DNA of 64,000 nucleotides from Nitrospira sp. (GTDB taxonomy: Bacteria; Nitrospirota; Nitrospiria; Nitrospirales; Nitrospiraceae), in the NCBI GenBank assembly GCA_005116745.1, contig SWDS01000006.1:144935-208934 (forward strand). The letters are read 5' to 3'. How positions within the stretch are numbered: the first letter of the stretch is position 1; each line of letters opens with the position of its first letter. The notes under the pieces were generated by a model, which did not search any database, had not been told where the DNA came from, and was given only the letters and a program-made list of their open reading frames with translations. Both the position numbers and the translations under genes were made by a program. This document shows, in pieces, positions 1-64,000 of this stretch.

Positions 1-963
1 CAGGTCGGTACGTCGATGGAATCGGTTGGAGAGACACTCCAGCGCTTCCTGGTGCTGCTGGTTGTGGCAATCCCCATCGCCCTGGCTGTGTCTCTGGCAG
101 GGGGATGGTTCTTGGCAGGACGCGCGTTACGGCCTGTCGATAAGATTACCCTTGCGGCGCAGCGCATTGCCGCTGGGGACTTGAGTCAACGCCTGAGCAT
201 GCCGGCGGCTCACGACGAAATCGGCCGCCTGGCCGACACCTTCAATAATATGATTGGCCGACTGGATACGTCGTTTCGCCAGATTCGTCAATTCACCAGC
301 GATGCCTCGCATGAGTTGCGGACTCCTCTGACGGTGATGAAAGGCGAAACAGACCTGGTGTTGCGGCGCCCTCGTTTGCTCGACGACTATAAATCGGTAC
401 TGGAGAGCAATCTGGAAGAAATTGATCGAATGACGCGAATCGTCGACGAACTGTTGTTTCTCTCACGTGCCGACATGGGTGAAGTCAGAGTGGAGTCGCT
501 GCCTGTCGCCATGGAGTCGCTGGTGGAGGATATTCATCGTCAGGCCAAGTTGCTTGCGCAGGACCGCCATATTGAAGTCCTGTTGGGAACCGTCATGCCA
601 GTGGTGGTTCAGGGCGACGACTTGCGGCTTCGTGAGCTGCTGCTCAATCTCGTCGAGAATGCGATGAAGTATTCGCATTCTGACGGGAAGGTCGAGATCG
701 CGCTGTTGAATGACGGTCGGGAGGCCAGGTTGTCGGTGACAGACCATGGGATCGGTATTGCCCCTGCTGATCATAAGAAGATTTTCCAACGCTTCTTCCG
801 CACCGACGTTGCCCGAGGCCATACCAAGAAGGGGACGGGTCTCGGCCTCGCCATCTGTGCCTGGATTGCGGAGTTGCAGAAGGGCCGGATAGAAGTCAAA
901 AGCGATCTTGGTCAGGGATCGACCTTCACCGTTGTCTTACCGCTCGCTCACCCCACTGCTTAG
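1..963 (+). CDS. sensor histidine kinase, 5' end outside the window
   Basis: C-terminal part of a membrane two-component sensor kinase that would phosphorylate a response regulator, probably encoded just upstream. The frame is open to base 1, so the ATG at 16 (no ribosome site in view) is probably internal. Counting from that Met: a membrane segment at about 8-35, a HAMP linker to about 85, the phosphoacceptor motif SDASHELRTPL with His99, an N box (LLLNLVENAMKYS), a G1 motif (TDHGIGIA) and a G2 motif (GTGLGLAI). All motifs of an active HisKA/HATPase kinase are present. The arrangement resembles heavy-metal/envelope-stress kinases of the CusS type; the signal is unknown because the sensor domain lies outside. 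An HtrA protease gene follows, consistent with an envelope-stress circuit. Confidence 0.9.
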   Translation, partial: QVGTSMESVGETLQRFLVLLVVAIPIALAVSLAGGWFLAGRALRPVDKITLAAQRIAAGDLSQRLSMPAAHDEIGRLADTFNNMIGRLDTSFRQIRQFTSDASHELRTPLTVMKGETDLVLRRPRLLDDYKSVLESNLEEIDRMTRIVDELLFLSRADMGEVRVESLPVAMESLVEDIHRQAKLLAQDRHIEVLLGTVMPVVVQGDDLRLRELLLNLVENAMKYSHSDGKVEIALLNDGREARLSVTDHGIGIAPADHKKIFQRFFRTDVARGHTKKGTGLGLAICAWIAELQKGRIEVKSDLGQGSTFTVVLPLAHPTA

Positions 964-969
964 TAAACT

Positions 970-986
970 TTAATCGTTGGTTAATC
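970..986. promoter_or_regulatory. direct repeat TTAATC-N5-TTAATC ahead of htrA
   Basis: Two identical hexamers TTAATC begin at 970 and 981, exactly 11 bases apart, between the kinase stop codon and the htrA start. Direct half-sites one helical turn apart are the usual operator layout of OmpR/PhoB-family regulators, the class that partners such kinases. That this is an operator is inference from spacing and location. Confidence 0.35.
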
Positions 987-1096
987 TCGTTCTCATCCCA
1001 GGTTGTTATGTTCCTTGCAACTGCAAGGCAGGGGTTACCCGATCGTAAGAACTAGGAATCACGGGTTTCCAATCAACCAGGCTATGGGGAGGGTGT

Positions 1097-2587
1097 ATGT
1101 CATCACATCTGCGTAGGAAGGTCGGGTCCGCGATCGGAATCGGTCTCATGAGTGGAGTCGTGGTTTGGGGTGGGTACTCGTTGAGTGCGCCCCAGGCATC
1201 CAGTGCGCCGACTTCAACTCCAGCGGCCGCGGTCATCACAACTCCCGCGAGCGGGTTCACAGACGTCGCAAGGCAAGTTACACCAGCGGTTGTCAATATT
1301 ACGACGGTCATGACTGAAAGGGTTTCGGACGGATCCCCTCTCCCCGATGAACTACGAGACCGTATGGAGGAATTTTTCGGCAAACCCTTTGACCCACGGC
1401 GTCGGGGGCCGCAACCTCCCGGGGAACATCGAGGACCTCGAAGGGGTCAGGGATCAGGCGTGATCATCTCTGCTGACGGATATGTGTTGACCAACAATCA
1501 TGTGATCGACAAGGCTTATGAAGTACGCGTCACGCTTCCCGACAAGCGAGAATTCAAGGGCAAGATTATCGGAGCTGATCCGAAAAGCGACCTCGCTGTG
1601 GTCAAGATCAACGCCAGCAGTCTTCCCGCCATACCATGGGGCGATGCGTCACAACTACAGGTCGGTGAGTATGTCTTGGCGGTCGGTAATCCCTTCGGGT
1701 TGAATTCCACCGTGACGCTCGGGATCGTCAGCGCTGTTGGCCGCGGCCATATGGGGATCACTCAGTACGAAGACTTTATTCAGACGGATGCCGCTATTAA
1801 TCCCGGTAACTCAGGCGGCGCACTGGTCAACACCAGAGGTGAGCTTGTCGGTATCAATACAGCCATCTTTTCGCAGACGGGTGGGTATCAAGGAGTGGGC
1901 TTCGCGGTCTCTACAACGATGGCCAAGCCGATCTATGAGAGCCTTGTCAAGACCGGTAAGGTGGTCCGAGGGTATCTGGGGATCGGTCTTCAAGACTTGA
2001 ACCAGGATCTGGCAACGTCCTTCAGTATGAAGGATTCGAAAGGCGCCTTGGTGAGCGACGTCAAGGAAGACAGCCCGGCTGACCAAGCTGGACTTAAGCA
2101 GGGCGATGTGATCATTGAGTATCAGGGGATCCTGATTGAGGATGGTGTCGCACTGCAACGGATGGTCACCAGGACTCCAGTCGGCAGCAAGGTCCCGGTG
2201 AAGGTCATGCGCGATGGGCGCGCGCGGGATCTGACCGTGCGGGTCGGGGAGCAGCCGGAGCTGGAGAAAGTTGCGAAGAAGGTAGAAAGTGGAGAGCATG
2301 ACTACGCCTTAGCCGGTCTGTCTGTTGAGGATTTGAATCAGAACACCGCGCGCGAGTTGGGCATCAAAGGCAAGGCTCAGGGAGTCGTCGTGACGAGCGT
2401 TGACCCGGACAGTGGTGCGGAAAGGGCCGGACTCGTACCTGGTGATGTCATTCAAGAGGTCAATCGGAGGCCGGTCAAGTCTGTAAAGGAATTTGAGAAG
2501 GTGTCTTCAGATTTGAAGAAGGGGGACAGCATCCTGATGCTGGTCAACCGCCGTGGGGGATCACTGTTTCTGTCAGCAAAGATCTAA
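1097..2587 (+). CDS. degP: HtrA/DegP-type periplasmic serine protease with two PDZ domains
   Basis: Envelope protease/chaperone that degrades misfolded exported proteins. An N-terminal hydrophobic segment (about residues 10-30) exports or anchors it. The trypsin-like domain has a complete triad: His135 in TNNHVI, Asp165 in KSDLAVVKI and Ser239 in NPGNSGGAL. A PDZ domain covers about 285-380 and a second about 400-490. At 496 residues the length is normal for DegP/MucD. The ATG at 1097 follows a purine-rich GGGGAGGG site. It lies downstream of an envelope-type kinase with a possible operator between them, suggesting stress control. The paralogue (DegP, DegQ, MucD) cannot be fixed from sequence alone. 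Confidence 0.95.
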   Translation: MSSHLRRKVGSAIGIGLMSGVVVWGGYSLSAPQASSAPTSTPAAAVITTPASGFTDVARQVTPAVVNITTVMTERVSDGSPLPDELRDRMEEFFGKPFDPRRRGPQPPGEHRGPRRGQGSGVIISADGYVLTNNHVIDKAYEVRVTLPDKREFKGKIIGADPKSDLAVVKINASSLPAIPWGDASQLQVGEYVLAVGNPFGLNSTVTLGIVSAVGRGHMGITQYEDFIQTDAAINPGNSGGALVNTRGELVGINTAIFSQTGGYQGVGFAVSTTMAKPIYESLVKTGKVVRGYLGIGLQDLNQDLATSFSMKDSKGALVSDVKEDSPADQAGLKQGDVIIEYQGILIEDGVALQRMVTRTPVGSKVPVKVMRDGRARDLTVRVGEQPELEKVAKKVESGEHDYALAGLSVEDLNQNTARELGIKGKAQGVVVTSVDPDSGAERAGLVPGDVIQEVNRRPVKSVKEFEKVSSDLKKGDSILMLVNRRGGSLFLSAKI

Positions 2588-2611
2588 CATCGTGTCCTCG
2601 GTTTCAAACAG

Positions 2612-2648
2612 AAGGGGAACGGATACAAATCCGTTCCCCTTTCTCTTC
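2612..2648. terminator. intrinsic terminator between htrA and purU
   Basis: A perfect 12-bp stem (2612-2623 with 2630-2641) encloses a 6-base loop and is followed by a T-rich tract. It sits between two converging genes and probably serves both directions. Confidence 0.85.
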
Positions 2649-2672
2649 TACTATCGTTGGATCGTCACCGAT

Positions 2673-3539
2673 TCAATCAAACACGACCGTCTTTCTGCCG
2701 TAGACTAACACACGCCGCTCAATGTGGCGCCGCACGGCGCGCGCCAGCACGACCTCCTCCAAGTCGCGTCCTTTCCGTACGAGATCGTCCACGGTATCTC
2801 GATGTCCGATGCGAATCACGTCTTGTTCGATGATCGGCCCTTCATCCAAATCTTGAGTTGCGTAGTGTGCCGTCGTCCCAATGATCTTGACGCCGCGGTC
2901 GTAGGCCTGCCGGTAGGGATTGGCTCCGATAAAGGCCGGCAGAAAGGAATGGTGAATATTGATGACTGGGCAGCCGACCTGAGCCAAAAAATCCGCAGTG
3001 AGGATTTGCATATAGCGAGCCATCACCACGAGCTCCACCTGGTGCTCTTTCAGGAGCGCTAAGACCTGCTGTTCCTGCTGCGGCTTGGTCTCCTTCGTCA
3101 CAGGATAGACGGCGAACGGAATCTTGAAGAGCTCTGCCCAGCTCGCACAGGTGTCGTGATTTGAAATGATAACGGGAATATCGATGTGCAGTTCGTCTCG
3201 GCGGTGCCGCTGGAGGAGGTCGGCGAGACAGTGATCTTGTTTCGAGACCAGCAGACCAACGCGTGTTCGTCGGCTGGACGGATACACTTCACAGCGCATC
3301 TCATACACTTTCGCGATGGGAGCAAAGGCGGACGAAATGTCGTCTGGTGGGATCTGGAATCCCTCCGTGGCGAACTCCATGCGCATGAGAAAATCGTTCG
3401 TGTCCTTGTCAGTGTGATGGTCCGAATCCAGGATGTTGCCGCCGAAATCATGAATGAATCCCGACACGCGTGCCACGATGCCTCTACGGTCTTTGCAATG
3501 GATCAACAGAATGATCGAATCTTTTCCCTGTGCCGACAT
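2673..3539 (-). CDS. purU: formyltetrahydrofolate deformylase
   Basis: Hydrolyses 10-formyltetrahydrofolate to tetrahydrofolate and formate, balancing one-carbon pools and supplying formate for purine synthesis. Residues 1-85 form an ACT regulatory domain (IILLIHCKDRRGIVARVSGF). Residues 90-288 are a formyltransferase fold with the catalytic Asn194/His196 in VINIHHSFLPAFIG and Asp232 in LDEGPI. The 288-residue length is typical. It is transcribed leftward and ends about 30 bases from a shared terminator; rimO lies 64 bases upstream on the same strand and may be cotranscribed. Confidence 0.95.
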   Translation of the reverse strand: MSAQGKDSIILLIHCKDRRGIVARVSGFIHDFGGNILDSDHHTDKDTNDFLMRMEFATEGFQIPPDDISSAFAPIAKVYEMRCEVYPSSRRTRVGLLVSKQDHCLADLLQRHRRDELHIDIPVIISNHDTCASWAELFKIPFAVYPVTKETKPQQEQQVLALLKEHQVELVVMARYMQILTADFLAQVGCPVINIHHSFLPAFIGANPYRQAYDRGVKIIGTTAHYATQDLDEGPIIEQDVIRIGHRDTVDDLVRKGRDLEEVVLARAVRRHIERRVLVYGRKTVVFD

Positions 3540-3603
3540 CGGTGGTCACTCCTCTGTTGGTGGTTGCGATGAGTCTAGCAGGAGCAGCAAGGAACTACAT
3601 TTC

Positions 3604-5061
3604 CTAGACGGGAGCCGTGACGATGCGCCCGACGAGGTCAAAGGCTGCGGCATCGGTAATCTCGACCTTACAGAACTCACCAGGTGTGGGAGAGGAGACG
3701 TTGTGACGGGCTGGGCCCTGTGGTGTGGTATCAGACGGGCCCTCGTCGATGTAGACGACACCATCGATTTCAGGAGCGAGCCCCTCGTGGCGGCCTTCCA
3801 GAACATGTTCCGTTTCCTCGGATCGTCCATCGACCAGTACCTCGATGATGGAACCGACTGTAGCCCTTCCTTTGGCGGCTGAAATCGACTCCTGAATGGA
3901 GAGGATCTCGTTACGGCGCTCATCCATGACGTCCCGCTCGACTTTTTCGTCGAGGCCGACTGCCCCAGTGCCTTCTTCATCCGAATAAAGAAACACCGCA
4001 ACGCGGTCAAACTCCGCCCGTTCCACGTAATCGCGAAGCTCGGTATAGGCGGCATCGGTTTCTCCCGGGAAGCCGACAATAAAGGCTGTTCGAAAGGCCA
4101 CCGTGGGGATGCGGGTCCGGATACGATCGACGAGAGACTCAATGGCAGCGCGATTGCCCAGCCGATGCATGCGTTTAAGCATCCGGTCATTGATGTGTTG
4201 AAGCGGCATGTCGATATACTTCGTGATCTTTTCTTCCCCGGCGTAGAGGTCGAGGAGGTCATCCGTGACTTGTTGGGGGTACAGGTAAAACGGTCTGATC
4301 CACCGGAGTGTCTCAACCTTCACCAACTCACGAAGTAGCTGGACGAGGCCGTGGCGAAGACCAAGATCGACTCCGTAGTTGATCGTATCTTGCGAGATCA
4401 GGTTGATCTCTTTGACACCCTCAGTGGCGAGCTGGCGCGCTTCAGCGACAATGGATTCCACCGGCCTGCTGCGCTGCTTCCCGCGCATCAACGGAATCGC
4501 GCAAAAGGTGCAATTCCGGTTACAGCCTTCGGCGATTTTCACATAGGCGCTATGCTGCTTGCCGAGCCTCACGCGAGGTGCGAGTTCATCGTAGAGATAG
4601 GGAGGTTGACTGATCCAGAGACGTCGATGTCGTTTTTTAGGAGCCAACAAGTCTCGGCAGATCTCCGCAATCTTGCCGAATTCTCCGGTGCCGACCACCG
4701 CATCCAACTCCGGTAACTCTTTCAGCAAGTCTCCTTGATACCGCTGTGCGAGACACCCGGCTGCAATCAAGACACGGCAGGTTCCAGCTTTTTTCAGCTG
4801 CCCATGTTCGAGGATGGTGTTGATCGATTCCTCTTTGGCTTCTTCGATGAAGCCGCAGGTATTGACGATGACCACGTCAGCTTGTTTCGGGTCGCTGGTC
4901 AGCTGAAACCCCTCGGTTACGAGACTCCCGAGCATGATTTCCGAATCGACCTGATTTTTGGAACAGCCAAGATTGACGAAACCAATAGTGGTTGTGGTTC
5001 CTTTTATCTTGGCGGGTTTGGCTGATCTGGCGCGTTGAGGGATGATGAGGGGCTGAGACAT
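3604..5061 (-). CDS. rimO: ribosomal protein S12 methylthiotransferase
   Basis: Radical-SAM enzyme that adds a methylthio group to an aspartate of ribosomal protein S12. The N-terminal UPF0004 domain supplies the auxiliary cluster cysteines (Cys33 in NLGCSKNQVDSE, Cys69 in VNTCGF, Cys103 in AAGCLAQRY). The radical-SAM motif CNRNCTFC has Cys180, Cys184 and Cys187, and a TRAM domain ends the protein. NLGCSKNQVDSE and the YIDMPLQH motif favour RimO over MiaB. The 485 residues include about 20 extra N-terminal residues, so the Met at 5061 could be slightly too far upstream. It diverges from the carbonic anhydrase gene at 5144. Confidence 0.93.
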   Translation of the reverse strand: MSQPLIIPQRARSAKPAKIKGTTTTIGFVNLGCSKNQVDSEIMLGSLVTEGFQLTSDPKQADVVIVNTCGFIEEAKEESINTILEHGQLKKAGTCRVLIAAGCLAQRYQGDLLKELPELDAVVGTGEFGKIAEICRDLLAPKKRHRRLWISQPPYLYDELAPRVRLGKQHSAYVKIAEGCNRNCTFCAIPLMRGKQRSRPVESIVAEARQLATEGVKEINLISQDTINYGVDLGLRHGLVQLLRELVKVETLRWIRPFYLYPQQVTDDLLDLYAGEEKITKYIDMPLQHINDRMLKRMHRLGNRAAIESLVDRIRTRIPTVAFRTAFIVGFPGETDAAYTELRDYVERAEFDRVAVFLYSDEEGTGAVGLDEKVERDVMDERRNEILSIQESISAAKGRATVGSIIEVLVDGRSEETEHVLEGRHEGLAPEIDGVVYIDEGPSDTTPQGPARHNVSSPTPGEFCKVEITDAAAFDLVGRIVTAPV

Positions 5062-5143
5062 GGAGGCCAGTCTACGGGAGGGTTAAAAAGTCTGTCAATT
5101 AGACTCTTGCGGGGGGCTGGCCACTTCCCCTAGAGTACGCCTC

Positions 5144-5683
5144 ATGATTCGAACTTTTCAGGGCATCAGACCGACGATCCCCACATCATGCTTTATTGAA
5201 GAAACCGCTGTCGTGATCGGCGATGTGGTCATGGGGGAGGGTTGCAGTGTGTGGTTCAACGCCGTCATCCGGGGCGATGTCCACTACATCCGGATCGGAG
5301 AACGGACGAATGTCCAGGACCTCTGCATGCTTCATGTGACGCACGACACCCACCCGCTCATCATCGGCAGCGACGTCACGATTGGCCATAATGTTGTGCT
5401 GCATGGGTGTACGATTCAGGATCGCGTGCTGGTCGGAATGGGCGCGGTCATTATGGACGGGGCAGTGATCGGGGAAGACTCCGTTGTGGGTGCCGGCTCC
5501 TTGGTGGTGGAAGGAACGGTGGTTCCTCCGAAGAGCGTCATCCTTGGCTCGCCCGGTCGGGTGCGGCGTGGCGCGTCGGAGGCCGAACTCGCCTGGATCA
5601 AAGAGTCAGCCGCCAATTACATGAAATATGCCCGGCAGTATATGGACGACTCGTCGAAGCCGCCGACCGGATTTAGACTTTAG
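5144..5683 (+). CDS. gamma-class carbonic anhydrase-like hexapeptide protein (YrdA type)
   Basis: Left-handed beta-helix protein of the gamma-carbonic anhydrase family, probably trimeric, interconverting CO2 and bicarbonate or acting as a related metalloprotein. Hexapeptide repeats run from about residue 15 to 145 (for example VIGEDSVVGAGSLV). The metal histidines lie in LHVTHDTH (64-70) and GHNVVLHG (82 and 87). The 179-residue length fits the YrdA/YtoA subgroup, in which carbonic anhydrase activity is often unproven. Its last 11 bases overlap the end of the converging gene at 5673-6404. Confidence 0.88.
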   Translation: MIRTFQGIRPTIPTSCFIEETAVVIGDVVMGEGCSVWFNAVIRGDVHYIRIGERTNVQDLCMLHVTHDTHPLIIGSDVTIGHNVVLHGCTIQDRVLVGMGAVIMDGAVIGEDSVVGAGSLVVEGTVVPPKSVILGSPGRVRRGASEAELAWIKESAANYMKYARQYMDDSSKPPTGFRL

Positions 5684-6404
5684 CTCCTTTCGGTTTGCGA
5701 TAGTTCGTTTCCAAGCCCCCAATCTTCATAAAGCAGACTGGATCGCCGACCAGAGCCGTCGGAAATTGCTCTCGTTCAACGAGATACGGAATATTCTTGC
5801 GATGGCACCAGTCCGCGATCCAGATCACTTCCTCTGTTGAGGTGGTTACCAATCCAGGCAGGCTCAGCTTCGGCATAACGCGATCGACTATCGAACGTAC
5901 AACGCGGCGCTGCTGTTCAAATTGGTGTGGGTCAAACGTCACCGGATCGGCATTGCCGTAGGACAGAGGGGCCAGGTGAGGAAATCGCTCCGGATCGTTC
6001 AAGACGCTCACAATCCAGAGATGGTCGAAGAGGCCAGAAGCTAGAGAGGCATCCTGTGCTCTAAACTTCACGGGTAGAGATCGGCAGGCACGATTGAGGA
6101 CCGTCACTTCAGACCGTCGGAGATTGTAGGGCGCAACCTGGCGTTGAAGCTCGATCACTTCTACTAATAAGGCCGGCAGCTCGGTCACGCCGGCTCCGAC
6201 GTATAGACTCCGCCCGCTATGCGGCAACTTCCGTACGAGAACTTCGGCCATCTTGGTTCCCAGTCGCCGGCAGGGTTCCCGCTTCTTACGCCAAAACTCA
6301 TCACCACCTTCGTAACAGTAGACGGACTCGAGCCGCTTGTAATCGAGGTGATCAAAGACGGAGGCGATAGCGTGCCGAGCTGAACCAGATAGGCGTTTTC
6401 CCAT
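5673..6404 (-). CDS. unknown protein with possible Rossmann-like fold
   Basis: I do not recognise the family. The 243-residue protein has no signal peptide or membrane segment. A stretch at about 65-80 (GRSLYVGAGVTELPALLVE) followed by SEVTVLNRAC resembles the glycine-rich first strand and acidic second strand of SAM-dependent methyltransferases, and FDHLWIVSVLND could be the next core strand. This is a fold guess only. Its end overlaps the carbonic anhydrase gene by 11 bases, and the start is taken as the Met of MGKRLSGSARH. Composition matches the neighbouring chromosomal genes. Confidence 0.7.
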   Translation of the reverse strand: MGKRLSGSARHAIASVFDHLDYKRLESVYCYEGGDEFWRKKREPCRRLGTKMAEVLVRKLPHSGRSLYVGAGVTELPALLVEVIELQRQVAPYNLRRSEVTVLNRACRSLPVKFRAQDASLASGLFDHLWIVSVLNDPERFPHLAPLSYGNADPVTFDPHQFEQQRRVVRSIVDRVMPKLSLPGLVTTSTEEVIWIADWCHRKNIPYLVEREQFPTALVGDPVCFMKIGGLETNYRKPKGAKV

Positions 6405-6502
6405 GGCCGCTCACTTATGGCACAACGCATGACCAAAAATCGATGCAGACTTCTCGCTGAGCCAACCTTTCATTTCTGCGGAATATGGGCTAGAGTATCT
6501 TC

Positions 6503-6742
6503 ATGGCTCCATCCACTCAGCAACTCCTCAAGGATGCGCTGCAGCTGCCGGATCAACAGCGTGCGGAACTAGTCGTCGAATTACTTGATAGCCTTCCACC
6601 GGCGGAACTGGGACAAGTGCGAAGTGACGCAGCATGGCTTGCGGAAATTGACCGCCGCGCACGGGCAGCGCAGGCTGGAGTTTCCGGCGTCGCCTGGGAA
6701 GAGGTGCGCAAGCAGGTGCTGGATCGCCTGCCCAAACGGTGA
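6503..6742 (+). CDS. addiction-module antitoxin (short helical family)
   Basis: A 79-residue protein of the putative addiction-module component family: the pattern LLKDALQLPDQQRAELVVEL followed by LDSLPP is characteristic. These proteins neutralise a ParE/RelE-fold toxin encoded immediately downstream and usually autoregulate the pair. The stop overlaps the toxin start in a GTGA junction (6739-6742), so translation is coupled. It opens the accessory pocket that continues to about 10.9 kb. Confidence 0.85.
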   Translation: MAPSTQQLLKDALQLPDQQRAELVVELLDSLPPAELGQVRSDAAWLAEIDRRARAAQAGVSGVAWEEVRKQVLDRLPKR

Positions 6743-7056
6743 AATCAGTCAGCTTCTCACCTGAGGCTGTGATGGAGTTGGCTGAGGCTGCCTCGTGGTA
6801 CGAAACCCGCCAACCTGGACTCGCCATAAGATTTCTTGAAGAAATCGATCAAACAGGACACGCGATACAATCTCGTCCCCTCTCGTTTCCCCGGCTGGCC
6901 GATACGGCTAAGGATCTCCAGATCCGGCGAGCCTTACTTCCTCGATTTCCCTATGCACTTGTGTTTCTTGAACTTCCGACCGAAATCCGGGTTCTCGCAG
7001 TCGCCCACGCCAAACGCCACCCCGACTACTGGCTTAACCGCCTGCAAACCATCTGA
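6739..7056 (+). CDS. ParE/RelE-superfamily toxin
   Basis: A 105-residue toxin partner of the preceding antitoxin, with a GTG start inside the antitoxin stop (GTGA). Family features are the N-terminal FSPEAVMELAEAASWYE helix, a central region with RRALLPRFPYALVF, and the C-terminal strand EIRVLAVAHAKRHPDYW. ParE members poison gyrase and RelE members cleave mRNA at ribosomes; the RRALLPRFPYALVF pattern is nearer ParE, but the target cannot be decided by eye. Length and organisation are normal, so the pair looks intact. Confidence 0.88.
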   Translation: MKSVSFSPEAVMELAEAASWYETRQPGLAIRFLEEIDQTGHAIQSRPLSFPRLADTAKDLQIRRALLPRFPYALVFLELPTEIRVLAVAHAKRHPDYWLNRLQTI

Positions 7057-8026
7057 AGCACATTCATCGATCAATGCCTTCGCTTTCATAACTCTCCCTG
7101 GAATGCGCGGTGGAGCATGGAGTGAAAGAGGTCATCTAGTCGGCGGCGGGATGCGACTTGCCGCGATTTCATCACCTCTGATCGCGGCGACAAACGTTGA
7201 TTTGTCTAGTGTTGCCGTTTCGCGATCGATTCATAGTCCCCTTCCTTCCCGCTTGCTGGTTCTTTCCCAGAACCCCTACAGTTACGCCGTGCGCACACAA
7301 TTTCAAGCTCTTCAGGCTGGAGAACAATCCGCATGCGTTATCGGGTAGAGCAACGCATCCATACGCTGGCTCAGAATGTCGTAGACCATTCAACTGGATT
7401 GCCACCGACGTTTACTGCGGAGGGCGTAACCTTTACTCCTTGGCAGGAATGGTGGACGCATCCTTACTGGCTGGCAACATCGGACATAAAGGCCGACAAT
7501 TATAAAGGGTCGTGGGAAGCATTTCAGAAATGCCTCTCAAGGCTCGTTCCACGAATTTCTGTCGTAAGTCAGTGCTATGCCGCATATCGTGTTGAACCAT
7601 TTCTGATTCTTCGTGAAGGCTCCGATGTTTCTTTTGTCCGTTGGGTCGAGGAAAGAGGCAGTGCTGGGTTGATGTTCATGGAAGACGAACAGGAGGCGCT
7701 TGAGTTGCTTCTCAAGAGCCCAGAAATACCCGATGAGTTCCATTACTACTGGAATGATGCAACCAATTCTACAGGTTACGCATCGAAACTTGTGCTGATG
7801 TTGTCCGCGGTCGAGGCTCTTGTCAAAATTAAGACGCCTGGTGGCAAACCTCAAAAGGACTGGGACAAGCTCGAACAGATTCTTGGCCCCGAATTGAAAA
7901 AGGAATTGTGGGGCACCAAAGATGACCATGAGAAGGCATTGCGTCATCGGCTTATTCATGGAGAGTATTTCCAGCCGAAAGATGGCCAGATCGACTACTT
8001 TCAACTTCTCCACGTGAGCGTAATCA

Positions 8027-8034
8027 AATATCTT
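8027..8034. repeat. left target-site duplication (AATATCTT)
   Basis: The octamer AATATCTT directly precedes the left inverted repeat of the insertion and recurs at 8876-8883. An 8-bp duplication is the normal length for IS1595-family transposition. Confidence 0.88.
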
Positions 8035-8875
8035 GGTAATTAGGGCGTTTCGTAACCATCTGGTAGGCTGGAGGCCGCATGGTTACGGGATCTCATCGTG
8101 TTTTTGGGTGTGCGGCCAACTTTTTGCGTGGCCGCAAGTGTGTGTTCTGTGGTTCGTTTCGGGTCAATCGGACGCAACGTGGGTATGTCAAATGTCGCAC
8201 CTGTCGACGGCAGAAGAGTCTCGCGAAGCTCCGGCGAGAGATTGCCATTCTGCAGGGATTCTATCAGCAGGTACCCGCCTATCGGTTGGCCCATGACCTG
8301 GGCGTCGATCCCAAAGTCATCAGCCGGGTCTACCAGAAACTGCGGGCAGCGTTGTTCCACGTCGCCGAATTGGAAGGCATGGCCAGTAAACTGTCGGGCG
8401 AGATTGAACTGGATGAAGCCTATTTCGGCGGACGACGCAAAGGGCGTCGGGGCCGGGGTGCCGTTGGTAAAAGCGTCGTGTTCGGGCTGCTGGAGCGGGA
8501 TGGGCGCGTCTATACCAAGGTGGTGGAGCATGTGTCGGCGGACACACTCATGGCCCACATTCAAACCACCACTCGGAAAGGTTCCGTCTATTACACGGAT
8601 GCCTTTCGAGGCTATCAATCGTTGCGACGCTAGGGCAAACATCACACGGTCAATCACAGTAAAAGCCTCGTTGATCGCCGGACGAAGAACCACATCAATG
8701 GAATTGAAGGGTTCTGGTCGTTTGCCAAGCATATTCTGTACAATTACCGAGGCGTGTCCAAATATCACTTCCCGATGTATCTGAAGGAAATTGAGTATCG
8801 CTTCAACCACCGTAAGGAAAACCTTTTCAAGCTCTTCTTACGGTGCTTCTTTGGTTACGTTTCGCCCTAATTACC
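8035..8875 (+). mobile_element. IS1595-family insertion sequence, 841 bp
   Basis: The element is bounded by 24-bp inverted repeats (8035-8058 and 8852-8875) that match except at three central bases (TTT versus AAA), and by the 8-bp duplication AATATCTT. It holds one transposase reading frame interrupted by an amber stop. Family assignment rests on the zinc-ribbon plus DDE transposase and the 8-bp duplication. The intact duplication indicates a fairly recent insertion. Confidence 0.88.
8079..8870 (+). pseudogene. IS1595-family transposase with in-frame amber stop
   Basis: A 263-codon frame broken by TAG at 8631-8633. Before it: a zinc ribbon with two Cys pairs (CVFC and CRTC), a helix-turn-helix region, and catalytic Asp residues in GEIELDEAYFGG and YYTDAFRGY. 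After it, in the same frame: GKHHTVNHSKS and HINGIEGFWSFAKH with the third catalytic acid, ending in FGYVSP at the right inverted repeat. The break falls where relatives usually read LRRYGKHH, so a single TAC-to-TAG change explains it. The 184-residue product lacks the last catalytic residue, so this copy should be inactive unless the stop is read through. Confidence 0.85.
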
Positions 8876-8883
8876 AATATCTT
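8876..8883. repeat. right target-site duplication (AATATCTT)
   Basis: Second copy of the octamer found at 8027-8034, directly following the right inverted repeat. The interrupted gene resumes in frame at 8884. Confidence 0.88.
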
Positions 8884-9268
8884 AATGAGTCGATTTTGAA
8901 AAAGCCTTTATTGGGTGAAAATATTGTTACTCCCCAACGGCACCCATTTGGGAATAAGCTTGAAGGTCGTTCCTGGATTCGGACGATAGACAATGCTCCG
9001 TTGACGCTCATTGATATTCTGACCGACATGGAAAAGAATGGCGGTTACAATCTCTCCCGTTATGAGCGCATTGTTGACGATGAACTTTGGCAAACCTATT
9101 GATCAAGTCTCATGCTGTCTAAAGCGGTGAGCTATATGCGAAATGAGCTAGGGTTGAGCACGATCGGTTCTGAACAAGGCAATGCTGAGGAGATGATGGT
9201 TTCCGCGATTTCCTCGTGCGTTGGTGACCTGTCGGGATGCATTGGCAAGACACAGCGAGACCGCAATC

Positions 9269-10537
9269 CTATCCTTCTAGATGCGAAGGACGCTCCATGC
9301 CACAGTTTTCAAAAATAGTGGTGTAAAAATCGAGGAGCGCTTTCCCCGGTGTTTGGCCAGCCTCGTAGATCCCTTCCACTTCTATGGTCTCACCCAAACA
9401 AAGCGGTCCACCCGATCCTATGCTCATGTAGCCCGGCTCTGGGGGGACAACTAACAGACGACCTTTGACGCCGGTAATTCCCGCAATGCAGTGATACGGT
9501 GGTGGTACACCCAAGAGCGTTAAGAATTTCGCGTACTGAGAAAACCGATTGTTGAAAATCCGCTCGATAAAAGGGATTCGTTTGGTGTCACGTGCGAGCA
9601 GTGCTGTGTCGAGGCTCCATACTTCTCCGGTCTGAAAGGCGAAGGCGACGCTTGATGCTTCTCTTCGGCCTTGTTGTTTGTCAATTGCATCAGAAGCGTC
9701 GAATACCCCCCATCCATCATCAGCTCGTAGCCAACTATAGCTGGAAGCATTCAAGAAGGGGCGCAAGTTGAGAGCATTACCTGGTACTGCTGTTTCTTTG
9801 AGCTTACGGGGTGTCCATAATCTTCCTTGAGCGGAAGAAGGCATGACACGAAGCCACATGGCAGGACCTGGCTTTAGAAATACTTTATAGGGAGGGCCAT
9901 CACCAAAACCTTCGTCATAACCGAGTTCTTCATTTGCATTTCTGAATCGAGCAGGTCCGTCTTTTGGAGTGGCTCTTGGGAATCTGGCTGCTTGCTGGGT
10001 AGGAGGAGGTGGTATCGTCGCGAGGCTAGCACCGATAGCCTTCTTCAAGCTCGTAACCAATTTCTGCCTTGTTTCGGCTCTTTCCTGATCTGAAGCATCC
10101 TCCTGTAATTTGAAACGAGTCGGCCATCGAACGTGAGCAAGATCAAAAGGAAGTGTTGCTATAGAAGGCTCTCCGTATGCATCATTCATAATCGAGATGA
10201 CGCGGGAGTGGCCTAAAGATTTCAAGGCCCATCCATATTCTATAAGCACATTCGGATTTGGTGTTGGCCGTCCGTCCACTCGCTTAGCAGTGAACGTCAC
10301 ATCTGCAACGAAGACGGCCGCGGCATCAATTTTCTTAAAGATGGTGTCGGCTATAGGTGGTTGTCCTGCTTCACCTTGAGTATCACTGTCCACGACGAGT
10401 TCGTCGCGCAACGCTTCACTGATGGAGGATTCTGCCACGATTTTTTCACAGGCCTCTTCAAGAGCCTTTCGTAAAAAGTTTCTCCCAATTTTAGTTGGTG
10501 TGTCGCTTTGCCAGGAAAAGAAAATCGAAGTGTTCAT
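9269..10537 (-). CDS. TIR-like domain protein with unknown C-terminal half
   Basis: A 422-residue cytoplasmic protein. The first 160 or so residues (SIFFSWQSDTPTKIGRNFL, DTQGEAGQPPIADTIFKKID, AAAVFVADVTF, NPNVLIEYGWALKSLG) have the strand-helix pattern and conserved blocks of TIR-like/nucleotide-binding proteins found in bacterial defence and abortive-infection loci; the Glu in LIEYGWAL sits where TIR NAD-hydrolases carry their catalytic Glu. Then come a Pro-rich linker (IPPPPTQQ) and about 230 residues I do not recognise, possibly sensory. The neighbours (toxin-antitoxin pair, HEPN-like gene, IS) support an anti-phage or stress-effector role, which is inference. Confidence 0.7.
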   Translation of the reverse strand: MNTSIFFSWQSDTPTKIGRNFLRKALEEACEKIVAESSISEALRDELVVDSDTQGEAGQPPIADTIFKKIDAAAVFVADVTFTAKRVDGRPTPNPNVLIEYGWALKSLGHSRVISIMNDAYGEPSIATLPFDLAHVRWPTRFKLQEDASDQERAETRQKLVTSLKKAIGASLATIPPPPTQQAARFPRATPKDGPARFRNANEELGYDEGFGDGPPYKVFLKPGPAMWLRVMPSSAQGRLWTPRKLKETAVPGNALNLRPFLNASSYSWLRADDGWGVFDASDAIDKQQGRREASSVAFAFQTGEVWSLDTALLARDTKRIPFIERIFNNRFSQYAKFLTLLGVPPPYHCIAGITGVKGRLLVVPPEPGYMSIGSGGPLCLGETIEVEGIYEAGQTPGKALLDFYTTIFENCGMERPSHLEG

Positions 10538-10568
10538 GGCTTTACATTGTTAGCTAAATATGAACAGA

Positions 10569-10691
10569 TTACGCACGCTCCCATGGATGGAACTTGATAT
10601 CGCAATTTGCAACATCAAGACGGTAAGTTCCTGACGTTGAATATGAAATGAGGAGTCGCTCGGAAGCCAACGGTAGTTCCGCTTTAATCAC
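10569..10691 (-). CDS. 40-residue small reading frame coupled to its upstream neighbour
   Basis: GTG start at 10691 overlaps the TGA of the frame at 10688-10891 (GTGA junction) and ends at TAA 10569-10571, 31 bases before the TIR-like gene on the same strand. The product (beginning VIKAELPLASERLLISYS) has no recognised domain. Support is the coupling and orientation only; it could be a truncated gene or not expressed. Confidence 0.3.
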   Translation of the reverse strand: MIKAELPLASERLLISYSTSGTYRLDVANCDIKFHPWERA

Positions 10692-10891
10692 ATCGGCGTT
10701 CCAATATAGTGTTTCTCGCGGCATTCTTGCTCCGCTTCAAGCCAGTCAAGAGCATTGAGGACCGCTTCAGGGATCGATGTCTTGGAGCCGGGCAATCGAC
10801 GCAGTCTGCGTTTCTTCTCGTAGCGGTGCCAAACCGCTTCATCCTCATTGAAGCGGCTCCCGAGCTCTTGAGAATCAACGGATAGCGTCAT
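10688..10891 (-). CDS. 67-residue small protein, unknown
   Basis: Charged, mostly helical product (RFNEDEAVWHRYEKKRRLRR near the N-terminus, PEAVLNALDWLEAEQE later). It is followed through a GTGA overlap by a 40-residue frame and then the TIR-like gene, all leftward. Size and coupling resemble a toxin-antitoxin or small regulatory operon, but no family is recognised. Evidence that it is expressed is modest. Confidence 0.4.
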   Translation of the reverse strand: MTLSVDSQELGSRFNEDEAVWHRYEKKRRLRRLPGSKTSIPEAVLNALDWLEAEQECREKHYIGTPM

Positions 10892-10976
10892 GACATTCTG
10901 ATTTCAGAGATGAGCATCCTATTCCATCCCATCGTCTCCAGCAGTCGCTGAGTCTAGCCAAATCGGCGGATGAAAG

Positions 10977-11858
10977 CTACGCGGTCGGCTGGCCGGCTAA
11001 ATCGATGATAGCCGCCATGACGGCATCAGCGACCGATGCCATGAAGTCCAGATTCAACGTGTCCAGGGTATCTGTTGGCCGATGGTAATGAGGATTACGG
11101 AAGTTTGCCGTATCCGTGAGCATGACAGCAGGGAAGCCTTGCTCCCAGAACGAGGTGTGGTCGCTGCGTCTGGTGTCCGGGAGCTGCTCTCCGTTGCCCG
11201 GCACGATCAGTGGAACAATTGGGAGATGTGATTGCATGGCTTTCGCGACGGAGCCGGTCAAGATGTGTGAGTGCTCGTTCCCGATCACGGCAAGAAAATT
11301 TCCGGTCGTGGGCACCGCGATGGGGACACCGGGAGGAGTCTTCTGTGAGCCTGCTTGATGGCTCGCATAGCCGATACATTCCAACACGATCGCTCCGTGA
11401 ATCGTGTCACGATTCTTTCTCAACATTGCTGTATAGGCAGAGCTGCCGAGCAAGTTCTCTTCTTCCAAATTAAAGGCGACGAAATGGATTGGTCTGGCCA
11501 ATTTCATGGCTCGCACTCGGCGAGCGATCTGCAGCATCACCGCGAGGGCGCTAGCATTATCATCGGCGCCGGGAGACCCTTGGACCGTATCGAAGTGCGC
11601 AGCGAGGATCAGCGGCGGTACGGATTGGAATGGCTCAGCGTCGGGAAGCGCCGTTCCGATCACATTGTGGTAGGTGTTGCCCAAGGCCTGGAAGTGTTGC
11701 GTTGTGGCGGCAAGACCGGCTTCAGAGAATTGGCGGTATAGATAGGCTTCTACTTCCTGGAGGTGAATCGGAGAAGAGAGGGGATGGCGCTCGCCCACCA
11801 GATGGCGAAGGTCTTCTTTGAGGAGATTGTGATCAATGGGCACGTGGGTGTCCGTCAA
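10977..11858 (-). CDS. M28-family zinc peptidase
   Basis: Metallo-aminopeptidase-like enzyme that removes N-terminal residues from peptides; no signal sequence, so probably cytoplasmic. Zinc ligands appear in LAAHFDTV, PGADDNAS and LEEENLLGSSAY (with the catalytic Glu of the EEE run), RRSDHTSF, and NPHYHRPTDT near the C-terminus. The 293-residue length is typical of single-domain M28 enzymes. It is the last gene of the leftward trmFO-xerC-hslVU-argB run, 8 bases after the argB stop. Confidence 0.88.
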   Translation of the reverse strand: MTDTHVPIDHNLLKEDLRHLVGERHPLSSPIHLQEVEAYLYRQFSEAGLAATTQHFQALGNTYHNVIGTALPDAEPFQSVPPLILAAHFDTVQGSPGADDNASALAVMLQIARRVRAMKLARPIHFVAFNLEEENLLGSSAYTAMLRKNRDTIHGAIVLECIGYASHQAGSQKTPPGVPIAVPTTGNFLAVIGNEHSHILTGSVAKAMQSHLPIVPLIVPGNGEQLPDTRRSDHTSFWEQGFPAVMLTDTANFRNPHYHRPTDTLDTLNLDFMASVADAVMAAIIDLAGQPTA

Positions 11859-11866
11859 CGGAAGGG

Positions 11867-12763
11867 TTAGGCCACGATCTCGGTGCCGATCCCCTTACGC
11901 GTGAAGATTTCGAGCAGAACAGCGTGTGGAATGCGCCCGTCGATGATATGGGCCTTCCCCACCCCCTCGGCTAGCGCGTCCAGGCAGGCGTGAACTTTCG
12001 GGATCATCCCCTCCGTGATGGTCCCCTTCTTCATCATCCGTTGCACATCTTTTCGAGACACGGTAGAGAGGTGACGCCCGTTGGCATCGCGAATGCCTTT
12101 GATGTCGGTCATCATGACGAGTTTTTCCGCGCGCAGGGCTCCTGCGACGGCTCCGGCAACAAGATCGGCGTTGATGTTGTAGGTATTCCCTTCGCGATCC
12201 GTTCCGATGGGCGCGATCACCGGAATGTAGTGGTCGTCTTGCAGATTACGGAGCAGACCAGGATCGACCTTTTCGATATCGCCCACCAACCCGAAGTCCC
12301 CTTCGCCGTCCTCGCCTTCCAAATCGCGATCGAGGCTTTCCGCCCAGGCCTTGGCCGTCAATGGCTTGCTGAGAATTAACCCGCCGTCCTTTCCGCTCAA
12401 ACCAACCGCACTGCCACCGTGTCGGTTGATGAGATCGGTGATCTCCATATTGATCTTTCCTGCCAGGACCATCTCCACGATTTCCATCGTGGCCTCGTCG
12501 GTGATTCGAACACCATGGCGGAATTTTGCTTGGATGCCAAGCCGGTCGAGCATCTTGTCGATTTGGGGTCCGCCGCCGTGGATAATGACCGGGTTGATCC
12601 CGACGTACTTCAATAACACGACATTTTGCGCGAACCGTTCTTTGAGGGATGAATCCGTCATCGCATGGCCGCCGTATTTGACCACCACGGTCTTCCCACG
12701 GAACGATCGAATGTACGGCAGGGCCTCGATGAGGACGTTGGCTTTCTTGATCAGTTTGTCCAT
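11867..12763 (-). CDS. argB: acetylglutamate kinase
   Basis: Phosphorylates N-acetyl-L-glutamate, the second step of arginine synthesis. Amino-acid-kinase fold: the N-terminal VVVKYGGHAM carries the phosphate-binding Lys and glycines, IIHGGGPQID follows, and GNTYNINADLVAGAVAGAL forms the substrate/nucleotide region. The 298-residue length and the N-terminal helix (LIKKANVLIEALPYI) resemble hexameric arginine-regulated enzymes, so feedback inhibition is likely by family analogy. It lies between hslU and the M28 peptidase with short gaps. Confidence 0.96.
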   Translation of the reverse strand: MDKLIKKANVLIEALPYIRSFRGKTVVVKYGGHAMTDSSLKERFAQNVVLLKYVGINPVIIHGGGPQIDKMLDRLGIQAKFRHGVRITDEATMEIVEMVLAGKINMEITDLINRHGGSAVGLSGKDGGLILSKPLTAKAWAESLDRDLEGEDGEGDFGLVGDIEKVDPGLLRNLQDDHYIPVIAPIGTDREGNTYNINADLVAGAVAGALRAEKLVMMTDIKGIRDANGRHLSTVSRKDVQRMMKKGTITEGMIPKVHACLDALAEGVGKAHIIDGRIPHAVLLEIFTRKGIGTEIVA

Positions 12764-12793
12764 GCAGCACTCCCGGCGATCGACACCGAATCC

Positions 12794-14191
12794 CTATAAA
12801 ATATACCGGCTCAGATCCTGGTCCTTCACGATATCTTTCAATCGGTCCCGTACATTGGTCGCGGTGATGCTGATTCGTTTGTCTGGCCAGCCTGGTCCCT
12901 CGAAAGAAATGTCCTCAAGCAACCGCTCCATGATGGTGAACAGGCGGCGTGCACCGATGTTCTCAGTCCGTTCATTCACTTGCACCGCCACTTCGGCGAT
13001 CTCCTCCAGACCGTCTTTGGTGAACTCGATGACGAGGCCTTCGGTGGCCAGCAAGGCCTGATACTGCCGGACCAACGCCCCTTTCGGCTCTGTGAGAATA
13101 CGGACAAAATCGTCTTTGGACAAGGGACTGAGTTCGACGCGGATCGGAAATCGCCCTTGGAGCTCCGGAATCAGATCGGACGGTTTCGCCACATGAAAAG
13201 CACCGGCGGCGATGAAGAGGATGTGATCCGTCACGACCGGGCCGTGTTTGGTGCTGACTGTGCAGCCTTCCACGATGGGGAGTAGATCGCGTTGGACACC
13301 TTCTCGGGACACATCCGGTCCCGTGTTGCGCTCACGGCCCGCAATTTTATCGATCTCGTCGAGGAACACGATTCCAGTCTGTTCCACCTTGGTGATGGCT
13401 TCCCGCGTGGCGTCATCCATATCGATCAGCTTCTGGGCTTCTTCCTGCGTCAGGTGTTTGAGCGCTTCGGGGACTTTCATCAGCCGCTTCTTTTTTTTCC
13501 CTTGGAACATGCCGCCCAGCATGTCTCGAAGATTGCCCTCGATGTCGTCGAGTCCACCCGCGTTGGAAATGACGCCAATTGGAAGGCCTCGTTCTTTGAC
13601 TTCCATCTCCACCGTTCGTTCATCTAGCTTCCCTTCTCGCAGCTGCAGGCGCAGTTTCGATCTCGTCGCTTCGTGGGAATCGTGAGGGGCTTGAGCACCA
13701 GGCTCGCCTGTGCTGTCTACAAAGACTGGTCGAGGAGGCGGTGGCGGTAGGAGAAGCTCAAGCAATCGTTCCTCGCCTTGTTGTTCCGCTTTTTGTTGAA
13801 CGGACGCCAACCGCTGCGTCTTGACCATATTGATGGCCAGTTCGGTTAAGTCACGAATGATCGACTCGACATCACGTCCAACGTAGCCGACTTCGGTGAA
13901 TTTTGATGCTTCCACTTTGATGAAGGGGGCTTCGGCCAACTTGGCGAGCCGTCGGGCAATCTCGGTTTTTCCTACGCCGGTTGGCCCGATCATGATGATG
14001 TTTTTCGGCATGACCTCGTCGCGGATGTCGGGAGACAACTGCTGCCGTCGCCAGCGGTTGCGAAGTGCGATGGCGACCATCCGCTTCGCGTCCTTTTGCC
14101 CGATGACGTAGCGATTCAGTTCCTCGACGATCTGGCGCGGAGTAAGACTGTTGAGATTCAACGGTTCGGGATCGCATGTGAGAGCCTTCAT
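12794..14191 (-). CDS. hslU: HslU, ATPase subunit of the HslUV protease
   Basis: AAA+ unfoldase that feeds substrates into the HslV peptidase chamber. It has an N-terminal [21 protein letters not shown], Walker [12 protein letters not shown], pore loop GYVGRDVE, a long I-domain (about 110-240), Walker [12 protein letters not shown], and ends in SRYIL, the tail that docks into HslV. 465 residues is normal. It starts 9 bases after the hslV stop; the two are almost certainly cotranslated. Confidence 0.97.
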
Positions 14192-14200
14192 GATGGTGAG

Positions 14201-14737
14201 TTATCCTTGAAGTTCTTCAACAATAATCTGTTGGTTGGTGTAGATGTCAATCGAACCTGCGATGTTCATGGCTTCGGTGATGATCGCTGGGGCCTCGAGT
14301 TGAGAATGGCGGAGCAGTCCTCTGGCAGCCGCGAGGGCATAGGGTCCACCCGAACCGATGGCTAAAATGCCGTCTTCCGGTTCTATGACATCGCCGGTTC
14401 CTGAAATGATGAACGACTGTTCCTTGCCGGCGACGGCAAGCAGCGCTTCCAACCGTCGAAGCGCCCGGTCGGTTCGCCAATCTTTCGCAAGCTCGACTGC
14501 CGCTCTCGTGAGATTGCCCCGATACTCCTCCAATTTGCTCTCGAATTTCTCGAACAGCGTAAACGCATCAGCTGTGGCACCGGCAAATCCTGCCAAGATC
14601 TGGTCATGATGCAGGCGCCGGAGTTTCTTGGCGTTGTGCTTCATCACCGTGGTGCCAACGGTCACTTGGCCGTCACAGCCCATGGCGACCCGTCCATCGC
14701 GCCGGACACAGAGGATGGTGGTCGAGCGAATGATCAT
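14201..14737 (-). CDS. hslV: HslV, peptidase subunit of the HslUV protease
   Basis: Threonine peptidase forming the HslUV proteolytic core. The sequence begins [15 protein letters not shown]; by family rule the first Thr of the TT pair is the nucleophile after removal of a short propeptide, and GCDGQVTVG follows as expected. 178 residues is typical. The ATG at 14737 overlaps the end of xerC by 4 bases, a coupled arrangement, and hslU follows after 9 bases. Confidence 0.97.
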
Positions 14738-15675
14738 GACGATTTCCGGTCCTTTCGTGACAAGGGGCTTGCCGTCACCCGTGCTCGTGGGTGGGCGCTA
14801 TCGTACACCGTGAGAAGCTGATCCATCGCCAAATGCGTATATTTTTGTGTCGTGCTCAGTGACGCGTGGCCGAGCATTTCCTGAATCGACCGGAGATCCG
14901 CGCCTTCGTCGAGCAGATGCGTCGCGTAGGAGTGCCGCAAGGCGTGGGGACTGACCGCTCCACTCACGAGACGGCTGGAATATCGAGCAACCATTCGAGC
15001 GACACTCCGCGTGGTAATCCGGCCTCCACGATGATTCAAAAACATTGGAGCCTGCAGCTGACCGCTGCGGGCCATCGGTTTCAATGACGTGCGATACTCT
15101 CGGATGGCGTGAAGCGCCAGATCCCCGATCGGGACCATCCGTTCCTTGCGGCCCTTCCCGCTCAAGCACACGCTTCCGTCCGTCTCGTTCAGATCATCCA
15201 GATTGATGCCTACGACCTCACTTACCCGAGCACCGGTCGAGTACAGTGTTTCCAGCAGGGCACGGTCGCGTAGGGTGAGAGGCGACTGGCCAGACGGAAA
15301 CTCCATGAGCGCCGCCGCGTCGTCCTTTGTCAATACTCGGGGGAGCGGCTTGGGTAGCTTGGGGCTCCTCAGGTTTTCCGTGGGGTTCTTAGAAAGCTGC
15401 CCCTCACGAACGAGAAACCGAAAAAAACTTCGCAGGCACGCCAGTTTTCTCGCTAAGGAAGACGCTTTCTCGCCTTGATGATCCAACCTGTGTAGGTGGG
15501 CGCGAATATTGTCGCTGGTAACCGTATCGATGTGGATGGGTGTGGTGTCCTCCTTGGTTGGTTGAAGGAACCTCACCAGCTGATGAAGGTCGGATCGATA
15601 ACTGCGAATCGTCTCCTGTGACGCATTGCGTTCAACCTGGAGGTACATTACGAAAGCCTTGATTGCATCTTCCAC
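14734..15675 (-). CDS. xerC: tyrosine recombinase XerC
   Basis: Site-specific recombinase that with XerD resolves chromosome dimers at dif. An N-terminal SAM-like core-binding domain (about 1-90) precedes a catalytic domain with Arg in [11 protein letters not shown], the [10 protein letters not shown] motif, His in LGHASLST and the Tyr nucleophile in TQKYTHL. 313 residues is standard. The start lies 28 bases inside trmFO, and the position between trmFO and hslV is the common one, favouring XerC over a mobile integrase. Confidence 0.94.
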
Positions 15676-16985
15676 AAGTCAAAATCCTCAAGGGCTCGTT
15701 GGCTGAGCAAGCGACGCTTCTTCTCTTTGTCTTTGGGATGGTTCGACAAGGGAGGAAACAGGCCGAAGTTAGTGTTCATGGGCTGGAAATGGCGCGGATC
15801 CGATGAGGCGATATGTGCGATCAAGCAGCCATGCGCGGTTGTGGGGGGAGGCGTGATCAGCGGTTCTCCTGCCAAAGCCCGCGCGGCATTGATCCCGGCC
15901 AGGCCCCCCATGGCTGCCGATTCGGTGTAGCCTTCCACGCCCACAAGCTGCCCGGCAAAAAAGAGCGTGCCGCGAGCCTTGAATTGCAGCGTGTTCAGGA
16001 GGAGCTGAGGAGAATTGATGAACGTATTGCGATGCAGGCTTCCATACCGGAGGAACTCAGCCTGTTCGAGCCCTGGGATCATGCGAAACACGCGCTTCTG
16101 TTCGCCATAGGTCAGTTTCGTCTGAAAGCCCACCAGGTTGTAGCAGGTGCGATGAATATTTTCGGTTCGCAATTGCACGACGGCTGCTGGTTGCAGCCCG
16201 GTTCTTGGATCTTTGAGGCCTACTGGTTTCATAGGCCCGAACTGCATCGTCTGGCGGCCACGTTCAGCGAGTACTTCAATCGGCACGCAGGCCTCAAAAT
16301 AAGGCGTCTTCTCAAATTCCTTCGGCTGGACTTTTTCCGCCAACATCATGGCGTCGTAAAACGCATTGTACTGTTCTGCCGTCATGGGGCAATTTAAATA
16401 ATCATCTCCGCCTTTGTCATAGCGTGACGCGCGAAACACGATGTCCATATTGATCGAGTCCGCATCGACGATCGGTGAGATCGCGTCGTAAAAATACAAG
16501 TGCTGGGATTGCGTTGCCGCACGGATGGCTTGTGAGAGAGTGTCGGAGGTCAACGGCCCCGTTGCGATGATGCAGAGGCAATCGGTCGGGATCTCGCTGA
16601 TTGCTTCGTGGAGAATTCTGATATTTGGATGGCCTTCCAGCGCGCGGGTGATGTGCTGGGAGAACTGATCACGATCAACGGCTAGTGCCGATCCGGCCGG
16701 CACTTTGGATTGCTCTGCGGCAGAGATGATCAGCGAGTTCAGCCGCCGCATCTCTTCTTTCAAGATGCCGGGCGCATTCAGGGGATCGAGAGATCCCAGC
16801 GAGTTCGAGCAGACGAGTTCGGCCAAGCCGCCCGTTTTGTGCGCCTTCGTCATCTCTTTCGGGCGCATCTCGTAGAGCGTGACCTTGGCACCGCGACTCG
16901 CCGCCTGCCAGGCAGCTTCGGAACCAGCCAGACCACCGCCGACTATCACAACATCGTCACGCATGTGATTGGGAACAGCACACAA
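15648..16985 (-). CDS. trmFO: methylenetetrahydrofolate-tRNA (uracil-54) methyltransferase
   Basis: Folate- and FAD-dependent enzyme that makes 5-methyluridine at tRNA position 54. The FAD-binding motif VIVGGGLAGSEAAWQ is at the N-terminus, with LVCSNSLGS, the cysteine-containing CPMTAEQYNAF and GGLAGINAARAL near the C-terminus. The 445-residue length is normal. It is the first gene of the leftward operon; a 270-base intergenic stretch with a REP-like palindrome separates it from tRNA-Val. Confidence 0.96.
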   Translation of the reverse strand: MCAVPNHMRDDVVIVGGGLAGSEAAWQAASRGAKVTLYEMRPKEMTKAHKTGGLAELVCSNSLGSLDPLNAPGILKEEMRRLNSLIISAAEQSKVPAGSALAVDRDQFSQHITRALEGHPNIRILHEAISEIPTDCLCIIATGPLTSDTLSQAIRAATQSQHLYFYDAISPIVDADSINMDIVFRASRYDKGGDDYLNCPMTAEQYNAFYDAMMLAEKVQPKEFEKTPYFEACVPIEVLAERGRQTMQFGPMKPVGLKDPRTGLQPAAVVQLRTENIHRTCYNLVGFQTKLTYGEQKRVFRMIPGLEQAEFLRYGSLHRNTFINSPQLLLNTLQFKARGTLFFAGQLVGVEGYTESAAMGGLAGINAARALAGEPLITPPPTTAHGCLIAHIASSDPRHFQPMNTNFGLFPPLSNHPKDKEKKRRLLSQRALEDFDLWKMQSRLS

Positions 16986-17090
16986 CCGGTGAGTAATGCG
17001 GCATTGTACGAACCGATTTTTTCCTCTGTCAAGATAATCGATGGCGAACTTGTGCCGACTCTCTTTAATTCCGGGGAATCACCCGATCAT

Positions 17091-17137
17091 GGTTCGACAG
17101 GCTTGTCCTGAGTTCATCGAAGGGCTCACCGCGAACG
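17091..17137. repeat. REP-like imperfect palindrome
   Basis: The stretch starts GTTCGACAGGC, ends CGCGAACG, and contains CTTGTCCTGAGTTCATCGAA, a pattern I recall from extragenic palindromes in many bacteria. Only the outer GTTCG/CGAAC arms are clearly complementary, so this is tentative. Confidence 0.35.
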
Positions 17138-17255
17138 GTACTACCTGAAATCACACAATGAGCTGATCGATCACTCGCGAGGGAGTAGCCTCCGCGTTGA
17201 CTGCCCCGGGGGCGCAGTGCTAGAGTTTGGCCGCTTTTTGGACTTGCCTCCGGTC

Positions 17256-17330
17256 GGGCGATTAGCTCAGTGGTAGAGCGCTTCCTTCACACGGAAGAGG
17301 CCACAGGTTCGATACCTGTATCGCCCACCA
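17256..17330 (+). tRNA. tRNA-Val (CAC anticodon)
   Basis: A 75-base cloverleaf with CCA encoded. The acceptor stem GGGCGAT pairs with ATCGCCC. The anticodon stem CTTCC/GGAAG encloses loop TTCACAC, so the anticodon is CAC. The T arm is ACAGG-TTCGATA-CCTGT. Its 3' half is the integration site of the adjacent element. Confidence 0.95.
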
Positions 17331-17332
17331 TC
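17286..17332 (+). repeat. attL, 47-bp direct repeat within tRNA-Val
   Basis: Bases 17286-17332 (anticodon loop to 2 bases past CCA) are identical to 21965-22011. Both are flanked by different sequence, marking the core crossover repeat of an integrated element. Confidence 0.93.
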
Positions 17333-18408
17333 TTTTCAAGCACTTCCAAGACAACGCTTTCCGAGGTCCTCAGCACTGTGGTCGATTTTGTGTCACAGCG
17401 CCCCCGTCGGTCCAATATCTCCACCCCATCTCGTAAGCTCTCCGGGTAGTGGTGGGCATACCGTTGCGTCATGATCGGAGACTTGTGCCCGAGCAATCGC
17501 TGTACCTTGTACAGATCGATCCCGGATTGGACTAGCCTCGTCGCGAAGGTGTGCCGGAGGTCATGGAAATGACAATCCACGATCTCAGCCTTGGCCATGG
17601 CAGGCCGTAAGGCCTGTCGCAGATGGTTGGGATCGAGACGTGTGCCAGCCTGACTTGGAAACGCGAGACATGTTTTCAGGTGGCGCACCTTGGCCTTCTC
17701 TGTGAGGAGCGCCATCGCGGTATGATTCAACGGCACCGTGCGCCGTTCTCCGTTCTTGGATCGAAAGACCGTGACCGTTCTCCGAACCAGATCCACTGCG
17801 CTCCATGTCAGCGAGAGGATCTCACCCAACCGCATCCCGGTATGCAGCGCGAACACCACGAGGTCGCGCAACCATGACGGACAAGCGCTGAGCAATTGCG
17901 CCTCTTCGTCTTCTGTCAGCCAACGGTCCCGTTTGTTCGCGCCCTTTTCGAGGGACACGCGGCTCACGGGATTCTCGCGGCACCATTCCCACTCCCGCTT
18001 GGCGAGGTTGAAGGCCTTTCTCAAGCAACTAAGCTCTCGATTAATCGAGGCGGCTTGCACCCCAGCCGCGTACCGTGTGCTCTTATAGTCCACGATCAGT
18101 CGGGGCGTGATCTCCGCTAACGTCCGACCTCCGAAGAACACACGGAAGCGTTTCACGAAGACCTGACATATCTGCTGGCTTGCCAACTTCACGAGATGCT
18201 CCCGCTCGAAACGATCCATCAATTCATCGAAGGTTCGAGTCTTTTCTTCGAGGCGATCAAAATACTGCCCCTCAATCAGCTGAACCTTCACCTTGGCCAT
18301 GATCGAGTCAGCTAAGGCCCGATTCGCCGTCCCGGTGGACCGGCGTATCCGCTGACCCTGAAAAATCAAATTCATCCACCAGACATTCCCTCGTTTAACG
18401 AGCCCCAC
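17287..18408 (-). CDS. tyrosine-type integrase of the tRNA-Val element
   Basis: 373-residue phage-type integrase: N-terminal region with GNVWWMNLIFQGQRIRRSTG (arm-binding), a core-binding region, then the catalytic domain with Arg in HTGMRLGEILSL, HDLRHTFATR, LLGHKSP and the Tyr nucleophile in TQRYAHHYPE. The last 14 or so codons are the antisense strand of the tRNA-Val 3' half, so the gene crosses the att core and its end is supplied by the shared repeat whether integrated or excised. The start overlaps the upstream excisionase-like gene by 14 bases. Confidence 0.93.
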   Translation of the reverse strand: MGLVKRGNVWWMNLIFQGQRIRRSTGTANRALADSIMAKVKVQLIEGQYFDRLEEKTRTFDELMDRFEREHLVKLASQQICQVFVKRFRVFFGGRTLAEITPRLIVDYKSTRYAAGVQAASINRELSCLRKAFNLAKREWEWCRENPVSRVSLEKGANKRDRWLTEDEEAQLLSACPSWLRDLVVFALHTGMRLGEILSLTWSAVDLVRRTVTVFRSKNGERRTVPLNHTAMALLTEKAKVRHLKTCLAFPSQAGTRLDPNHLRQALRPAMAKAEIVDCHFHDLRHTFATRLVQSGIDLYKVQRLLGHKSPIMTQRYAHHYPESLRDGVEILDRRGRCDTKSTTVLRTSESVVLEVLEKMVGDTGIEPVASSV

Positions 18409-18709
18409 GGTCTACCTCCCTTCCCTTTGGGCTCGCTGTCGATGGTTTCCCCGGGGGCGGAGTATAGGCGTCTCGCTTGGCCGCTTCAATGATGCGATCC
18501 AGATCGCGGTGACTCGCCCGTGACGCTCGCGGCACTGATTCGGGTGATTTCCGCTCAAACGAATCCAACCATTCCGTCACCTTCTCTCGCTCGAACCGGA
18601 CCAAGCCATATATCTTCTGACTGGGAATCCTACCTTGAGCAGCCCAGAGGTAGAGCGTTGAGGGTTTGATCTTGAGCCAGGCGGATACATCTTTGATCGT
18701 CAGCAACAT
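18395..18709 (-). CDS. AlpA/excisionase-like helix-turn-helix protein
   Basis: 104 residues; the first 55 form a MerR-like winged helix-turn-helix: LTIKDVSAWLKIKPSTLYLW then RIPSQKIYGLVRFEREKVTEWLD. Such proteins act as excisionases or activators of integrase genes. The stop overlaps the integrase start, so the two are cotranslated. The C-terminal 45 residues are charged and probably disordered. A 222-base gap with no gene (18710-18931) lies upstream. Confidence 0.8.
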   Translation of the reverse strand: MLLTIKDVSAWLKIKPSTLYLWAAQGRIPSQKIYGLVRFEREKVTEWLDSFERKSPESVPRASRASHRDLDRIIEAAKRDAYTPPPGKPSTASPKGREVDRGAR

Positions 18710-18931
18710 CGCCTTCCTTAGCCCCAGGAGGGGGCGTCTTCCGACACCCCCGCACCCCCGTTTCCGTGCTCGCGTCAGAACGCCAGCGAATCACTGGCGG
18801 CTGAGCTTCGCTGGGAGCAGCAGGCCAACCTTCCTACCGCATCCAGGTTTGCCTACTGCAAGGCGCTGCGCTCAGCGACAAGGATTGTGGTTCCCTTCCC
18901 GGACTGGTGGTAGGGGCAGGGAACGTGATGT

Positions 18932-19381
18932 TTATCGAACGAGCGCCTTCAGTTGGTCTTTCTCCAATGTAGTCCCGAATTCCCGTTCCAGCCGGTCGGC
19001 CATCTCCTGCCAGGTTCGTCCGGCGGCTTTCATCGCCTTGAGCATATGAAGCGCGTGTGCCAAGGAGCGGTCTTCGTGGTCTCGTTGGTGGTCGTCCTCT
19101 CTCTCATGGGCCTTGGTGAGTGTCTGGCCGAGGCTGTTGCCGAGCGCCTCTTTGTTCACCGATTCGTTCGAAGGTGTGGCGGCCTGTCTCAGCCGCCGAG
19201 GCTTGTCCCAGTATGGGCTCTTGCAACCGGGACAACGGACTGGCGTGTGTGGTTGACGGGGCCACCAGGCTTTGGCGCAGCGCTGACAGTGTTGCTGTTG
19301 GAGTCCGGCAGAGGGTTCACTTCCCGATAGGAGTACTCTCGTACGAGCAGGGTTTTGGTCTAATCGTTTGGAAAGGCTCAT
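18932..19381 (-). CDS. unknown element protein with zinc ribbon
   Basis: 149 residues, family not recognised. Cys pairs CQRC and CPGC (about residues 33-55), flanked by aromatic and basic residues, indicate a zinc ribbon, probably nucleic-acid binding. The C-terminal part (AHALHMLKAMKAAGRTWQEM, then ADRLEREFGTTLEKDQLKAL) looks helical and could be a second DNA-binding unit. The start overlaps the stop of the next upstream gene by 4 bases, so both belong to one operon. Confidence 0.65.
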   Translation of the reverse strand: MSLSKRLDQNPARTRVLLSGSEPSAGLQQQHCQRCAKAWWPRQPHTPVRCPGCKSPYWDKPRRLRQAATPSNESVNKEALGNSLGQTLTKAHEREDDHQRDHEDRSLAHALHMLKAMKAAGRTWQEMADRLEREFGTTLEKDQLKALVR

Positions 19382-19671
19382 GATTTATTCTCTGCTGGAA
19401 TTTGCGCCCCCGTTTGACAAGGCGGGGGCTGTGCCTCTATGGGCATCCGGCGTGCGCCGCTTGCGGCGCATCGCCGTGCGCTCCGATAGGCCTCGGCCTG
19501 GCGTTGCATCACGCGATGGACTTCCTCCAGATCGAACCGGAGCGCGGTCTTCACCAGAATTGCCGGGAGGTCTCCTCTTCGGTAGGCCCGTCGAATGGTA
19601 TCGGTGCTGACCCGCAGCAGCTCAGCCAATTCCCGAACCGACACGCGGTGGTTGTGGGATGTTCTTTTCAT
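19378..19671 (-). CDS. helix-turn-helix regulator of the element
   Basis: 97 residues from the ATG at 19671, chosen because GGAGGAG lies just before it; an upstream Met at 19707 is possible but less supported. Residues 8-60 (VSVRELAELLRVSTDTIRRA and LPAILVKTALRFDLEEVHRV) form an excisionase/MerR-like helix-turn-helix. It probably controls integrase or excision. The stop overlaps the start of the zinc-ribbon gene. Confidence 0.75.
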   Translation of the reverse strand: MKRTSHNHRVSVRELAELLRVSTDTIRRAYRRGDLPAILVKTALRFDLEEVHRVMQRQAEAYRSARRCAASGARRMPIEAQPPPCQTGAQIPAENKS

Positions 19672-20363
19672 GCTCCTCCACCGTAACCAGGAGTTATGGA
19701 ACAGCACAACATGAGTGCCGCTAGTGCGAGGTTAGCGTACTGAGAGAAGAAAGAACATTAGGCAGGAAGGGACAGGAGAGGTCAGTAGGGGACAGGAATA
19801 GGCTGTAGGCCCTTGGGAACAGGAAGTTCAGGTGGTGCGGTCAACCTTGGCAACATGGCTCTTGGCATAGTCTGCAGCCGATCGAGATAGTCTAATCAGT
19901 AAGCTGAATGCATCATGATGCTGGGCGGCGAGAAATATTTTTGAGGCAGCCAGATTCCCTTGACCTGATCCTAACCTAATAATCTTGCCATAGACATAAC
20001 CGATCTTACTTGTTTATAGGTTTACTGAATGCGATTTGGCATTTATATTCCGGTGTCTTTCTCAATAACCTGATTCGCGATTTTCTTCCGAAGGAGGAGC
20101 CGTCCGACAAGGAAAGCCCCAGTAATTCGGTGAAGCAGTAGACCGATGGCGATTAGGACGTGTGGATAGATGGTCTGGTGTGTCTAAAGATCAGATCTGC
20201 ATTGCTTCTCCGATGTATCTCTTTTGTCTGACTGAAAAAAGTGCGAAGCAACTATTGCTGATGAGCACGATTCCGGCGCAATTTGATTTGAACGGAGAAT
20301 GGAGTCGGGCACTCGTAGACAATTCATGGCCAGCACTTTGACTGTGTTGGAGAGAGGAAAGAC
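19672..20363. other. long intergenic stretch in the element, with a gene remnant
   Basis: About 690 bases with no convincing gene. Part is clearly AT-richer (about 19960-20080). On the minus strand an open stretch of about 48 codons (roughly 20200 down to 20058, reading YPHVLIAIGLLLHRITGAFL and ending in a basic tail) looks like the last membrane helix of a lost protein but lacks a start. Purine-rich repeats with GGGACAGGA lie near 19770-19800. Confidence 0.4.
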
Positions 20364-21713
20364 ATGAAACGCTATCTCATGGTGGCACTGGCTGTGCTCA
20401 TCCTTTTCAACGATATCCTTGGGCCGAATGCTCAGGCTACCGATGTTCCACCTAGTATGCTGTTCGAGAATGTGCGCGTCTTCAATGGATCCTCCGATCG
20501 TCTGTCGTCGCCTACGAACGTGTTGATTGTCGGTAACACCATCAAAGTGATTTCCACTGTGCCCGTAACTGTCCCCTCCGACACATCGGTGACGCGGATT
20601 CAGGGCGGTGGGCGTACACTCATGCCGGGATTGATCGACGCCCATGTCCATCTCATGTTCTCGAATGTGTCGCAGGCGGTGATCCTGATGGCCGACATCG
20701 GGTACGTCAACATTGCCGCTGGGAAAGCTGCACACGAGATGCTCATGCGCGGCTTCACCAGCGTGCGCGATCTGGGCGGCCCGGTGTTCGGGCTCAAGCG
20801 AGCGATTGATCAGGGGCTCGTGGCCGGACCGCGAGTCTGGCCGTCCGGTGCGTTCATTTCCCAGACGGGTGGCCATGGTGACTTCCGGTTACCGACGGAC
20901 ATTCCATCCCGCCCTGGCGACTACACCTATGGTGAACGCATCGGCGCGACCGCGATCGCCGATAGTCCTGATATGGTGCGCCAGCGGGTGCGCGAGCAGC
21001 TGATGTTGGGAGCCTCTCAGATTAAGTTAATGGCGGGTGGCGGTGTCGCGTCGAGCTTTGATCCGCTTGATGTTACGCAATACAGCAGCGACGAGTTGCG
21101 TGCCGCAGTGGAGAGTGCCGAGAACTGGGGCACCTACGTGACCGTGCACGCTTACACTCCACGGGCCGTGAAGCAGGCAATTGAAGCCGGCGTGAAGTGT
21201 ATCGACCACGGTCAGTTACTCGATGATGCCACCGTGAAGCTGATGGGGGAAAAAGGCGTTTGGTGGAGCCTGCAACCATTCACCGACGACCATCCTTCGC
21301 CATTCTCTGAAGGTTCGCCGAACCGGATCAAGCAGCTCGAGATGTTCAGCGGCACCGATACAGCCTACGCACTGGCCAAGAAATATAAGATCAAAACTGC
21401 CTGGGGTACCGACATTCTCTTCAGTGCTGAAAACGCAGCCGGACAGGGAAAAATGCTCTCGAAGATGGCGCAGTGGTATCAGCCGGTTGAAGTGCTCAGA
21501 ATGGCGACGGCGGATAACGCCGAGCTGCTCGCGTTGTCCGGCTTGCGGAGTCCCTATCCCGGCAAGCTTGGTGTTGTCGAGGTAGGTGCTCTCGCCGACT
21601 TGCTGCTTGTCGATGGCGACCCGATCGCGAACATCAAACTCATTGATGACCCGGCGAAGAATTTCGTGGTGATCATGAAGGACGGGAAGATCTATAAGAA
21701 TACTTTGAGATGA
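20364..21713 (+). CDS. exported metal-dependent amidohydrolase (imidazolonepropionase/prolidase-like)
   Basis: 449-residue amidohydrolase-superfamily enzyme with an N-terminal signal peptide (about residues 1-26, MKRYLMVALAVLILFNDILG) predicting export. Metal ligands: HVH in PGLIDAHVHLM, a likely carboxylated Lys in SQIKLMAGGGV, His in VTVHAY and CIDHGQ, and Asp in AWGTDILF. The family (COG1228-like) hydrolyses dipeptides, hydantoin-like or carbamate bonds; the substrate is unknown. A GAGAGGAAAG ribosome site precedes the ATG. It is the only metabolic cargo of the tRNA-Val element. Confidence 0.88.
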   Translation: MKRYLMVALAVLILFNDILGPNAQATDVPPSMLFENVRVFNGSSDRLSSPTNVLIVGNTIKVISTVPVTVPSDTSVTRIQGGGRTLMPGLIDAHVHLMFSNVSQAVILMADIGYVNIAAGKAAHEMLMRGFTSVRDLGGPVFGLKRAIDQGLVAGPRVWPSGAFISQTGGHGDFRLPTDIPSRPGDYTYGERIGATAIADSPDMVRQRVREQLMLGASQIKLMAGGGVASSFDPLDVTQYSSDELRAAVESAENWGTYVTVHAYTPRAVKQAIEAGVKCIDHGQLLDDATVKLMGEKGVWWSLQPFTDDHPSPFSEGSPNRIKQLEMFSGTDTAYALAKKYKIKTAWGTDILFSAENAAGQGKMLSKMAQWYQPVEVLRMATADNAELLALSGLRSPYPGKLGVVEVGALADLLLVDGDPIANIKLIDDPAKNFVVIMKDGKIYKNTLR

Positions 21714-21964
21714 CTCTTCCAAATAAATAGATCCTTACTGCTCGCGCTGGCATTCATCACTGGCTGTACTGCGCACAGCGCGCCGAACCACGTTTTAATA
21801 TACGTACTTATACTGTGGATACTTTTGTGCCAGAACCGATCGGGAAGCACCAGAAGCGGTGAACTTAGTAGAGCAAATAGAATGCTCAGAACTCCGTGCA
21901 ATTGCTGAGATAAATGGGGAAACCGTTGCAACAGCTAGCACATTTGAAAACCTATCTTTTTACA

Positions 21965-22011
21965 TTCACACGGAAGAGGCCACAGGTTCGATACCTGTAT
22001 CGCCCACCATC
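21965..22011 (+). repeat. attR, second copy of the 47-bp repeat
   Basis: Identical to 17286-17332: the 3' half of tRNA-Val plus CCATC. It is a tRNA fragment without the 5' half, marking the right end of the element. The 250 bases before it hold an open frame beginning LLALAFITGCTAHSAP, resembling a lipoprotein N-terminus without a start codon. Confidence 0.92.
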
Positions 22012-22184
22012 CTCTCCTTCCTGACGGCGTCCTATCTGCTGAGAAACGTTGACTTTTCCTGCAACGATCGAACACCTTGAATTCTGGACAGAAACGAGGG
22101 TGTCGGCTACACTTCTGATTGTCTTTTGGGCGTATCTAGTTTGAGTTTCCAGTAGATGGGAGCCGAAACAAGAGAGGTCTACAT

Positions 22185-22526
22185 ATGAAAGCAATATCGA
22201 CCATTCTGGGCATCATGGTGCTGGCTACGGTTGCCGTCGGTTGCAGTACGGCGCATCAACAAACCGCAGGAGTCGTTGACAAGGAGTACACGCCCCCAAC
22301 CAGCATCTACAATATTCTGGACAGCACCGCGCTGGTATACTCAGACCCCGCTGCTGGTTCGGCTGTCAACGATCATCCCCTTCGTTGGCTTGGATTTTTC
22401 TCAAATCCGATCGGCCATGCGTTCGACTATGGGATCAATCGTCCGATCTATAAGCTGGCAACCGGATTCTCGTATCTTTCCGGCTATACAGCGGAAGACA
22501 ATATGGTAGACGCACAGCGTCGCTAG
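22185..22526 (+). CDS. small lipoprotein, unknown
   Basis: 113 residues. The N-terminus MKAISTILGIMVLATVAVGC ends in a lipobox-like VAVGC with Cys20 as the lipidated residue, so the mature protein is anchored at the envelope. The rest (YTPPTSIYNILDSTALVYSD and HPLRWLGFFSNPIGHAFDYG) is not a family I recognise. It is the first gene right of the integrated element and is followed by a strong terminator. Confidence 0.75.
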   Translation: MKAISTILGIMVLATVAVGCSTAHQQTAGVVDKEYTPPTSIYNILDSTALVYSDPAAGSAVNDHPLRWLGFFSNPIGHAFDYGINRPIYKLATGFSYLSGYTAEDNMVDAQRR

Positions 22527-22549
22527 TTTACCCAGTCCTTTCGAATGAG

Positions 22550-22587
22550 AAAAGGCCCGCTCTTGAGAGAAGAGCGGGCCTTTTCAT
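22550..22587 (+). terminator. intrinsic terminator after the small lipoprotein gene
   Basis: A perfect 15-bp stem (22550-22564 with 22570-22584) encloses a 5-base loop and runs into TTTTCATTT. It separates the lipoprotein gene from the TPR gene. Confidence 0.9.
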
Positions 22588-22631
22588 TTCCTCTTCGCGA
22601 AGACCCCCTCGAATCGTGTATTGTTTGTAGT

Positions 22632-23801
22632 ATGCAGGACAGGGATTGCCCGTCGAATTTCTTCAGGTCCGTATCTTTGGCCAGTCTCTTTGCGGTTGTG
22701 GGTCTGGTGATCGGGTGTGGCGGGTCCCCGGCCCCTGTGAAGCCTCCGCTCCCACCCTCGAAAAGCGACCTTCCTCTGCTCGTGTCAACGGCGCTCTGTG
22801 AGCGCAAGGTCAACTTCTTGAAAAAATCCCCTCCCGTGGCGGATACCTCGACGAGTTGGGGGAGCGGGCAGGAGCTTGTCATTCCTGTGGAAGCAAGTGC
22901 CTCGCACGGAGAGGAATCCTATTTCTTCGACGAAGATGACGTGCTGGTAGGGGCTCTGTTCACCTTCTCGAAGGGACTGGACCTCAAGCCCTATCCGGTG
23001 CTTCGGCACACGCTTTCTCAACTGAAGCCGTCGGTCGAGTTCTACTTAAACGTGGCTCAATTGGAAACACGAATGAATATGGAGAGCAGCGCGCTCCTCG
23101 AAACTGGAGACGAGAAAAGCACGACCCAGTATCTCGTCACCGGTCCTCACGACCGTCCGGTCCTGCTCCAGGCCTCCTACACGATCGATCCCTATGTGCG
23201 CCTCTTCTCTCCGTACCGACGGGAGTTTCTTGATCGGCTTCGCAATTTTACGGGGGGTACGGGGGGGCAAACAATGGAGAGTCAGGGAACCGAGGATAAA
23301 GAGCTGTTCGCGTCGTTGCAGCAATTCGCTCGTGGTCAGGCTGCTCAGCTTGCCTACTGCGGGGACAAGAACTATGAGATCGCCGCCGATGCGTACCAAA
23401 AGGCGATTTCCAGTGGGTTCACAAATAAGGTCTGGCTTGCCGAAGCTCGGCACAAACTTGGGGTTGCATGGCTCGTGAAAGGCCAACTCGAGAAAGCAAA
23501 AGCGGAGTTGCTGCAGTCACTAACCCTCAGGCCCAACATCCCAGAAGTGTTGAACAATCTCGGTACGGTCCAGGTAAAATTAGGGGACACGGCGGCTGGC
23601 TTACGCTTGTTCGAAAAGGCGGTGGTTCTGCGTCCTAACTATGCCCTGGCTCGGTACAATCTTGCCGAAGCATCTGAAGCCACGAACCCGAAACGCGCTG
23701 TCTCCGAGTACGAAACCTATCTTGCTCTTGTGGAAGGGATACCCGAAGAGGAAGCCCGTATAGTACACGTCAAGGAACGGGTGAAGGCCTTGAAGCAGTA
23801 G
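22632..23801 (+). CDS. TPR-repeat lipoprotein
   Basis: 389 residues from ATG 22632. A longer frame starting at 22545 is rejected because it lies inside the terminator, and the later start gives a proper lipoprotein signal (ASLFAVVGLVIGCGG, lipobox Cys about residue 23). TPR-like repeats occupy about 250-370: a region with YEIAADAYQKAISSGF, then LVKGQLEKAKAELLQSLTL, TVQVKLGDTAAGLRLFEKAV and LARYNLAEA. Probably an envelope scaffold for protein complexes; the partner is unknown. The N-terminal 200 residues are unrecognised. Confidence 0.8.
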   Translation: MQDRDCPSNFFRSVSLASLFAVVGLVIGCGGSPAPVKPPLPPSKSDLPLLVSTALCERKVNFLKKSPPVADTSTSWGSGQELVIPVEASASHGEESYFFDEDDVLVGALFTFSKGLDLKPYPVLRHTLSQLKPSVEFYLNVAQLETRMNMESSALLETGDEKSTTQYLVTGPHDRPVLLQASYTIDPYVRLFSPYRREFLDRLRNFTGGTGGQTMESQGTEDKELFASLQQFARGQAAQLAYCGDKNYEIAADAYQKAISSGFTNKVWLAEARHKLGVAWLVKGQLEKAKAELLQSLTLRPNIPEVLNNLGTVQVKLGDTAAGLRLFEKAVVLRPNYALARYNLAEASEATNPKRAVSEYETYLALVEGIPEEEARIVHVKERVKALKQ

Positions 23802-23857
23802 TTCCTTATTCTACCGGGATTATCTTGAGTATTCTTGATTCGTGTGAAGAAAAGGAT

Positions 23858-24307
23858 TCAGCCTCGAGCTTGTTCTTCCTGTTCTTGGAGGGTCTTGCAC
23901 TCGATACAGAGGGTGGTGACAGGGCGAGCTTTGAGCCGTTTGTAAGGGATATCTCCACTGCAGCGCTCGCAGATCCCGTAGGTCGCTACATTCATCCGTT
24001 CCAGCGCTTCATCGATCTTCTTGAGCAACTTCCCTTCGCGGTCCCGAATTCGCATTGAAAAGCTCTGATCGACCTCGGCGGACGCTTGATCACTGACATC
24101 GGGGAATGCTTCGAGGTTTTCCCGGTGCGTCAGAACGTCCCCGGCCTCATTCAGGATTGCCGTCCGTTGCCGTTCAAGATCACGGCGAATGTCAGGATAT
24201 TTTGCTTTCCTGGGAGTTGTCCTCCGTTTATTCGCCGATGATTCGGCAGGCACCGCGCGTGGCGGTTTGGTTGAAGGAGCGTCTTTATGCGGAGAACGTG
24301 CTTTCAT
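23858..24307 (-). CDS. DksA/TraR-family zinc-finger protein
   Basis: 149 residues. A basic, probably disordered tail (1-40) precedes a coiled coil with the tip FPDVSDQASAEVDQ, whose D-x-x-D-x-A pattern matches the DksA tip that enters the RNA polymerase secondary channel. The C-terminal zinc finger has CERCSG and CIECK. It likely modulates transcription with or without ppGpp. DksA proper and the related shorter zinc-finger regulators cannot be separated by eye. Located before recR on the same strand. Confidence 0.9.
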   Translation of the reverse strand: MKARSPHKDAPSTKPPRAVPAESSANKRRTTPRKAKYPDIRRDLERQRTAILNEAGDVLTHRENLEAFPDVSDQASAEVDQSFSMRIRDREGKLLKKIDEALERMNVATYGICERCSGDIPYKRLKARPVTTLCIECKTLQEQEEQARG

Positions 24308-24391
24308 AGCGGTGATTTTGGATACGTCAACGATGACTATAGCAACCTCGTTGAAGAGGGGTCAACGAGGGCCGGAAGGGGTCTGTTAGGT

Positions 24392-24994
24392 TTACAACTC
24401 GCGCCGTCCTTCAATCGATTTCAACAACGTCACTTCGTCCGCATACTCAATATCCATGCCTACTGGAATCCCATAGGCAATTCGGGAAACGCGGACGCCG
24501 AAGGGCTTAAGCAATCGGGTCAGATAGATCGCGGTGGCTTCTCCTTCAATGGTCGGGTTCGTTGCGAGAATGATTTCCTCAACCCCGCCGAGTTTCACGC
24601 GCTCAACCAGCTCCTCAGCTTTGATGTCGCCCGGGCCTATGCCGTCGAGTGGGGAAAGCGTTCCCAATAAGACGTGATAGAGCCCGCGATAGGCGCCTGC
24701 CCGTTCGACGGCGTACAGCGTACTCGGTTCTTCAACGACGAAGATCTTGGTCTGATCACGTTTCGGGTCGAGGCAAAACTCACATAAGTCTGCTTCGGCG
24801 ATATTGCGACATTGTCGGCAAAACGCCAACCCATCTTTCACCGCACGAATGGCATCCGCCAGCCGCAAGGCATCCTCTCGCTCGGCCTTCATGAGATGAA
24901 AGGCCAATCGCTGGGCGCTCTTGTGACCAATTCCTGGGAGACGAACCAATTCCTTGATCAATCTCGCCAACAAGCCCTGTTGATCGACGGCCAT
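24392..24994 (-). CDS. recR: recombination mediator RecR
   Basis: 200 residues; with RecF/RecO it loads RecA onto gapped DNA. An N-terminal helix-hairpin-helix (KELVRLPGIGHKSAQRLAFH), a four-Cys zinc finger (CRQCRNIAEADLCEFC) and a Toprim domain (IFVVEEPSTLYAVERAG) are all present. It follows the YbaB gene by 2 bases, in the widely conserved dnaX-ybaB-recR order. Confidence 0.97.
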   Translation of the reverse strand: MAVDQQGLLARLIKELVRLPGIGHKSAQRLAFHLMKAEREDALRLADAIRAVKDGLAFCRQCRNIAEADLCEFCLDPKRDQTKIFVVEEPSTLYAVERAGAYRGLYHVLLGTLSPLDGIGPGDIKAEELVERVKLGGVEEIILATNPTIEGEATAIYLTRLLKPFGVRVSRIAYGIPVGMDIEYADEVTLLKSIEGRREL

Positions 24995-24996
24995 CG

Positions 24997-25320
24997 CTAA
25001 AACAGGCCTGGAATTTTCATCCCGCCAGTCAGGGCTTTCATTTCGCCTTCCATCAATTCCTTGGCTTTGCGGAGCGCATCGTTTGTCGCGGCCACCACAA
25101 GGTCCTGGAGCATATCGACATCGCCGCTCTTGACGACCTCGGGATCGATCGCCACACTGACAATCTGCATCGCCCCGTTCGCTGTGACGGTGACAATCCC
25201 ACCGCCGGCCGTCCCGCTGGCGGTTTTTGACGCTGCTTGTTCCTGAATCTTGGCCATTTGTTCCTGCATGGCCTGAGCTTGCTTAAGAATGTTGCCCATA
25301 TTACCGAAAGGACTTTTCAT
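24997..25320 (-). CDS. YbaB/EbfC-family nucleoid-associated protein
   Basis: 107 residues. Residues 5-30 are helical (MGNILKQAQAMQEQMAKIQE), then a beta region (GGGIVTVTANGAMQIVSVAI) and a C-terminal helix (LQDLVVAATNDALRKAKELM), as in YbaB dimers that bind DNA nonspecifically. The start overlaps the dnaX stop by 4 bases and recR follows after 2, so the three are coupled. Confidence 0.95.
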   Translation of the reverse strand: MKSPFGNMGNILKQAQAMQEQMAKIQEQAASKTASGTAGGGIVTVTANGAMQIVSVAIDPEVVKSGDVDMLQDLVVAATNDALRKAKELMEGEMKALTGGMKIPGLF

Positions 25321-27110
25321 TCGCTTGCCTCCTGCTGAGCTATAGGACGAACCTCGGCCAATTCGACGCCGAATATCTCGAGGGCCTGCTTCACCGTCGG
25401 GTTCGCTTTCGCACGTTCGAACAACATCACCCGTTGTTCTTGTTCCTTGGCTGCTCGTATTTGGGCCATGGTCGGTCCCGGTGGATGAGTCTCAGTCAGC
25501 TCGATGATACGGACACGTACGGGAGATCCCAACTGACGCTCGCATAGCTTTGATAACACCAGAAGATTTTCTTCCTTCTCCAATCTCGCTCTGGCCACGG
25601 TTGCCTGCTTGGCAAATCCTATGGTGACGAAGCCGCCCTCCATTCCAACAAACCTGCCGGCTTCGAGAAACGGGCCAATATTAGGAAATGAAGCGGCAAC
25701 CTCTTCTTGGACTAAGTCCCACTGCAATGTTGGTTGTGGACCAACGGCTATGGGAGGCACGGTGGCTGGGGCGGTTGTCGTCACAGCGGTCGGTGGATTG
25801 TGAGATGGTTTGGGTGAGATCGCTGACCCTTCGTCCGTTTCCCCCCTGGGCGTGTGAGCGGGTTTAGGGATGGGCTGTGACGCCGTGGGTACGGCCTGGC
25901 GTAAAGTCTGAGGAGTTGATGGCCCGCTCTTGCGCTCTTCCGGTCTAGCTGGAGGTTTCTGGCTGGAAGACGACGCTGTCTGTGCTGGGCGAGCCTCCGT
26001 ACTCTCTCGTTGGCGAAGCAGGCGAGTAGCTCGAACAGCCGCAGTCTCCACCACGAAACGAGGATGGCTGCTGAATCGTAAAGAATCTTCCGCTTGGATG
26101 AAGATTGTCAGCAGTTCCTGAAACCGCTCCGGAGTCAGTATCTTGGCATCCAGCGACAGCTGGTTCAGATCATCTTCCGAGGTTTCAATCAAACTACGCA
26201 GCTCGACCGTACTGGGAACGACTGCTGCCACCAGCAGATTACGGATGTGTTCCACGACTTCCGCGCAGAACGCCCGCAAGTCATGTCCCCGGTCCAACAG
26301 GTTAGCCAGACTGGCAAGGGCAGCAGGGCTGTCTTGGGCCAAAATCGCTCGGAGAAGTTCCTGCACCAGTTCTTGAGGGACGGCTCCCAAGAGCAGTTCA
26401 AGATCCGCGTGGCTGATGGTTTTGCCGCCGTAGGCAATGGCCTGATCAAGCAAACTCAAGGCGTCACGCATACTCCCTTCACTGGCACGAGCCAGGGCCA
26501 CGAAGCTCCGTTCCTCAAGCAACAACTGATCTTGCGCTGCGACGTGCCGAAGTCGTTCGATGATTTCAGTCCTGGCGATCCGACGAAAGTTGTAATGCTG
26601 ACATCGCGAGAGAATCGTCGCGGGGATTTTGTGAATCTCCGTTGTCGCAAAGATGAACACGACATGTGCTGGTGGTTCTTCGAGTGTCTTTAAGAGGGCA
26701 TTAAACGCCGAGTTTGAGAGCATGTGGACTTCATCGATAAGGTAGACGCGAAACTGACCACGAAATGGCGTGAATCGAACGTTCTCTCGGATCTCTCGCA
26801 CATCATCCACGCTGGTGTTCGATGCGCCGTCGATCTCGATGACATCAACCGAGTTCCCCTGTGCAATTTCACGGCAATTTTCACAGGTGTCACAGGGATG
26901 ACTTGTCGGTCCTCGTTCACAGTTGAGTGCCTTCGCGAGGATTCGTGCGACGGTCGTTTTCCCCACACCTCGCGTGCCGGAAAAGAGATACGCGTGCGCG
27001 ACTCGCTTCGTCGAGACCGCGTTCATCAACGTTTGGACGACATGGGGCTGACCAATCACATCGTCAAACGTGCCGGGCCGATATTTGCGCGCGGAGACTT
27101 GGTAATCCAA
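25317..27110 (-). CDS. dnaX: DNA polymerase III subunits gamma/tau
   Basis: Clamp-loader ATPase, 597 residues. Walker A GTRGVGKT is at 45-52, the zinc module Cys64/73/76/79 follows (CERGPTSHPCDTCENC), Walker B is LIDEVHML and the sensor ATTEIHKIPATILSRCQ. After the ATPase and collar domains (to about 365) a Pro/Ser/Thr-rich linker (375-450) leads to a tau-like C-terminal region. I saw no obvious A-rich slippage site for a short gamma form, but did not check exhaustively. The SRP RNA gene lies about 95 bases upstream. Confidence 0.96.
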   Translation of the reverse strand: MDYQVSARKYRPGTFDDVIGQPHVVQTLMNAVSTKRVAHAYLFSGTRGVGKTTVARILAKALNCERGPTSHPCDTCENCREIAQGNSVDVIEIDGASNTSVDDVREIRENVRFTPFRGQFRVYLIDEVHMLSNSAFNALLKTLEEPPAHVVFIFATTEIHKIPATILSRCQHYNFRRIARTEIIERLRHVAAQDQLLLEERSFVALARASEGSMRDALSLLDQAIAYGGKTISHADLELLLGAVPQELVQELLRAILAQDSPAALASLANLLDRGHDLRAFCAEVVEHIRNLLVAAVVPSTVELRSLIETSEDDLNQLSLDAKILTPERFQELLTIFIQAEDSLRFSSHPRFVVETAAVRATRLLRQRESTEARPAQTASSSSQKPPARPEERKSGPSTPQTLRQAVPTASQPIPKPAHTPRGETDEGSAISPKPSHNPPTAVTTTAPATVPPIAVGPQPTLQWDLVQEEVAASFPNIGPFLEAGRFVGMEGGFVTIGFAKQATVARARLEKEENLLVLSKLCERQLGSPVRVRIIELTETHPPGPTMAQIRAAKEQEQRVMLFERAKANPTVKQALEIFGVELAEVRPIAQQEASE

Positions 27111-27205
27111 TTGTCGCGTTGCTCCCCTACAGTAAGTCTTAAGAAAACCTGAGATTCATGGACGCCAGGATGTCCCTAAATACGCCAAGTTTTTTGATAG
27201 AGAGT

Positions 27206-27306
27206 GGGGCTAGGTGATCCTGCGGCACATAGAACTGACTGCTTACCGTTGCTTCCTTCCGGATCTGGCGGGGTTCACAGGGTTCTATTGCACAGGGCCC
27301 AGCCCC
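27206..27306 (-). ncRNA. ffs: bacterial small SRP RNA (4.5S)
   Basis: The minus strand contains the invariant CCGGAAGGAAGCAACGG loop region. The ends GGGGCT (reading from 27306) and AGCCCC (to 27206) pair, giving a hairpin of about 100 bases with internal loops as in the 4.5S type without an Alu domain. Its position next to dnaX is common. Confidence 0.9.
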
Positions 27307-27414
27307 TATTCTCGATCGAGACCTTCCAGCCCCGCCCAAGCTTCAGGTGTCTATACCGCCCGCGGAAATTACGATACAGCGATAAAGAGCAGGCGGTACA
27401 CATAAAATGCGGTA

Positions 27415-27504
<90 letters not shown>

Positions 27505-27867
27505 GCATCGAGAAGTGTAAAGGGAGAGTATCTTAGCATGCGTATTCATGGCCAGCAAGGTGACCGGCGCTCGTCGATGCTATTCGAAATGAGGAGGCAG
27601 CCGCGGTAGTAGGGCGGTCGCCTTGCGGTGTACCACAGTGAATGTATGGGTGAAGTTTTCGGTGAGTAACGGGGATAGAGTAGATCGGCAAATAGCCAAG
27701 CTGGACCATCCATACAGAGGAGTAGGGTACCCTCGGTCGTATGGGTTGACATTACAGGTGTCCAACGGTACAACGCTATACGACATCGCGTGTTTTTACA
27801 GTCTTAGCCACTCTTGGTTAGTTAATCTATCGTTATAGAGTGGCAGCTCCACGGTATCCTCTACCAT
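27505..27867. other. 363-base gene-less stretch between two tRNAs
   Basis: No reading frame with a credible start, ribosome site or known pattern. It may hold the promoters of tRNA-Ser (leftward) and tRNA-Leu (rightward). Nothing else stands out. Confidence 0.5.
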
Positions 27868-27950
27868 GCGAGAGTGGCGGAACTGGCAGACGCGCGAGAC
27901 TTAGGATCTCGTGGGCAACCGTGGGGGTTCAAGTCCCCCCTCTCGCACCA
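27868..27950 (+). tRNA. tRNA-Leu (TAG anticodon)
   Basis: An 83-base class II tRNA with encoded CCA. The acceptor GCGAGAG pairs with CTCTCGC, the anticodon stem CGAGA/TCTCG encloses CTTAGGA (anticodon TAG), and the variable arm is TGGGCAACCGT. The trigger factor gene begins 42 bases later. Confidence 0.94.
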
Positions 27951-27991
27951 CTATAACGAACACTTATGGAGTAGGGAGTCTCATTTCGACA

Positions 27992-29308
27992 ATGAAGATG
28001 GAAGTGACTGAGTTAGGACCAATGAAACGCGCCTTGAAAATCGAGGTGCCGGTCGATGAGGTGGCGCAACAATTTTCACGAGCCTATTTGGAACTCAACC
28101 GTCAGGTTCGGATTCCAGGGTTTCGACCAGGGAAAGCCCCGGTGGCTATTTTAGAAAAGCGTTATGCCAAAACAATCGAAGAGGATGTCATTCGAAAGCT
28201 CGTGCCGGACTTCTATGGTCGGGCCATCAAACAGGCTGGGATTAGTCCAGTAGTGGTGGATATTCCTCCTCTGGATCGGGTCAAAATCCAAAAAGACGCC
28301 CCGTTTACGTTCACGGCGACCGTCGAAATCAAACCGACAATCGAACTTCGCGACTATAAGTCCCCCAATCCCATTTCGCTCCAGGCCGACAAGCGCACGG
28401 TTGCAGAGGAACAGATAGACCGTGCTCTCGAAGTATTGCGCGAACAACAGGCGCGCCTAGACGAGGCTCAAGCTGGTACGGTTTTAGCCGAAGGGGATTA
28501 TGCCATCGTCGATCTCGAAGGATTTCTGGAAGGTGCTCCTCTCGAAGGTACAAAGAAGGAAGGCCAGCTCCATAAAGTGGGATCAAAGGCCGCTTTGCTG
28601 GGGATTGAAATCGACGCTCATCTGATCGGAAGACAGGCAGGGGATATGGTAGAAATTCCTCAGACCTATCCGGTGAGCCATCCGGATCAACGGGTCGCGG
28701 GAAAAGCTCTCAGCTTCCGCCTCGTCATAAAGGGGGTTAAACAGAAAAAGCTTCCTACCCTTGATGATGAGTTCGCCAAGGACTGCGGACCATACGCGTC
28801 GCTGCACGAGTTAAAGGACAAGTTGCGTGGCCAAATGGAAAAGGCGCTCAAGAGGGATATTGAAGAGTCCTACAAAGATACTCTTCTCAAACGCCTTATC
28901 GAGACCCATCATTTTGATCTCCCTGATACACTTGTAGAACGAGAGCTCAGCACGATTGTGCAGCAGAAATTACAAGCACGACAGCGCGGCAACGTCACCG
29001 ATTCCCCTCCTCCGCCAGATGCGGAAGAATTGAAGAAGATTCGCGAAGAGCACCGTGAGGACGCAAATCGTCGTGTGAAAGCAGGGTTGATTCTTGAGGC
29101 CATCGCGGAGAAAGAAAGCTTGTCGGTGACCCAGGACGATCTGAATAATGAAGTGACTCGACTAGCTACGGAGCTCAGGGTACCGATGGCCGATCTCGTG
29201 AAAATGATCCAGGCAGGTGGCCAGGATTCTATTGAGGAATTACGCGCGAGGATCTTGGCCGATAAGGCGCTGGATGTTGTCTATCGTCAAGCGTTCATTC
29301 AAGGATAG
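27992..29308 (+). CDS. tig: trigger factor, ribosome-associated chaperone
   Basis: 438 residues from ATG 27992; an upstream in-frame Met at 27911 is inside tRNA-Leu and is rejected. The ribosome-binding N domain carries [15 protein letters not shown], matching the GFRxGK signature loop. A PPIase (FKBP) domain spans about 150-240 ([16 protein letters not shown]) and a helical C domain follows. It shields nascent chains at the ribosome exit. The order tig-clpP-clpX is widely conserved. Confidence 0.96.
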
Positions 29309-29357
29309 GCGTGGTGGGTGTTGGGTACGGAGTTGCCCGGGAAAGGAATTGAACAAT

Positions 29358-29984
29358 ATGTTGGTTCCGATGGTAGTCGAACAAACCAATCGAGGCGAAC
29401 GAGCCTATGACATCTACTCACGCCTTCTCAAAGATCGCATCATTTTTCTTGGAGCTCCAATCGATGATGTGTTTGCCAACTTAGTGATTGCGCAACTGCT
29501 CTTTCTTGAATCGGAAGATCCCGAAAAAGATATTAATCTCTACGTCAACTCTCCGGGAGGTAGTGTGACTGCCGGATTGGGCATATACGATACCATGCAA
29601 TATGTGAAGCCCCCGATCAACACCATCTGCCTCGGTCAGGCTGCCAGTATGGGTGCGCTCCTATTGACCGCCGGAACAAAAGGCAAGCGTTTTTCCCTGC
29701 CCAATGCTCGGGTGATGATCCATCAACCGTTGGGTGGGTTCCAAGGACAAGCGACGGAAATAGACATTCATGCCAGGGAAATTCTCAAGATTCGTGAACG
29801 TCTCAATGAAATCATGGCCAAACACACTGGCCAGCCGATTGAAAAGATCGCGCATGACACAGAACGGGACTATTTCATGTCCGGCGAAGAAGCGAAGCGG
29901 TACGGCCTCATAGACGAGGTCATCACACGACCACCCAAACTTATGAAAGCAGTAGAATCCGGCGACGGGATCAAAGGTAAGTAA
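29358..29984 (+). CDS. clpP: ATP-dependent Clp protease, proteolytic subunit
   Basis: 208 residues from ATG 29358 ([20 protein letters not shown]); an earlier in-frame start would run through tig and is rejected. Catalytic Ser97 is in [11 protein letters not shown] and His122 in VMIHQPLGG, and the family Asp is near [10 protein letters not shown]. It forms the peptidase barrel for ClpX, encoded 13 bases downstream. Length is standard. Confidence 0.97.
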
Positions 29985-29997
29985 CGCAGGAGGGTGC

Positions 29998-31254
29998 ATG
30001 GCCAAGCAGGAAAAGATGGACCGACACTTGCGCTGTTCTTTCTGTGGAAAAAGCCGTGATGAGGTAAGAAAACTCATCGCCGGACCGACGGTGTATATCT
30101 GTGATGAGTGCGTCAATCTTTGTAATGACATCATTGCGGAGGACTGGGAAGAAGCCAAAGAAGAAATTTCGTCTAAACTCAAGAAACCAGCGGAGATCAA
30201 GCATCACCTCGATCAATATGTCATTGGGCAGGATCGGGCTAAACGCATTTTGTCTGTGGCCGTACATAATCATTACAAGCGCATCTCCTCAAAGGAAAAA
30301 GAGGTTGATGATATCGAGCTCCAAAAGGGCAATATCCTCATGGTGGGTCCGACCGGCACGGGGAAGACTCTCTTGGCCCAGACCTTGGCTAAATATCTTG
30401 ACGTCCCATTTACTCTTGCTGATGCCACGACGCTGACCGAAGCCGGTTATGTGGGGGAAGATGTCGAGAATATCATTCTGAAACTCCTGCAAGCTGCGGA
30501 TTACGATGTGGAGCGGGCTGAACGCGGAATTGTGTACATCGACGAAATCGATAAGATCAGTCGGAAGAGCGATAGCCCGTCTATTACGCGTGACGTGTCT
30601 GGCGAGGGTGTTCAGCAAGCCCTACTGAAATTGATCGAAGGCACGGTCGCGAATGTCCCACCGCAGGGAGGGAGAAAGCATCCGCATCAGGAATTTATTC
30701 AAGTCAATACCAGCAACATTTTGTTTATCTGTGGTGGAGCGTTTGTCGGTTTAGAACAGATCATCGAACAGCGTCTGAATCGAAAATCCATTGGATTTGG
30801 AGCTGAAATCCGCGGAAAAAGCGACATTCGTTTGGGAGATTTTCTGTCAAAGGTACAGCCAGAGGATTTTCTGAAGTACGGTCTGATACCGGAATTCGTA
30901 GGACGATTACCCGTCGTGGCCACGTTAGAGGAGTTAGACGAGCGAGCCTTGATCCGTATCCTGACTGAACCGCGCAATGCGTTGACCAAGCAGTACGAGA
31001 AGCTGTTATCGTTTGAAAAGGTCAAGCTCCGATTCACCGAAGCGGCGTTGGGGGCCCTAGCGCGTAAAGCCTATGCGCAGAAGACTGGGGCCAGAGGTCT
31101 TCGGGCGATCCTGGAAGAAGTGATGCTTGACATCATGTATGATGCCCCCTCTCAGAAACAAATCGTAGAAGTGGTGATTACGGAAGATGCAATCTTGGGA
31201 AAAAACCCACCGATGCGCATATTTGAACAGGAAAATGACGCTAAGACCGCATAA
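29998..31254 (+). CDS. clpX: ClpX, unfoldase subunit of ClpXP
   Basis: 418-residue AAA+ protein that unfolds substrates into ClpP. The N-terminal zinc domain has Cys13/16/35/38 ([17 protein letters not shown]), then Walker A GPTGTGKT, pore loop GYVGEDVE, Walker [11 protein letters not shown], and the [10 protein letters not shown]-type region before a ClpP-binding loop. A GCAGGAGGGTGC ribosome site precedes ATG 29998. A hairpin follows the stop. Confidence 0.97.
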
Positions 31255-31307
31255 AAACTGACACATTTCTATTATTGATTGATAAGTCTAGCTAATAATT
31301 CGTAGAA

Positions 31308-31331
31308 GGGGGGAAATATAAATTTCCCCCC
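31308..31331 (+). terminator. GC-rich hairpin after clpX
   Basis: Inverted repeat GGGGGGAAAT (31308-31317) and ATTTCCCCCC (31322-31331). The T tract is weak, so it may be a terminator or an mRNA 3'-end stabiliser. Confidence 0.6.
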
Positions 31332-31435
31332 TGGCCGTTACCTCTTTCCATCGCTTTTCCTAACCTCCTCATTTTCCTCGACAATCAGAAACGCCGCGCT
31401 ATACTTGCCTCGTACGTGTTTTTGAGGGAGTGGCT

Positions 31436-31963
31436 GTGAAATACCCTGTTTCTTTGAGTCTTCGTTATAAAGGCAACGTCATTGAACTTGACGCAGCCCG
31501 TGAAATGATCGTCTTGTTGGGTGTGAAGGGGGAGGCAATCGGCTCCCTGTCCTGGGACTTCGTCATTGATCAAATACTTGCCTACCGCAAGGTGGATGTT
31601 ATGGGTGTTCAAAAGGAGGTCCGGTCAGAGCCTCGGATTTCGCTCGCGTTCCGGGTACGGTACAACAGCCCAGAAGGACCACGATGTGAAAGTCGGGCAG
31701 GTGGTATTGGCGGTGGAGGATTATTTATCGAAAGCCAGACCCCTCTTTCTGTAGGGACCAGATTGGCTATGGAGTTCTCGTTTCAAGAGAAATCTGATGA
31801 ATGGATGCCCGCAAAAGGAACCGTCGCCTGGGTTTGTCCGAAAGCTGATCAATATACGTTTAGCCCAGGAATGGGGATACGGTTCACTGAAATAGCGGAG
31901 AATGTCCGAGATCGAATTCATGAGTTAGTGAAATCAACCCAGAAGATAGGGCATGCAGCATAA
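31436..31963 (+). CDS. PilZ-domain protein, first of a tandem pair
   Basis: 175 residues from GTG 31436, chosen over the GTG at 31430 because GAGGGA then sits at normal spacing. Residues 1-55 form a beta-rich N-terminal part (ISLRYKGNVIELDAAREMIV region). The PilZ domain (about 60-170) has RSEPR matching the RxxxR c-di-GMP motif, but the second motif is GGIGGGGLFIE in place of (D/N)xSxxG. It resembles the PilZ subgroup with GGLFI common in Myxococcus. Either c-di-GMP binding is altered or this is a scaffold PilZ. A paralogue follows 37 bases later. Confidence 0.83.
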   Translation: MKYPVSLSLRYKGNVIELDAAREMIVLLGVKGEAIGSLSWDFVIDQILAYRKVDVMGVQKEVRSEPRISLAFRVRYNSPEGPRCESRAGGIGGGGLFIESQTPLSVGTRLAMEFSFQEKSDEWMPAKGTVAWVCPKADQYTFSPGMGIRFTEIAENVRDRIHELVKSTQKIGHAA

Positions 31964-32000
31964 TTCCACTCCTGGCTTACGCCACCCGGAAAAGGGATGT

Positions 32001-32519
32001 ATGACGTTTCCTGTCGTTTCCACTACGGGGTATCAAGGAAAATCTCTGAGTATTGATTCTGGGCGAGAGATAATCAACGTACGCGACTCCTCTGGCCAGT
32101 TGTTGGGCAGCATGTCTTGGGGGGCAATCATCGAGCACGTGGTTGTCAGTGGTGAAGAAGGGCGGTTTGCCCATTGTCGCAAGCAGCCCCGTGCGCCCCT
32201 TGCTCTGAAGATCCGATATACCACACCAGAAGGAAAGCACTTTGATAGTCTAACCGGGGGAATCAGCGGCGGTGGGCTTTTTATCGAGAGTGGTGTCCCT
32301 CTCAGTCCTGGCACCGAATTGACGGTCGAATTTGCCCTTCCAGATCGGCCGTGGAACAAGCTGAAAGCGAAGGCGAAGGTCGCCTGGGTTCGCAACAAGC
32401 CGGAGCGATACCTTCTGTTTCCAGGCATGGGTATCCAGTTTGTGGATTTGGAGAAGACGGTACAAGAGGAATTGGTCGGACTGGTTGAGGCTCTGAATCG
32501 AAGTCGAAATCCATCCTGA
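32001..32519 (+). CDS. PilZ-domain protein, second of the tandem pair
   Basis: 172 residues from ATG 32001 (AAAAGGGATGT before it); an earlier Met at 31953 overlaps the first gene and is less likely. Same build as its neighbour: an N-terminal part ending in LLGSMSWGAIIEHVV (compare AIGSLSWDFVIDQIL), RKQPR as RxxxR, and GGISGGGLFIES, where Ser of (D/N)xSxxG is kept but the acidic/Asn position is Gly. The pair clearly arose by duplication and probably responds to c-di-GMP or serves as an adaptor. Confidence 0.83.
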   Translation: MTFPVVSTTGYQGKSLSIDSGREIINVRDSSGQLLGSMSWGAIIEHVVVSGEEGRFAHCRKQPRAPLALKIRYTTPEGKHFDSLTGGISGGGLFIESGVPLSPGTELTVEFALPDRPWNKLKAKAKVAWVRNKPERYLLFPGMGIQFVDLEKTVQEELVGLVEALNRSRNPS

Positions 32520-32895
32520 GTAACGAGCAAGCTTTTCCGAATCAGCATGTAACGTTCAGACTATCGCCTGCCGGCCAACGGCTGCTATTTTTCCGATATG
32601 GACCTCTTCCCCCAAGCCTGTAGGCACCTCCCGCCAGAACGAAGAAAATGACCGCCTCATCCCATCACCGATCCAGTAGATGTAGAACTGTCTGACCAAC
32701 CCTCGCTTTCTCTAAAGCATCAATGGCTCATTAACTGTTCGACTGAGCCTGTTCAAGGGTCACGTCAGGGTCGGGTGCTGGAGTATTTTGGTAACGTCTA
32801 CAGCGATAGCGATCCCTCATGTGAGTGGTGCGAAGAGGGCAAACATCAGTCGGCAAGAACATGAGTGAAATATGAGGAGGCTCTATGGATGAGGG
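32520..32895. other. 376-base gene-less stretch
   Basis: Between the second PilZ gene and the converging tatA-like gene. No credible reading frame. A short stretch near 32740 (GTTCGACTGAGCCTGTTCAA) weakly resembles the REP-like palindrome at 17091. Confidence 0.45.
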
Positions 32896-33690
32896 TCACG
32901 CAGATTTCTGGGGATCTTCTTGCGGCGGCGGTAATTCTTTAGCGGCATCCATAGATTGCTGGATTTCTTTTTTGGCGGCATCCAGTTCGGCCTGAATCGT
33001 ACTCATTTGAGGGTCGACACTATTACGGACATCGGTCACGGCTTGCCGGAACGTTCGCACGACCTCTCCGAGTCCTTCACCGAAATGCTGAAGGTCATCG
33101 GGCAATACCGCTGCTGATTGCGTCGCTTTGAGTGCTGCCTGTTGCGCCTGCACGCGAGCCACCGCATCTTTGTTCACAATGGCAGAAGGACGTTTGGCGG
33201 TCGGTTTTGCCTGAGAACCAGCCGGCAAGGGTGGATACGACGCGTGAGCTCTTGGAGGGGGGGCTGCAGCCCGTTCCTCCATCGAGAGCACGGGGCTGGC
33301 GGCAGACGCTGATGCTTGATTCAGGGAAGGAGCTGATGGTTGTCGAGTCTGAAGGTTTGTGTTGTACAACAATGAAGCAGTGGTGCCGGGCGTCAGCTCC
33401 GGACCAGGGACATAGGGAGCAAGTGGTCTCGTCGTTGTCGACGATGATCCTGTGGCCGGTGGTGGAACTGTTGCTGCGATACTTGCCGGAGTCTGAATTG
33501 CCTGTGGTTGCCCGGATTCTTGTTGGACCGGGTCAGAAGCGGGTTGAGGCACGTCGGTGACTTCTTTTCGAAAGCCTTTCAACGCCTTGCCGACCCCCTC
33601 GCCGATCTGTGGCAGACGGCCCGCGCCGAAAATGATCAGCACGATGACGAGAATGAGAATGAGTTCTGAGAAACCCATTGTGCCGAACAT
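32896..33690 (-). CDS. TatA-family twin-arginine translocase protein with repeated amphipathic helix
   Basis: 264 residues, far longer than the usual 60-100. Residues 6-22 form the TatA membrane helix ([20 protein letters not shown]) and 24-47 the amphipathic helix with [19 protein letters not shown] low-complexity Pro/Ser/Ala region (48-195) follows, then residues 200-221 repeat the amphipathic pattern ([18 protein letters not shown]), with 11 of 22 aligned residues identical. A charged helix ([20 protein letters not shown]) ends the protein. The first 50 residues support Tat pore or TatB-like function; no tatC is in this window. Transcribed leftward, 111 bases from the M24 peptidase gene. 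Confidence 0.88.
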
Positions 33691-33801
33691 GCATGGCCTC
33701 GCATGTGATCCAGAGAGTGCCCTTGTGGAATGGCTGAATCTAGCCGCCCCTCGGACATGGTGTCAAGAAAAGGGTCGGAGCAGAACGATCAGACAGAAAT
33801 G

Positions 33802-35004
33802 TCAGAGCAGAGACACGATTTCGGTTTGAAGTGGTAGCCCATACACCACGGCTTCGCGATCCGATACATAGACGTCAAGCTCACTCCTGATCCCAAACTC
33901 TCCCGGCAGGTAGATCCCCGGCTCGATAGAGAAGCAGGTTCTCGGCAGAAGCCGACGGCTATCCTGAGTTTCCAGGTTGTCGATATTGGCTCCATTGCCA
34001 TGGACTTCTTCCCCGATCGAGTGGCCGGTTCGATGTATGAAGAAGTCGCCGTAGCCCGCCGTGCGAATCGTCGTGCGGCAGACATCATCAACTTCCCATC
34101 CGCAAGGAAATCGGCCGGTGGCCACCTGATCCTGGACAAACGACAGTGCTGCATCGCGTCCGCGCCGAACATGTTCAAAGATTATGCGCTGCTTTGCCGG
34201 TACGTCCGTGCCGGTATAGCCTGTCCAGGTGATATCTCCATAGACCGATCCCGGGGCCGTTTGTTTCGCCCAGAGGTCGATCAGAACTAAATTGTCTCGA
34301 GTGATGAGTGAGGAGCTTGATGCAGTCGGTCCATAATGAGGATCGGCGCTGTGGGCATCAACAGCTGCAATTGGAGCGCTGGATGTGGTCATGCCCGCAT
34401 CGCGAATACGCGAGAGAATAAACTGCTGCAGATCATATTCGGATAACCGACGTTCGTTGGTGATGCATGACGCCACATGGGCGAAGGTCTCATCGACGAT
34501 GTTTCTGAGCGCCGTCACGGCGTACCGATGGGATTCCAGTTGCGCATCCGTCCAGACTGCCTCGAATTGTTGGACGAGATCAGCTGATGTGACCACCTCA
34601 AGCCCAAAACTTCTGATCAACTCAACGGTGCCGGCATCCACTCTGGACAGATACGGAACCGCGTTGAACGGTGAATACTGCATGGCAATTTTCCGTCGAC
34701 CTCGCAACAGCGAGGCCAAGAGCAAACGTTGCTGTTCCCATGACACGTACTGCTGGACTTGGCCGGGTAACTCATCCAACACATGTGGTTCGATCATATG
34801 AAGGAGTTTGACCGGTTCCCCCCTTGTCGGGATCCAATAGTACCAACGTCGAGTGACGTGCTGGGTTGGATCAAGAAGCAAGACCCGATAGGCTAATGGG
34901 TCGCCGCCGCGAAAGTCGTAGAAAAGCCATCCATCAACGCTGTCCATGTTTCCGAGGGCGTCTTGGATCTCAGCGATCCGTGTATGATAGGCACTGTCGC
35001 TCAT
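33802..35004 (-). CDS. M24-family Xaa-Pro aminopeptidase-like metallopeptidase
   Basis: 400 residues with an N-terminal creatinase-like domain (1-165) and a pita-bread catalytic domain. Five metal ligands of the family are visible: Asp in LIDLWAK, Asp in VYGDITW, His in HRTGHSIGEEVHG, Glu in FSIEPGIY and Glu in IRSELDVY. Cytoplasmic, removing residues next to proline by family rule. It reads leftward ahead of tatA. Confidence 0.9.
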   Translation of the reverse strand: MSDSAYHTRIAEIQDALGNMDSVDGWLFYDFRGGDPLAYRVLLLDPTQHVTRRWYYWIPTRGEPVKLLHMIEPHVLDELPGQVQQYVSWEQQRLLLASLLRGRRKIAMQYSPFNAVPYLSRVDAGTVELIRSFGLEVVTSADLVQQFEAVWTDAQLESHRYAVTALRNIVDETFAHVASCITNERRLSEYDLQQFILSRIRDAGMTTSSAPIAAVDAHSADPHYGPTASSSSLITRDNLVLIDLWAKQTAPGSVYGDITWTGYTGTDVPAKQRIIFEHVRRGRDAALSFVQDQVATGRFPCGWEVDDVCRTTIRTAGYGDFFIHRTGHSIGEEVHGNGANIDNLETQDSRRLLPRTCFSIEPGIYLPGEFGIRSELDVYVSDREAVVYGLPLQTEIVSLL

Positions 35005-35067
35005 GGGCTTCCATCTTAGCCTTGGGGTACAGAGGCGTCAATCAAGCACCGAGTCTCTGTGTGAATC

Positions 35068-35556
35068 ATGGTACAATGGGCCTCCATGGTTCCAGAATCA
35101 AATCGGGATGTCCCATCTTATCGAGTCACGTTCTTCTTCGGGCCTGAGCCAGTCGTAGGGCACCCCGATGTGCTGGCCTGTGTGTTCAACGTGAAAAAAC
35201 GGAGTTGGAAAGCAGGCATTCAGATCTCCGTTGAGATGAGAAATGACCAGCTGGCGGGGCTTCAAGAGAAGATGCGCCTTGCGGATCGACTGGCGAAGAG
35301 CTTGATGGCACTCGATCCCCACGATCGTCCTCACTATCAAGAGCGCATGGCGGATTGCTTTGCACAAGCTGTGTGTTGGTGCAAGTTGGATCTCAGACTG
35401 CAAGCGGGTGTGGCCCAAGAAAATCAGCGAATCCAAGCCGATGAGTTGGCTCTCGAATTGGATCACGAAGCCAGCAATCGCGTAGACTATGTTCTCGCCT
35501 ATATCTTGGGAGAGTTGGATCTGGCCCCTGATCGTTCGGTGTCATCATCCTGTTAA
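35068..35556 (+). CDS. unknown soluble protein
   Basis: 162 residues, no family recognised, no signal or membrane segment. It has a compact N-terminal part (SYRVTFFFGPEPVVGHPDVL, then ACVFNVKKRSWKAGIQISVE) and a long helical remainder. The start may instead be the Met at 35086; neither has a clear ribosome site. Codon use matches its neighbours, and it stands alone between the M24 gene and a small exported protein. Confidence 0.65.
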   Translation: MVQWASMVPESNRDVPSYRVTFFFGPEPVVGHPDVLACVFNVKKRSWKAGIQISVEMRNDQLAGLQEKMRLADRLAKSLMALDPHDRPHYQERMADCFAQAVCWCKLDLRLQAGVAQENQRIQADELALELDHEASNRVDYVLAYILGELDLAPDRSVSSSC

Positions 35557-35659
35557 GGTCGAGATCCCCTCGGGAGTTGCATTCAGCGGAGAATTTGTTA
35601 TAACGCATGCCAGGACTCGTGTATGATTGTTCATGCATCCCACATCATTGGTGTGAAAA

Positions 35660-36058
35660 ATGAAGGAGGCGCTTCACGTGAGACTCCCAATCGTGGTTCT
35701 CGTCGTCATCATCACCTATTGTTCGATGTTTGTCGCTCCAGCTTGGAGTCAGTCGTCGTCTGCTGACACACAGCAAGGGACGGCTTCCGGGGCCGGTATG
35801 GGAGCTGCTTCAGCTGCCGCCACAATCTTGTATTTCCCGTTTAAAGCAGCATTTGCTGTTGGCGGTGGGATCGTGGGTGGTCTCGCCTATGTGTTTTCAG
35901 GTTTCAGTGAGCCAACGGCGAAAAGTATCTGGGTCCCCAGCGTGTATGGGACCTACCTTATTACCCCGGAGCATCTCAGCGGCGATCGTCCGGTACGTTT
36001 CCTTGGTGTTGGTGCCGAAAATGACGGAATCTCCGTCGCACCTGCTCCGACGAACTAG
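35660..36058 (+). CDS. small exported protein, unknown
   Basis: 132 residues with a signal peptide (about 1-30, ending SMFVAPAWSQ). A Gly/Ala-rich hydrophobic stretch follows (ATILYFPFKAAFAVGGGIVG), then a soluble tail. Possibly a small membrane-associated envelope protein. GAAGGAGG lies near the ATG region (AAATGAAGGAGGCG), so the start could also be a GTG slightly downstream. Function unknown. Confidence 0.65.
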   Translation: MKEALHVRLPIVVLVVIITYCSMFVAPAWSQSSSADTQQGTASGAGMGAASAAATILYFPFKAAFAVGGGIVGGLAYVFSGFSEPTAKSIWVPSVYGTYLITPEHLSGDRPVRFLGVGAENDGISVAPAPTN

Positions 36059-36072
36059 CCTGCGCATTGAGT

Positions 36073-36813
36073 ATGAAGCCTGTAATTGGCGTGACCCCAG
36101 ACTTTAATGCCGGTGACAGGAAGGACATGGGCGGTCACGAGCCAACCTATTTTTTGCGGGCTCGCTACATTCGGGCTGTTGAAGAACTCGGTGGTATTCC
36201 TCTGATCCTTCCTCTCGTAGCGGAACCGTCTGCCCGGCGACGGCTTCTTGACCGTGTTGATGGGTTGCTCCTCACCGGCAGTGGGCCGGACCTTCCGCCG
36301 AGTTTCTATGGAGAGCGGCAGCGCTACAAGTTTCCACTGGTGAGCGAGCGCCGTGCCAACTTTGAGCTGGAGTTAGTCCTTCAGGCCAAGAAGCGGGATC
36401 TTCCCCTCCTAGGAATCTGCGGAGGGATGCAGACGGTGAATGTCGCCTGTGGAGGGAGCCTGTATCAGGACATTCCTGCACAAGTCCCCAGTGCGTTGGA
36501 TCATCGTCAAAAAGCGAAAGCGATCCATGTCGCTCACCCGGTGACCGTGACACCCAAGAGCCTCTTGAACAAGGTGGTCGGTAAGAGAACCTTCATGGTG
36601 AATAGTTCCCATCACCAATCAGTCAAGACAGTCGCTCCGTCGCTCTGCGCAAGTGCCATGGCACCCGATGGGATTATCGAAGCGATCGAATCCCCCGCAC
36701 ATCGATTTCTCCTCGCGATCCAATGGCACCCCGAATTCTTGTTCGAGCGGCATATGGTCCATCGGCGGCTGTTTGAAGCCCTGCTCCGTGCGGCCCGCCG
36801 GACACGTGCATGA
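36073..36813 (+). CDS. class I glutamine amidotransferase-like hydrolase (PuuD/peptidase C26 family)
   Basis: 246 residues from ATG 36073; a TTG two codons earlier is less likely. The nucleophile Cys is in LGICGGMQTVNVACGG and the partner His-Glu in IQWHPEFLFE, with HHQSVK between. The family cleaves gamma-glutamyl bonds, for example gamma-glutamyl-GABA in putrescine breakdown. No other putrescine genes are nearby; an amino-acid permease follows, suggesting nitrogen or amino-acid salvage. Confidence 0.87.
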   Translation: MKPVIGVTPDFNAGDRKDMGGHEPTYFLRARYIRAVEELGGIPLILPLVAEPSARRRLLDRVDGLLLTGSGPDLPPSFYGERQRYKFPLVSERRANFELELVLQAKKRDLPLLGICGGMQTVNVACGGSLYQDIPAQVPSALDHRQKAKAIHVAHPVTVTPKSLLNKVVGKRTFMVNSSHHQSVKTVAPSLCASAMAPDGIIEAIESPAHRFLLAIQWHPEFLFERHMVHRRLFEALLRAARRTRA

Positions 36814-36944
36814 TCTCTCCAGACCGTTCCAGCAAGCACCGCCAACTCGTTCCCTGGTCTCTGGCCATACGTTGATCTTAGATGGAGCCGTAGCGTCGTG
36901 ACCCCATCACAGCGAATTCCGGTACATTGAGCGTGGGAGGGCCC

Positions 36945-38393
36945 GTGGGCAGCCAACTTTTCCGAACGAAACCCATCGATCAAATTCTGGCCGATGCCGA
37001 ACATCCAGAGCATCGTCTGAAGAAAACATTGACGGCGTGGGATCTCACGGCGCTTGGGATCGGCGCGATTATTGGGACAGGCATTTTCGTCCTGGTCGGA
37101 ACCGCCATCGTCGGTGATGCCCACCGGCCAGGAGCGGGACCAGGGATTGTTCTCTCCTTCGTTCTTTCTGGCATCACCTGCGCGTTAGCTGCCCTGTGTT
37201 ATGCCGAATTTTCAGCGATGATCCCGGTCGCAGGGTCAGCGTACACCTTTTCGTACGCCACACTGGGTGAGTTTCTGGCCTGGCTCACGGGGTGGAATCT
37301 GATTTTGGAATATGGTGTGGCCTGCGTCGCAGTTGCTATCGGCTGGTCCGGCTATTTCAACAAATTATTGACGCTCGCCGGCTTGGAATTGCCCTATTGG
37401 GCGACGAATCCGCCGCATTGGGCGGGTGGTCCAGAGGGAAGTATCGCTAATTTTCCAGCGGCCATCATCGTTTTGTTGGTCACGGCCATCCTCGTGATAG
37501 GAATCAAGGAAAGTGCTCGTGCCGCTGGCATGATCGTCCTGCTGAAACTTGCGGTGGTTCTCTTCTTCATCGCCGTAGGGGCTCCGTCTGTCAACGCGGA
37601 CAACTGGACACCGTTTATGCCGAACGGATTTGAAGGGGTCCGTGCCGCGGCTGCCATCATCTTTTTTGCCTATATTGGGTTTGATGCGGTCTCAACTGCT
37701 GCAGAGGAGGCTCGGAACCCCCAACGAGACGTTCCGTTGGGTATCCTTGCTTCGCTGGCTGTGTGTACCGTGCTCTATATTGCCGTGGCGGCGGTCCTCA
37801 CCGGCCTGATTCCCCTCAGCCAAATTGACATACACGCTCCAGTGGCTGAAGCGCTCAGCGTCGTGGGGTTTAAATGGGGCGCTGCTATCGTGGCTATCGG
37901 AGCCGTGGCGGGTATCACGAGTGTATTGATCGTCATGATGCTGGGGCAAATCCGCGTGTTCTTTGCTATGTCGCGCGATAGGCTGTTAAGCCCGAGGCTC
38001 TCACAGGTTCATCCAACGTTTGGAACGCCCCATCGGGCAACGATTCTGACCGGAATGGCTATTGCGATCCTGGCAGCGTTGTTCCAGATCGGGGAAGCGG
38101 CTGATATGACCAACATCGGAACCTTCTTTGCCTTTATCCTCGTCAGCTTTGGGGTCATGCTGCTCCGGTACGTAAAGCCTGATCTGCCCAGACCCTTTCG
38201 TCTTCCCTTCATGCCTCTCGTGCCCATCATGAGTATTGCCGCATGCCTCTACCTCATGGCTGGTTTGCCTTCAGCAACATGGATCCGTTTTGTGGTATGG
38301 ACCGTTATTGGCATTCTCGTGTATGCGGCGTATGGGATGAAACACAGCAAACTAGCTGCTCAGGCTGTCGACAGTAGTCTGCCGTCACGATGA
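36945..38393 (+). CDS. APC-superfamily amino-acid permease
   Basis: 482 residues from GTG 36945, preceded by GGAGG; a TTG at 36927 is the alternative. About 12 membrane segments start after residue 38 with the family signature GIGAIIGTGIFVLVGTA, and FFAYIGFDAVSTAAEEARNP is typical of cationic amino-acid/YfnA-type permeases. Inner-membrane uptake of amino acids is the likely role; the substrate cannot be read from sequence. Confidence 0.92.
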   Translation: MGSQLFRTKPIDQILADAEHPEHRLKKTLTAWDLTALGIGAIIGTGIFVLVGTAIVGDAHRPGAGPGIVLSFVLSGITCALAALCYAEFSAMIPVAGSAYTFSYATLGEFLAWLTGWNLILEYGVACVAVAIGWSGYFNKLLTLAGLELPYWATNPPHWAGGPEGSIANFPAAIIVLLVTAILVIGIKESARAAGMIVLLKLAVVLFFIAVGAPSVNADNWTPFMPNGFEGVRAAAAIIFFAYIGFDAVSTAAEEARNPQRDVPLGILASLAVCTVLYIAVAAVLTGLIPLSQIDIHAPVAEALSVVGFKWGAAIVAIGAVAGITSVLIVMMLGQIRVFFAMSRDRLLSPRLSQVHPTFGTPHRATILTGMAIAILAALFQIGEAADMTNIGTFFAFILVSFGVMLLRYVKPDLPRPFRLPFMPLVPIMSIAACLYLMAGLPSATWIRFVVWTVIGILVYAAYGMKHSKLAAQAVDSSLPSR

Positions 38394-38418
38394 ATCTTGA
38401 ACAATTCTAGTAAGGAGT

Positions 38419-38859
38419 CTAGTCCGACTTTCCAGAGGGCTGGGTTGCGGAAACGGGTGCTGTGGCAGAAGTCTCTTCAGCGGGAACTGCGGCAGCAGCC
38501 GGGACAGGCGATCCAGGGGCTGTGTCTACTGGAACGGCTGCGGCCTTGGGCGGAGTGGCCGGTTTAGGTGGGGGGGCAGCTGGCTTGGGCGGCGCTGGTC
38601 TTTCTGGCTTAATGCCTCCTTCCCAGGCTGGGCCCGAATACATATTTGCCGTTAAGCCCTTGGTCTTCCATTTTTCCTCAAAATCAGCAGCGGCCTTATT
38701 CGGCGTTTCACCAAGGCCCATGACATTGTTCCAAGGATAGACTTTTGGGCCGATCTGGCAGCCAGATTCCGTCCGCCGCAAATAGATCGCGATCGGATTG
38801 CCCCGGTAGGGCCCAAGAAAAATATGGACAGATCCAACGTACTCGAGCAATGAGGCCAT
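38419..38859 (-). CDS. unknown protein with Pro/Ala-rich tail
   Basis: 146 residues from the ATG at 38859, preferred because GGAGGG lies 4 bases before it; upstream in-frame Mets (to 39006) lack such a site. The N-terminal 75 residues (LLEYVGSVHIFLGPYRGNPI, YPWNNVMGLGETPNKAAADF, WKTKGL) form a small domain I do not recognise; the rest is Pro/Ala-rich and probably disordered. It converges on the permease gene. Confidence 0.6.
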   Translation of the reverse strand: MASLLEYVGSVHIFLGPYRGNPIAIYLRRTESGCQIGPKVYPWNNVMGLGETPNKAAADFEEKWKTKGLTANMYSGPAWEGGIKPERPAPPKPAAPPPKPATPPKAAAVPVDTAPGSPVPAAAAVPAEETSATAPVSATQPSGKSD

Positions 38860-39053
38860 AAGGCCCTCCAAAGGAACGCTCATGATGCCACAAGAGATGA
38901 GAGGAGGGCAAGGTATTCGGTAGAGAGACAGAGGTTTCGTTTCCTCACTTGAGTGAGGGGAGGTCTTCCATCTCTGCGTAACTCGCGGAATTCTCCTGAG
39001 AGACACGGCATAAAGTTGTCCACTCTTTTATGTTGAAAAGAAAAAAGCACAGG

Positions 39054-40151
39054 TCATAGGTCGGCTTTCGCGACTCGTTCTCGTGCCCGGTCAATGGAGC
39101 GCAAGAGCGCTTTGTGGCTTCGGCACCCCACCACAAGTTTGGCATCTGAAATCATCACGGGGCGATAGGGAAGCAGGAAACGCTCTTTCACGCGACGGAT
39201 ACGCGCGAGAGACTGGGCCAACCGTCCGGCCGAGATGTCCGTGTCGGCCACGGCTTTGTCAACGGCATTCATCGCGGCGATGACGCGGTTGCGGTCTTTA
39301 CAGATCAACGGCATGTCGCAACCGGCTTGGATGGCCTGTACGGTCGCGTCGCCGATGCCATAATGATCAATGATGGCATGCATCTCAAGATCATCCGTCA
39401 ACACGATACCGTCGTAGTGCAACTCCTCACGAAGAAATCTCCCGATGATCGTCGGGGACAGGGTTGCCGGCCGTTTCTCATCCAACGCCTGATACAATAC
39501 GTGGGCTGTCATCATCGTTGCCACGCCGTTCGCCACCGCTCGCTGGAATGGAGGAAACTCAATATGCTCCAATCGTTCGCGCGGCGCCGTGACGATGGGC
39601 AACTCCTTGTGTGAGTCCGAGTTGGTGTCGCCATGACCAGGAAAATGCTTCCCACACGCCACGACACGATTGTCCTGGAGGCCTCCCACTGTGGCCAACC
39701 CTAATTCAGCCACGAGGTCAGGCGTTGTGCCGAAGGCTCGATCACCGATCACCGGATTGGCGGGGTTGCTGTTCACATCAAGCACCGGAGACATATTCAT
39801 GTTGATGCCGACGGCCTTGAGTTCTGCTGCGGTCGTGGCTGCCGCCGCGTAGGCTAGTTCAGAGGAACGGCATTGCCCAAGGACTTCGCATGGTGGAAAA
39901 ATTGTAAAGTCTTTTGGCAACCGTGAGACACGTCCACCTTCTTGATCGATAGAGATCAGGAGGGGGGAGTGTGGACTACAGCGTTGAAGATCACTTGTCA
40001 ATTCTACGATCTGCGCGATCGATTCGAGATTTCTCGAAAACAGGATGATTCCACCGGGCTTATATTCTCTGATGAAGGAGGCGAGGTCAGCCGACACGGT
40101 GGTGCCATCGAACCCTATCATGAAGAGTTGGCCAATCTGGTCGTGCGACAT
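39054..40151 (-). CDS. nagZ: beta-N-acetylhexosaminidase (family 3)
   Basis: 365 residues; removes GlcNAc from peptidoglycan fragments during recycling. Family-3 signature KHFPGHGDTNSDSHKELP supplies the catalytic His, and the nucleophile Asp is in GIVLTDDLEMHAI. No signal peptide, consistent with cytoplasmic recycling. The stop of upstream pepA lies 23 bases before its start, so they are probably cotranscribed. Confidence 0.94.
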   Translation of the reverse strand: MSHDQIGQLFMIGFDGTTVSADLASFIREYKPGGIILFSRNLESIAQIVELTSDLQRCSPHSPLLISIDQEGGRVSRLPKDFTIFPPCEVLGQCRSSELAYAAAATTAAELKAVGINMNMSPVLDVNSNPANPVIGDRAFGTTPDLVAELGLATVGGLQDNRVVACGKHFPGHGDTNSDSHKELPIVTAPRERLEHIEFPPFQRAVANGVATMMTAHVLYQALDEKRPATLSPTIIGRFLREELHYDGIVLTDDLEMHAIIDHYGIGDATVQAIQAGCDMPLICKDRNRVIAAMNAVDKAVADTDISAGRLAQSLARIRRVKERFLLPYRPVMISDAKLVVGCRSHKALLRSIDRARERVAKADL

Positions 40152-40174
40152 CGTCGAACCGTCTTTCTCTTACC

Positions 40175-41686
40175 CTATAGTGAGCGATTGATGAGGAACT
40201 GGATCAACAGTCTGGTCCCGATGCCAGTTGGGCCTTTGGGGATATACGCCCGTTCCCGCTCGCTCCAATCGGTGCTGGCGATGTCGAGATGCACCCAGGG
40301 GGCGTCGCCGACGAACTTGCTTAAGAATAGAGCCGCGGTGATCATGCCACCCCCACGTCCGCCGATGTTCCGCATGTCGGCTACATCGCTGCGCAGTTGC
40401 TCAAAATATTCGTCCCACAAAGGCATTTCCCATACCCGCTCGCCTGCTCGAAGGCCGGCCTTGTGAACCGCTTCTTTCAACGTGGCATCGGTGCCGAACA
40501 TGCCGATGGCGAACTGACCCAGTGCGACGACACACGCCCCCGTCAGCGTGGCAATGTCGATGAGCGCGGCCGGCTTGAATCGCGTCGCATAGGTAAGGCC
40601 GTCGGAGAGGATCAGGCGGCCCTCGGCGTCCGTGTTCTGCACCTCCACGGTTTTGCCCGAAAGGGTCTTGACCACGTCACCAGGTCGCATCGCCCGGCCC
40701 CCGGGCATATTCTCCGCTGCTGGGAGGATGCTGATGAGATTGAGGGGTAGCTTCAGACGAGCCGCCGCTCGCATCGCGGCCAACACTTCCGCTCCACCGG
40801 TCATGTCAGCCTTCATCTGTTCCATATTCTCAGCCGGTTTGAGCGAGATCCCACCCGTGTCGAAGGTAATCGTCTTGCCGACGAGCACGACCGGGCGGTC
40901 GTGTTTGTTCTTGGCTCCGTGGTACTGGAGAATAATGAACTTCGGCGGTTCGTGGCTGCCTTTTGCAACCCCCAGTAGCGCGCCCATGCCGAGTTGTTCC
41001 ATCTCCTTTTGTTCGAGGATCTTGAGATTTACGCCGACTTCCTTCGCCACGGTTTTTGCCTCACTGGCGATCCTGGTCGGTGTCATCACATTAGATGGAT
41101 GGTTGCAGAGATCTCGAACATAGACGGTTGCTTCGGCAGTCGCGACACCGCGACGAATCCCTTCCGACAACTGGCGCAGTTGATCTTTCTGCGGAGCCAG
41201 AACCGTCATCGCCGTCACTCCCTTACCCGTCGGGGCGTCACTGCGATAGGCTGTGAATTGATAGCTTCCTAAGATCGCTCCTTCAGTCATGGTCTGGCCA
41301 ACGTCGATTGGCGACGCCCCATGCGGCACGCTGCTCGACAGCGCCACCGCAAAGGCACCGGCTTTGGCTTGGCGAACCCGTTTGACGGCATGGCCCATCG
41401 CTTGTCGGATCTGATCTAACCCCAGGTCTTGTTTTTTCCCGAGCCCGACAAGAATCAACCGCTTCGCCGGAATTTTCCCGTGCGTATGAAACAAAACAAC
41501 TGTACCGGCCTTTCCATCGAACTCCTTGGATTGCAGAAGATCACGGAGGGCTCCACCGAGCGCTCTATCCAGAATCGCCCCATCTTCCTTCGGCAGTCCC
41601 TCCCCTTCACACAGCAGGAGGACCAGCGCGTCTGTGGTCTCGGTGTCGACGTGTCCTTGTTTCGCGTGAACTCGCAGAATGGGCAT
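40175..41686 (-). CDS. pepA: leucyl aminopeptidase (M17)
   Basis: 503 residues from the ATG at 41686, chosen because AAAGGAG stands 7 bases before it; an in-frame Met ten codons upstream is less likely. The C-terminal catalytic domain has VGKTITFDTGG, the M17 signature NTDAEGRLILSDGL and metal/catalytic residues in MKADMTGGAEV. Cytoplasmic two-metal aminopeptidase; some homologues also assist Xer recombination. Followed by nagZ. Confidence 0.95.
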   Translation of the reverse strand: MPILRVHAKQGHVDTETTDALVLLLCEGEGLPKEDGAILDRALGGALRDLLQSKEFDGKAGTVVLFHTHGKIPAKRLILVGLGKKQDLGLDQIRQAMGHAVKRVRQAKAGAFAVALSSSVPHGASPIDVGQTMTEGAILGSYQFTAYRSDAPTGKGVTAMTVLAPQKDQLRQLSEGIRRGVATAEATVYVRDLCNHPSNVMTPTRIASEAKTVAKEVGVNLKILEQKEMEQLGMGALLGVAKGSHEPPKFIILQYHGAKNKHDRPVVLVGKTITFDTGGISLKPAENMEQMKADMTGGAEVLAAMRAAARLKLPLNLISILPAAENMPGGRAMRPGDVVKTLSGKTVEVQNTDAEGRLILSDGLTYATRFKPAALIDIATLTGACVVALGQFAIGMFGTDATLKEAVHKAGLRAGERVWEMPLWDEYFEQLRSDVADMRNIGGRGGGMITAALFLSKFVGDAPWVHLDIASTDWSERERAYIPKGPTGIGTRLLIQFLINRSL

Positions 41687-41779
41687 TCGATTCTCCTTTG
41701 ATGCGTCAATGGGCAAGCAGCATCAGCCAATGGTTGGTTGTCATCGGGACTTCTTCATCTTGCTCGACGGCGATATTCT

Positions 41780-42415
41780 TCACACTCCCCGCATATTGGG
41801 TGCCCAGATGTGCTTGTGGAGTTGCAACTGAAGGCGAACCGGTAATCGATCTGCCAAGAGCCATTCAGCTAACCGCTGTGGATCCAGGGCACCAAATACC
41901 GGACTAAAGTGAACCGCACAACGATTGGTCAACCGGAAGCGATCCAGAATACGTTTCGCCCATTCGTAATCACTCCGGTCCTGCATGACGAATTTTGCTT
42001 CATCCTGTGGCCGCAATCGTTCAACATTGGGCCAGTGCATCCGGTCCGTCATGCCGCTTCCTGGGCATTTCACGTCCAAGATAATACGAACCGATGGATC
42101 AACGATGGCGGTATCCACGGCTCCGCTCGTTTCAAGGAGGACCGTGAATCCTTCATGGCACAATCGACAGAGCAGCGCGCTGCTATCCGGCTGCGCTAAC
42201 GGTTCACCTCCCGTCACCTCCACCAACTGACAACCATAGGATCGCACCGTGTCGAGAATGTCATCGATGGATCGGTCCGTTCCGCCAAAGAACGCATACT
42301 CCGTGTCACACCAGGTGCATCGCAACGGGCAACCGGTCAGACGTACGAACACGCAGGGGAGGCCGGCAAAGGTCGACTCGCCTTGAACGCTATGAAAAAT
42401 TTCAGTGACGCGCAT
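41780..42415 (-). CDS. queE: 7-carboxy-7-deazaguanine synthase
   Basis: 211-residue radical-SAM enzyme of queuosine/preQ0 synthesis. The N-terminal MRVTEIFHSVQGESTFAGLP and the cluster motif CPLRCTWCDTEYAF identify the family, and VEVTGGEPLAQ is the SAM-binding GGE motif. The cluster motif is C-x3-C-x2-C. No other queuosine genes lie in the window. It follows the HAD phosphatase gene on the same strand. Confidence 0.93.
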   Translation of the reverse strand: MRVTEIFHSVQGESTFAGLPCVFVRLTGCPLRCTWCDTEYAFFGGTDRSIDDILDTVRSYGCQLVEVTGGEPLAQPDSSALLCRLCHEGFTVLLETSGAVDTAIVDPSVRIILDVKCPGSGMTDRMHWPNVERLRPQDEAKFVMQDRSDYEWAKRILDRFRLTNRCAVHFSPVFGALDPQRLAEWLLADRLPVRLQLQLHKHIWAPNMRGV

Positions 42416-42492
42416 GAGCCGTGTGTGGACTAACTAAATCGTCGATTGGATGATTCACCGAGCAGGCGGTTGATTCGATCACAAGGAGTCAC

Positions 42493-43173
42493 TCATCGCC
42501 ATTTGACGATTGGCCAGTTCTGCTGTCGGGCGATGGAGGCCATGCCACGAATCGGGTTCACCACCGTCGGATGCCCCACGGCACGGAGCAAGTCAAAATC
42601 ACCCGGGCTATCCCCGTACGCATAGCATTGGGAGAGGTCCAACGTCAGTTCATGGGACAATCGATCAATGAGTTGTCGTTTCCCCTCCCCATAAGGCAGA
42701 GGTGGCACAAGAAATCCGGTATAGAGTCCATTCTGCTGCTCTAATTGAGTGGCAAAGCAACGATCAGCTCGAAGCGCGTCCGCGATGGGGGCGATCAGAA
42801 AATCGATGGATCCTGTCACGAACACAATGGCGTGGCCGGCACGGCGATGCTCGTCGAGCATCCGCATCGCAGCAGGGGAGACACGAGGACAGAGTTCCTC
42901 GCGACAAAACTCCTCGCCCAACGGTTGAATCACTTGCGAAGGTTTTCCGGCCAGGTACAGCTTCCGCTTGCGGAGCGGGTGCAGCGACAATGCTGGGACA
43001 TGTCGCAGGAGCCACGACACGCTCTCACGAGCTTCAGGCCACCCGACGATACCGCGTCGCCACAGCCAGCGGAAAAATCTCATCTCACTCGCTTCACCAG
43101 GCAAAATGGTATTGTCGACATCAAAAAATGCTGCAATGGAAGAGGAGAGGCCTTGTTCGTCTGTTTGCGTCAT
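42493..43173 (-). CDS. HAD-IB family phosphatase
   Basis: 226 residues from the ATG at 43173; a longer frame to 43326 has no supported start. Motif I is AFFDVDNTILPG (nucleophile Asp in DVDNT), motif II VFVTGS and motif III AYGDSPGDFDLL, with a helical cap between I and II. This is the SerB-like HAD-IB group that dephosphorylates phosphoserine or similar small molecules; the substrate is uncertain. Confidence 0.87.
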   Translation of the reverse strand: MTQTDEQGLSSSIAAFFDVDNTILPGEASEMRFFRWLWRRGIVGWPEARESVSWLLRHVPALSLHPLRKRKLYLAGKPSQVIQPLGEEFCREELCPRVSPAAMRMLDEHRRAGHAIVFVTGSIDFLIAPIADALRADRCFATQLEQQNGLYTGFLVPPLPYGEGKRQLIDRLSHELTLDLSQCYAYGDSPGDFDLLRAVGHPTVVNPIRGMASIARQQNWPIVKWR

Positions 43174-43298
43174 GAAAGAGCGACCTAGGACAATTAAGAT
43201 GCCGATTCTACCGAACGTCCGGTTGATTGACAACAATTTTACCCTACTTCTATAATGCGCACTCCTTTTCCCCTCAGCTGCTGACAGGAGCCCAGAAT

Positions 43299-43422
43299 GC
43301 AGGATGGTCAAATAAGCCTGCAACAAGCCCGCAGCGAGCGAAAGCCTGAGGCGTACTTCTGAGTACGTTGAGGGTTTGAGCGATGCCAGAACGCAGGTGT
43401 AGGTTTCGTTTCAACATCCTGC
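43299..43422. repeat. structured intergenic repeat (Nitrospira-type)
   Basis: The ends GCAGGATG (43299-43306) and CATCCTGC (43415-43422) are perfect inverted repeats. The middle contains GCGTACTTCTGAGTACGT, a small hairpin. I recall closely similar units (AAGGCCGCAGCGAG, then a GTACGTTGAGGG hairpin, ending in CAGCATCCTG) scattered in Nitrospira genomes; that recall is not verifiable here. Only one copy is seen in this window. It sits just before tRNA-Leu(GAG). Confidence 0.6.
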
Positions 43423-43427
43423 TGAGT

Positions 43428-43511
43428 GCCGAAGTGGTGGAATGGCAGACACGCACGTTTGAGGGGCGTGTGGCGAAAGCCGTGCGGGTTCAAGTCCCGC
43501 CTTCGGCACCA
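43428..43511 (+). tRNA. tRNA-Leu (GAG anticodon)
   Basis: An 84-base class II tRNA with encoded CCA. The acceptor GCCGAAG pairs with CTTCGGC, the anticodon stem CACGT/GCGTG encloses TTGAGGG (anticodon GAG), and the T arm is GCGGGTTCAAGTCCCGC. Confidence 0.93.
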
Positions 43512-43741
43512 TCATACTCGATACAGCTCCCTCCGATTTCCAGCTAGTGCCTCCGGGCCATTTGGATCTAGACTTTCGCCTAATCTCATAGGACACTAGC
43601 CCCCTCCTGAGGTCTTTAATCTTAGGAAGCAGTAGGCTGGGCTGTCACCATCAACCAGCATTCGCCACGTGAGATAGTCGCTCCTGTGAGTTGAGCTGGC
43701 TGTTGAGGTGCTGTCGGCGTCGCGCGGTAAGGAGCCTCATC

Positions 43742-46700
43742 ATGAGTCCTACGAGTCACCGTCCTGAATTGGATCTGCTGCGAAGGCAGGTTGCCGATCT
43801 CGCACGTGAGCTTGCCGAACGGGATCGAGTGTTGCACGAACAGACTCGTCACTTCGAGGTCGCACAAGCTCTTGCCCACCTGGGGAGTTGGAATTGGAAC
43901 ATCGCAAGCGGCGAGGTGGAATGGTCCGACGAACTCTACCGGATCTTCGGCTATCAACCTCGAGCGCGAGCGATCACCTTCGACAGCTTTGTGTCGGCGG
44001 TACTGCCGGACGATCATGATCGGGTGCTGGCGTCGATCGATGACGCGTTGGCAGGGGCCGCAGCCCACGACATGGAATGCCGAATCGTCCGCCCCGATGG
44101 TGCAGTACGGACGATTCATTGTTGTGGCGAGGTCGTGCGCGATAGCGGCGGTCAACCCCTTCGTATGTTCGGGACGGCCTTGGACATTACCGATCGCAAG
44201 CCTACGGAGGCGATGCTTGGGACTTCGGAAGAAAGACTTCGACAGGCCCTCCGTGCGTCAGGGACTGGACTCTGGGAATGGAACACGGAAACGAACGACG
44301 TGGTCTTTTCCGAGGAATGGAAACGCCAGCTGGGATACGAGCCGGTGGAGCTTGCAGATTCTTTTGAAGCCTGGATGACGCGTCTCCACCCAGAGGATCG
44401 TGATGCGGCGATGGCCTACGTACAAGACTACGTGTCTCATCGCAAGGGAGACTATCGACAGGAATTCAGGCTGCGTCACAAAGACGGGACATATCGATGG
44501 ATTGAAGCACGAGCCTCATTTGTCACAGAGCCAGATGGCCGACAGATTTACCTTCTCGGATCACATACCGATATTACTGATCGCAAGCGGATGGAGGAGT
44601 CGGTACGGGAGAGCGAAGAATGGTACAGGACGTTGGTCGAGCTTTCACCATCGGGGGTCTTCGTCAGTGAAGAACAAGCAGTTTACGTCAACCACATGGA
44701 CGCCGTCCGCGATCTCGCCGAGCGCAACCGCGCGCAGGCCGCATTGCGCGCGAGCGAAGAGCGGCTGCGGCTAGCAATGGACGCCGCGGATTTAGGGTCA
44801 TGGGATGTGGATATCCGGACCGGCGAAGCCGTGTGGAATCGCCGCCATGCACTCATGCAAGGCTACACACCGGATGACGGTCCCGTCTCAATTCACCGAT
44901 GGAAAGATCGGATTCATCCGGATGATTTCGATCGCGTTATGGTGGAAGTCGAGCTGGCTAAAGAGACGCAGGAGTTATTTTCCGTCGAGCATCGGACGGT
45001 TTGGGGCGACGGCGCTGAGGAGCGCTGGCTCTCGTTGTATGGGCGATTCTTTTACGACAAGACCGGTGTCCCAGTTCGTTTCAGCGGCGTATCGATCGAC
45101 ATCACCGAGCGCACTCGTGCACAAGAGGCGCTACGGGAGAGCGAAGCTCGGTGGCAGCAGTTCGCTGAGTCGGTCGGTTCAGCATTCTGGATCGCGGATG
45201 TGACGCCGGAGGGGAAGAAAGTCTTGTATGTCAACTCCGCATTCACCTCTATTTGGGGCATTGAGCGGGAGGAGATATATCAAAACTGGTTTCTCTGGCT
45301 CGACTCGATCCACCCGGATGACCGTGCGCGGGTGACGGCAAACCATGATCGGTTTGTTGGTGGAGGGGCGACCGCGGTATTCCATTGTGAGTACCGGATT
45401 GTGGGACGAGATGGTCATGTCCGCTGGATTTCCGATCGCCGCGTCAGGATGGCGGGGTGGGAGAATCGCGTTGCCGGTATTGCGGAGGATATCACGCACC
45501 ACAAGCAACAGTTGGCGCTGATGGCCCAAACAGAGGCGATCGGAAAAATCGGGGGATGGGAGTTAGATTTCCTGACGAACCGTCTGTGGTGGAGCGAGGA
45601 AACCTACCGGTTGCACGAGACCACGCCGGAATTGTACAACCCGACGGTGGAAACGGCGTTGGAATTCTATACAGCCGAACGCCGGCCCCTTCTCGCTGAG
45701 GCACTTGAAAAAGCGGTGACCCAGGGGGTGTCTTGGGATCTGGAGTTAGATCTTGTCTCAGCGAAGGGCCGCCAGATTGCAGTCCGGGCAGTCGGGAAGG
45801 TCGAAGTCGTGAACGATCGGGCAGTTCGGGCCTACGGAACGTTCCAAGATATTTCGGAACGCAAATGGGCAGAAGCAGCCCTCCGGAGAGCGCATGATGA
45901 ATTGGAGCGCAAGGTCATTGAGCGCACTGCAGAATTGCAGGCCAGTGAAGATCGCTATGCGCGTGCTACGGCCATCGGCAAGGTTGGAGTCTGGGAATTA
46001 GACATCGTCACAGGTGCATACCACGCAGATGCCAATCTCAAAGCCCTCTTTGGCTATGCTTCTGAAGAACTCTCCACAGATCCCTATATGTGGCTGAAGC
46101 TGGTCCATCCGGACGACCAGCCGGTTGCCATGAAAAACTGGGAATTGATCCAAAGCGGAGCAGCCGAGGCCTGTCACTACGAGCTGAGAATGGTTAAGAA
46201 AGACGGATCCAGGGTGTGGACTGATGTTCGATGCCACAGCGTTCGTGATCAGAACGGGCGATTGACGCACCTGATCGGCGCCACCGTCGACATTACGGAG
46301 CGCAAGCAAGCGGAACAAACATTGTCCGAGAGCGAGGTACGGTTCCGCACTTTAGTTGCAAATATTCCAGGCGCAATCTATCGCTGCGCCGTGGACAGGG
46401 AGTGGACGATGTCTTATCTCAGCAATGTGATTGAGAGCATCGTCGGTTATCCGGCCACGGAGTTCATCGCCAACCACACCCGTTCTTACGCCAGTGTGAT
46501 TCACCCAGATGATCGCCAGCTGGTGGAGGAGACGACCTGGACGAGCTTGCAGGAGCACCGTCCATATATCATCGAGTACCGTCTTATCCACGCGAATGGT
46601 ACCGTCCGGTGGGTTTATGAAAAAGGTCAGGGGGTGTTCACCCCGAATGGCGAGGTGCGTTTCCTCGACGGCGCGATCTTCGATGTCACCGAGCGCAGGC

Positions 46701-48874
46701 ATGCGGGGGAAGCCCTTCGCGAAAGCGAAGAACGATTCTCCAAAGCCTTCCGAACAAGCCCTCATCCGATCGGGATCACGGAGGTCGCAACGGGCCGATG
46801 TATTGAGGTGAACGATGCCTGTCTTGAGCTGTTCGGTTTTCGTCGAGAGGAAGTGATCGGAAACTCCACGTTGATACTAGGTATCTGGCCGAATCTCGAA
46901 GAGAGAGTGCGGGTCATCGAGCGTTTGAAAGCTGGGCAGCCGGTGCGCAACATGGAGTTTGCTTTAAAGGTCAAATCGGGTGCAGTACGCTACCTTCTGG
47001 CCTCCGCTGATCTCGCGGAGCTCAACGGAACGCTCTGTATTGTGACCGTCGCTAATGATATCACGGACCGTAAGCAAGCCGAAGAAGCGCTCCGCAGGAG
47101 CGAAGAGCGTTTTGCGAAGGCGTTCCAAGCCAGTCCCCATCCGGTCGTCCTTAGCGAGCTGGACTCTGGTCTCGTGGTAGACGCTAATGATGCCGCCTGT
47201 CAGCTGTTCGCTTATCGTAAAGAAGAAGTCGTAGGACGCACGACGCAAGAAATAGGACTCTGGCCCTCGACAGAGGCACGGGACCGTTATCTCGAACTGT
47301 TGAAGCGCCAGGGATCAGTCCGCAACGTGGAAGTGGCGCTACGAAGCAAGAGTGGCGAAATTCGCCAGTGCCTCTTGTCATCGGAACTGATCGAGTTGAA
47401 CGGCAAGCAGTGCAGTGTGACGGTTGGCAACGATATTACTGAGAGCAAGCGCCTGGAGCGAGCGCTCCGGTTGACCCAGTTCTCCGTGGATCAAGCCGTC
47501 GAGGCGATCTTGTGGTTAGACCCGAACGCTCGAATATTCAGCGTTAATGATACCGCATGCCAAATGTTGGAGTACTCACGCGAGCAACTGATGGCCATGA
47601 CGGTCCATGATATTGACCCAAATTTCCCCGTGGAGCGGTGGGTGACTCATTGGAATTATCTCAAAGAGCAGGGAGCGTTGATATTCGATGCGAAGTTTTG
47701 GTCACGAACTGGACTCGTCTTGCAGACGGACGTGACGGTCAATTATCTGCAACATGAAGGGAAAGAGTACGCCTGCATGATCTTGCGAGACGTTGCAGAG
47801 CGAAAGCGGGCGGAAGCCGAGCTCCGTCGCTCCCATACATTCTTGCGACAAGTCATCGACACCGATCCCGATCTTATCTTTGCCAAGGATCGCGACGGTC
47901 GTTTTACGGTGGCCAACAAGGCTGTGGCCGATTGGTATGGCACGACGGTGGAAGAATTGATCGGGAAATCGGATTCCGACTTCAATGCAAATGCCGAAGA
48001 GGTGGAGTTCTTTCGGCGGAGCGATCTTGAGGTGATCTATTCCGGGAGAGATCGGTTCATTCCGGAGGAAAAGATCACCGATGCCGGGGGAAAGACGCGT
48101 TGGTTACAGACGGTCAAGCGACCGATTTTCGACGATCAAGGACAGGTTCACATGGTGCTGGGTGCCGCGACGGATATCACGGAGCGCAAACGGATGGAGG
48201 AGATCCTCGTACGACGTGAACGAGATTTGAGCGCCGCACTTCAAGAGCGAGAGCGGATCAGTCAAGACCTCCACGATGGTATTCTCCAGTCCCTGTATGC
48301 TGTTGGACTTGGGTTAGAAGCGTGTAAGCCACTGATCAGGAAGCGACGCGATCCTGTGGCGGAGAAGTTCATGGTGGCACTGGATCAGGCCATTAGACAG
48401 CTCAACCAGGTCATGTCAGAAGTCCGGAATTTCATTGCCGGCCTCGAATCTCAAGTGTTGCAGGGTGGAGACTTTTCGACCGCCTTGCGGACGATGGTCG
48501 AAACGATGTCTCTCTCTTCTTCCATCAGATGCCGGGTCAGAATCGACGACGCGGCCGCACAGCGGCTTTCCACCGAACAGGCACTCCATATCATCAACAT
48601 CGTACGGGAGGGGGTGAGTAATGCATTGCGCCACAGCCGTGCCAAACAGATCACCGTCTCGCTTCGTGATCTCATCCGCTCTGATCGTCTGGCCGTGACG
48701 GATGACGGCATCGGGTTTAGTACCCGCTCAGTTCAGGGGGTTGGCCATGGATTAGTCAACATGGCGGCACGGGCTCAAAAAGTCAGGGGCTTGTTCGCCA
48801 TCCAGTCGAAACCTGACAAGGGGACGAGGGTCTCACTCGATCTTCCAAAGGAGACGCCTTATGCTCACACCTAA
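43742..48874 (+). CDS. giant cytoplasmic multi-PAS histidine kinase (NarL-type)
   Basis: 1710 residues from ATG 43742 (AAGGAG 8 bases before). No membrane segment is visible, so it is probably cytoplasmic. About eleven full PAS/PAC units in series are each closed by a DITDRK/DITERK-like motif, and a shortened unit lies near 44608-44755. A short coiled stretch (RAHDELERKVIERTAEL) sits between units six and seven. The C-terminal kinase is HisKA_3 type: QDLHDGILQSLYAVGLGLEA with the phosphoacceptor His, N box REGVSNALRHSRA and G1 TDDGIGFS, all intact. The downstream NarL-type regulator overlaps by 14 bases and is its likely partner. Such PAS arrays integrate redox, light or small-molecule cues; the ligand is unknown. 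Confidence 0.92.
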   Translation: MSPTSHRPELDLLRRQVADLARELAERDRVLHEQTRHFEVAQALAHLGSWNWNIASGEVEWSDELYRIFGYQPRARAITFDSFVSAVLPDDHDRVLASIDDALAGAAAHDMECRIVRPDGAVRTIHCCGEVVRDSGGQPLRMFGTALDITDRKPTEAMLGTSEERLRQALRASGTGLWEWNTETNDVVFSEEWKRQLGYEPVELADSFEAWMTRLHPEDRDAAMAYVQDYVSHRKGDYRQEFRLRHKDGTYRWIEARASFVTEPDGRQIYLLGSHTDITDRKRMEESVRESEEWYRTLVELSPSGVFVSEEQAVYVNHMDAVRDLAERNRAQAALRASEERLRLAMDAADLGSWDVDIRTGEAVWNRRHALMQGYTPDDGPVSIHRWKDRIHPDDFDRVMVEVELAKETQELFSVEHRTVWGDGAEERWLSLYGRFFYDKTGVPVRFSGVSIDITERTRAQEALRESEARWQQFAESVGSAFWIADVTPEGKKVLYVNSAFTSIWGIEREEIYQNWFLWLDSIHPDDRARVTANHDRFVGGGATAVFHCEYRIVGRDGHVRWISDRRVRMAGWENRVAGIAEDITHHKQQLALMAQTEAIGKIGGWELDFLTNRLWWSEETYRLHETTPELYNPTVETALEFYTAERRPLLAEALEKAVTQGVSWDLELDLVSAKGRQIAVRAVGKVEVVNDRAVRAYGTFQDISERKWAEAALRRAHDELERKVIERTAELQASEDRYARATAIGKVGVWELDIVTGAYHADANLKALFGYASEELSTDPYMWLKLVHPDDQPVAMKNWELIQSGAAEACHYELRMVKKDGSRVWTDVRCHSVRDQNGRLTHLIGATVDITERKQAEQTLSESEVRFRTLVANIPGAIYRCAVDREWTMSYLSNVIESIVGYPATEFIANHTRSYASVIHPDDRQLVEETTWTSLQEHRPYIIEYRLIHANGTVRWVYEKGQGVFTPNGEVRFLDGAIFDVTERRHAGEALRESEERFSKAFRTSPHPIGITEVATGRCIEVNDACLELFGFRREEVIGNSTLILGIWPNLEERVRVIERLKAGQPVRNMEFALKVKSGAVRYLLASADLAELNGTLCIVTVANDITDRKQAEEALRRSEERFAKAFQASPHPVVLSELDSGLVVDANDAACQLFAYRKEEVVGRTTQEIGLWPSTEARDRYLELLKRQGSVRNVEVALRSKSGEIRQCLLSSELIELNGKQCSVTVGNDITESKRLERALRLTQFSVDQAVEAILWLDPNARIFSVNDTACQMLEYSREQLMAMTVHDIDPNFPVERWVTHWNYLKEQGALIFDAKFWSRTGLVLQTDVTVNYLQHEGKEYACMILRDVAERKRAEAELRRSHTFLRQVIDTDPDLIFAKDRDGRFTVANKAVADWYGTTVEELIGKSDSDFNANAEEVEFFRRSDLEVIYSGRDRFIPEEKITDAGGKTRWLQTVKRPIFDDQGQVHMVLGAATDITERKRMEEILVRRERDLSAALQERERISQDLHDGILQSLYAVGLGLEACKPLIRKRRDPVAEKFMVALDQAIRQLNQVMSEVRNFIAGLESQVLQGGDFSTALRTMVETMSLSSSIRCRVRIDDAAAQRLSTEQALHIINIVREGVSNALRHSRAKQITVSLRDLIRSDRLAVTDDGIGFSTRSVQGVGHGLVNMAARAQKVRGLFAIQSKPDKGTRVSLDLPKETPYAHT

Positions 48875-49517
48875 AACTCATGGTATTCGAGTCCTGCTCG
48901 TCGATGATCATGAGGTCATTCGCGTGGGACTGCGGACGGTGTTCGGCCAAACCCAGGGCATCGTGGTTGTAGGAGAAGCGAGCACCATGGAGGAGGCCGT
49001 CCAGCAAGCGCAGAGATTGAAGCCCGACGTGATCTTGATGGATGTCCGACTACCGGACGGGTCCGGTATCGATGCCTGTCGGGAGATTCTCGGAGCGCTG
49101 CCGGAGACACGGATCATTTTCCTGACGTCCTTTGCTGACGACGACTCCGTGCTCGCCGCCGTGCTCGCCGGCGCTCATGGCTATGTCCTTAAAGAAATCG
49201 ATTCACCCGCTTTGCTCGAAGCCATCCGCTCGGTGGCGAAGGGTCAATCGATCTTGGACTCTCATGTGACGGAACAGGCTCTGCGGTGGCTGAGAGGGCT
49301 TCACGATCTGCCAGCAACCTCTGGTACGGACCAACTGTCCGCTCAGGAAGAACGAGTCGTTGCGTTGGTTGCCGAGGGAAAGACCAACAAGGAAATTGCC
49401 GCCGCGCTCGGGCTCAGCGACAAGACCGTGAAGAACTACTTGGCCAACGTCTTTCAAAAACTTCGCATCACCCGGCGTGCGCAAGCGGCTGCCTTTTTTG
49501 TGAAACGGCAAGGATGA
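48861..49517 (+). CDS. NarL/FixJ-family response regulator
   Basis: 218 residues. The receiver domain (1-125) has the acidic pair in LLVDDHEV, phospho-Asp in VILMDVRLPDGSG and Lys in GYVLKEI. The C-terminal LuxR helix-turn-helix is LSAQEERVVALVAEGKTNKE, ending in LSDKTVKNYLANVF. It overlaps the multi-PAS kinase by 14 bases, so they form one translational unit and a cognate pair. Confidence 0.95.
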   Translation: MLTPKTHGIRVLLVDDHEVIRVGLRTVFGQTQGIVVVGEASTMEEAVQQAQRLKPDVILMDVRLPDGSGIDACREILGALPETRIIFLTSFADDDSVLAAVLAGAHGYVLKEIDSPALLEAIRSVAKGQSILDSHVTEQALRWLRGLHDLPATSGTDQLSAQEERVVALVAEGKTNKEIAAALGLSDKTVKNYLANVFQKLRITRRAQAAAFFVKRQG

Positions 49518-49673
49518 GCGACCAACATTCGGATCTACTGCTTTTAGGTGCAAAAAAATAGTTTTGCAGCTATCCTTCATCCCTGAGCATTCTACTCGCG
49601 CTTCGTGTAGTGTGGCATCAAATTATTAGTATACATAACTACTCCGCGTGCACACACGGGGAGGTTGTCCCGC

Positions 49674-51809
49674 ATGGTTGCTGGTCTCTTCCTAGGGTTG
49701 CTCCTGTCTCTTAGTTGTGTTCTTTGGATACTGCTTCGACAACGCCAAGAGAACATTCTGAATTCAACCGTCATCGCGGCGACGAATTGTAGTGTGCTCG
49801 TGACGGATGCGAGGGTGTCCCATCATCCCATCGTCTCTGTCAATTCGGCCTTCCTGGTACTGACCGGCTATGCCGAGCAGGACGTGATCGGTCAAACGAC
49901 GTCGATCTTGACCGGGCCGGATACAGATCGGGCCTCAATGGAAAAGCTCGCGATGGCTCTCCAAGATGGATGGGCGTGTCGTGTGCGGATCTGTCATTAC
50001 CGCAAGAGCGGCACCTCATTTTGGAGTGATGTCTCGCTATCACCAGTGAAAGACCGCCTGGGTCGGGTGACGTCGGTTGTTTGGACGATGAGCGAAGTAT
50101 CACAACTTGGGCAGATCCCAGAAGCGTCTGAGAAGACCCAGAGCGAAGCCATCGCCGCGCGTCGGCAGGTCGAACAGGCGCTCCGGGAGAGCGAGGCGCG
50201 ACTTGATCTTGCCGTGCAGGTTGGACAGGTTGGGTTCTTTGAACATGATCACCGGACAGATGCTCTCTCTTGGTCACCGATCCTGCGGGATATCTCCGGC
50301 GTCGGTACCGATGAGCCAGCTTCCTGGCAGCGGTACCTTGAACTCGTTCATCCCGATGATCGGGACCGCGTGGTCTCTACGGTACAACGAGCCCGTGCGA
50401 TGACAGGCAATGGCCTGCATGAGGTGGAGTACCGTCTTATCAGACCAGACGGCGCCATGCAGCACATCAGCCTTCGTTCTCTGACGTCGTTTGATGGCGA
50501 TGGTTCCTCGAGGCAACCGGTCCGTACGCTCGGGACGGTCGTCAATGTGACCGATCGTAACAACGTCAAGACCCGTTGGCGTGAGACAGCACGAATGGAA
50601 GCGATCGGCACCTTTGCCGGCGGTATCGCTCATGAGTTGAATAATGGTCTCACGGCTGTGCTCGGCTTCAGTGAGTTGGCGCTTCCCTTGATTCCGGCTG
50701 AGACGAAGTCGCATCGCCATGTCGGGCAAGTGGTGGCGGCGGCCCAAAAATCTCGTGAATTGATCCAACAGTTGCTGGCCTTCGGTGGGCAGAATGACCA
50801 CGGTCGATGTCCATTGTTACTCCACTCCTTAGTAAAGGAATCCCTCAGGTTTCTTCGTCCCACACTTCCCCTGTGGATTGAACTCAGAACGCAGATTGCG
50901 CATGCGACCAACCCGATTTCGGCCAATGCTATGCAGATGCATGAGATGATGTTCCATCTGGTCGATCACGCCGTCCATGCGATGCAGAAGACGGGAGGAG
51001 TCCTCGATATTCAGCTTCAGAACAGGGAGTTTGTTACGGATCAACTCATGCTCTCCGGTCGACTCCCTGCTGGAAGGTATGTCTGCGTGAGTGCTCGGAA
51101 TACGGGCGAGGGCGTCGACCCCCAGAGCATCAGTCGATTGGTCGACTCGCTTGCGACATCCAAGACTGTCAGCGAGGAACAGGGTGTGGGGCTCACGGTC
51201 GTATATGGCATCGTGTCGGCGCATGGCGGTATCTTGACGGTTGAGAACCACATTGGCACCAGTGCGACCGTATCGGCCTACCTCCCGGTTCTCGGGGCTT
51301 GTGCCCCATCAACAGCTCAACAGGATGGTCCCCTTCCTCATGGACACGAATGTATCTTATTCGTCGATGACGAAGAGGCCGTGGCCCGTTTCGGAAGAGA
51401 GGTGCTGACATCCCTTGGCTACCATCCAGTAGTCTGTAGAACAGCCATAGAAGCCTTGGAGATCTTTCAAGTTGAGCCCACACGGTTCGATTTACTGATC
51501 ACTGATCGGACGATGCCTGGCATGAGTGGGGATCGTCTAGCACGGGAATGTCGGAGGCTACGACCGGATCTCTCCGTCATTCTCTGCAGCGGGTCACATG
51601 GTGCACCTGGTCTGGACGGCGTCTGTTCGCAGGGCGTGACGGAATGCCTCCTCAAACCGTTCGCATTGCATGAGTTGGCGTATGCCATCCGTCGGGCTTT
51701 GGACCAGTCTCCGACTTATTCGGACGCGACAGGTGTACCGACTAACTCTGGCCCAGAACCATCAAAAATATCGATTGAGGTGTCGGATGCCGTCAGTCCT
51801 CGTGGTTGA
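49674..51809 (+). CDS. membrane hybrid sensor protein with degenerate ATP site
   Basis: 711 residues from ATG 49674 (GGGGAGG upstream). One N-terminal membrane helix (VAGLFLGLLLSLSCVLWILL), a PAS domain (about 40-145), a second PAS (about 175-300), a HisKA-like dimerisation region with His in GGIAHELNNGLTAVLGFSE, a HATPase-like domain, and a C-terminal receiver (ILFVDDEEAVARF, phospho-Asp in LITDRTMPGMSG). The ATPase motifs are eroded: the N box reads HLVDHAVHAM (Asn lost, about 50959-50988) and G1 reads NTGEGVD (first Asp now Asn, near 51098). The G2 glycines (GVGLTVVYG) remain. Likely a kinase-dead receiver/phosphatase or allosteric hub. Confidence 0.86.
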   Translation: MVAGLFLGLLLSLSCVLWILLRQRQENILNSTVIAATNCSVLVTDARVSHHPIVSVNSAFLVLTGYAEQDVIGQTTSILTGPDTDRASMEKLAMALQDGWACRVRICHYRKSGTSFWSDVSLSPVKDRLGRVTSVVWTMSEVSQLGQIPEASEKTQSEAIAARRQVEQALRESEARLDLAVQVGQVGFFEHDHRTDALSWSPILRDISGVGTDEPASWQRYLELVHPDDRDRVVSTVQRARAMTGNGLHEVEYRLIRPDGAMQHISLRSLTSFDGDGSSRQPVRTLGTVVNVTDRNNVKTRWRETARMEAIGTFAGGIAHELNNGLTAVLGFSELALPLIPAETKSHRHVGQVVAAAQKSRELIQQLLAFGGQNDHGRCPLLLHSLVKESLRFLRPTLPLWIELRTQIAHATNPISANAMQMHEMMFHLVDHAVHAMQKTGGVLDIQLQNREFVTDQLMLSGRLPAGRYVCVSARNTGEGVDPQSISRLVDSLATSKTVSEEQGVGLTVVYGIVSAHGGILTVENHIGTSATVSAYLPVLGACAPSTAQQDGPLPHGHECILFVDDEEAVARFGREVLTSLGYHPVVCRTAIEALEIFQVEPTRFDLLITDRTMPGMSGDRLARECRRLRPDLSVILCSGSHGAPGLDGVCSQGVTECLLKPFALHELAYAIRRALDQSPTYSDATGVPTNSGPEPSKISIEVSDAVSPRG

Positions 51810-52158
51810 TGATCAAGACCAAGTTCGTCAGCTCATCCGAGAAACCTTGGAGCAGGCTGGCTACGAGGTCGAAGAGGCCTCTAATGGGAAAGAGGGAGTG
51901 GAGCGGTATCGGGCTAAATCGCCGGATCTTGTCATCATGGATCTTCTCATGCCGGACCAAGATGGGCTCGAGGCCATCATGACGCTTCGCCGGGAGTTTC
52001 CCGATACGCGTGTGATTGCGATGACAGGGGCAAGTGATACGATCGGCGTCCTCGATTTATTGGATGTTGCAAAGATGTTTGGAGCCAGGCGGACGCTTCA
52101 CAAGCCATTCGAGCTGAACGTCCTCCTCGATGCGGTTGCTGCTGAACTGACCGTCTAG
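51787..52158 (+). CDS. single-domain receiver (CheY-like) protein
   Basis: 123 residues from ATG 51787 (GAGGTG before it), overlapping the hybrid sensor by 23 bases. Receiver features: LVVDDQDQ, phospho-Asp in VIMDLLMPDQDG, Thr/Ser in AMTGAS, Lys in TLHKPFEL. No output domain, so it acts by protein-protein contact or as a phosphate relay. The coupling suggests it works with the preceding hybrid protein. Confidence 0.9.
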   Translation: MPSVLVVDDQDQVRQLIRETLEQAGYEVEEASNGKEGVERYRAKSPDLVIMDLLMPDQDGLEAIMTLRREFPDTRVIAMTGASDTIGVLDLLDVAKMFGARRTLHKPFELNVLLDAVAAELTV

Positions 52159-52240
52159 AGAACTCGCCGGGTACGCTCAACGCGCTTCACATTGACATCA
52201 CGACAGGGTCCCGTCAGACTTCGTCTGCCATGCCTGGATC

Positions 52241-52675
52241 ATGCCCATCATGATAGTGCTCAATCTGTCTCTGGGGACCCTGGTGACCGCCGTCGGGTTC
52301 TGGCTTATCTGGGGGGGGACTGTCGCGCCAGGCCTCGTGGTTGGATGGGCCCTGAGCGTAGGGCTGTTTTTATGGTTCATGGCGGAGTCGATCACGGGAC
52401 TATGGGCTTGGTCTACCTTGTTGCTCGGCCTGGAAAGCTTTGCCTGGCCCGTGGTGTTGATGATTCAACTCAGAGGCCAGGCTGACTCACTTCCCGAATC
52501 TGAGATGGGAACGATCCTCTCAGCCGTCGTGCTGGGTCTCTTCGCATCTGTGTTCTGGATTTCATTTTCCTATGGCCTGTTCAAACGAGCACGTAAGTTG
52601 GATTCGGCTGGAACCGAGCCGCAGGTCGTAACGGTGCCGACTTCTCAGGCGAATAAAAAGAAGAAAAGCCGTTAG
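52241..52675 (+). CDS. small multi-pass membrane protein, unknown
   Basis: 144 residues with about four hydrophobic helices (IVLNLSLGTLVTAVGFWLIW, the LVVGWALSVGLFLWFMAESI region, WSTLLLGLESFAWPVVLMIQ, and ILSAVVLGLFASVFWISFSY) and a short basic cytoplasmic tail. No family recognised. It follows the receiver gene by about 80 bases and converges on priA. Confidence 0.7.
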   Translation: MPIMIVLNLSLGTLVTAVGFWLIWGGTVAPGLVVGWALSVGLFLWFMAESITGLWAWSTLLLGLESFAWPVVLMIQLRGQADSLPESEMGTILSAVVLGLFASVFWISFSYGLFKRARKLDSAGTEPQVVTVPTSQANKKKKSR

Positions 52676-52680
52676 CTTTA

Positions 52681-54912
52681 TCAATTCTCGATCGGGTCGA
52701 TATCGATGACGAATTTGATTCGTCCCTTGCGGTACTCTCTCTCCATTTTCTGGACTGAATCATGGATCCGTCGGCTGAGAGTGGTGCGATCCGTTCCCTT
52801 TACCAAGAGGCGATACTGCTGACGGCCTTTGGAAGGCCTGCGTATCGCGGGGACGGGTCCTAAAACAATCAGCGGCTTCTGATCATGTGCGCTCTGTTCT
52901 AGATCTGCACCCCATCGCGTGGCGGCCTCTTCGACGGTTCTTAGGTCTTGCCCGGTTACCGAAAGATCAGCCAAATGACAGATGGGAGGATAATGAAGAA
53001 GCCGGCGTGCCGTGAATTCTTCATTGTAAAATTGATTGGGATCTCCTGAGATCAAGGCCTGTACAGCATGATGTGTAGGAAGGCGCGTCTGTACGATGAC
53101 TCGACCTCCGGCGGACGCCGGACATGCGAGGTTGGCAGCATCAACCAGTAGATGATAGGTCCGCTCCGCCGCTCGAAAGTCTGAGACGTGCAACCCGGAA
53201 TCTGCCTGAAGGATCCCCACTAAGCCGTAGCGGGGTAGTGGCTCTCGGCTAAACAGTGCTTGGGTCCCGATAAGAACATCCCACACACCTGACCTGGCAC
53301 CTTCCCGCAGAGCCTGAGCGGACGCCGAATGCCGGAGCGTATCACCATCGAGCCGGGCGACGTTGGCTTGTGGGAATATACGACGAACTTCGGTTTCAAC
53401 ACGCTCGGTGCCACCACCAACAGGGCTTATATGGGGAGTACGGCACGAAGGACAGAGGTCGGGCAACCGATCTGCCTTACCACAGTAGCGGCAAGCCAGC
53501 CTGCCGGCTTCACGATAATAGGTCAGCGGTACGATACAGGACTCGCAACGAGGGACCCAGCCACAGTCTCGACACACCAAGGTCCCGGCGTACCCTTTCC
53601 TGTTAAGAAAGAGCAGGATCTTGTCACGGTTCTGTAGGGCGTCGTGCATTGCCCGGATGAGGGCGTGGCTAAGGAGGGTTCTTGCAGACACGTTGCGGAG
53701 GTCAACGAGCTCAATTGTAGGTTGAAGAGCCGCTTCTTGTGGCACGTGATGGATCTCCGCTTCGGTATCGAACCTCGATTCAAGAGATGGATGAGCGGAT
53801 GCCAGCACAACGAGCGCGTGCTCGCTCTCCGCTCTCAAGCTAGCCACCTCTCTGGCATGATAACGAGGCTCCTGAGGCTCTTTCAGAGCAGGGTCCTCTT
53901 CTCCCTCCACCCAGATGAGCCCGATCGATTGAAGCGGCGAAAATATGGCCGAACGGGTTCCTACGACTACCGAGGGAGTCTGCCCCTGGTTCTGTGGCCA
54001 TCGAGCAGATTGTGAAGATGGGTGTGCGAGGGTAATTTGGAGGCCAGTGAGTCTTGCGAGCTGTTGTGTCAACCGGGATGCTCTTGCGATCTCGCCTGTG
54101 AGAACTAGAGCGGATCGCTTCATTGAGTGGGTTTGCTGAATGGCGTCGGCAAGCCGGTGGAGCCGGTGTTCCCATGAGGCGTGGAGCACGAGCTTTTTCA
54201 TGTGATTGTTTTGGAGGCAGTGTGCGATATGCGCTTTCCATGAGGAGTCGATCTTCGGAGGCGTGTCAGTGGGCAGAATGCCATCTTCTGGAACTCGACG
54301 ATCAGACTCGCCTGCGGTGGGTGTCCTACGTGGCTTTTGGGACTCAACGTTGGCGTTGTTCGAAGGTATGAGTGTGATCCAGGACGTGTTGATGAGGGCG
54401 TCGATCCCCCGCACGATGTTTCCCTGTCGAGGTGCTTGAAGTGTGGAGGCCAGAATCCCTAGAGTTCGTCGGGCAATTCGGTCCAGAATCGGCTTCAGAT
54501 CGTCTGGACAAAGGCCGGCTTCCAGGGCCGCGCAACCCTGCGGAGTGGCCACGTATCGTGCGGGGGAGGTTTTTCGCGTTGCCAGCGAGGGCAATATGAG
54601 TCGAAGACACTGGCCCCAGGGTGCAACGTAATGCTCTGCGATCTTGCGAGAGAGTTCGAACAGCGCTGGAGACAGTGTGGAAGTTTGTCCATCGCGGGCC
54701 AGAGAGTGGATCTCTCTAAGGGAAGTGGATTTTATCTCGGTCGCAAGGTGGTGACTCAGCGAGATGACAACCCCTTCCAGCACCATATGTCCAAACGGGA
54801 CGAGGACGCGGTGCCCTATGGCTAGGGTCTGAGCTAAAGTGGGAGGGACGAGATAGGTGAAGGCCTTTGCAATATGGCGAGGTACTATAACGTCTGCATA
54901 GAGTGTCTGCAT
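52681..54912 (-). CDS. priA: PriA-family primosome protein lacking helicase motifs
   Basis: 743 residues from the ATG at 54912, which aligns with the normal PriA N-terminus (ADVIVPRHIAKAFTYLVPP); an in-frame Met at 54948 is possible. The 3'-end-binding domain, winged helix and zinc-binding cysteines (CRDC, CESC, CRYC, CPSC) are present, and VVVGTRSAIFSPL and SDFRAAERTYHLL identify the family. The ATPase motifs are gone: Walker A (GSGKT in PriA) is replaced at about 54145-54190 (LHASWEHRLHR), DEEH reads EGEED near 53900, and the GRAGR arginine motif reads ANLACPAS near 53110-53140. Probably a structural replication-restart factor without helicase activity. Confidence 0.9.
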   Translation of the reverse strand: MQTLYADVIVPRHIAKAFTYLVPPTLAQTLAIGHRVLVPFGHMVLEGVVISLSHHLATEIKSTSLREIHSLARDGQTSTLSPALFELSRKIAEHYVAPWGQCLRLILPSLATRKTSPARYVATPQGCAALEAGLCPDDLKPILDRIARRTLGILASTLQAPRQGNIVRGIDALINTSWITLIPSNNANVESQKPRRTPTAGESDRRVPEDGILPTDTPPKIDSSWKAHIAHCLQNNHMKKLVLHASWEHRLHRLADAIQQTHSMKRSALVLTGEIARASRLTQQLARLTGLQITLAHPSSQSARWPQNQGQTPSVVVGTRSAIFSPLQSIGLIWVEGEEDPALKEPQEPRYHAREVASLRAESEHALVVLASAHPSLESRFDTEAEIHHVPQEAALQPTIELVDLRNVSARTLLSHALIRAMHDALQNRDKILLFLNRKGYAGTLVCRDCGWVPRCESCIVPLTYYREAGRLACRYCGKADRLPDLCPSCRTPHISPVGGGTERVETEVRRIFPQANVARLDGDTLRHSASAQALREGARSGVWDVLIGTQALFSREPLPRYGLVGILQADSGLHVSDFRAAERTYHLLVDAANLACPASAGGRVIVQTRLPTHHAVQALISGDPNQFYNEEFTARRLLHYPPICHLADLSVTGQDLRTVEEAATRWGADLEQSAHDQKPLIVLGPVPAIRRPSKGRQQYRLLVKGTDRTTLSRRIHDSVQKMEREYRKGRIKFVIDIDPIEN

Positions 54913-55064
54913 TTGACGCGGAACGGTCGAGAGCCCATCGAAAGCCATGTCGCATTCTAGCAGTCTGGAAATGTGAAGGACACCGGCGTTCTCGGCGAGG
55001 AAGGTGTTTGACAAGACCCTTGGGGGGGAATCCAATACCGACGTGTCCCCGTTTCGGTCCGATG

Positions 55065-56627
55065 CTATTCCGTCTGGGTTCCGGCGGTTGGCTGCTGAGG
55101 ATTATCTTTCTTGTTTGTGTCAGGCGATGTTGAGCCACTCTCATCAGGGTTATTGGCAGGATTTGACCTATCCTTTGAGGGAGTCTCTGGAGAGTCGCCC
55201 GTAGCCATGGTCCCTCGACCAGGGGAATCGGTCATGATGGAAGTAGTAGCGGGAAGCGGCTGGTCGTTGTTGTCACGAGCACTCACAGTGGAAAGCCTTC
55301 CTTCCGGCTTTTGCATTTGAGTCTCAATCTCTGGTGTAGGTGCCGGAGTCTCCGTGTCGGGAGTATACAGAAGAATTTCCACACGGCGATTCTTCGTGCG
55401 GCCGTCTTCTACTATATTCGTAGCAGTTGGTTTGGTGTCACCCAAACCCACCGCACTGATCCGTTTCGGTTCAATACCGCCCTTTTCAATAAGATACCGG
55501 AGGACTCCGTTTGCGCGCACTTTGGACAATTCCAAATTGCTTGGATACCGTGACTTGAGTGAAGGGCCGATCTCCATATTATCTGCATGGCCCTCGATTC
55601 GGATCATCCTCATGTCGCTGCTGGTGCGCAGGTAATCAATCAACTGATCGAGCACTTTATAATTGTCAGGCTTAATCGCCGCATCCCCTGAATCGTAGTG
55701 CAGGAACTTCGCGAGGTCCCCAAGGTTGAGCCGGCTATGTCCTGATGCATCCTGTATTTTCAGCTTGCTGGCTACCAGATCAGCCGGAACCGTTTGACTG
55801 GCCTGAGTTGTGGGCGATTCCGGGATGACGCCTACCGGTTGAGTAGGGGGTGCCGCGTTTCCAACGAGCTTGAATCGGTCTCCTTTGAAGACGCGGGTAT
55901 TGGCTTTAAGGATAATGGCAGTTGCCGTGTGGGATTCCACCGACAGGACCCTGAGCTGGCCGATCTTTCGTGGAGGAAGTCCGGCACTGTGACGGTGAAT
56001 ATCGAGGAGATCGCTGGTCTTTAGTCCGTCCTCTCTCCCTCGATCCACATACACAACATTTGATTGTGAAACGAGGGTCATTGTCCGGTCGGCCTGAAGT
56101 TCAACAATCATCCCCTCCAGGTCGGAGATGTTCGACGCAGGGCTTGCCTCGGTGTCTGGCGCCGGTACCACAAAACGCATGACGGGGTCCCCGGGGGAAA
56201 TTGGTCCATAGCTGTGCACGGCCTCCACGGTCGTGAGAGCGTGGTCGGCTGCGGTCACCTTCACGATCGCCGAACGATTCACAACAAATCCGAGGTATTC
56301 ATTAGTCACTGGGTGAAACACTTTCCGAACACGCCGGTAGACGGTGAAAAGATCGCCAACTGCTACCTCAGCGGGATTATTGAGCTTGAGATAGAGTGAA
56401 TCGCGCTTGCCAAGCAGCATGCGATTGCCCATCGACTGATTGTCACCAGTTATCAAGTTTACAGTTCCGTCGATCGGAGATGTTTTCTGGATAGCACCAT
56501 GAGAAAAGGCGCGCGCGGCATCTGAAAATCGAACGGAATCAATCTCTGGTGCCTGTGCCACCGCTTCATCAAGCGAGACACCGATTCCTGAACACAGGAC
56601 CAAGACGAGAGGCGCAAAGGTTTTCAT
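55065..56627 (-). CDS. OmpA-family outer-membrane protein with extended N-terminal region
   Basis: 520 residues with a signal peptide (about 1-25, ending EAVAQA). Residues 30-270 are beta-rich repeats of unknown type (VGDLFTVYRRVRKVFHPVTN, then YVDRGREDGLKTSDLLDIHR) that resemble peptidoglycan-interaction or FlgT-like modules. The OmpA/MotB peptidoglycan-binding domain spans about 305-430 (IRIEGHADNMEIG, NLELSKVRANGVLRYLIEKG, RISAVGLGDTKP, KNRRVEILLY). The C-terminal 85 residues are Pro/Thr-rich. It links the envelope to the cell wall. Confidence 0.83.
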   Translation of the reverse strand: MKTFAPLVLVLCSGIGVSLDEAVAQAPEIDSVRFSDAARAFSHGAIQKTSPIDGTVNLITGDNQSMGNRMLLGKRDSLYLKLNNPAEVAVGDLFTVYRRVRKVFHPVTNEYLGFVVNRSAIVKVTAADHALTTVEAVHSYGPISPGDPVMRFVVPAPDTEASPASNISDLEGMIVELQADRTMTLVSQSNVVYVDRGREDGLKTSDLLDIHRHSAGLPPRKIGQLRVLSVESHTATAIILKANTRVFKGDRFKLVGNAAPPTQPVGVIPESPTTQASQTVPADLVASKLKIQDASGHSRLNLGDLAKFLHYDSGDAAIKPDNYKVLDQLIDYLRTSSDMRMIRIEGHADNMEIGPSLKSRYPSNLELSKVRANGVLRYLIEKGGIEPKRISAVGLGDTKPTATNIVEDGRTKNRRVEILLYTPDTETPAPTPEIETQMQKPEGRLSTVSARDNNDQPLPATTSIMTDSPGRGTMATGDSPETPSKDRSNPANNPDESGSTSPDTNKKDNPQQPTAGTQTE

Positions 56628-57179
56628 GGGTGGATTCCTTTTGAGACTAGTGTTGCTTTGAAAACCATAGCAAAAGACGCTGTATTGTCAAGAATTTGAG
56701 CTGGATTGGTAGGAGCTTGACGGGCCGTTCTTTCAAGTGCTAGCGTGAGACCTTGTCATTCTTTATCTGACCGGGGCATGGTGACTGACCGATGAATGGT
56801 AGTGCAAAAGAGGGTCAGCGTCTTTCCAGGGGTTTCCGCCAGAAGGACCGAATCGATACACAAATCCATCGGCGACGAACGGTCAAAGCGTTTTCTCCTC
56901 TGGAATCTGAATGGGAGAGTTCCCAAGCTGGACCATCTTCTTGTGGGGGTGATGAGCAAGGCGAACGAGATTCCTCACTCGGTGTCTGATCATGAGTTGC
57001 ACCAAGAATGTAATTGCTCAACCTAACTCTCCGCCGCCAGACCGCCTTCCCTAGGGCTTTCGGGTCTGCCTGAATTGGGTCCTTTGTTCGCTTGCTATCC
57101 CCGAGACCAGCACACTAAGATTTCACGCGTCAGATCTATAATGCCCTTTCCAGATCAATGCCTTGTGAGAGAAAACTAA
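56628..57179. other. 552-base gene-less region ahead of the nuo operon
   Basis: No credible gene. Weak hairpin CAGACC...GGTCTG around 57041-57069. It ends in the presumed nuo promoter. Short overlapping frames (56756-57026) on both strands lack ribosome sites. Confidence 0.5.
57137..57142 (+). promoter_or_regulatory. candidate -10 box (TATAAT) of the nuo operon
   Basis: A perfect TATAAT stands 38 bases before the nuoA start, but no convincing -35 box is found at 17 bases upstream. Assignment is by position and consensus only. Confidence 0.4.
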
Positions 57180-57563
57180 ATGACTGGAACCGAAGCTCTT
57201 CTTGAATATCTGACGAAATTTTTCCCGATCTTTCTCTTTATCTTTGTCGCCTTGGCCTTTGGGGTAATGACCTTGATCGTCAGTCATTTTGTGCAGCCCC
57301 GGTATCCGGAGCCAGAAAAGTTATCAACCTACGAATGTGGAGCTGAACCATTTTCCGACGCCCGTATGCCATTTCCTGTCCGGTATTACATTTTTGCCAT
57401 GTTGTTTGTCATCTTCGACATTGAAGTCATCTTTCTCTACCCGTGGGCGGTCGTCTTCACCAAGATCGGGGTGATTGGGCTGATTGAAATGCTGATTTTT
57501 ATAGGCTTGTTCATCGTGGCCTACGTCTACGCCTGGCGAAAAGGCGCACTGGAGTGGGACTGA
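57180..57563 (+). CDS. nuoA: NADH-quinone oxidoreductase subunit A
   Basis: 127-residue membrane subunit with three helices. Conserved [20 protein letters not shown] and [12 protein letters not shown] are diagnostic. It sits at the junction between the membrane arm and the quinone site. First gene of the operon; nuoB begins 7 bases after the stop. Confidence 0.97.
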
Positions 57564-57570
57564 GGATTGT

Positions 57571-58098
57571 ATGGGACTAATCCATCTGGGACGGCATGAG
57601 AAAGACGCGGCTCCGGACGTCATCACGGGGTCTCTTGAAAAGGCCGTGAATTGGGCGCGGAAAGGTTCTCTCTGGCCGATGACCTTTGGGCTCGCTTGCT
57701 GCGCCATCGAGATGATGGCTGCTGTTTCTTCTCGGTACGACATGGATCGGTTCGGTGCAGGCGTGTTTCGTGGCTCGCCGCGGCAGTCAGATTTGATGAT
57801 CGTTGCTGGAACCGTGTGCCGACGCATGGCGCCGGTCATTCGAAAGATTTATGACCAAATGCCGGAACCTAAATATGTGATTGCGATGGGTTCCTGCGCC
57901 ACGTCCGGGAACATCTATGACAGTTACAGTGTCGTGCAGGGAGTTGATCGATTTGTTCCCGTTGATATTTATGTGCCTGGCTGCCCTCCGACGCCGGAGG
58001 CACTCTTGGACGGCATCCTGAAGCTGCAGGAGCGCATTATGCAAAAACGTGTGTTTGTAACTCAGCCAGAACAGGTTAGGGCCGGTCTGAAGGTCTGA
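57571..58098 (+). CDS. nuoB: NADH-quinone oxidoreductase subunit B
   Basis: 175 residues; carries the last iron-sulphur cluster (N2) next to the quinone site. Ligands are the Cys pair in [10 protein letters not shown] and Cys in MGSCATSGN and [14 protein letters not shown]. Length is normal. Eight bases separate it from nuoC. Confidence 0.97.
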
Positions 58099-58106
58099 CG
58101 CATTGT

Positions 58107-58604
58107 ATGCATCCATTGCTGCAACGAATTCAGCAGACGTTTACGGTTGGAGTCACTGGCTTGGCTGAGTGGCGAGGTGATGCGGCGGTGACCGTTACGC
58201 GAGACAAACTCCATGAAGTGGCTCAGTTTCTGCGCAACGATCCCGGGATGGATTTCGATTATATCGTCCATGTGAGTTCTGTGGATTGGCCCGACGATGA
58301 AGAGCGATTCGAAGTGGTGTGGGAGTTCTACTCGATTCGGAAGCGGCATCGCATCCGACTGAAGACGCGGGTGCCTGAATCGGATTGTGTTGTTGATTCC
58401 TTGACGGATCTTTGGAAGGGTGCCGATTTCATGGAACGTGAAGTCTTCGACATGATGGGTATCCGGTTTCGGAATCATCCTGATCTTCGACGGATTCTCA
58501 TGCCGGATGACTATACCGAGGGCTATCCCTTGCGTAAGGATTTTCCACTTCGCGGCAAAGGCTGGCGAGACACGTTTGATTTTCTGGACGAACTTCCGCG
58601 ATAG
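58107..58604 (+). CDS. nuoC: NADH-quinone oxidoreductase subunit C
   Basis: 165 residues. Conserved ERFEVVWEFYSIRKRHRIRL and DLWKGADFMEREVFDMMGIR, then RRILMPDDYTEGYPLRKDFP. Separate from nuoD here (fused in E. coli). Peripheral arm subunit; nuoD starts 14 bases later. Confidence 0.96.
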   Translation: MHPLLQRIQQTFTVGVTGLAEWRGDAAVTVTRDKLHEVAQFLRNDPGMDFDYIVHVSSVDWPDDEERFEVVWEFYSIRKRHRIRLKTRVPESDCVVDSLTDLWKGADFMEREVFDMMGIRFRNHPDLRRILMPDDYTEGYPLRKDFPLRGKGWRDTFDFLDELPR

Positions 58605-58618
58605 GACGCTCTCCCATC

Positions 58619-59863
58619 ATGGCATTCGAAGATCAAAGAACCACTGTTTATAAGGTCAACCCGGAACACCCGGAAAGCGAGACGCTCCCGACCTTGCGAA
58701 CCGAGGAGCTCTTGCTCAATATGGGGCCGCAACATCCCAGTACCCATGGGGTTCTCAAGGTAATCCTAGAGCTGGAAGGGGAACGGCTGGTGAAGTCCAC
58801 GCCAGTGATGGGATATCTCCACCGGGGAGTAGAAAAGCTTGCCGAAGATGGCACGTATCATCAGTTCATTCCTCATACGGATCGACTCGACTATGTCTGC
58901 GCAATGTACAACAACTTTGCCTACTGCCGAGCCATCGAGAAACTTTTAAATTTACAGGTCCCAGAACGAGCGGAATATTTACGGACGATCGTTGCGGAAG
59001 TTCAGCGCATCATTGGACACCAATTTTGGCTGAGCGCCCAGGCGCTTGATATTGGAGCCATGTCCGTCTTTTTTTACTGTTTTCGAGATCGCGAAATCCT
59101 GCTTGATTGGTTCGACGAGCTATGTGGCGCTCGCCTCACAACGAGCTGGTACCGAATCGGTGGGGTTGAGCGGGATTTGACCCCGTCGTTGATCGACAAG
59201 CTCAAGCAGTTTCTCGACTATTTCCCGCCGAAGATCGATGAATATCAAGTGTTTCTTGAGAAAAACCGCATTTGGCTTGGGCGCACCAAAGGGGTCGCCG
59301 TGATTTCGGCAGAAGATGCGGTCAGTTTTGGGCTGAGTGGTCCAGTTCTCCGCGGATCTGGGGTGGACTACGACCTTCGCAAGTATGAGCCCTATAGCGC
59401 CTATCCAAAGTGTGAGTTCAGCGTGCCTGTCGGAAAAAACGGGGATACGTATGATCGTTACTGGATTCGGGTGATGGAGCTCTACGAGAGCGTCAAGATC
59501 ATTCGGCAATGTCTGGAGCAGATGCAGGAGGGGCCTGTCATGGCGGATGTTCCAAGCGTGACGCTGCCGCCGAAAGAACGCGTCTTTACAAATCTAGAGG
59601 CGATGATCCAACAGTTCAAGCTCTTCTCGCAGGGGTTCGATGCTCCACCGGGCGAAGTCTACTGCGGTACAGAAGCGCACAAAGGGGAGCTGGGGTTTTA
59701 CATCGTCAGTACGGGGGGTGGGAAGCCCTATCGACTCAAGATTCGAGCCCCTTCGTTCATTCACATGGGCGCCTTCGATCACATGTCCAGAGGGTATATG
59801 ATCTCGGATGCCTGTACCATATTCGGGACCTACGATATCGTGATGGGCGAGTGTGACCGATAA
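58619..59863 (+). CDS. nuoD: NADH-quinone oxidoreductase subunit D
   Basis: 414 residues, the 49-kDa-type subunit forming the quinone-reducing site with NuoB. Conserved NMGPQHPSTHGVLK, GYLHRGVEKLAE and HIGAFDHMSRGYMISDAC-like C-terminus (IHMGAFDHMSRGYMISD). Structural homologue of NiFe hydrogenase large subunits without the metal cysteines. Followed by an 85-base gap to nuoG where nuoE and nuoF would usually lie. Confidence 0.97.
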   Translation: MAFEDQRTTVYKVNPEHPESETLPTLRTEELLLNMGPQHPSTHGVLKVILELEGERLVKSTPVMGYLHRGVEKLAEDGTYHQFIPHTDRLDYVCAMYNNFAYCRAIEKLLNLQVPERAEYLRTIVAEVQRIIGHQFWLSAQALDIGAMSVFFYCFRDREILLDWFDELCGARLTTSWYRIGGVERDLTPSLIDKLKQFLDYFPPKIDEYQVFLEKNRIWLGRTKGVAVISAEDAVSFGLSGPVLRGSGVDYDLRKYEPYSAYPKCEFSVPVGKNGDTYDRYWIRVMELYESVKIIRQCLEQMQEGPVMADVPSVTLPPKERVFTNLEAMIQQFKLFSQGFDAPPGEVYCGTEAHKGELGFYIVSTGGGKPYRLKIRAPSFIHMGAFDHMSRGYMISDACTIFGTYDIVMGECDR

Positions 59864-59948
59864 ACGTGACGCGTGAGATGTGCAAAGTGAAAGGTAAAAT
59901 CAGGGTTTCGTTTGACGGTTCTCGTTTTTCCTTTCGCGGAGAAGAACC

Positions 59949-62642
59949 ATGGGTTTGAAGCCAGCTACTAATCCAGACGTCGAAGCGGTAAAAATTGAAT
60001 TGAACATCGACGGAAAATCCGTCACTGCGCAGGACGGCGTGTCGCTGTACGACGTCATCTCGATGACAGGCAAGATCATCCCGGCCATGTGTTACCACTA
60101 CACATTTGACCCGTTCGGCTCTTGCGGGATGTGCCTCGTCATGCAAGAGGGGAAGAAAGCTCCTGTTCGGTCCTGTACTGCCAAGGCGGCGGCGGGAATG
60201 GTGATCCGTACTGAAGGCGAGGATCTCTTTCTCGCCCGGAAGAAAGCCGTCGAGAAACACCTGTCTGTGCATCCTCTCGACTGTCCAGTGTGTGATGCGG
60301 ACGGCCATTGTGAACTTCAAGATATGGCCTTTCAGCATGGCGTGACGAATCTGGCCAGTGCCAAGCAGAAATTAATTCCTGAAGATACACGCAGTCCCGT
60401 GCTCGACTTCAACATGAATCGCTGCATCGCCTGTGCAGAATGCATCAATGTTTGCAAGGATGTGTTGATGATCGATGCCTTGCAGTTCATGAAGAAGGGT
60501 GGATTCAACCAGGTTGTGGCTAAGGGCGACCTCGCCCTCAATTGCGAATTCTGCGGAGATTGTTTAGCGGTCTGTCCGGTTGGCGCCATCACGAACAAGT
60601 TTTCCAAGTATCTGTATAAACCGTGGCAGATGAAGACGACGACGACGACCTGCAATTACTGCGGAGACGGTTGCCAGCTCCATCTGGAAACGAAAGATGA
60701 AGAGGTGGTCCGAGTCACTTCCCCATTATCTTGGAAGAACAAGTGGGGAGACCGATCGGAAACTGCCAAGGGACATGGTGGGCTCTGCGTACGTGGACGT
60801 TTTGGGTTCGAAAATTTGGATAGTAAGAGCCGCCTTACACAGCCTCTGGTCCGCGAAGGCGGTCAGTTGGTGCAGAAACCTTGGCTGGACACGATGCACC
60901 TGCTCGTAGACCGTTTGACCGAAATCAAACGCCAATACGGTGCTGATGCCATCGCAGGCCTCGTGACGGCCCGCTGTACGAATGAAGAGCTGTATCTGTT
61001 TCAGAAGCTCATGCGCACGGCTTTTGGTACCAACCAGCTTGATAGCAGCGCCCGCTACGGCCATATGAACTTTGTGCTCGCTTCCCAACATGCTGTCGGA
61101 CTGGGGAGAACGCCAAATGATTGGGAAGATCTGACAAAAGCGAAAGCCATCATTTTGATCGGCTCCAATATTACCGAGACGAACCCGTTGACTGCTGTGC
61201 GAATCAAAGAAGCCATACGGGTCTACAAGGCTCAAGTGGTGACGCTCGACAGCGCCATCACGAATATGGGGAAGTTGGCATCGCATCCGTTTTTGATCAA
61301 GCCTGGGACGGAAGGGGCCGTGATCGATGGGTTAGTCAAGGCGACCATCGATCGGGACTTGGTTGATGAAGAGGCGGTTGGGAAACATCCCCAGGCGTTT
61401 GAAGCGCTTAAGAGTTCGGTGGCGGATGTTTCGTTGGAACGGCTCGCAACTCAGACCGGCGTTCCCGTAGAAGCCTTCCGAGAAATTGCGAGTATCTTTG
61501 CCGAATCGCCGAGGTCGATCATCCTGTGCGCGGAAGGGATCGTCAGGTGGGTCAATGGCTATCAGAACGTCTTAAAACTAATGGATCTCGCCTGGATCAC
61601 CGGTAAGCTTGGTCAACCAGGTTGCGGTGTGAACACGGTGACGGAGGAGCCGAACGAACAAGGCGCCGTTGATATGGGCGTGGCTCCCGAGTTCTTCCCC
61701 GGGCAAGCTCGGTTTGACGATCCCGCAGCACGGGACCGGTTTGCCAGAGCATGGGAGGCGCCACTTCCTCCGACCGGATCGAGTGCCCACCTCGTTGAAA
61801 TATTGAAGCGGTGTAAGAGCGGCCAGATTAAAGCGTTGTATGTACTCGGCGAAAATCCACTCGCGACCTTGCCGGCTTCAATGGAGGTGCGAGCTGCTCT
61901 CGATCGGCTGGAACTGCTGGTGGTGCAAGATCCTTTCTTAACCGACACGGCGAAGATGGCTCATTTCGCACTCCCAGCCTGTACCTACGCGGAAAAGGAC
62001 GGGACCTTTACGAACCTTGAAGGTCGTGTGCTTCGCGTTCGTCAGGCGATGGATCCACTTGGAGAAAGCCTGCCGGACTGGCACATCATGACCGCCCTCG
62101 CCAACGCCATGGGGTGTCAATGGGAATACCAATCGGCCAACGATATTCAAGCCGAGATTATGAAGCTGCTGCCCGGATACTATAATCTTGGTCAACCACG
62201 AACCGTCACACCTGTTCCTGACCAATATTTGTCTACCGGCTATGAGACGGAGGTCAAGGCTCGTTATCGCCCGTCACCTGTATCAGGGGAACTCACACGG
62301 CCTTTTGCGCTGATGATGGGGCAGGTGCTGATGCATTCGGGAAAGATGTCGACGCAAGCATCGGGGCTTATCATGATCGCTCCGAACACCGGGAAGCTGC
62401 GGATGAACATACAAGATATGGAACGTCTTGGACTGCACGATGGGGTGAAGGTGCGTCTGATCTCGGATCGGGGCTCTCTTCAGCTTGGTGTACAGCCTGA
62501 CCAGTCCATTGCGCCTGGCACGTGCTTTTTCCCGGAGCATTTTAACGAACCGCCAGTCAAGGATCTGATGACGGTGTCGGTTGATGCCACGACTGGTGTC
62601 CCGTCGTTCAAGCAGATCTGGGTGAGTATTGAACAGGTATAA
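59949..62642 (+). CDS. nuoG: NADH-quinone oxidoreductase subunit G
   Basis: 897 residues. The N-terminal ferredoxin-like part has a 2Fe-2S site (FDPFGSCGMCLV and VRSCTA), the His/Cys motif HPLDCPVCDADGHCELQ, then CIACAECINVCKDV and CEFCGDCLAVCPVGAI. A molybdopterin-oxidoreductase-like region begins with CNYCGDGCQL (an extra 4Fe-4S, N7-like) and fills the rest, without evidence of active cofactor. Normally accepts electrons from NuoF; here no nuoE/F are adjacent, so the electron donor may be encoded elsewhere or differ (ferredoxin has been proposed for such complexes in Nitrospira). Confidence 0.95.
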   Translation: MGLKPATNPDVEAVKIELNIDGKSVTAQDGVSLYDVISMTGKIIPAMCYHYTFDPFGSCGMCLVMQEGKKAPVRSCTAKAAAGMVIRTEGEDLFLARKKAVEKHLSVHPLDCPVCDADGHCELQDMAFQHGVTNLASAKQKLIPEDTRSPVLDFNMNRCIACAECINVCKDVLMIDALQFMKKGGFNQVVAKGDLALNCEFCGDCLAVCPVGAITNKFSKYLYKPWQMKTTTTTCNYCGDGCQLHLETKDEEVVRVTSPLSWKNKWGDRSETAKGHGGLCVRGRFGFENLDSKSRLTQPLVREGGQLVQKPWLDTMHLLVDRLTEIKRQYGADAIAGLVTARCTNEELYLFQKLMRTAFGTNQLDSSARYGHMNFVLASQHAVGLGRTPNDWEDLTKAKAIILIGSNITETNPLTAVRIKEAIRVYKAQVVTLDSAITNMGKLASHPFLIKPGTEGAVIDGLVKATIDRDLVDEEAVGKHPQAFEALKSSVADVSLERLATQTGVPVEAFREIASIFAESPRSIILCAEGIVRWVNGYQNVLKLMDLAWITGKLGQPGCGVNTVTEEPNEQGAVDMGVAPEFFPGQARFDDPAARDRFARAWEAPLPPTGSSAHLVEILKRCKSGQIKALYVLGENPLATLPASMEVRAALDRLELLVVQDPFLTDTAKMAHFALPACTYAEKDGTFTNLEGRVLRVRQAMDPLGESLPDWHIMTALANAMGCQWEYQSANDIQAEIMKLLPGYYNLGQPRTVTPVPDQYLSTGYETEVKARYRPSPVSGELTRPFALMMGQVLMHSGKMSTQASGLIMIAPNTGKLRMNIQDMERLGLHDGVKVRLISDRGSLQLGVQPDQSIAPGTCFFPEHFNEPPVKDLMTVSVDATTGVPSFKQIWVSIEQV

Positions 62643-62684
62643 GCGGATGTCTATCGGTTGCCCGTTCGTGGCGAGGAGTTTACG

Positions 62685-63272
62685 ATGAGTGTCGTAGCCC
62701 TGACCAAAAAAATCCTTCAAGCCGCGCTCTTCTATGAGATTTGGGATGCGATGAAAGTCACGTTTCGACACATGCTTCATCGACCGATGACGTTTCAGTA
62801 TCCACGGGAACAGCGCACGATTCCGGATGCGCATCGCGGTGCGCTTGGCTTGCTTCGATACGACGATGGGCATGAGCGGTGTGTCGGCTGCGATCTGTGC
62901 GAGGTTGCCTGTCCATCGCATTGTATCAAGGTGATTAGTGCGGAGGATACGACCCGTCCACTTCAGCGCTATGCCAGCGAATTCTATATCGATATCACGA
63001 AATGCGTTTTCTGCGGCTATTGTGTTGAGGCCTGTCCAGTCAATGCACTGGCAATGACCAAGATGTACGAATATTCAACCCACGACAAGCGCAGTCTGCT
63101 GTTCGACAAAAAGCGGTTGTACGATATTGGCGAACGCCACCTCGATGATGGAAAGAAATATTTGTATGCGCACAACCAAGAGAAAGATGTCGAGCAGAGC
63201 CGCGAGTACCGCTACTATTTCCCGCAGTCGGTACAGAAGTCGACCCAACCGCCGCCCAAACATCTGAGTTGA
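62685..63272 (+). CDS. nuoI: NADH-quinone oxidoreductase subunit I
   Basis: 195 residues from ATG 62685 (GAGGAG 6 bases before); an earlier TTG at 62658 is less likely. Two 4Fe-4S motifs, CVGCDLCEVACPSHC and CVFCGYCVEACPVNAL, mark the TYKY subunit passing electrons from NuoG toward NuoB. It follows nuoG by 42 bases; nuoH, normally in between, is absent. Confidence 0.96.
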   Translation: MSVVALTKKILQAALFYEIWDAMKVTFRHMLHRPMTFQYPREQRTIPDAHRGALGLLRYDDGHERCVGCDLCEVACPSHCIKVISAEDTTRPLQRYASEFYIDITKCVFCGYCVEACPVNALAMTKMYEYSTHDKRSLLFDKKRLYDIGERHLDDGKKYLYAHNQEKDVEQSREYRYYFPQSVQKSTQPPPKHLS

Positions 63273-63281
63273 GCTGAACCT

Positions 63282-63809
63282 ATGGTCGGAGTGTTTTTCA
63301 CATATTTCGCATTGGTCAGTATTGCCGCTGGTGTTTTAACGGTGACCTTGCGGCACCCGGTGCATTGCGCGCTCTCCTTGCTTGTGCTGCTGATGCACGT
63401 CTCCGGCCTGTTCATCCTGCTGAACGCGGAGTTTCTGTGGGCTGTGCAAGTCATCGTCTACGTCGGAGCCATTCTGGTGCTGTATCTCTTTGTGTTGATG
63501 TTGATGAATCTCAAAACGGATGAACGGTATTTCCACCAATCAGCGTTGTATGTTCTGGGGCCTGCTGTCTTGGGGGCCAGCTACGTTCTATACAACCTCC
63601 TGAGGTCTCCATTTGATGGAGCGAAGGGGGACACGCCGGCCGCTGTTGTGTTGCAAGACGGGGATACCTACGCCGTGGGTATTAAGATGTTCAGCGACCA
63701 TCTCTTGCAGTTTGAGATCGTCGGCATCTTTCTGCTTGGAGCTGTCATTGGAGCGATTGTTCTGGCCAAGACGCCGAAACAGCTCGATACGGAGAGAGAG
63801 CGATCATGA
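63282..63809 (+). CDS. nuoJ: NADH-quinone oxidoreductase subunit J
   Basis: 175-residue membrane subunit with five hydrophobic helices and conserved [20 protein letters not shown]. Part of the proton-pumping membrane arm. It begins 9 bases after nuoI and its TGA overlaps the nuoK ATG. Confidence 0.95.
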
Positions 63810-64000
63810 TCCCGCTGTCTGCATATACAGCCGTCAGTGCCGTCCTTTTTATCATAGGGCTCATGGGTGTGCTTGTCAGACGGAACTTCATCATTGTGTT
63901 GCTGTCAGTTGAAATCATGATGAATGCGGCCAATATCAATCTCGTCGCCTTTTCACATTACTTGGAATCGATGGCAGGGCAACTTGTGGCCCTGTTCATC
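63806..64000 (+). CDS. nuoK: NADH-quinone oxidoreductase subunit K (cut by window edge)
   Basis: The first 65 residues are visible from ATG 63806, in an ATGA overlap with nuoJ. Conserved [20 protein letters not shown] and [10 protein letters not shown], with the membrane Glu in [12 protein letters not shown]. The rest, and presumably nuoL, M and N, lie beyond 64000. Confidence 0.94.

Follow-up and report, generated by a model that had tools for sequence, protein, structure and literature searches.

A PriA without helicase motifs and an SSB without its canonical tip in Nitrospirales

The only PriA encoded in the Nitrospira sp. genome studied here has lost the sequence motifs of an active helicase and remains a full-length protein under constraint; the best explanation, which in our judgement is probably correct, is that it is a pseudohelicase that acts as an ATP-independent fork-recognition clamp and recruits DnaB. 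Most bacteria have retained a PriA with helicase activity, though E. coli can dispense with that activity, and why it is retained is a long-standing question. Nitrospira are major nitrite oxidisers and include the comammox bacteria, and in the order Nitrospirales the restart of broken replication forks probably follows an unusual path that needs no motor. Besides the motor, the PriA pocket in which the C-terminal tip of the single-stranded DNA-binding protein (SSB) docks is eroded, and the SSB tip itself is gone, which corrects the earlier interpretation of this gene. For a specialist, the surprise would lie in this order-wide pairing of a changed SSB tip with a changed PriA pocket.

A full-length PriA with erased helicase motifs

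The gene occupies positions 52681..54912 of the minus strand of the window (the whole 64,000-nucleotide stretch of DNA that was analysed), with its ATG at 54912 and its stop at 52681, and encodes 743 amino acids. The initial annotation had called it a full-length member of the PriA family, and this is borne out by a TIGR00595 score of 366 bits (cut-off 230), by the Pfam domains 3'BD, Zn_ribbon_PriA and PriA_C, each above its cut-off and arranged as in PriA, by a near full-length alignment with E. coli PriA from the PDB, and by a predicted full-length PriA fold. The retained parts, all read on the minus strand, are the 3'-end-binding domain (3'BD; residues 1-108, 54589..54912; PF17764, 4.1e-21), whose conserved Y, G and P positions are kept in 98% of the order, the cysteine-rich zinc region (53443..53574; PF18319), with eight cysteines conserved at 100% (E. 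coli positions 436, 439, 445, 448, 463, 466, 476 and 479), and the C-terminal domain (CTD; residues 643-740, 52693..52986; PF18074, 6.3e-13). An inserted winged-helix domain region, placed by the secondary structure of the model at approximately residues 117-183 (54364..54564, boundary approximate), is the least constrained part of the protein (dN/dS 0.25-0.53 over residues 109-238). The closest named relatives, Nitrospira sp. RSF1, CG24B, RSF12 and RSF5, are 92-94% identical over the whole protein.

The genome is 99.96% complete in 32 contigs, and searches with both the protein and TIGR00595 found this single PriA and no second one, canonical or otherwise. The remaining matches, some of them to the RecG and Mfd-like loci, are weak and cover short stretches, which is what other SF2 helicases should give, and they were rejected as candidates for a second PriA. 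Elsewhere in the window, inspection of the translations by eye revealed a 1727-aa sensor protein (43691-48874), in which PAS-like segments recur many times and the end resembles a histidine kinase; a LuxR-type response regulator (48861-49517) comes next.

From the letters alone, the initial annotation had placed three motif losses, a replaced Walker A (GSGKT) near 54145-54190, DEEH reading EGEED near 53900 and the QVAGRAGR arginine motif reading AANLACPAS near 53107-53142, against a background of retained DNA-binding and zinc parts. Alignment with E. coli PriA confirms that a PriA without helicase motifs is real, and locates the changes, again on the minus strand. At motif I (54148..54180), ASWEHRLHRLA (aligned as A-SWEHRLHRLA) replaces GVTGSGKTEVYL, with Arg250 standing at the position of E. 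coli Lys230; at motif II (53893..53907), EGEED stands for DEEHD; and at motif VI (53119..53169), LLVDAANLACP replaces TQVAGRAGR, such that QVAGRAGR has become DAANLACP, immediately after a retained AER. Three further losses add to those first noticed: the Q-motif glutamine (E. coli Q203) is an aspartate; motif III (53779..53799) reads SAHPSLE for SATPSLE, the threonine being missing from 101 of 101 sequences of the order; and motif V (53233..53277) retains VLIGTQ with KGHD/KGHH turned into SREP. The protein therefore carries none of Walker A GSGKT, Walker B DEEH/Q and motif VI QxxGRxGR, the marks of an active SF2 PriA helicase. No intact Walker residues were found by alignment elsewhere in the protein, and since the alignment is continuous on both sides of the lost motifs and relatives at 30-94% identity share the loss, the motifs have not simply shifted.

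The loss is selective. We compared 26 canonical PriA sequences (25 from Nitrospirota plus that of E. coli) with the 101 usable sequences of the order, and the residues that are invariant or nearly so in the canonical set have practically vanished from the order: K230 and T231 are kept in 1% each, and T358, R584, R587, K544 and Q203 in 0%. The eight cysteines and G302, R304, N426, R427, G429, D567, F568, R569, E572, P631, P632, G674 and P675 are kept in 91-100%. Since ATP-binding and hydrolysis residues are gone while DNA-binding, zinc and structural residues mostly stand at 90-100%, the protein has not simply decayed throughout. Comparison with ten congeners by the Nei-Gojobori method gives dN/dS of 0.18-0.25 for the whole gene, 0.08-0.26 for lobe 1 and 0.08-0.19 for lobe 2, indicating that the dead lobes are themselves under constraint.

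Two apparent losses in Nitrospirota

An alignment across relatives, which the initial annotation had proposed as a check, establishes that the loss is lineage-wide: the motifs are missing from all 101 usable sequences of the order (families f1-f3) and from three sequences of f8, a further family of the same class. Families f4, f5, f6, f7, f9 and f10 of that class have intact motifs. A second clade of Nitrospirota, with 21 sequences (L141-L143, L145-L154, L156-L163) from 13 families (f15, f21, f23, f25-f31, f33, f35 and f38), has likewise lost motifs I, II, V and VI and, like the window PriA, kept the zinc cysteines. Elsewhere in the phylum the motifs are retained (f12, f16-f20, f22, f32, f34, f36, f37 and f39).

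In a tree built without the motif columns, pseudohelicases occupy two places (two state changes), each with canonical neighbours; SH-aLRT support is 94 for the order plus f8 and 100 for the second clade. The residue at the position of the catalytic lysine differs as well, being Arg in 89% of the order, Ser in f8 and Glu in 81% of the second clade. These two lines of evidence favour two losses. An AU test on a reduced set, in which f8 separates from the order, does not reject a single pseudohelicase clade (p-AU 0.26), and long branches are present. On balance, the second clade probably lost its motifs independently of Nitrospirales. For the order itself, the best explanation is that the ATPase site was lost in the common ancestor and never regained. 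With motif-intact relatives beside both apparent losses, Nitrospirota offer natural experiments on why the PriA helicase is kept.

Three congeners (G046, G007 and G017) in which PriA was not found were not accepted as true absences on the evidence of neighbouring genes. In G046 the upstream neighbour gene stops at the contig edge, so that priA probably lies in an assembly gap, and in G007 and G017 a clear orthologue of the neighbour gene of priA was likewise not found.

The SSB tail and the SSB-tip pocket of PriA

In E. coli, the SSB tip organises about twenty genome-maintenance proteins. E. coli SSB that lacks its last phenylalanine no longer binds its partners, and the loss kills the cell (PMC10164576). 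In K. pneumoniae PriA, the pocket for the SSB C-terminal tip is made of Trp82, Tyr86, Lys370, Arg697 and Gln701 (PMC5531588), which are W83, Y87, K371, R698 and Q702 in E. coli numbering; R698 and Q702 are variable everywhere, so we judged the pocket on W83, Y87 and K371 alone. In the window PriA, Lys90 and His94 stand at the positions of W83 and Y87 (54631..54645, minus strand) and Ile387 at that of K371 (53752..53754, minus strand), and the local alignment around the pocket is clean. The pattern W[YF][KR] is found in 1 of the 101 sequences of the order, in 23 of the 26 canonical sequences, in all three of f8 and in 19 of the 21 of the second clade.

The ligand has changed as well. The terminal Pro-Phe is missing from the main SSB in all 50 Nitrospirales genomes that were read (L234, L235, L239-L242, L252, L254, L255, L257, L258, L262, L264, L265, L267-L270, L272-L277, L279-L299 and L301-L305), while in 40 of 40 Nitrospirota that lie outside the order, among them members of f8 and of the second pseudohelicase clade, the main SSB ends in PF. 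The SSB of the window genome itself (L241, G000:C6:826261-826602, outside the window) ends in HDEPGYEMGEEG. The new tails are conserved in their own way: two acidic positions (92-94%) are followed by an aromatic one (96%) and then by an acidic one (100%). PF is likewise missing from the six additional SSB copies that were read in Nitrospirales. Several Nitrospirales carry extra SSB copies, some of them tailless and possibly derived from mobile elements (L300, L306-L310, G018:C4, G052:C1:2880289, G057:C2 and G288:C1:2157703).

Among the 85 genomes in which both genes were read, a PF-less SSB goes with an eroded pocket in 47 of 47 and a PF-ending SSB with an intact pocket in 34 of 38, an association that does not amount to statistically independent evidence across the 85 genomes since the loss of the SSB tip is one event on the tree. 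The other four genomes, all outside the order, combine a PF-ending SSB with an altered PriA pocket, and in S. aureus much of the pocket is missing from PriA though the SSB retains a DDDLPF tip (PMC5531588). Within the order plus f8, the pocket residues changed 3, 6 and 3 times on the tree and other conserved residues 0 or 1 times; such repeated change within the order is as expected if the SSB-tip ligand had gone. RecG, tried as a second test of the SSB-tip link (L340-L355 compared with E. coli RecG, L356), was uninformative, because its pocket residues (R467, R474 and R614 in E. coli) show little conservation in Nitrospirota, including those with a canonical SSB tip.

The second pseudohelicase clade thus differs from the window PriA not only in its place in the tree and in having Glu rather than Arg at K230, but also in its largely intact pocket and in the PF ending of the SSBs examined. 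An order of events that would fit these sequences is loss of the ATPase, then loss of the SSB tip in the Nitrospirales ancestor, then decay of the pocket; the ATPase is placed first because f8, although motorless, keeps both the pocket and the SSB tip. As far as could be found, the paired change of SSB tip and PriA pocket would be new, as one lineage-level event: our search, mostly of papers that can be read without subscription, turned up no paper that describes either the PriA loss or the SSB-tip loss in Nitrospira.

A broader proposal, on which we see the balance as even, is that Nitrospirales have rewired the SSB hub, with the PF tip giving way to a conserved acidic-aromatic tail, [DE][DE]Px[YF][DE], and with clients such as PriA losing the matching pocket, so that restart would require neither ATP hydrolysis by PriA nor the canonical SSB tip. 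If both the PriA and the SSB changes hold, genome maintenance in Nitrospira uses a differently wired replication-repair hub. This would also bear on whether SSB-tip inhibitors could be universal antibacterials.

A motorless fork clamp and its relation to known PriA proteins

The AlphaFold model of the window PriA has a pLDDT of 82.5, with both lobes folded with high confidence. Its top Foldseek match is 8fak, E. coli PriA on a fork, with the highest TM score (0.76 by query length), and VIA-align likewise places it on 8fak (Z 31.5; 3.0 Å over 619 residues) and at about 10 Å from ADP-bound 4nl4. A control model of a canonical Nitrospirota PriA lies nearest to the resting or ADP-bound forms 6dcr and 4nl4 (Z 32.4; 4.4 Å over 681 residues for 4nl4), 8fak scoring Z 29.6. 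With one model each, built on alignments 64 (window PriA) and 22 (control) sequences deep, the comparison suggests that the motorless PriA may sit by default in the fork-bound pore conformation that encloses single-stranded DNA. In fork-bound E. coli PriA, the CRR, HD2 and CTD form a pore around the lagging-strand ssDNA, with docking surfaces exposed (PMC10175261, PMC13377028).

The genomes encode candidate partners for such a protein. DciA is present in 18 of 18 genomes, a set that spans pseudohelicase and canonical PriA, RecG in nearly all of them, and DnaB in all eight genomes checked. The initial annotation had also proposed looking for an alternative, PriC-type helicase; none of the same 18 genomes has PriC above cut-off. 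With no PriC above cut-off and no second PriA, neither takes over restart. Two RecG cases stand apart: in a single-contig genome of the order (G290, f2), recG is split over two frames with an internal stop (G290:C1:1762921-1764643), which may reflect genuine decay or a frameshift introduced in sequencing, and G080 (f22, scored 100% complete) has nothing over the RecG cut-off and an Mfd-like match only.

We infer that Nitrospirales PriA lacks ATPase and unwinding activity, binds forks and recruits DnaB. The 3'BD and CTD would hold the leading-strand side of an abandoned fork, and the lagging-strand ssDNA would be enclosed, by the zinc domain, the CTD and both dead RecA-like lobes, in a pore like that of E. 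coli PriA on a fork; DnaB would then be recruited by the exposed surface, with DciA as the likely loader. A duplex lagging arm would be cleared by another enzyme (RecG, other helicases or nucleases), or such forks may not be restarted in this way. The retained step is thus most likely structure recognition and DnaB recruitment, and the dropped one the unwinding of the duplex lagging arm, given the behaviour of Deinococcus radiodurans PriA and the dispensability of the E. coli PriA ATPase, which is unnecessary for PriA-PriB restart in vivo (PMC10175261). The non-enzymatic loader first suggested for this gene accordingly stands as the best reading, supported by the lineage-wide loss, the lack of PriC and of a second PriA, and the presence of DnaB and DciA, with loading itself being the part we would expect rather than see. 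The erosion of the SSB-tip pocket, a normal route of PriA recruitment, counts against this explanation.

That the same protein has lost both its ATP site and its SSB-tip pocket could also mean that it has left restart, which would be done otherwise, for another role at forks or on DNA, for example in helping origins to fire or as a structural component at D-loops. We consider this improbable, because the domains that read the fork, the zinc region and the lobes have been retained under constraint, the model folds like fork-bound PriA, the searches gave neither a PriC nor another PriA as a replacement, and the Deinococcus precedent retained its contact with DnaB (PMC4504706). Far less probable still is a divergent helicase whose altered site works with ATP or with some other nucleotide. 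The lobes are fully folded in the predicted model and Arg250, at the Walker lysine position, belongs to a basic residue conserved across most of the order; however, the whole P-loop (GSGKT) is replaced by variable sequence, the Walker B Asp-Glu, the motif III Thr, motif V and both motif VI arginines are lost too, and K230R by itself is cited in PMC4504706 as abolishing both activities, ATPase and helicase, in the E. coli protein. That the gene is a decaying pseudogene or an assembly artefact, to which the disappearance of so many core helicase residues might point, is refuted: dozens of independent genomes, single-contig chromosomes included, carry it as an uninterrupted reading frame of full length, with dN/dS of about 0.2 and the same loss across the order.

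The proposed ATP-independent clamp is close to what is known from other bacteria. Compared with E. coli PriA (8fak, 6dgd) and K. pneumoniae PriA (4nl4, 4nl8), the window PriA shares the domain order, the eight cysteines, the 3'BD, the CTD and the lobes, but has neither the ATPase motifs nor the W-Y-K pocket for the SSB tip, and works in a setting where PriC is absent and DciA is the likely loader. The initial annotation describes actinobacterial PriA, too, as lacking the helicase motifs. The window PriA does not belong to that subfamily (PRK14873), for it scores 450 bits on general PriA models and no better than 213 bits on any PRK14873 model of NCBIfam, so that none of the latter is both its best match and above its cut-off. 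The proven precedent for a motorless PriA is instead that of Deinococcus-Thermus (PMC4504706): the D. radiodurans protein neither hydrolyses ATP nor unwinds DNA, but its binding to ssDNA and to forks is almost as good as that of E. coli PriA, and it contacts DnaB in vitro (PMC4504706). Both are orthologues with degenerate Walker A and B, and by sequence the window PriA is a pseudohelicase in the same sense, a PriA orthologue whose degenerate ATPase motifs are conserved across a lineage. The damage described in Deinococcus-Thermus is milder, with motifs I and II as poor matches and Lys changed to Arg in GKT (PMC4504706), whereas Nitrospirales, in a different phylum, have lost the whole P-loop, DEEH, the KGHD of motif V and motif VI outright, and have in addition an eroded SSB-tip pocket in PriA and an SSB without its canonical tip. 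Judged on these sequences, Nitrospirales PriA is a more extreme pseudohelicase than the Deinococcus kind.
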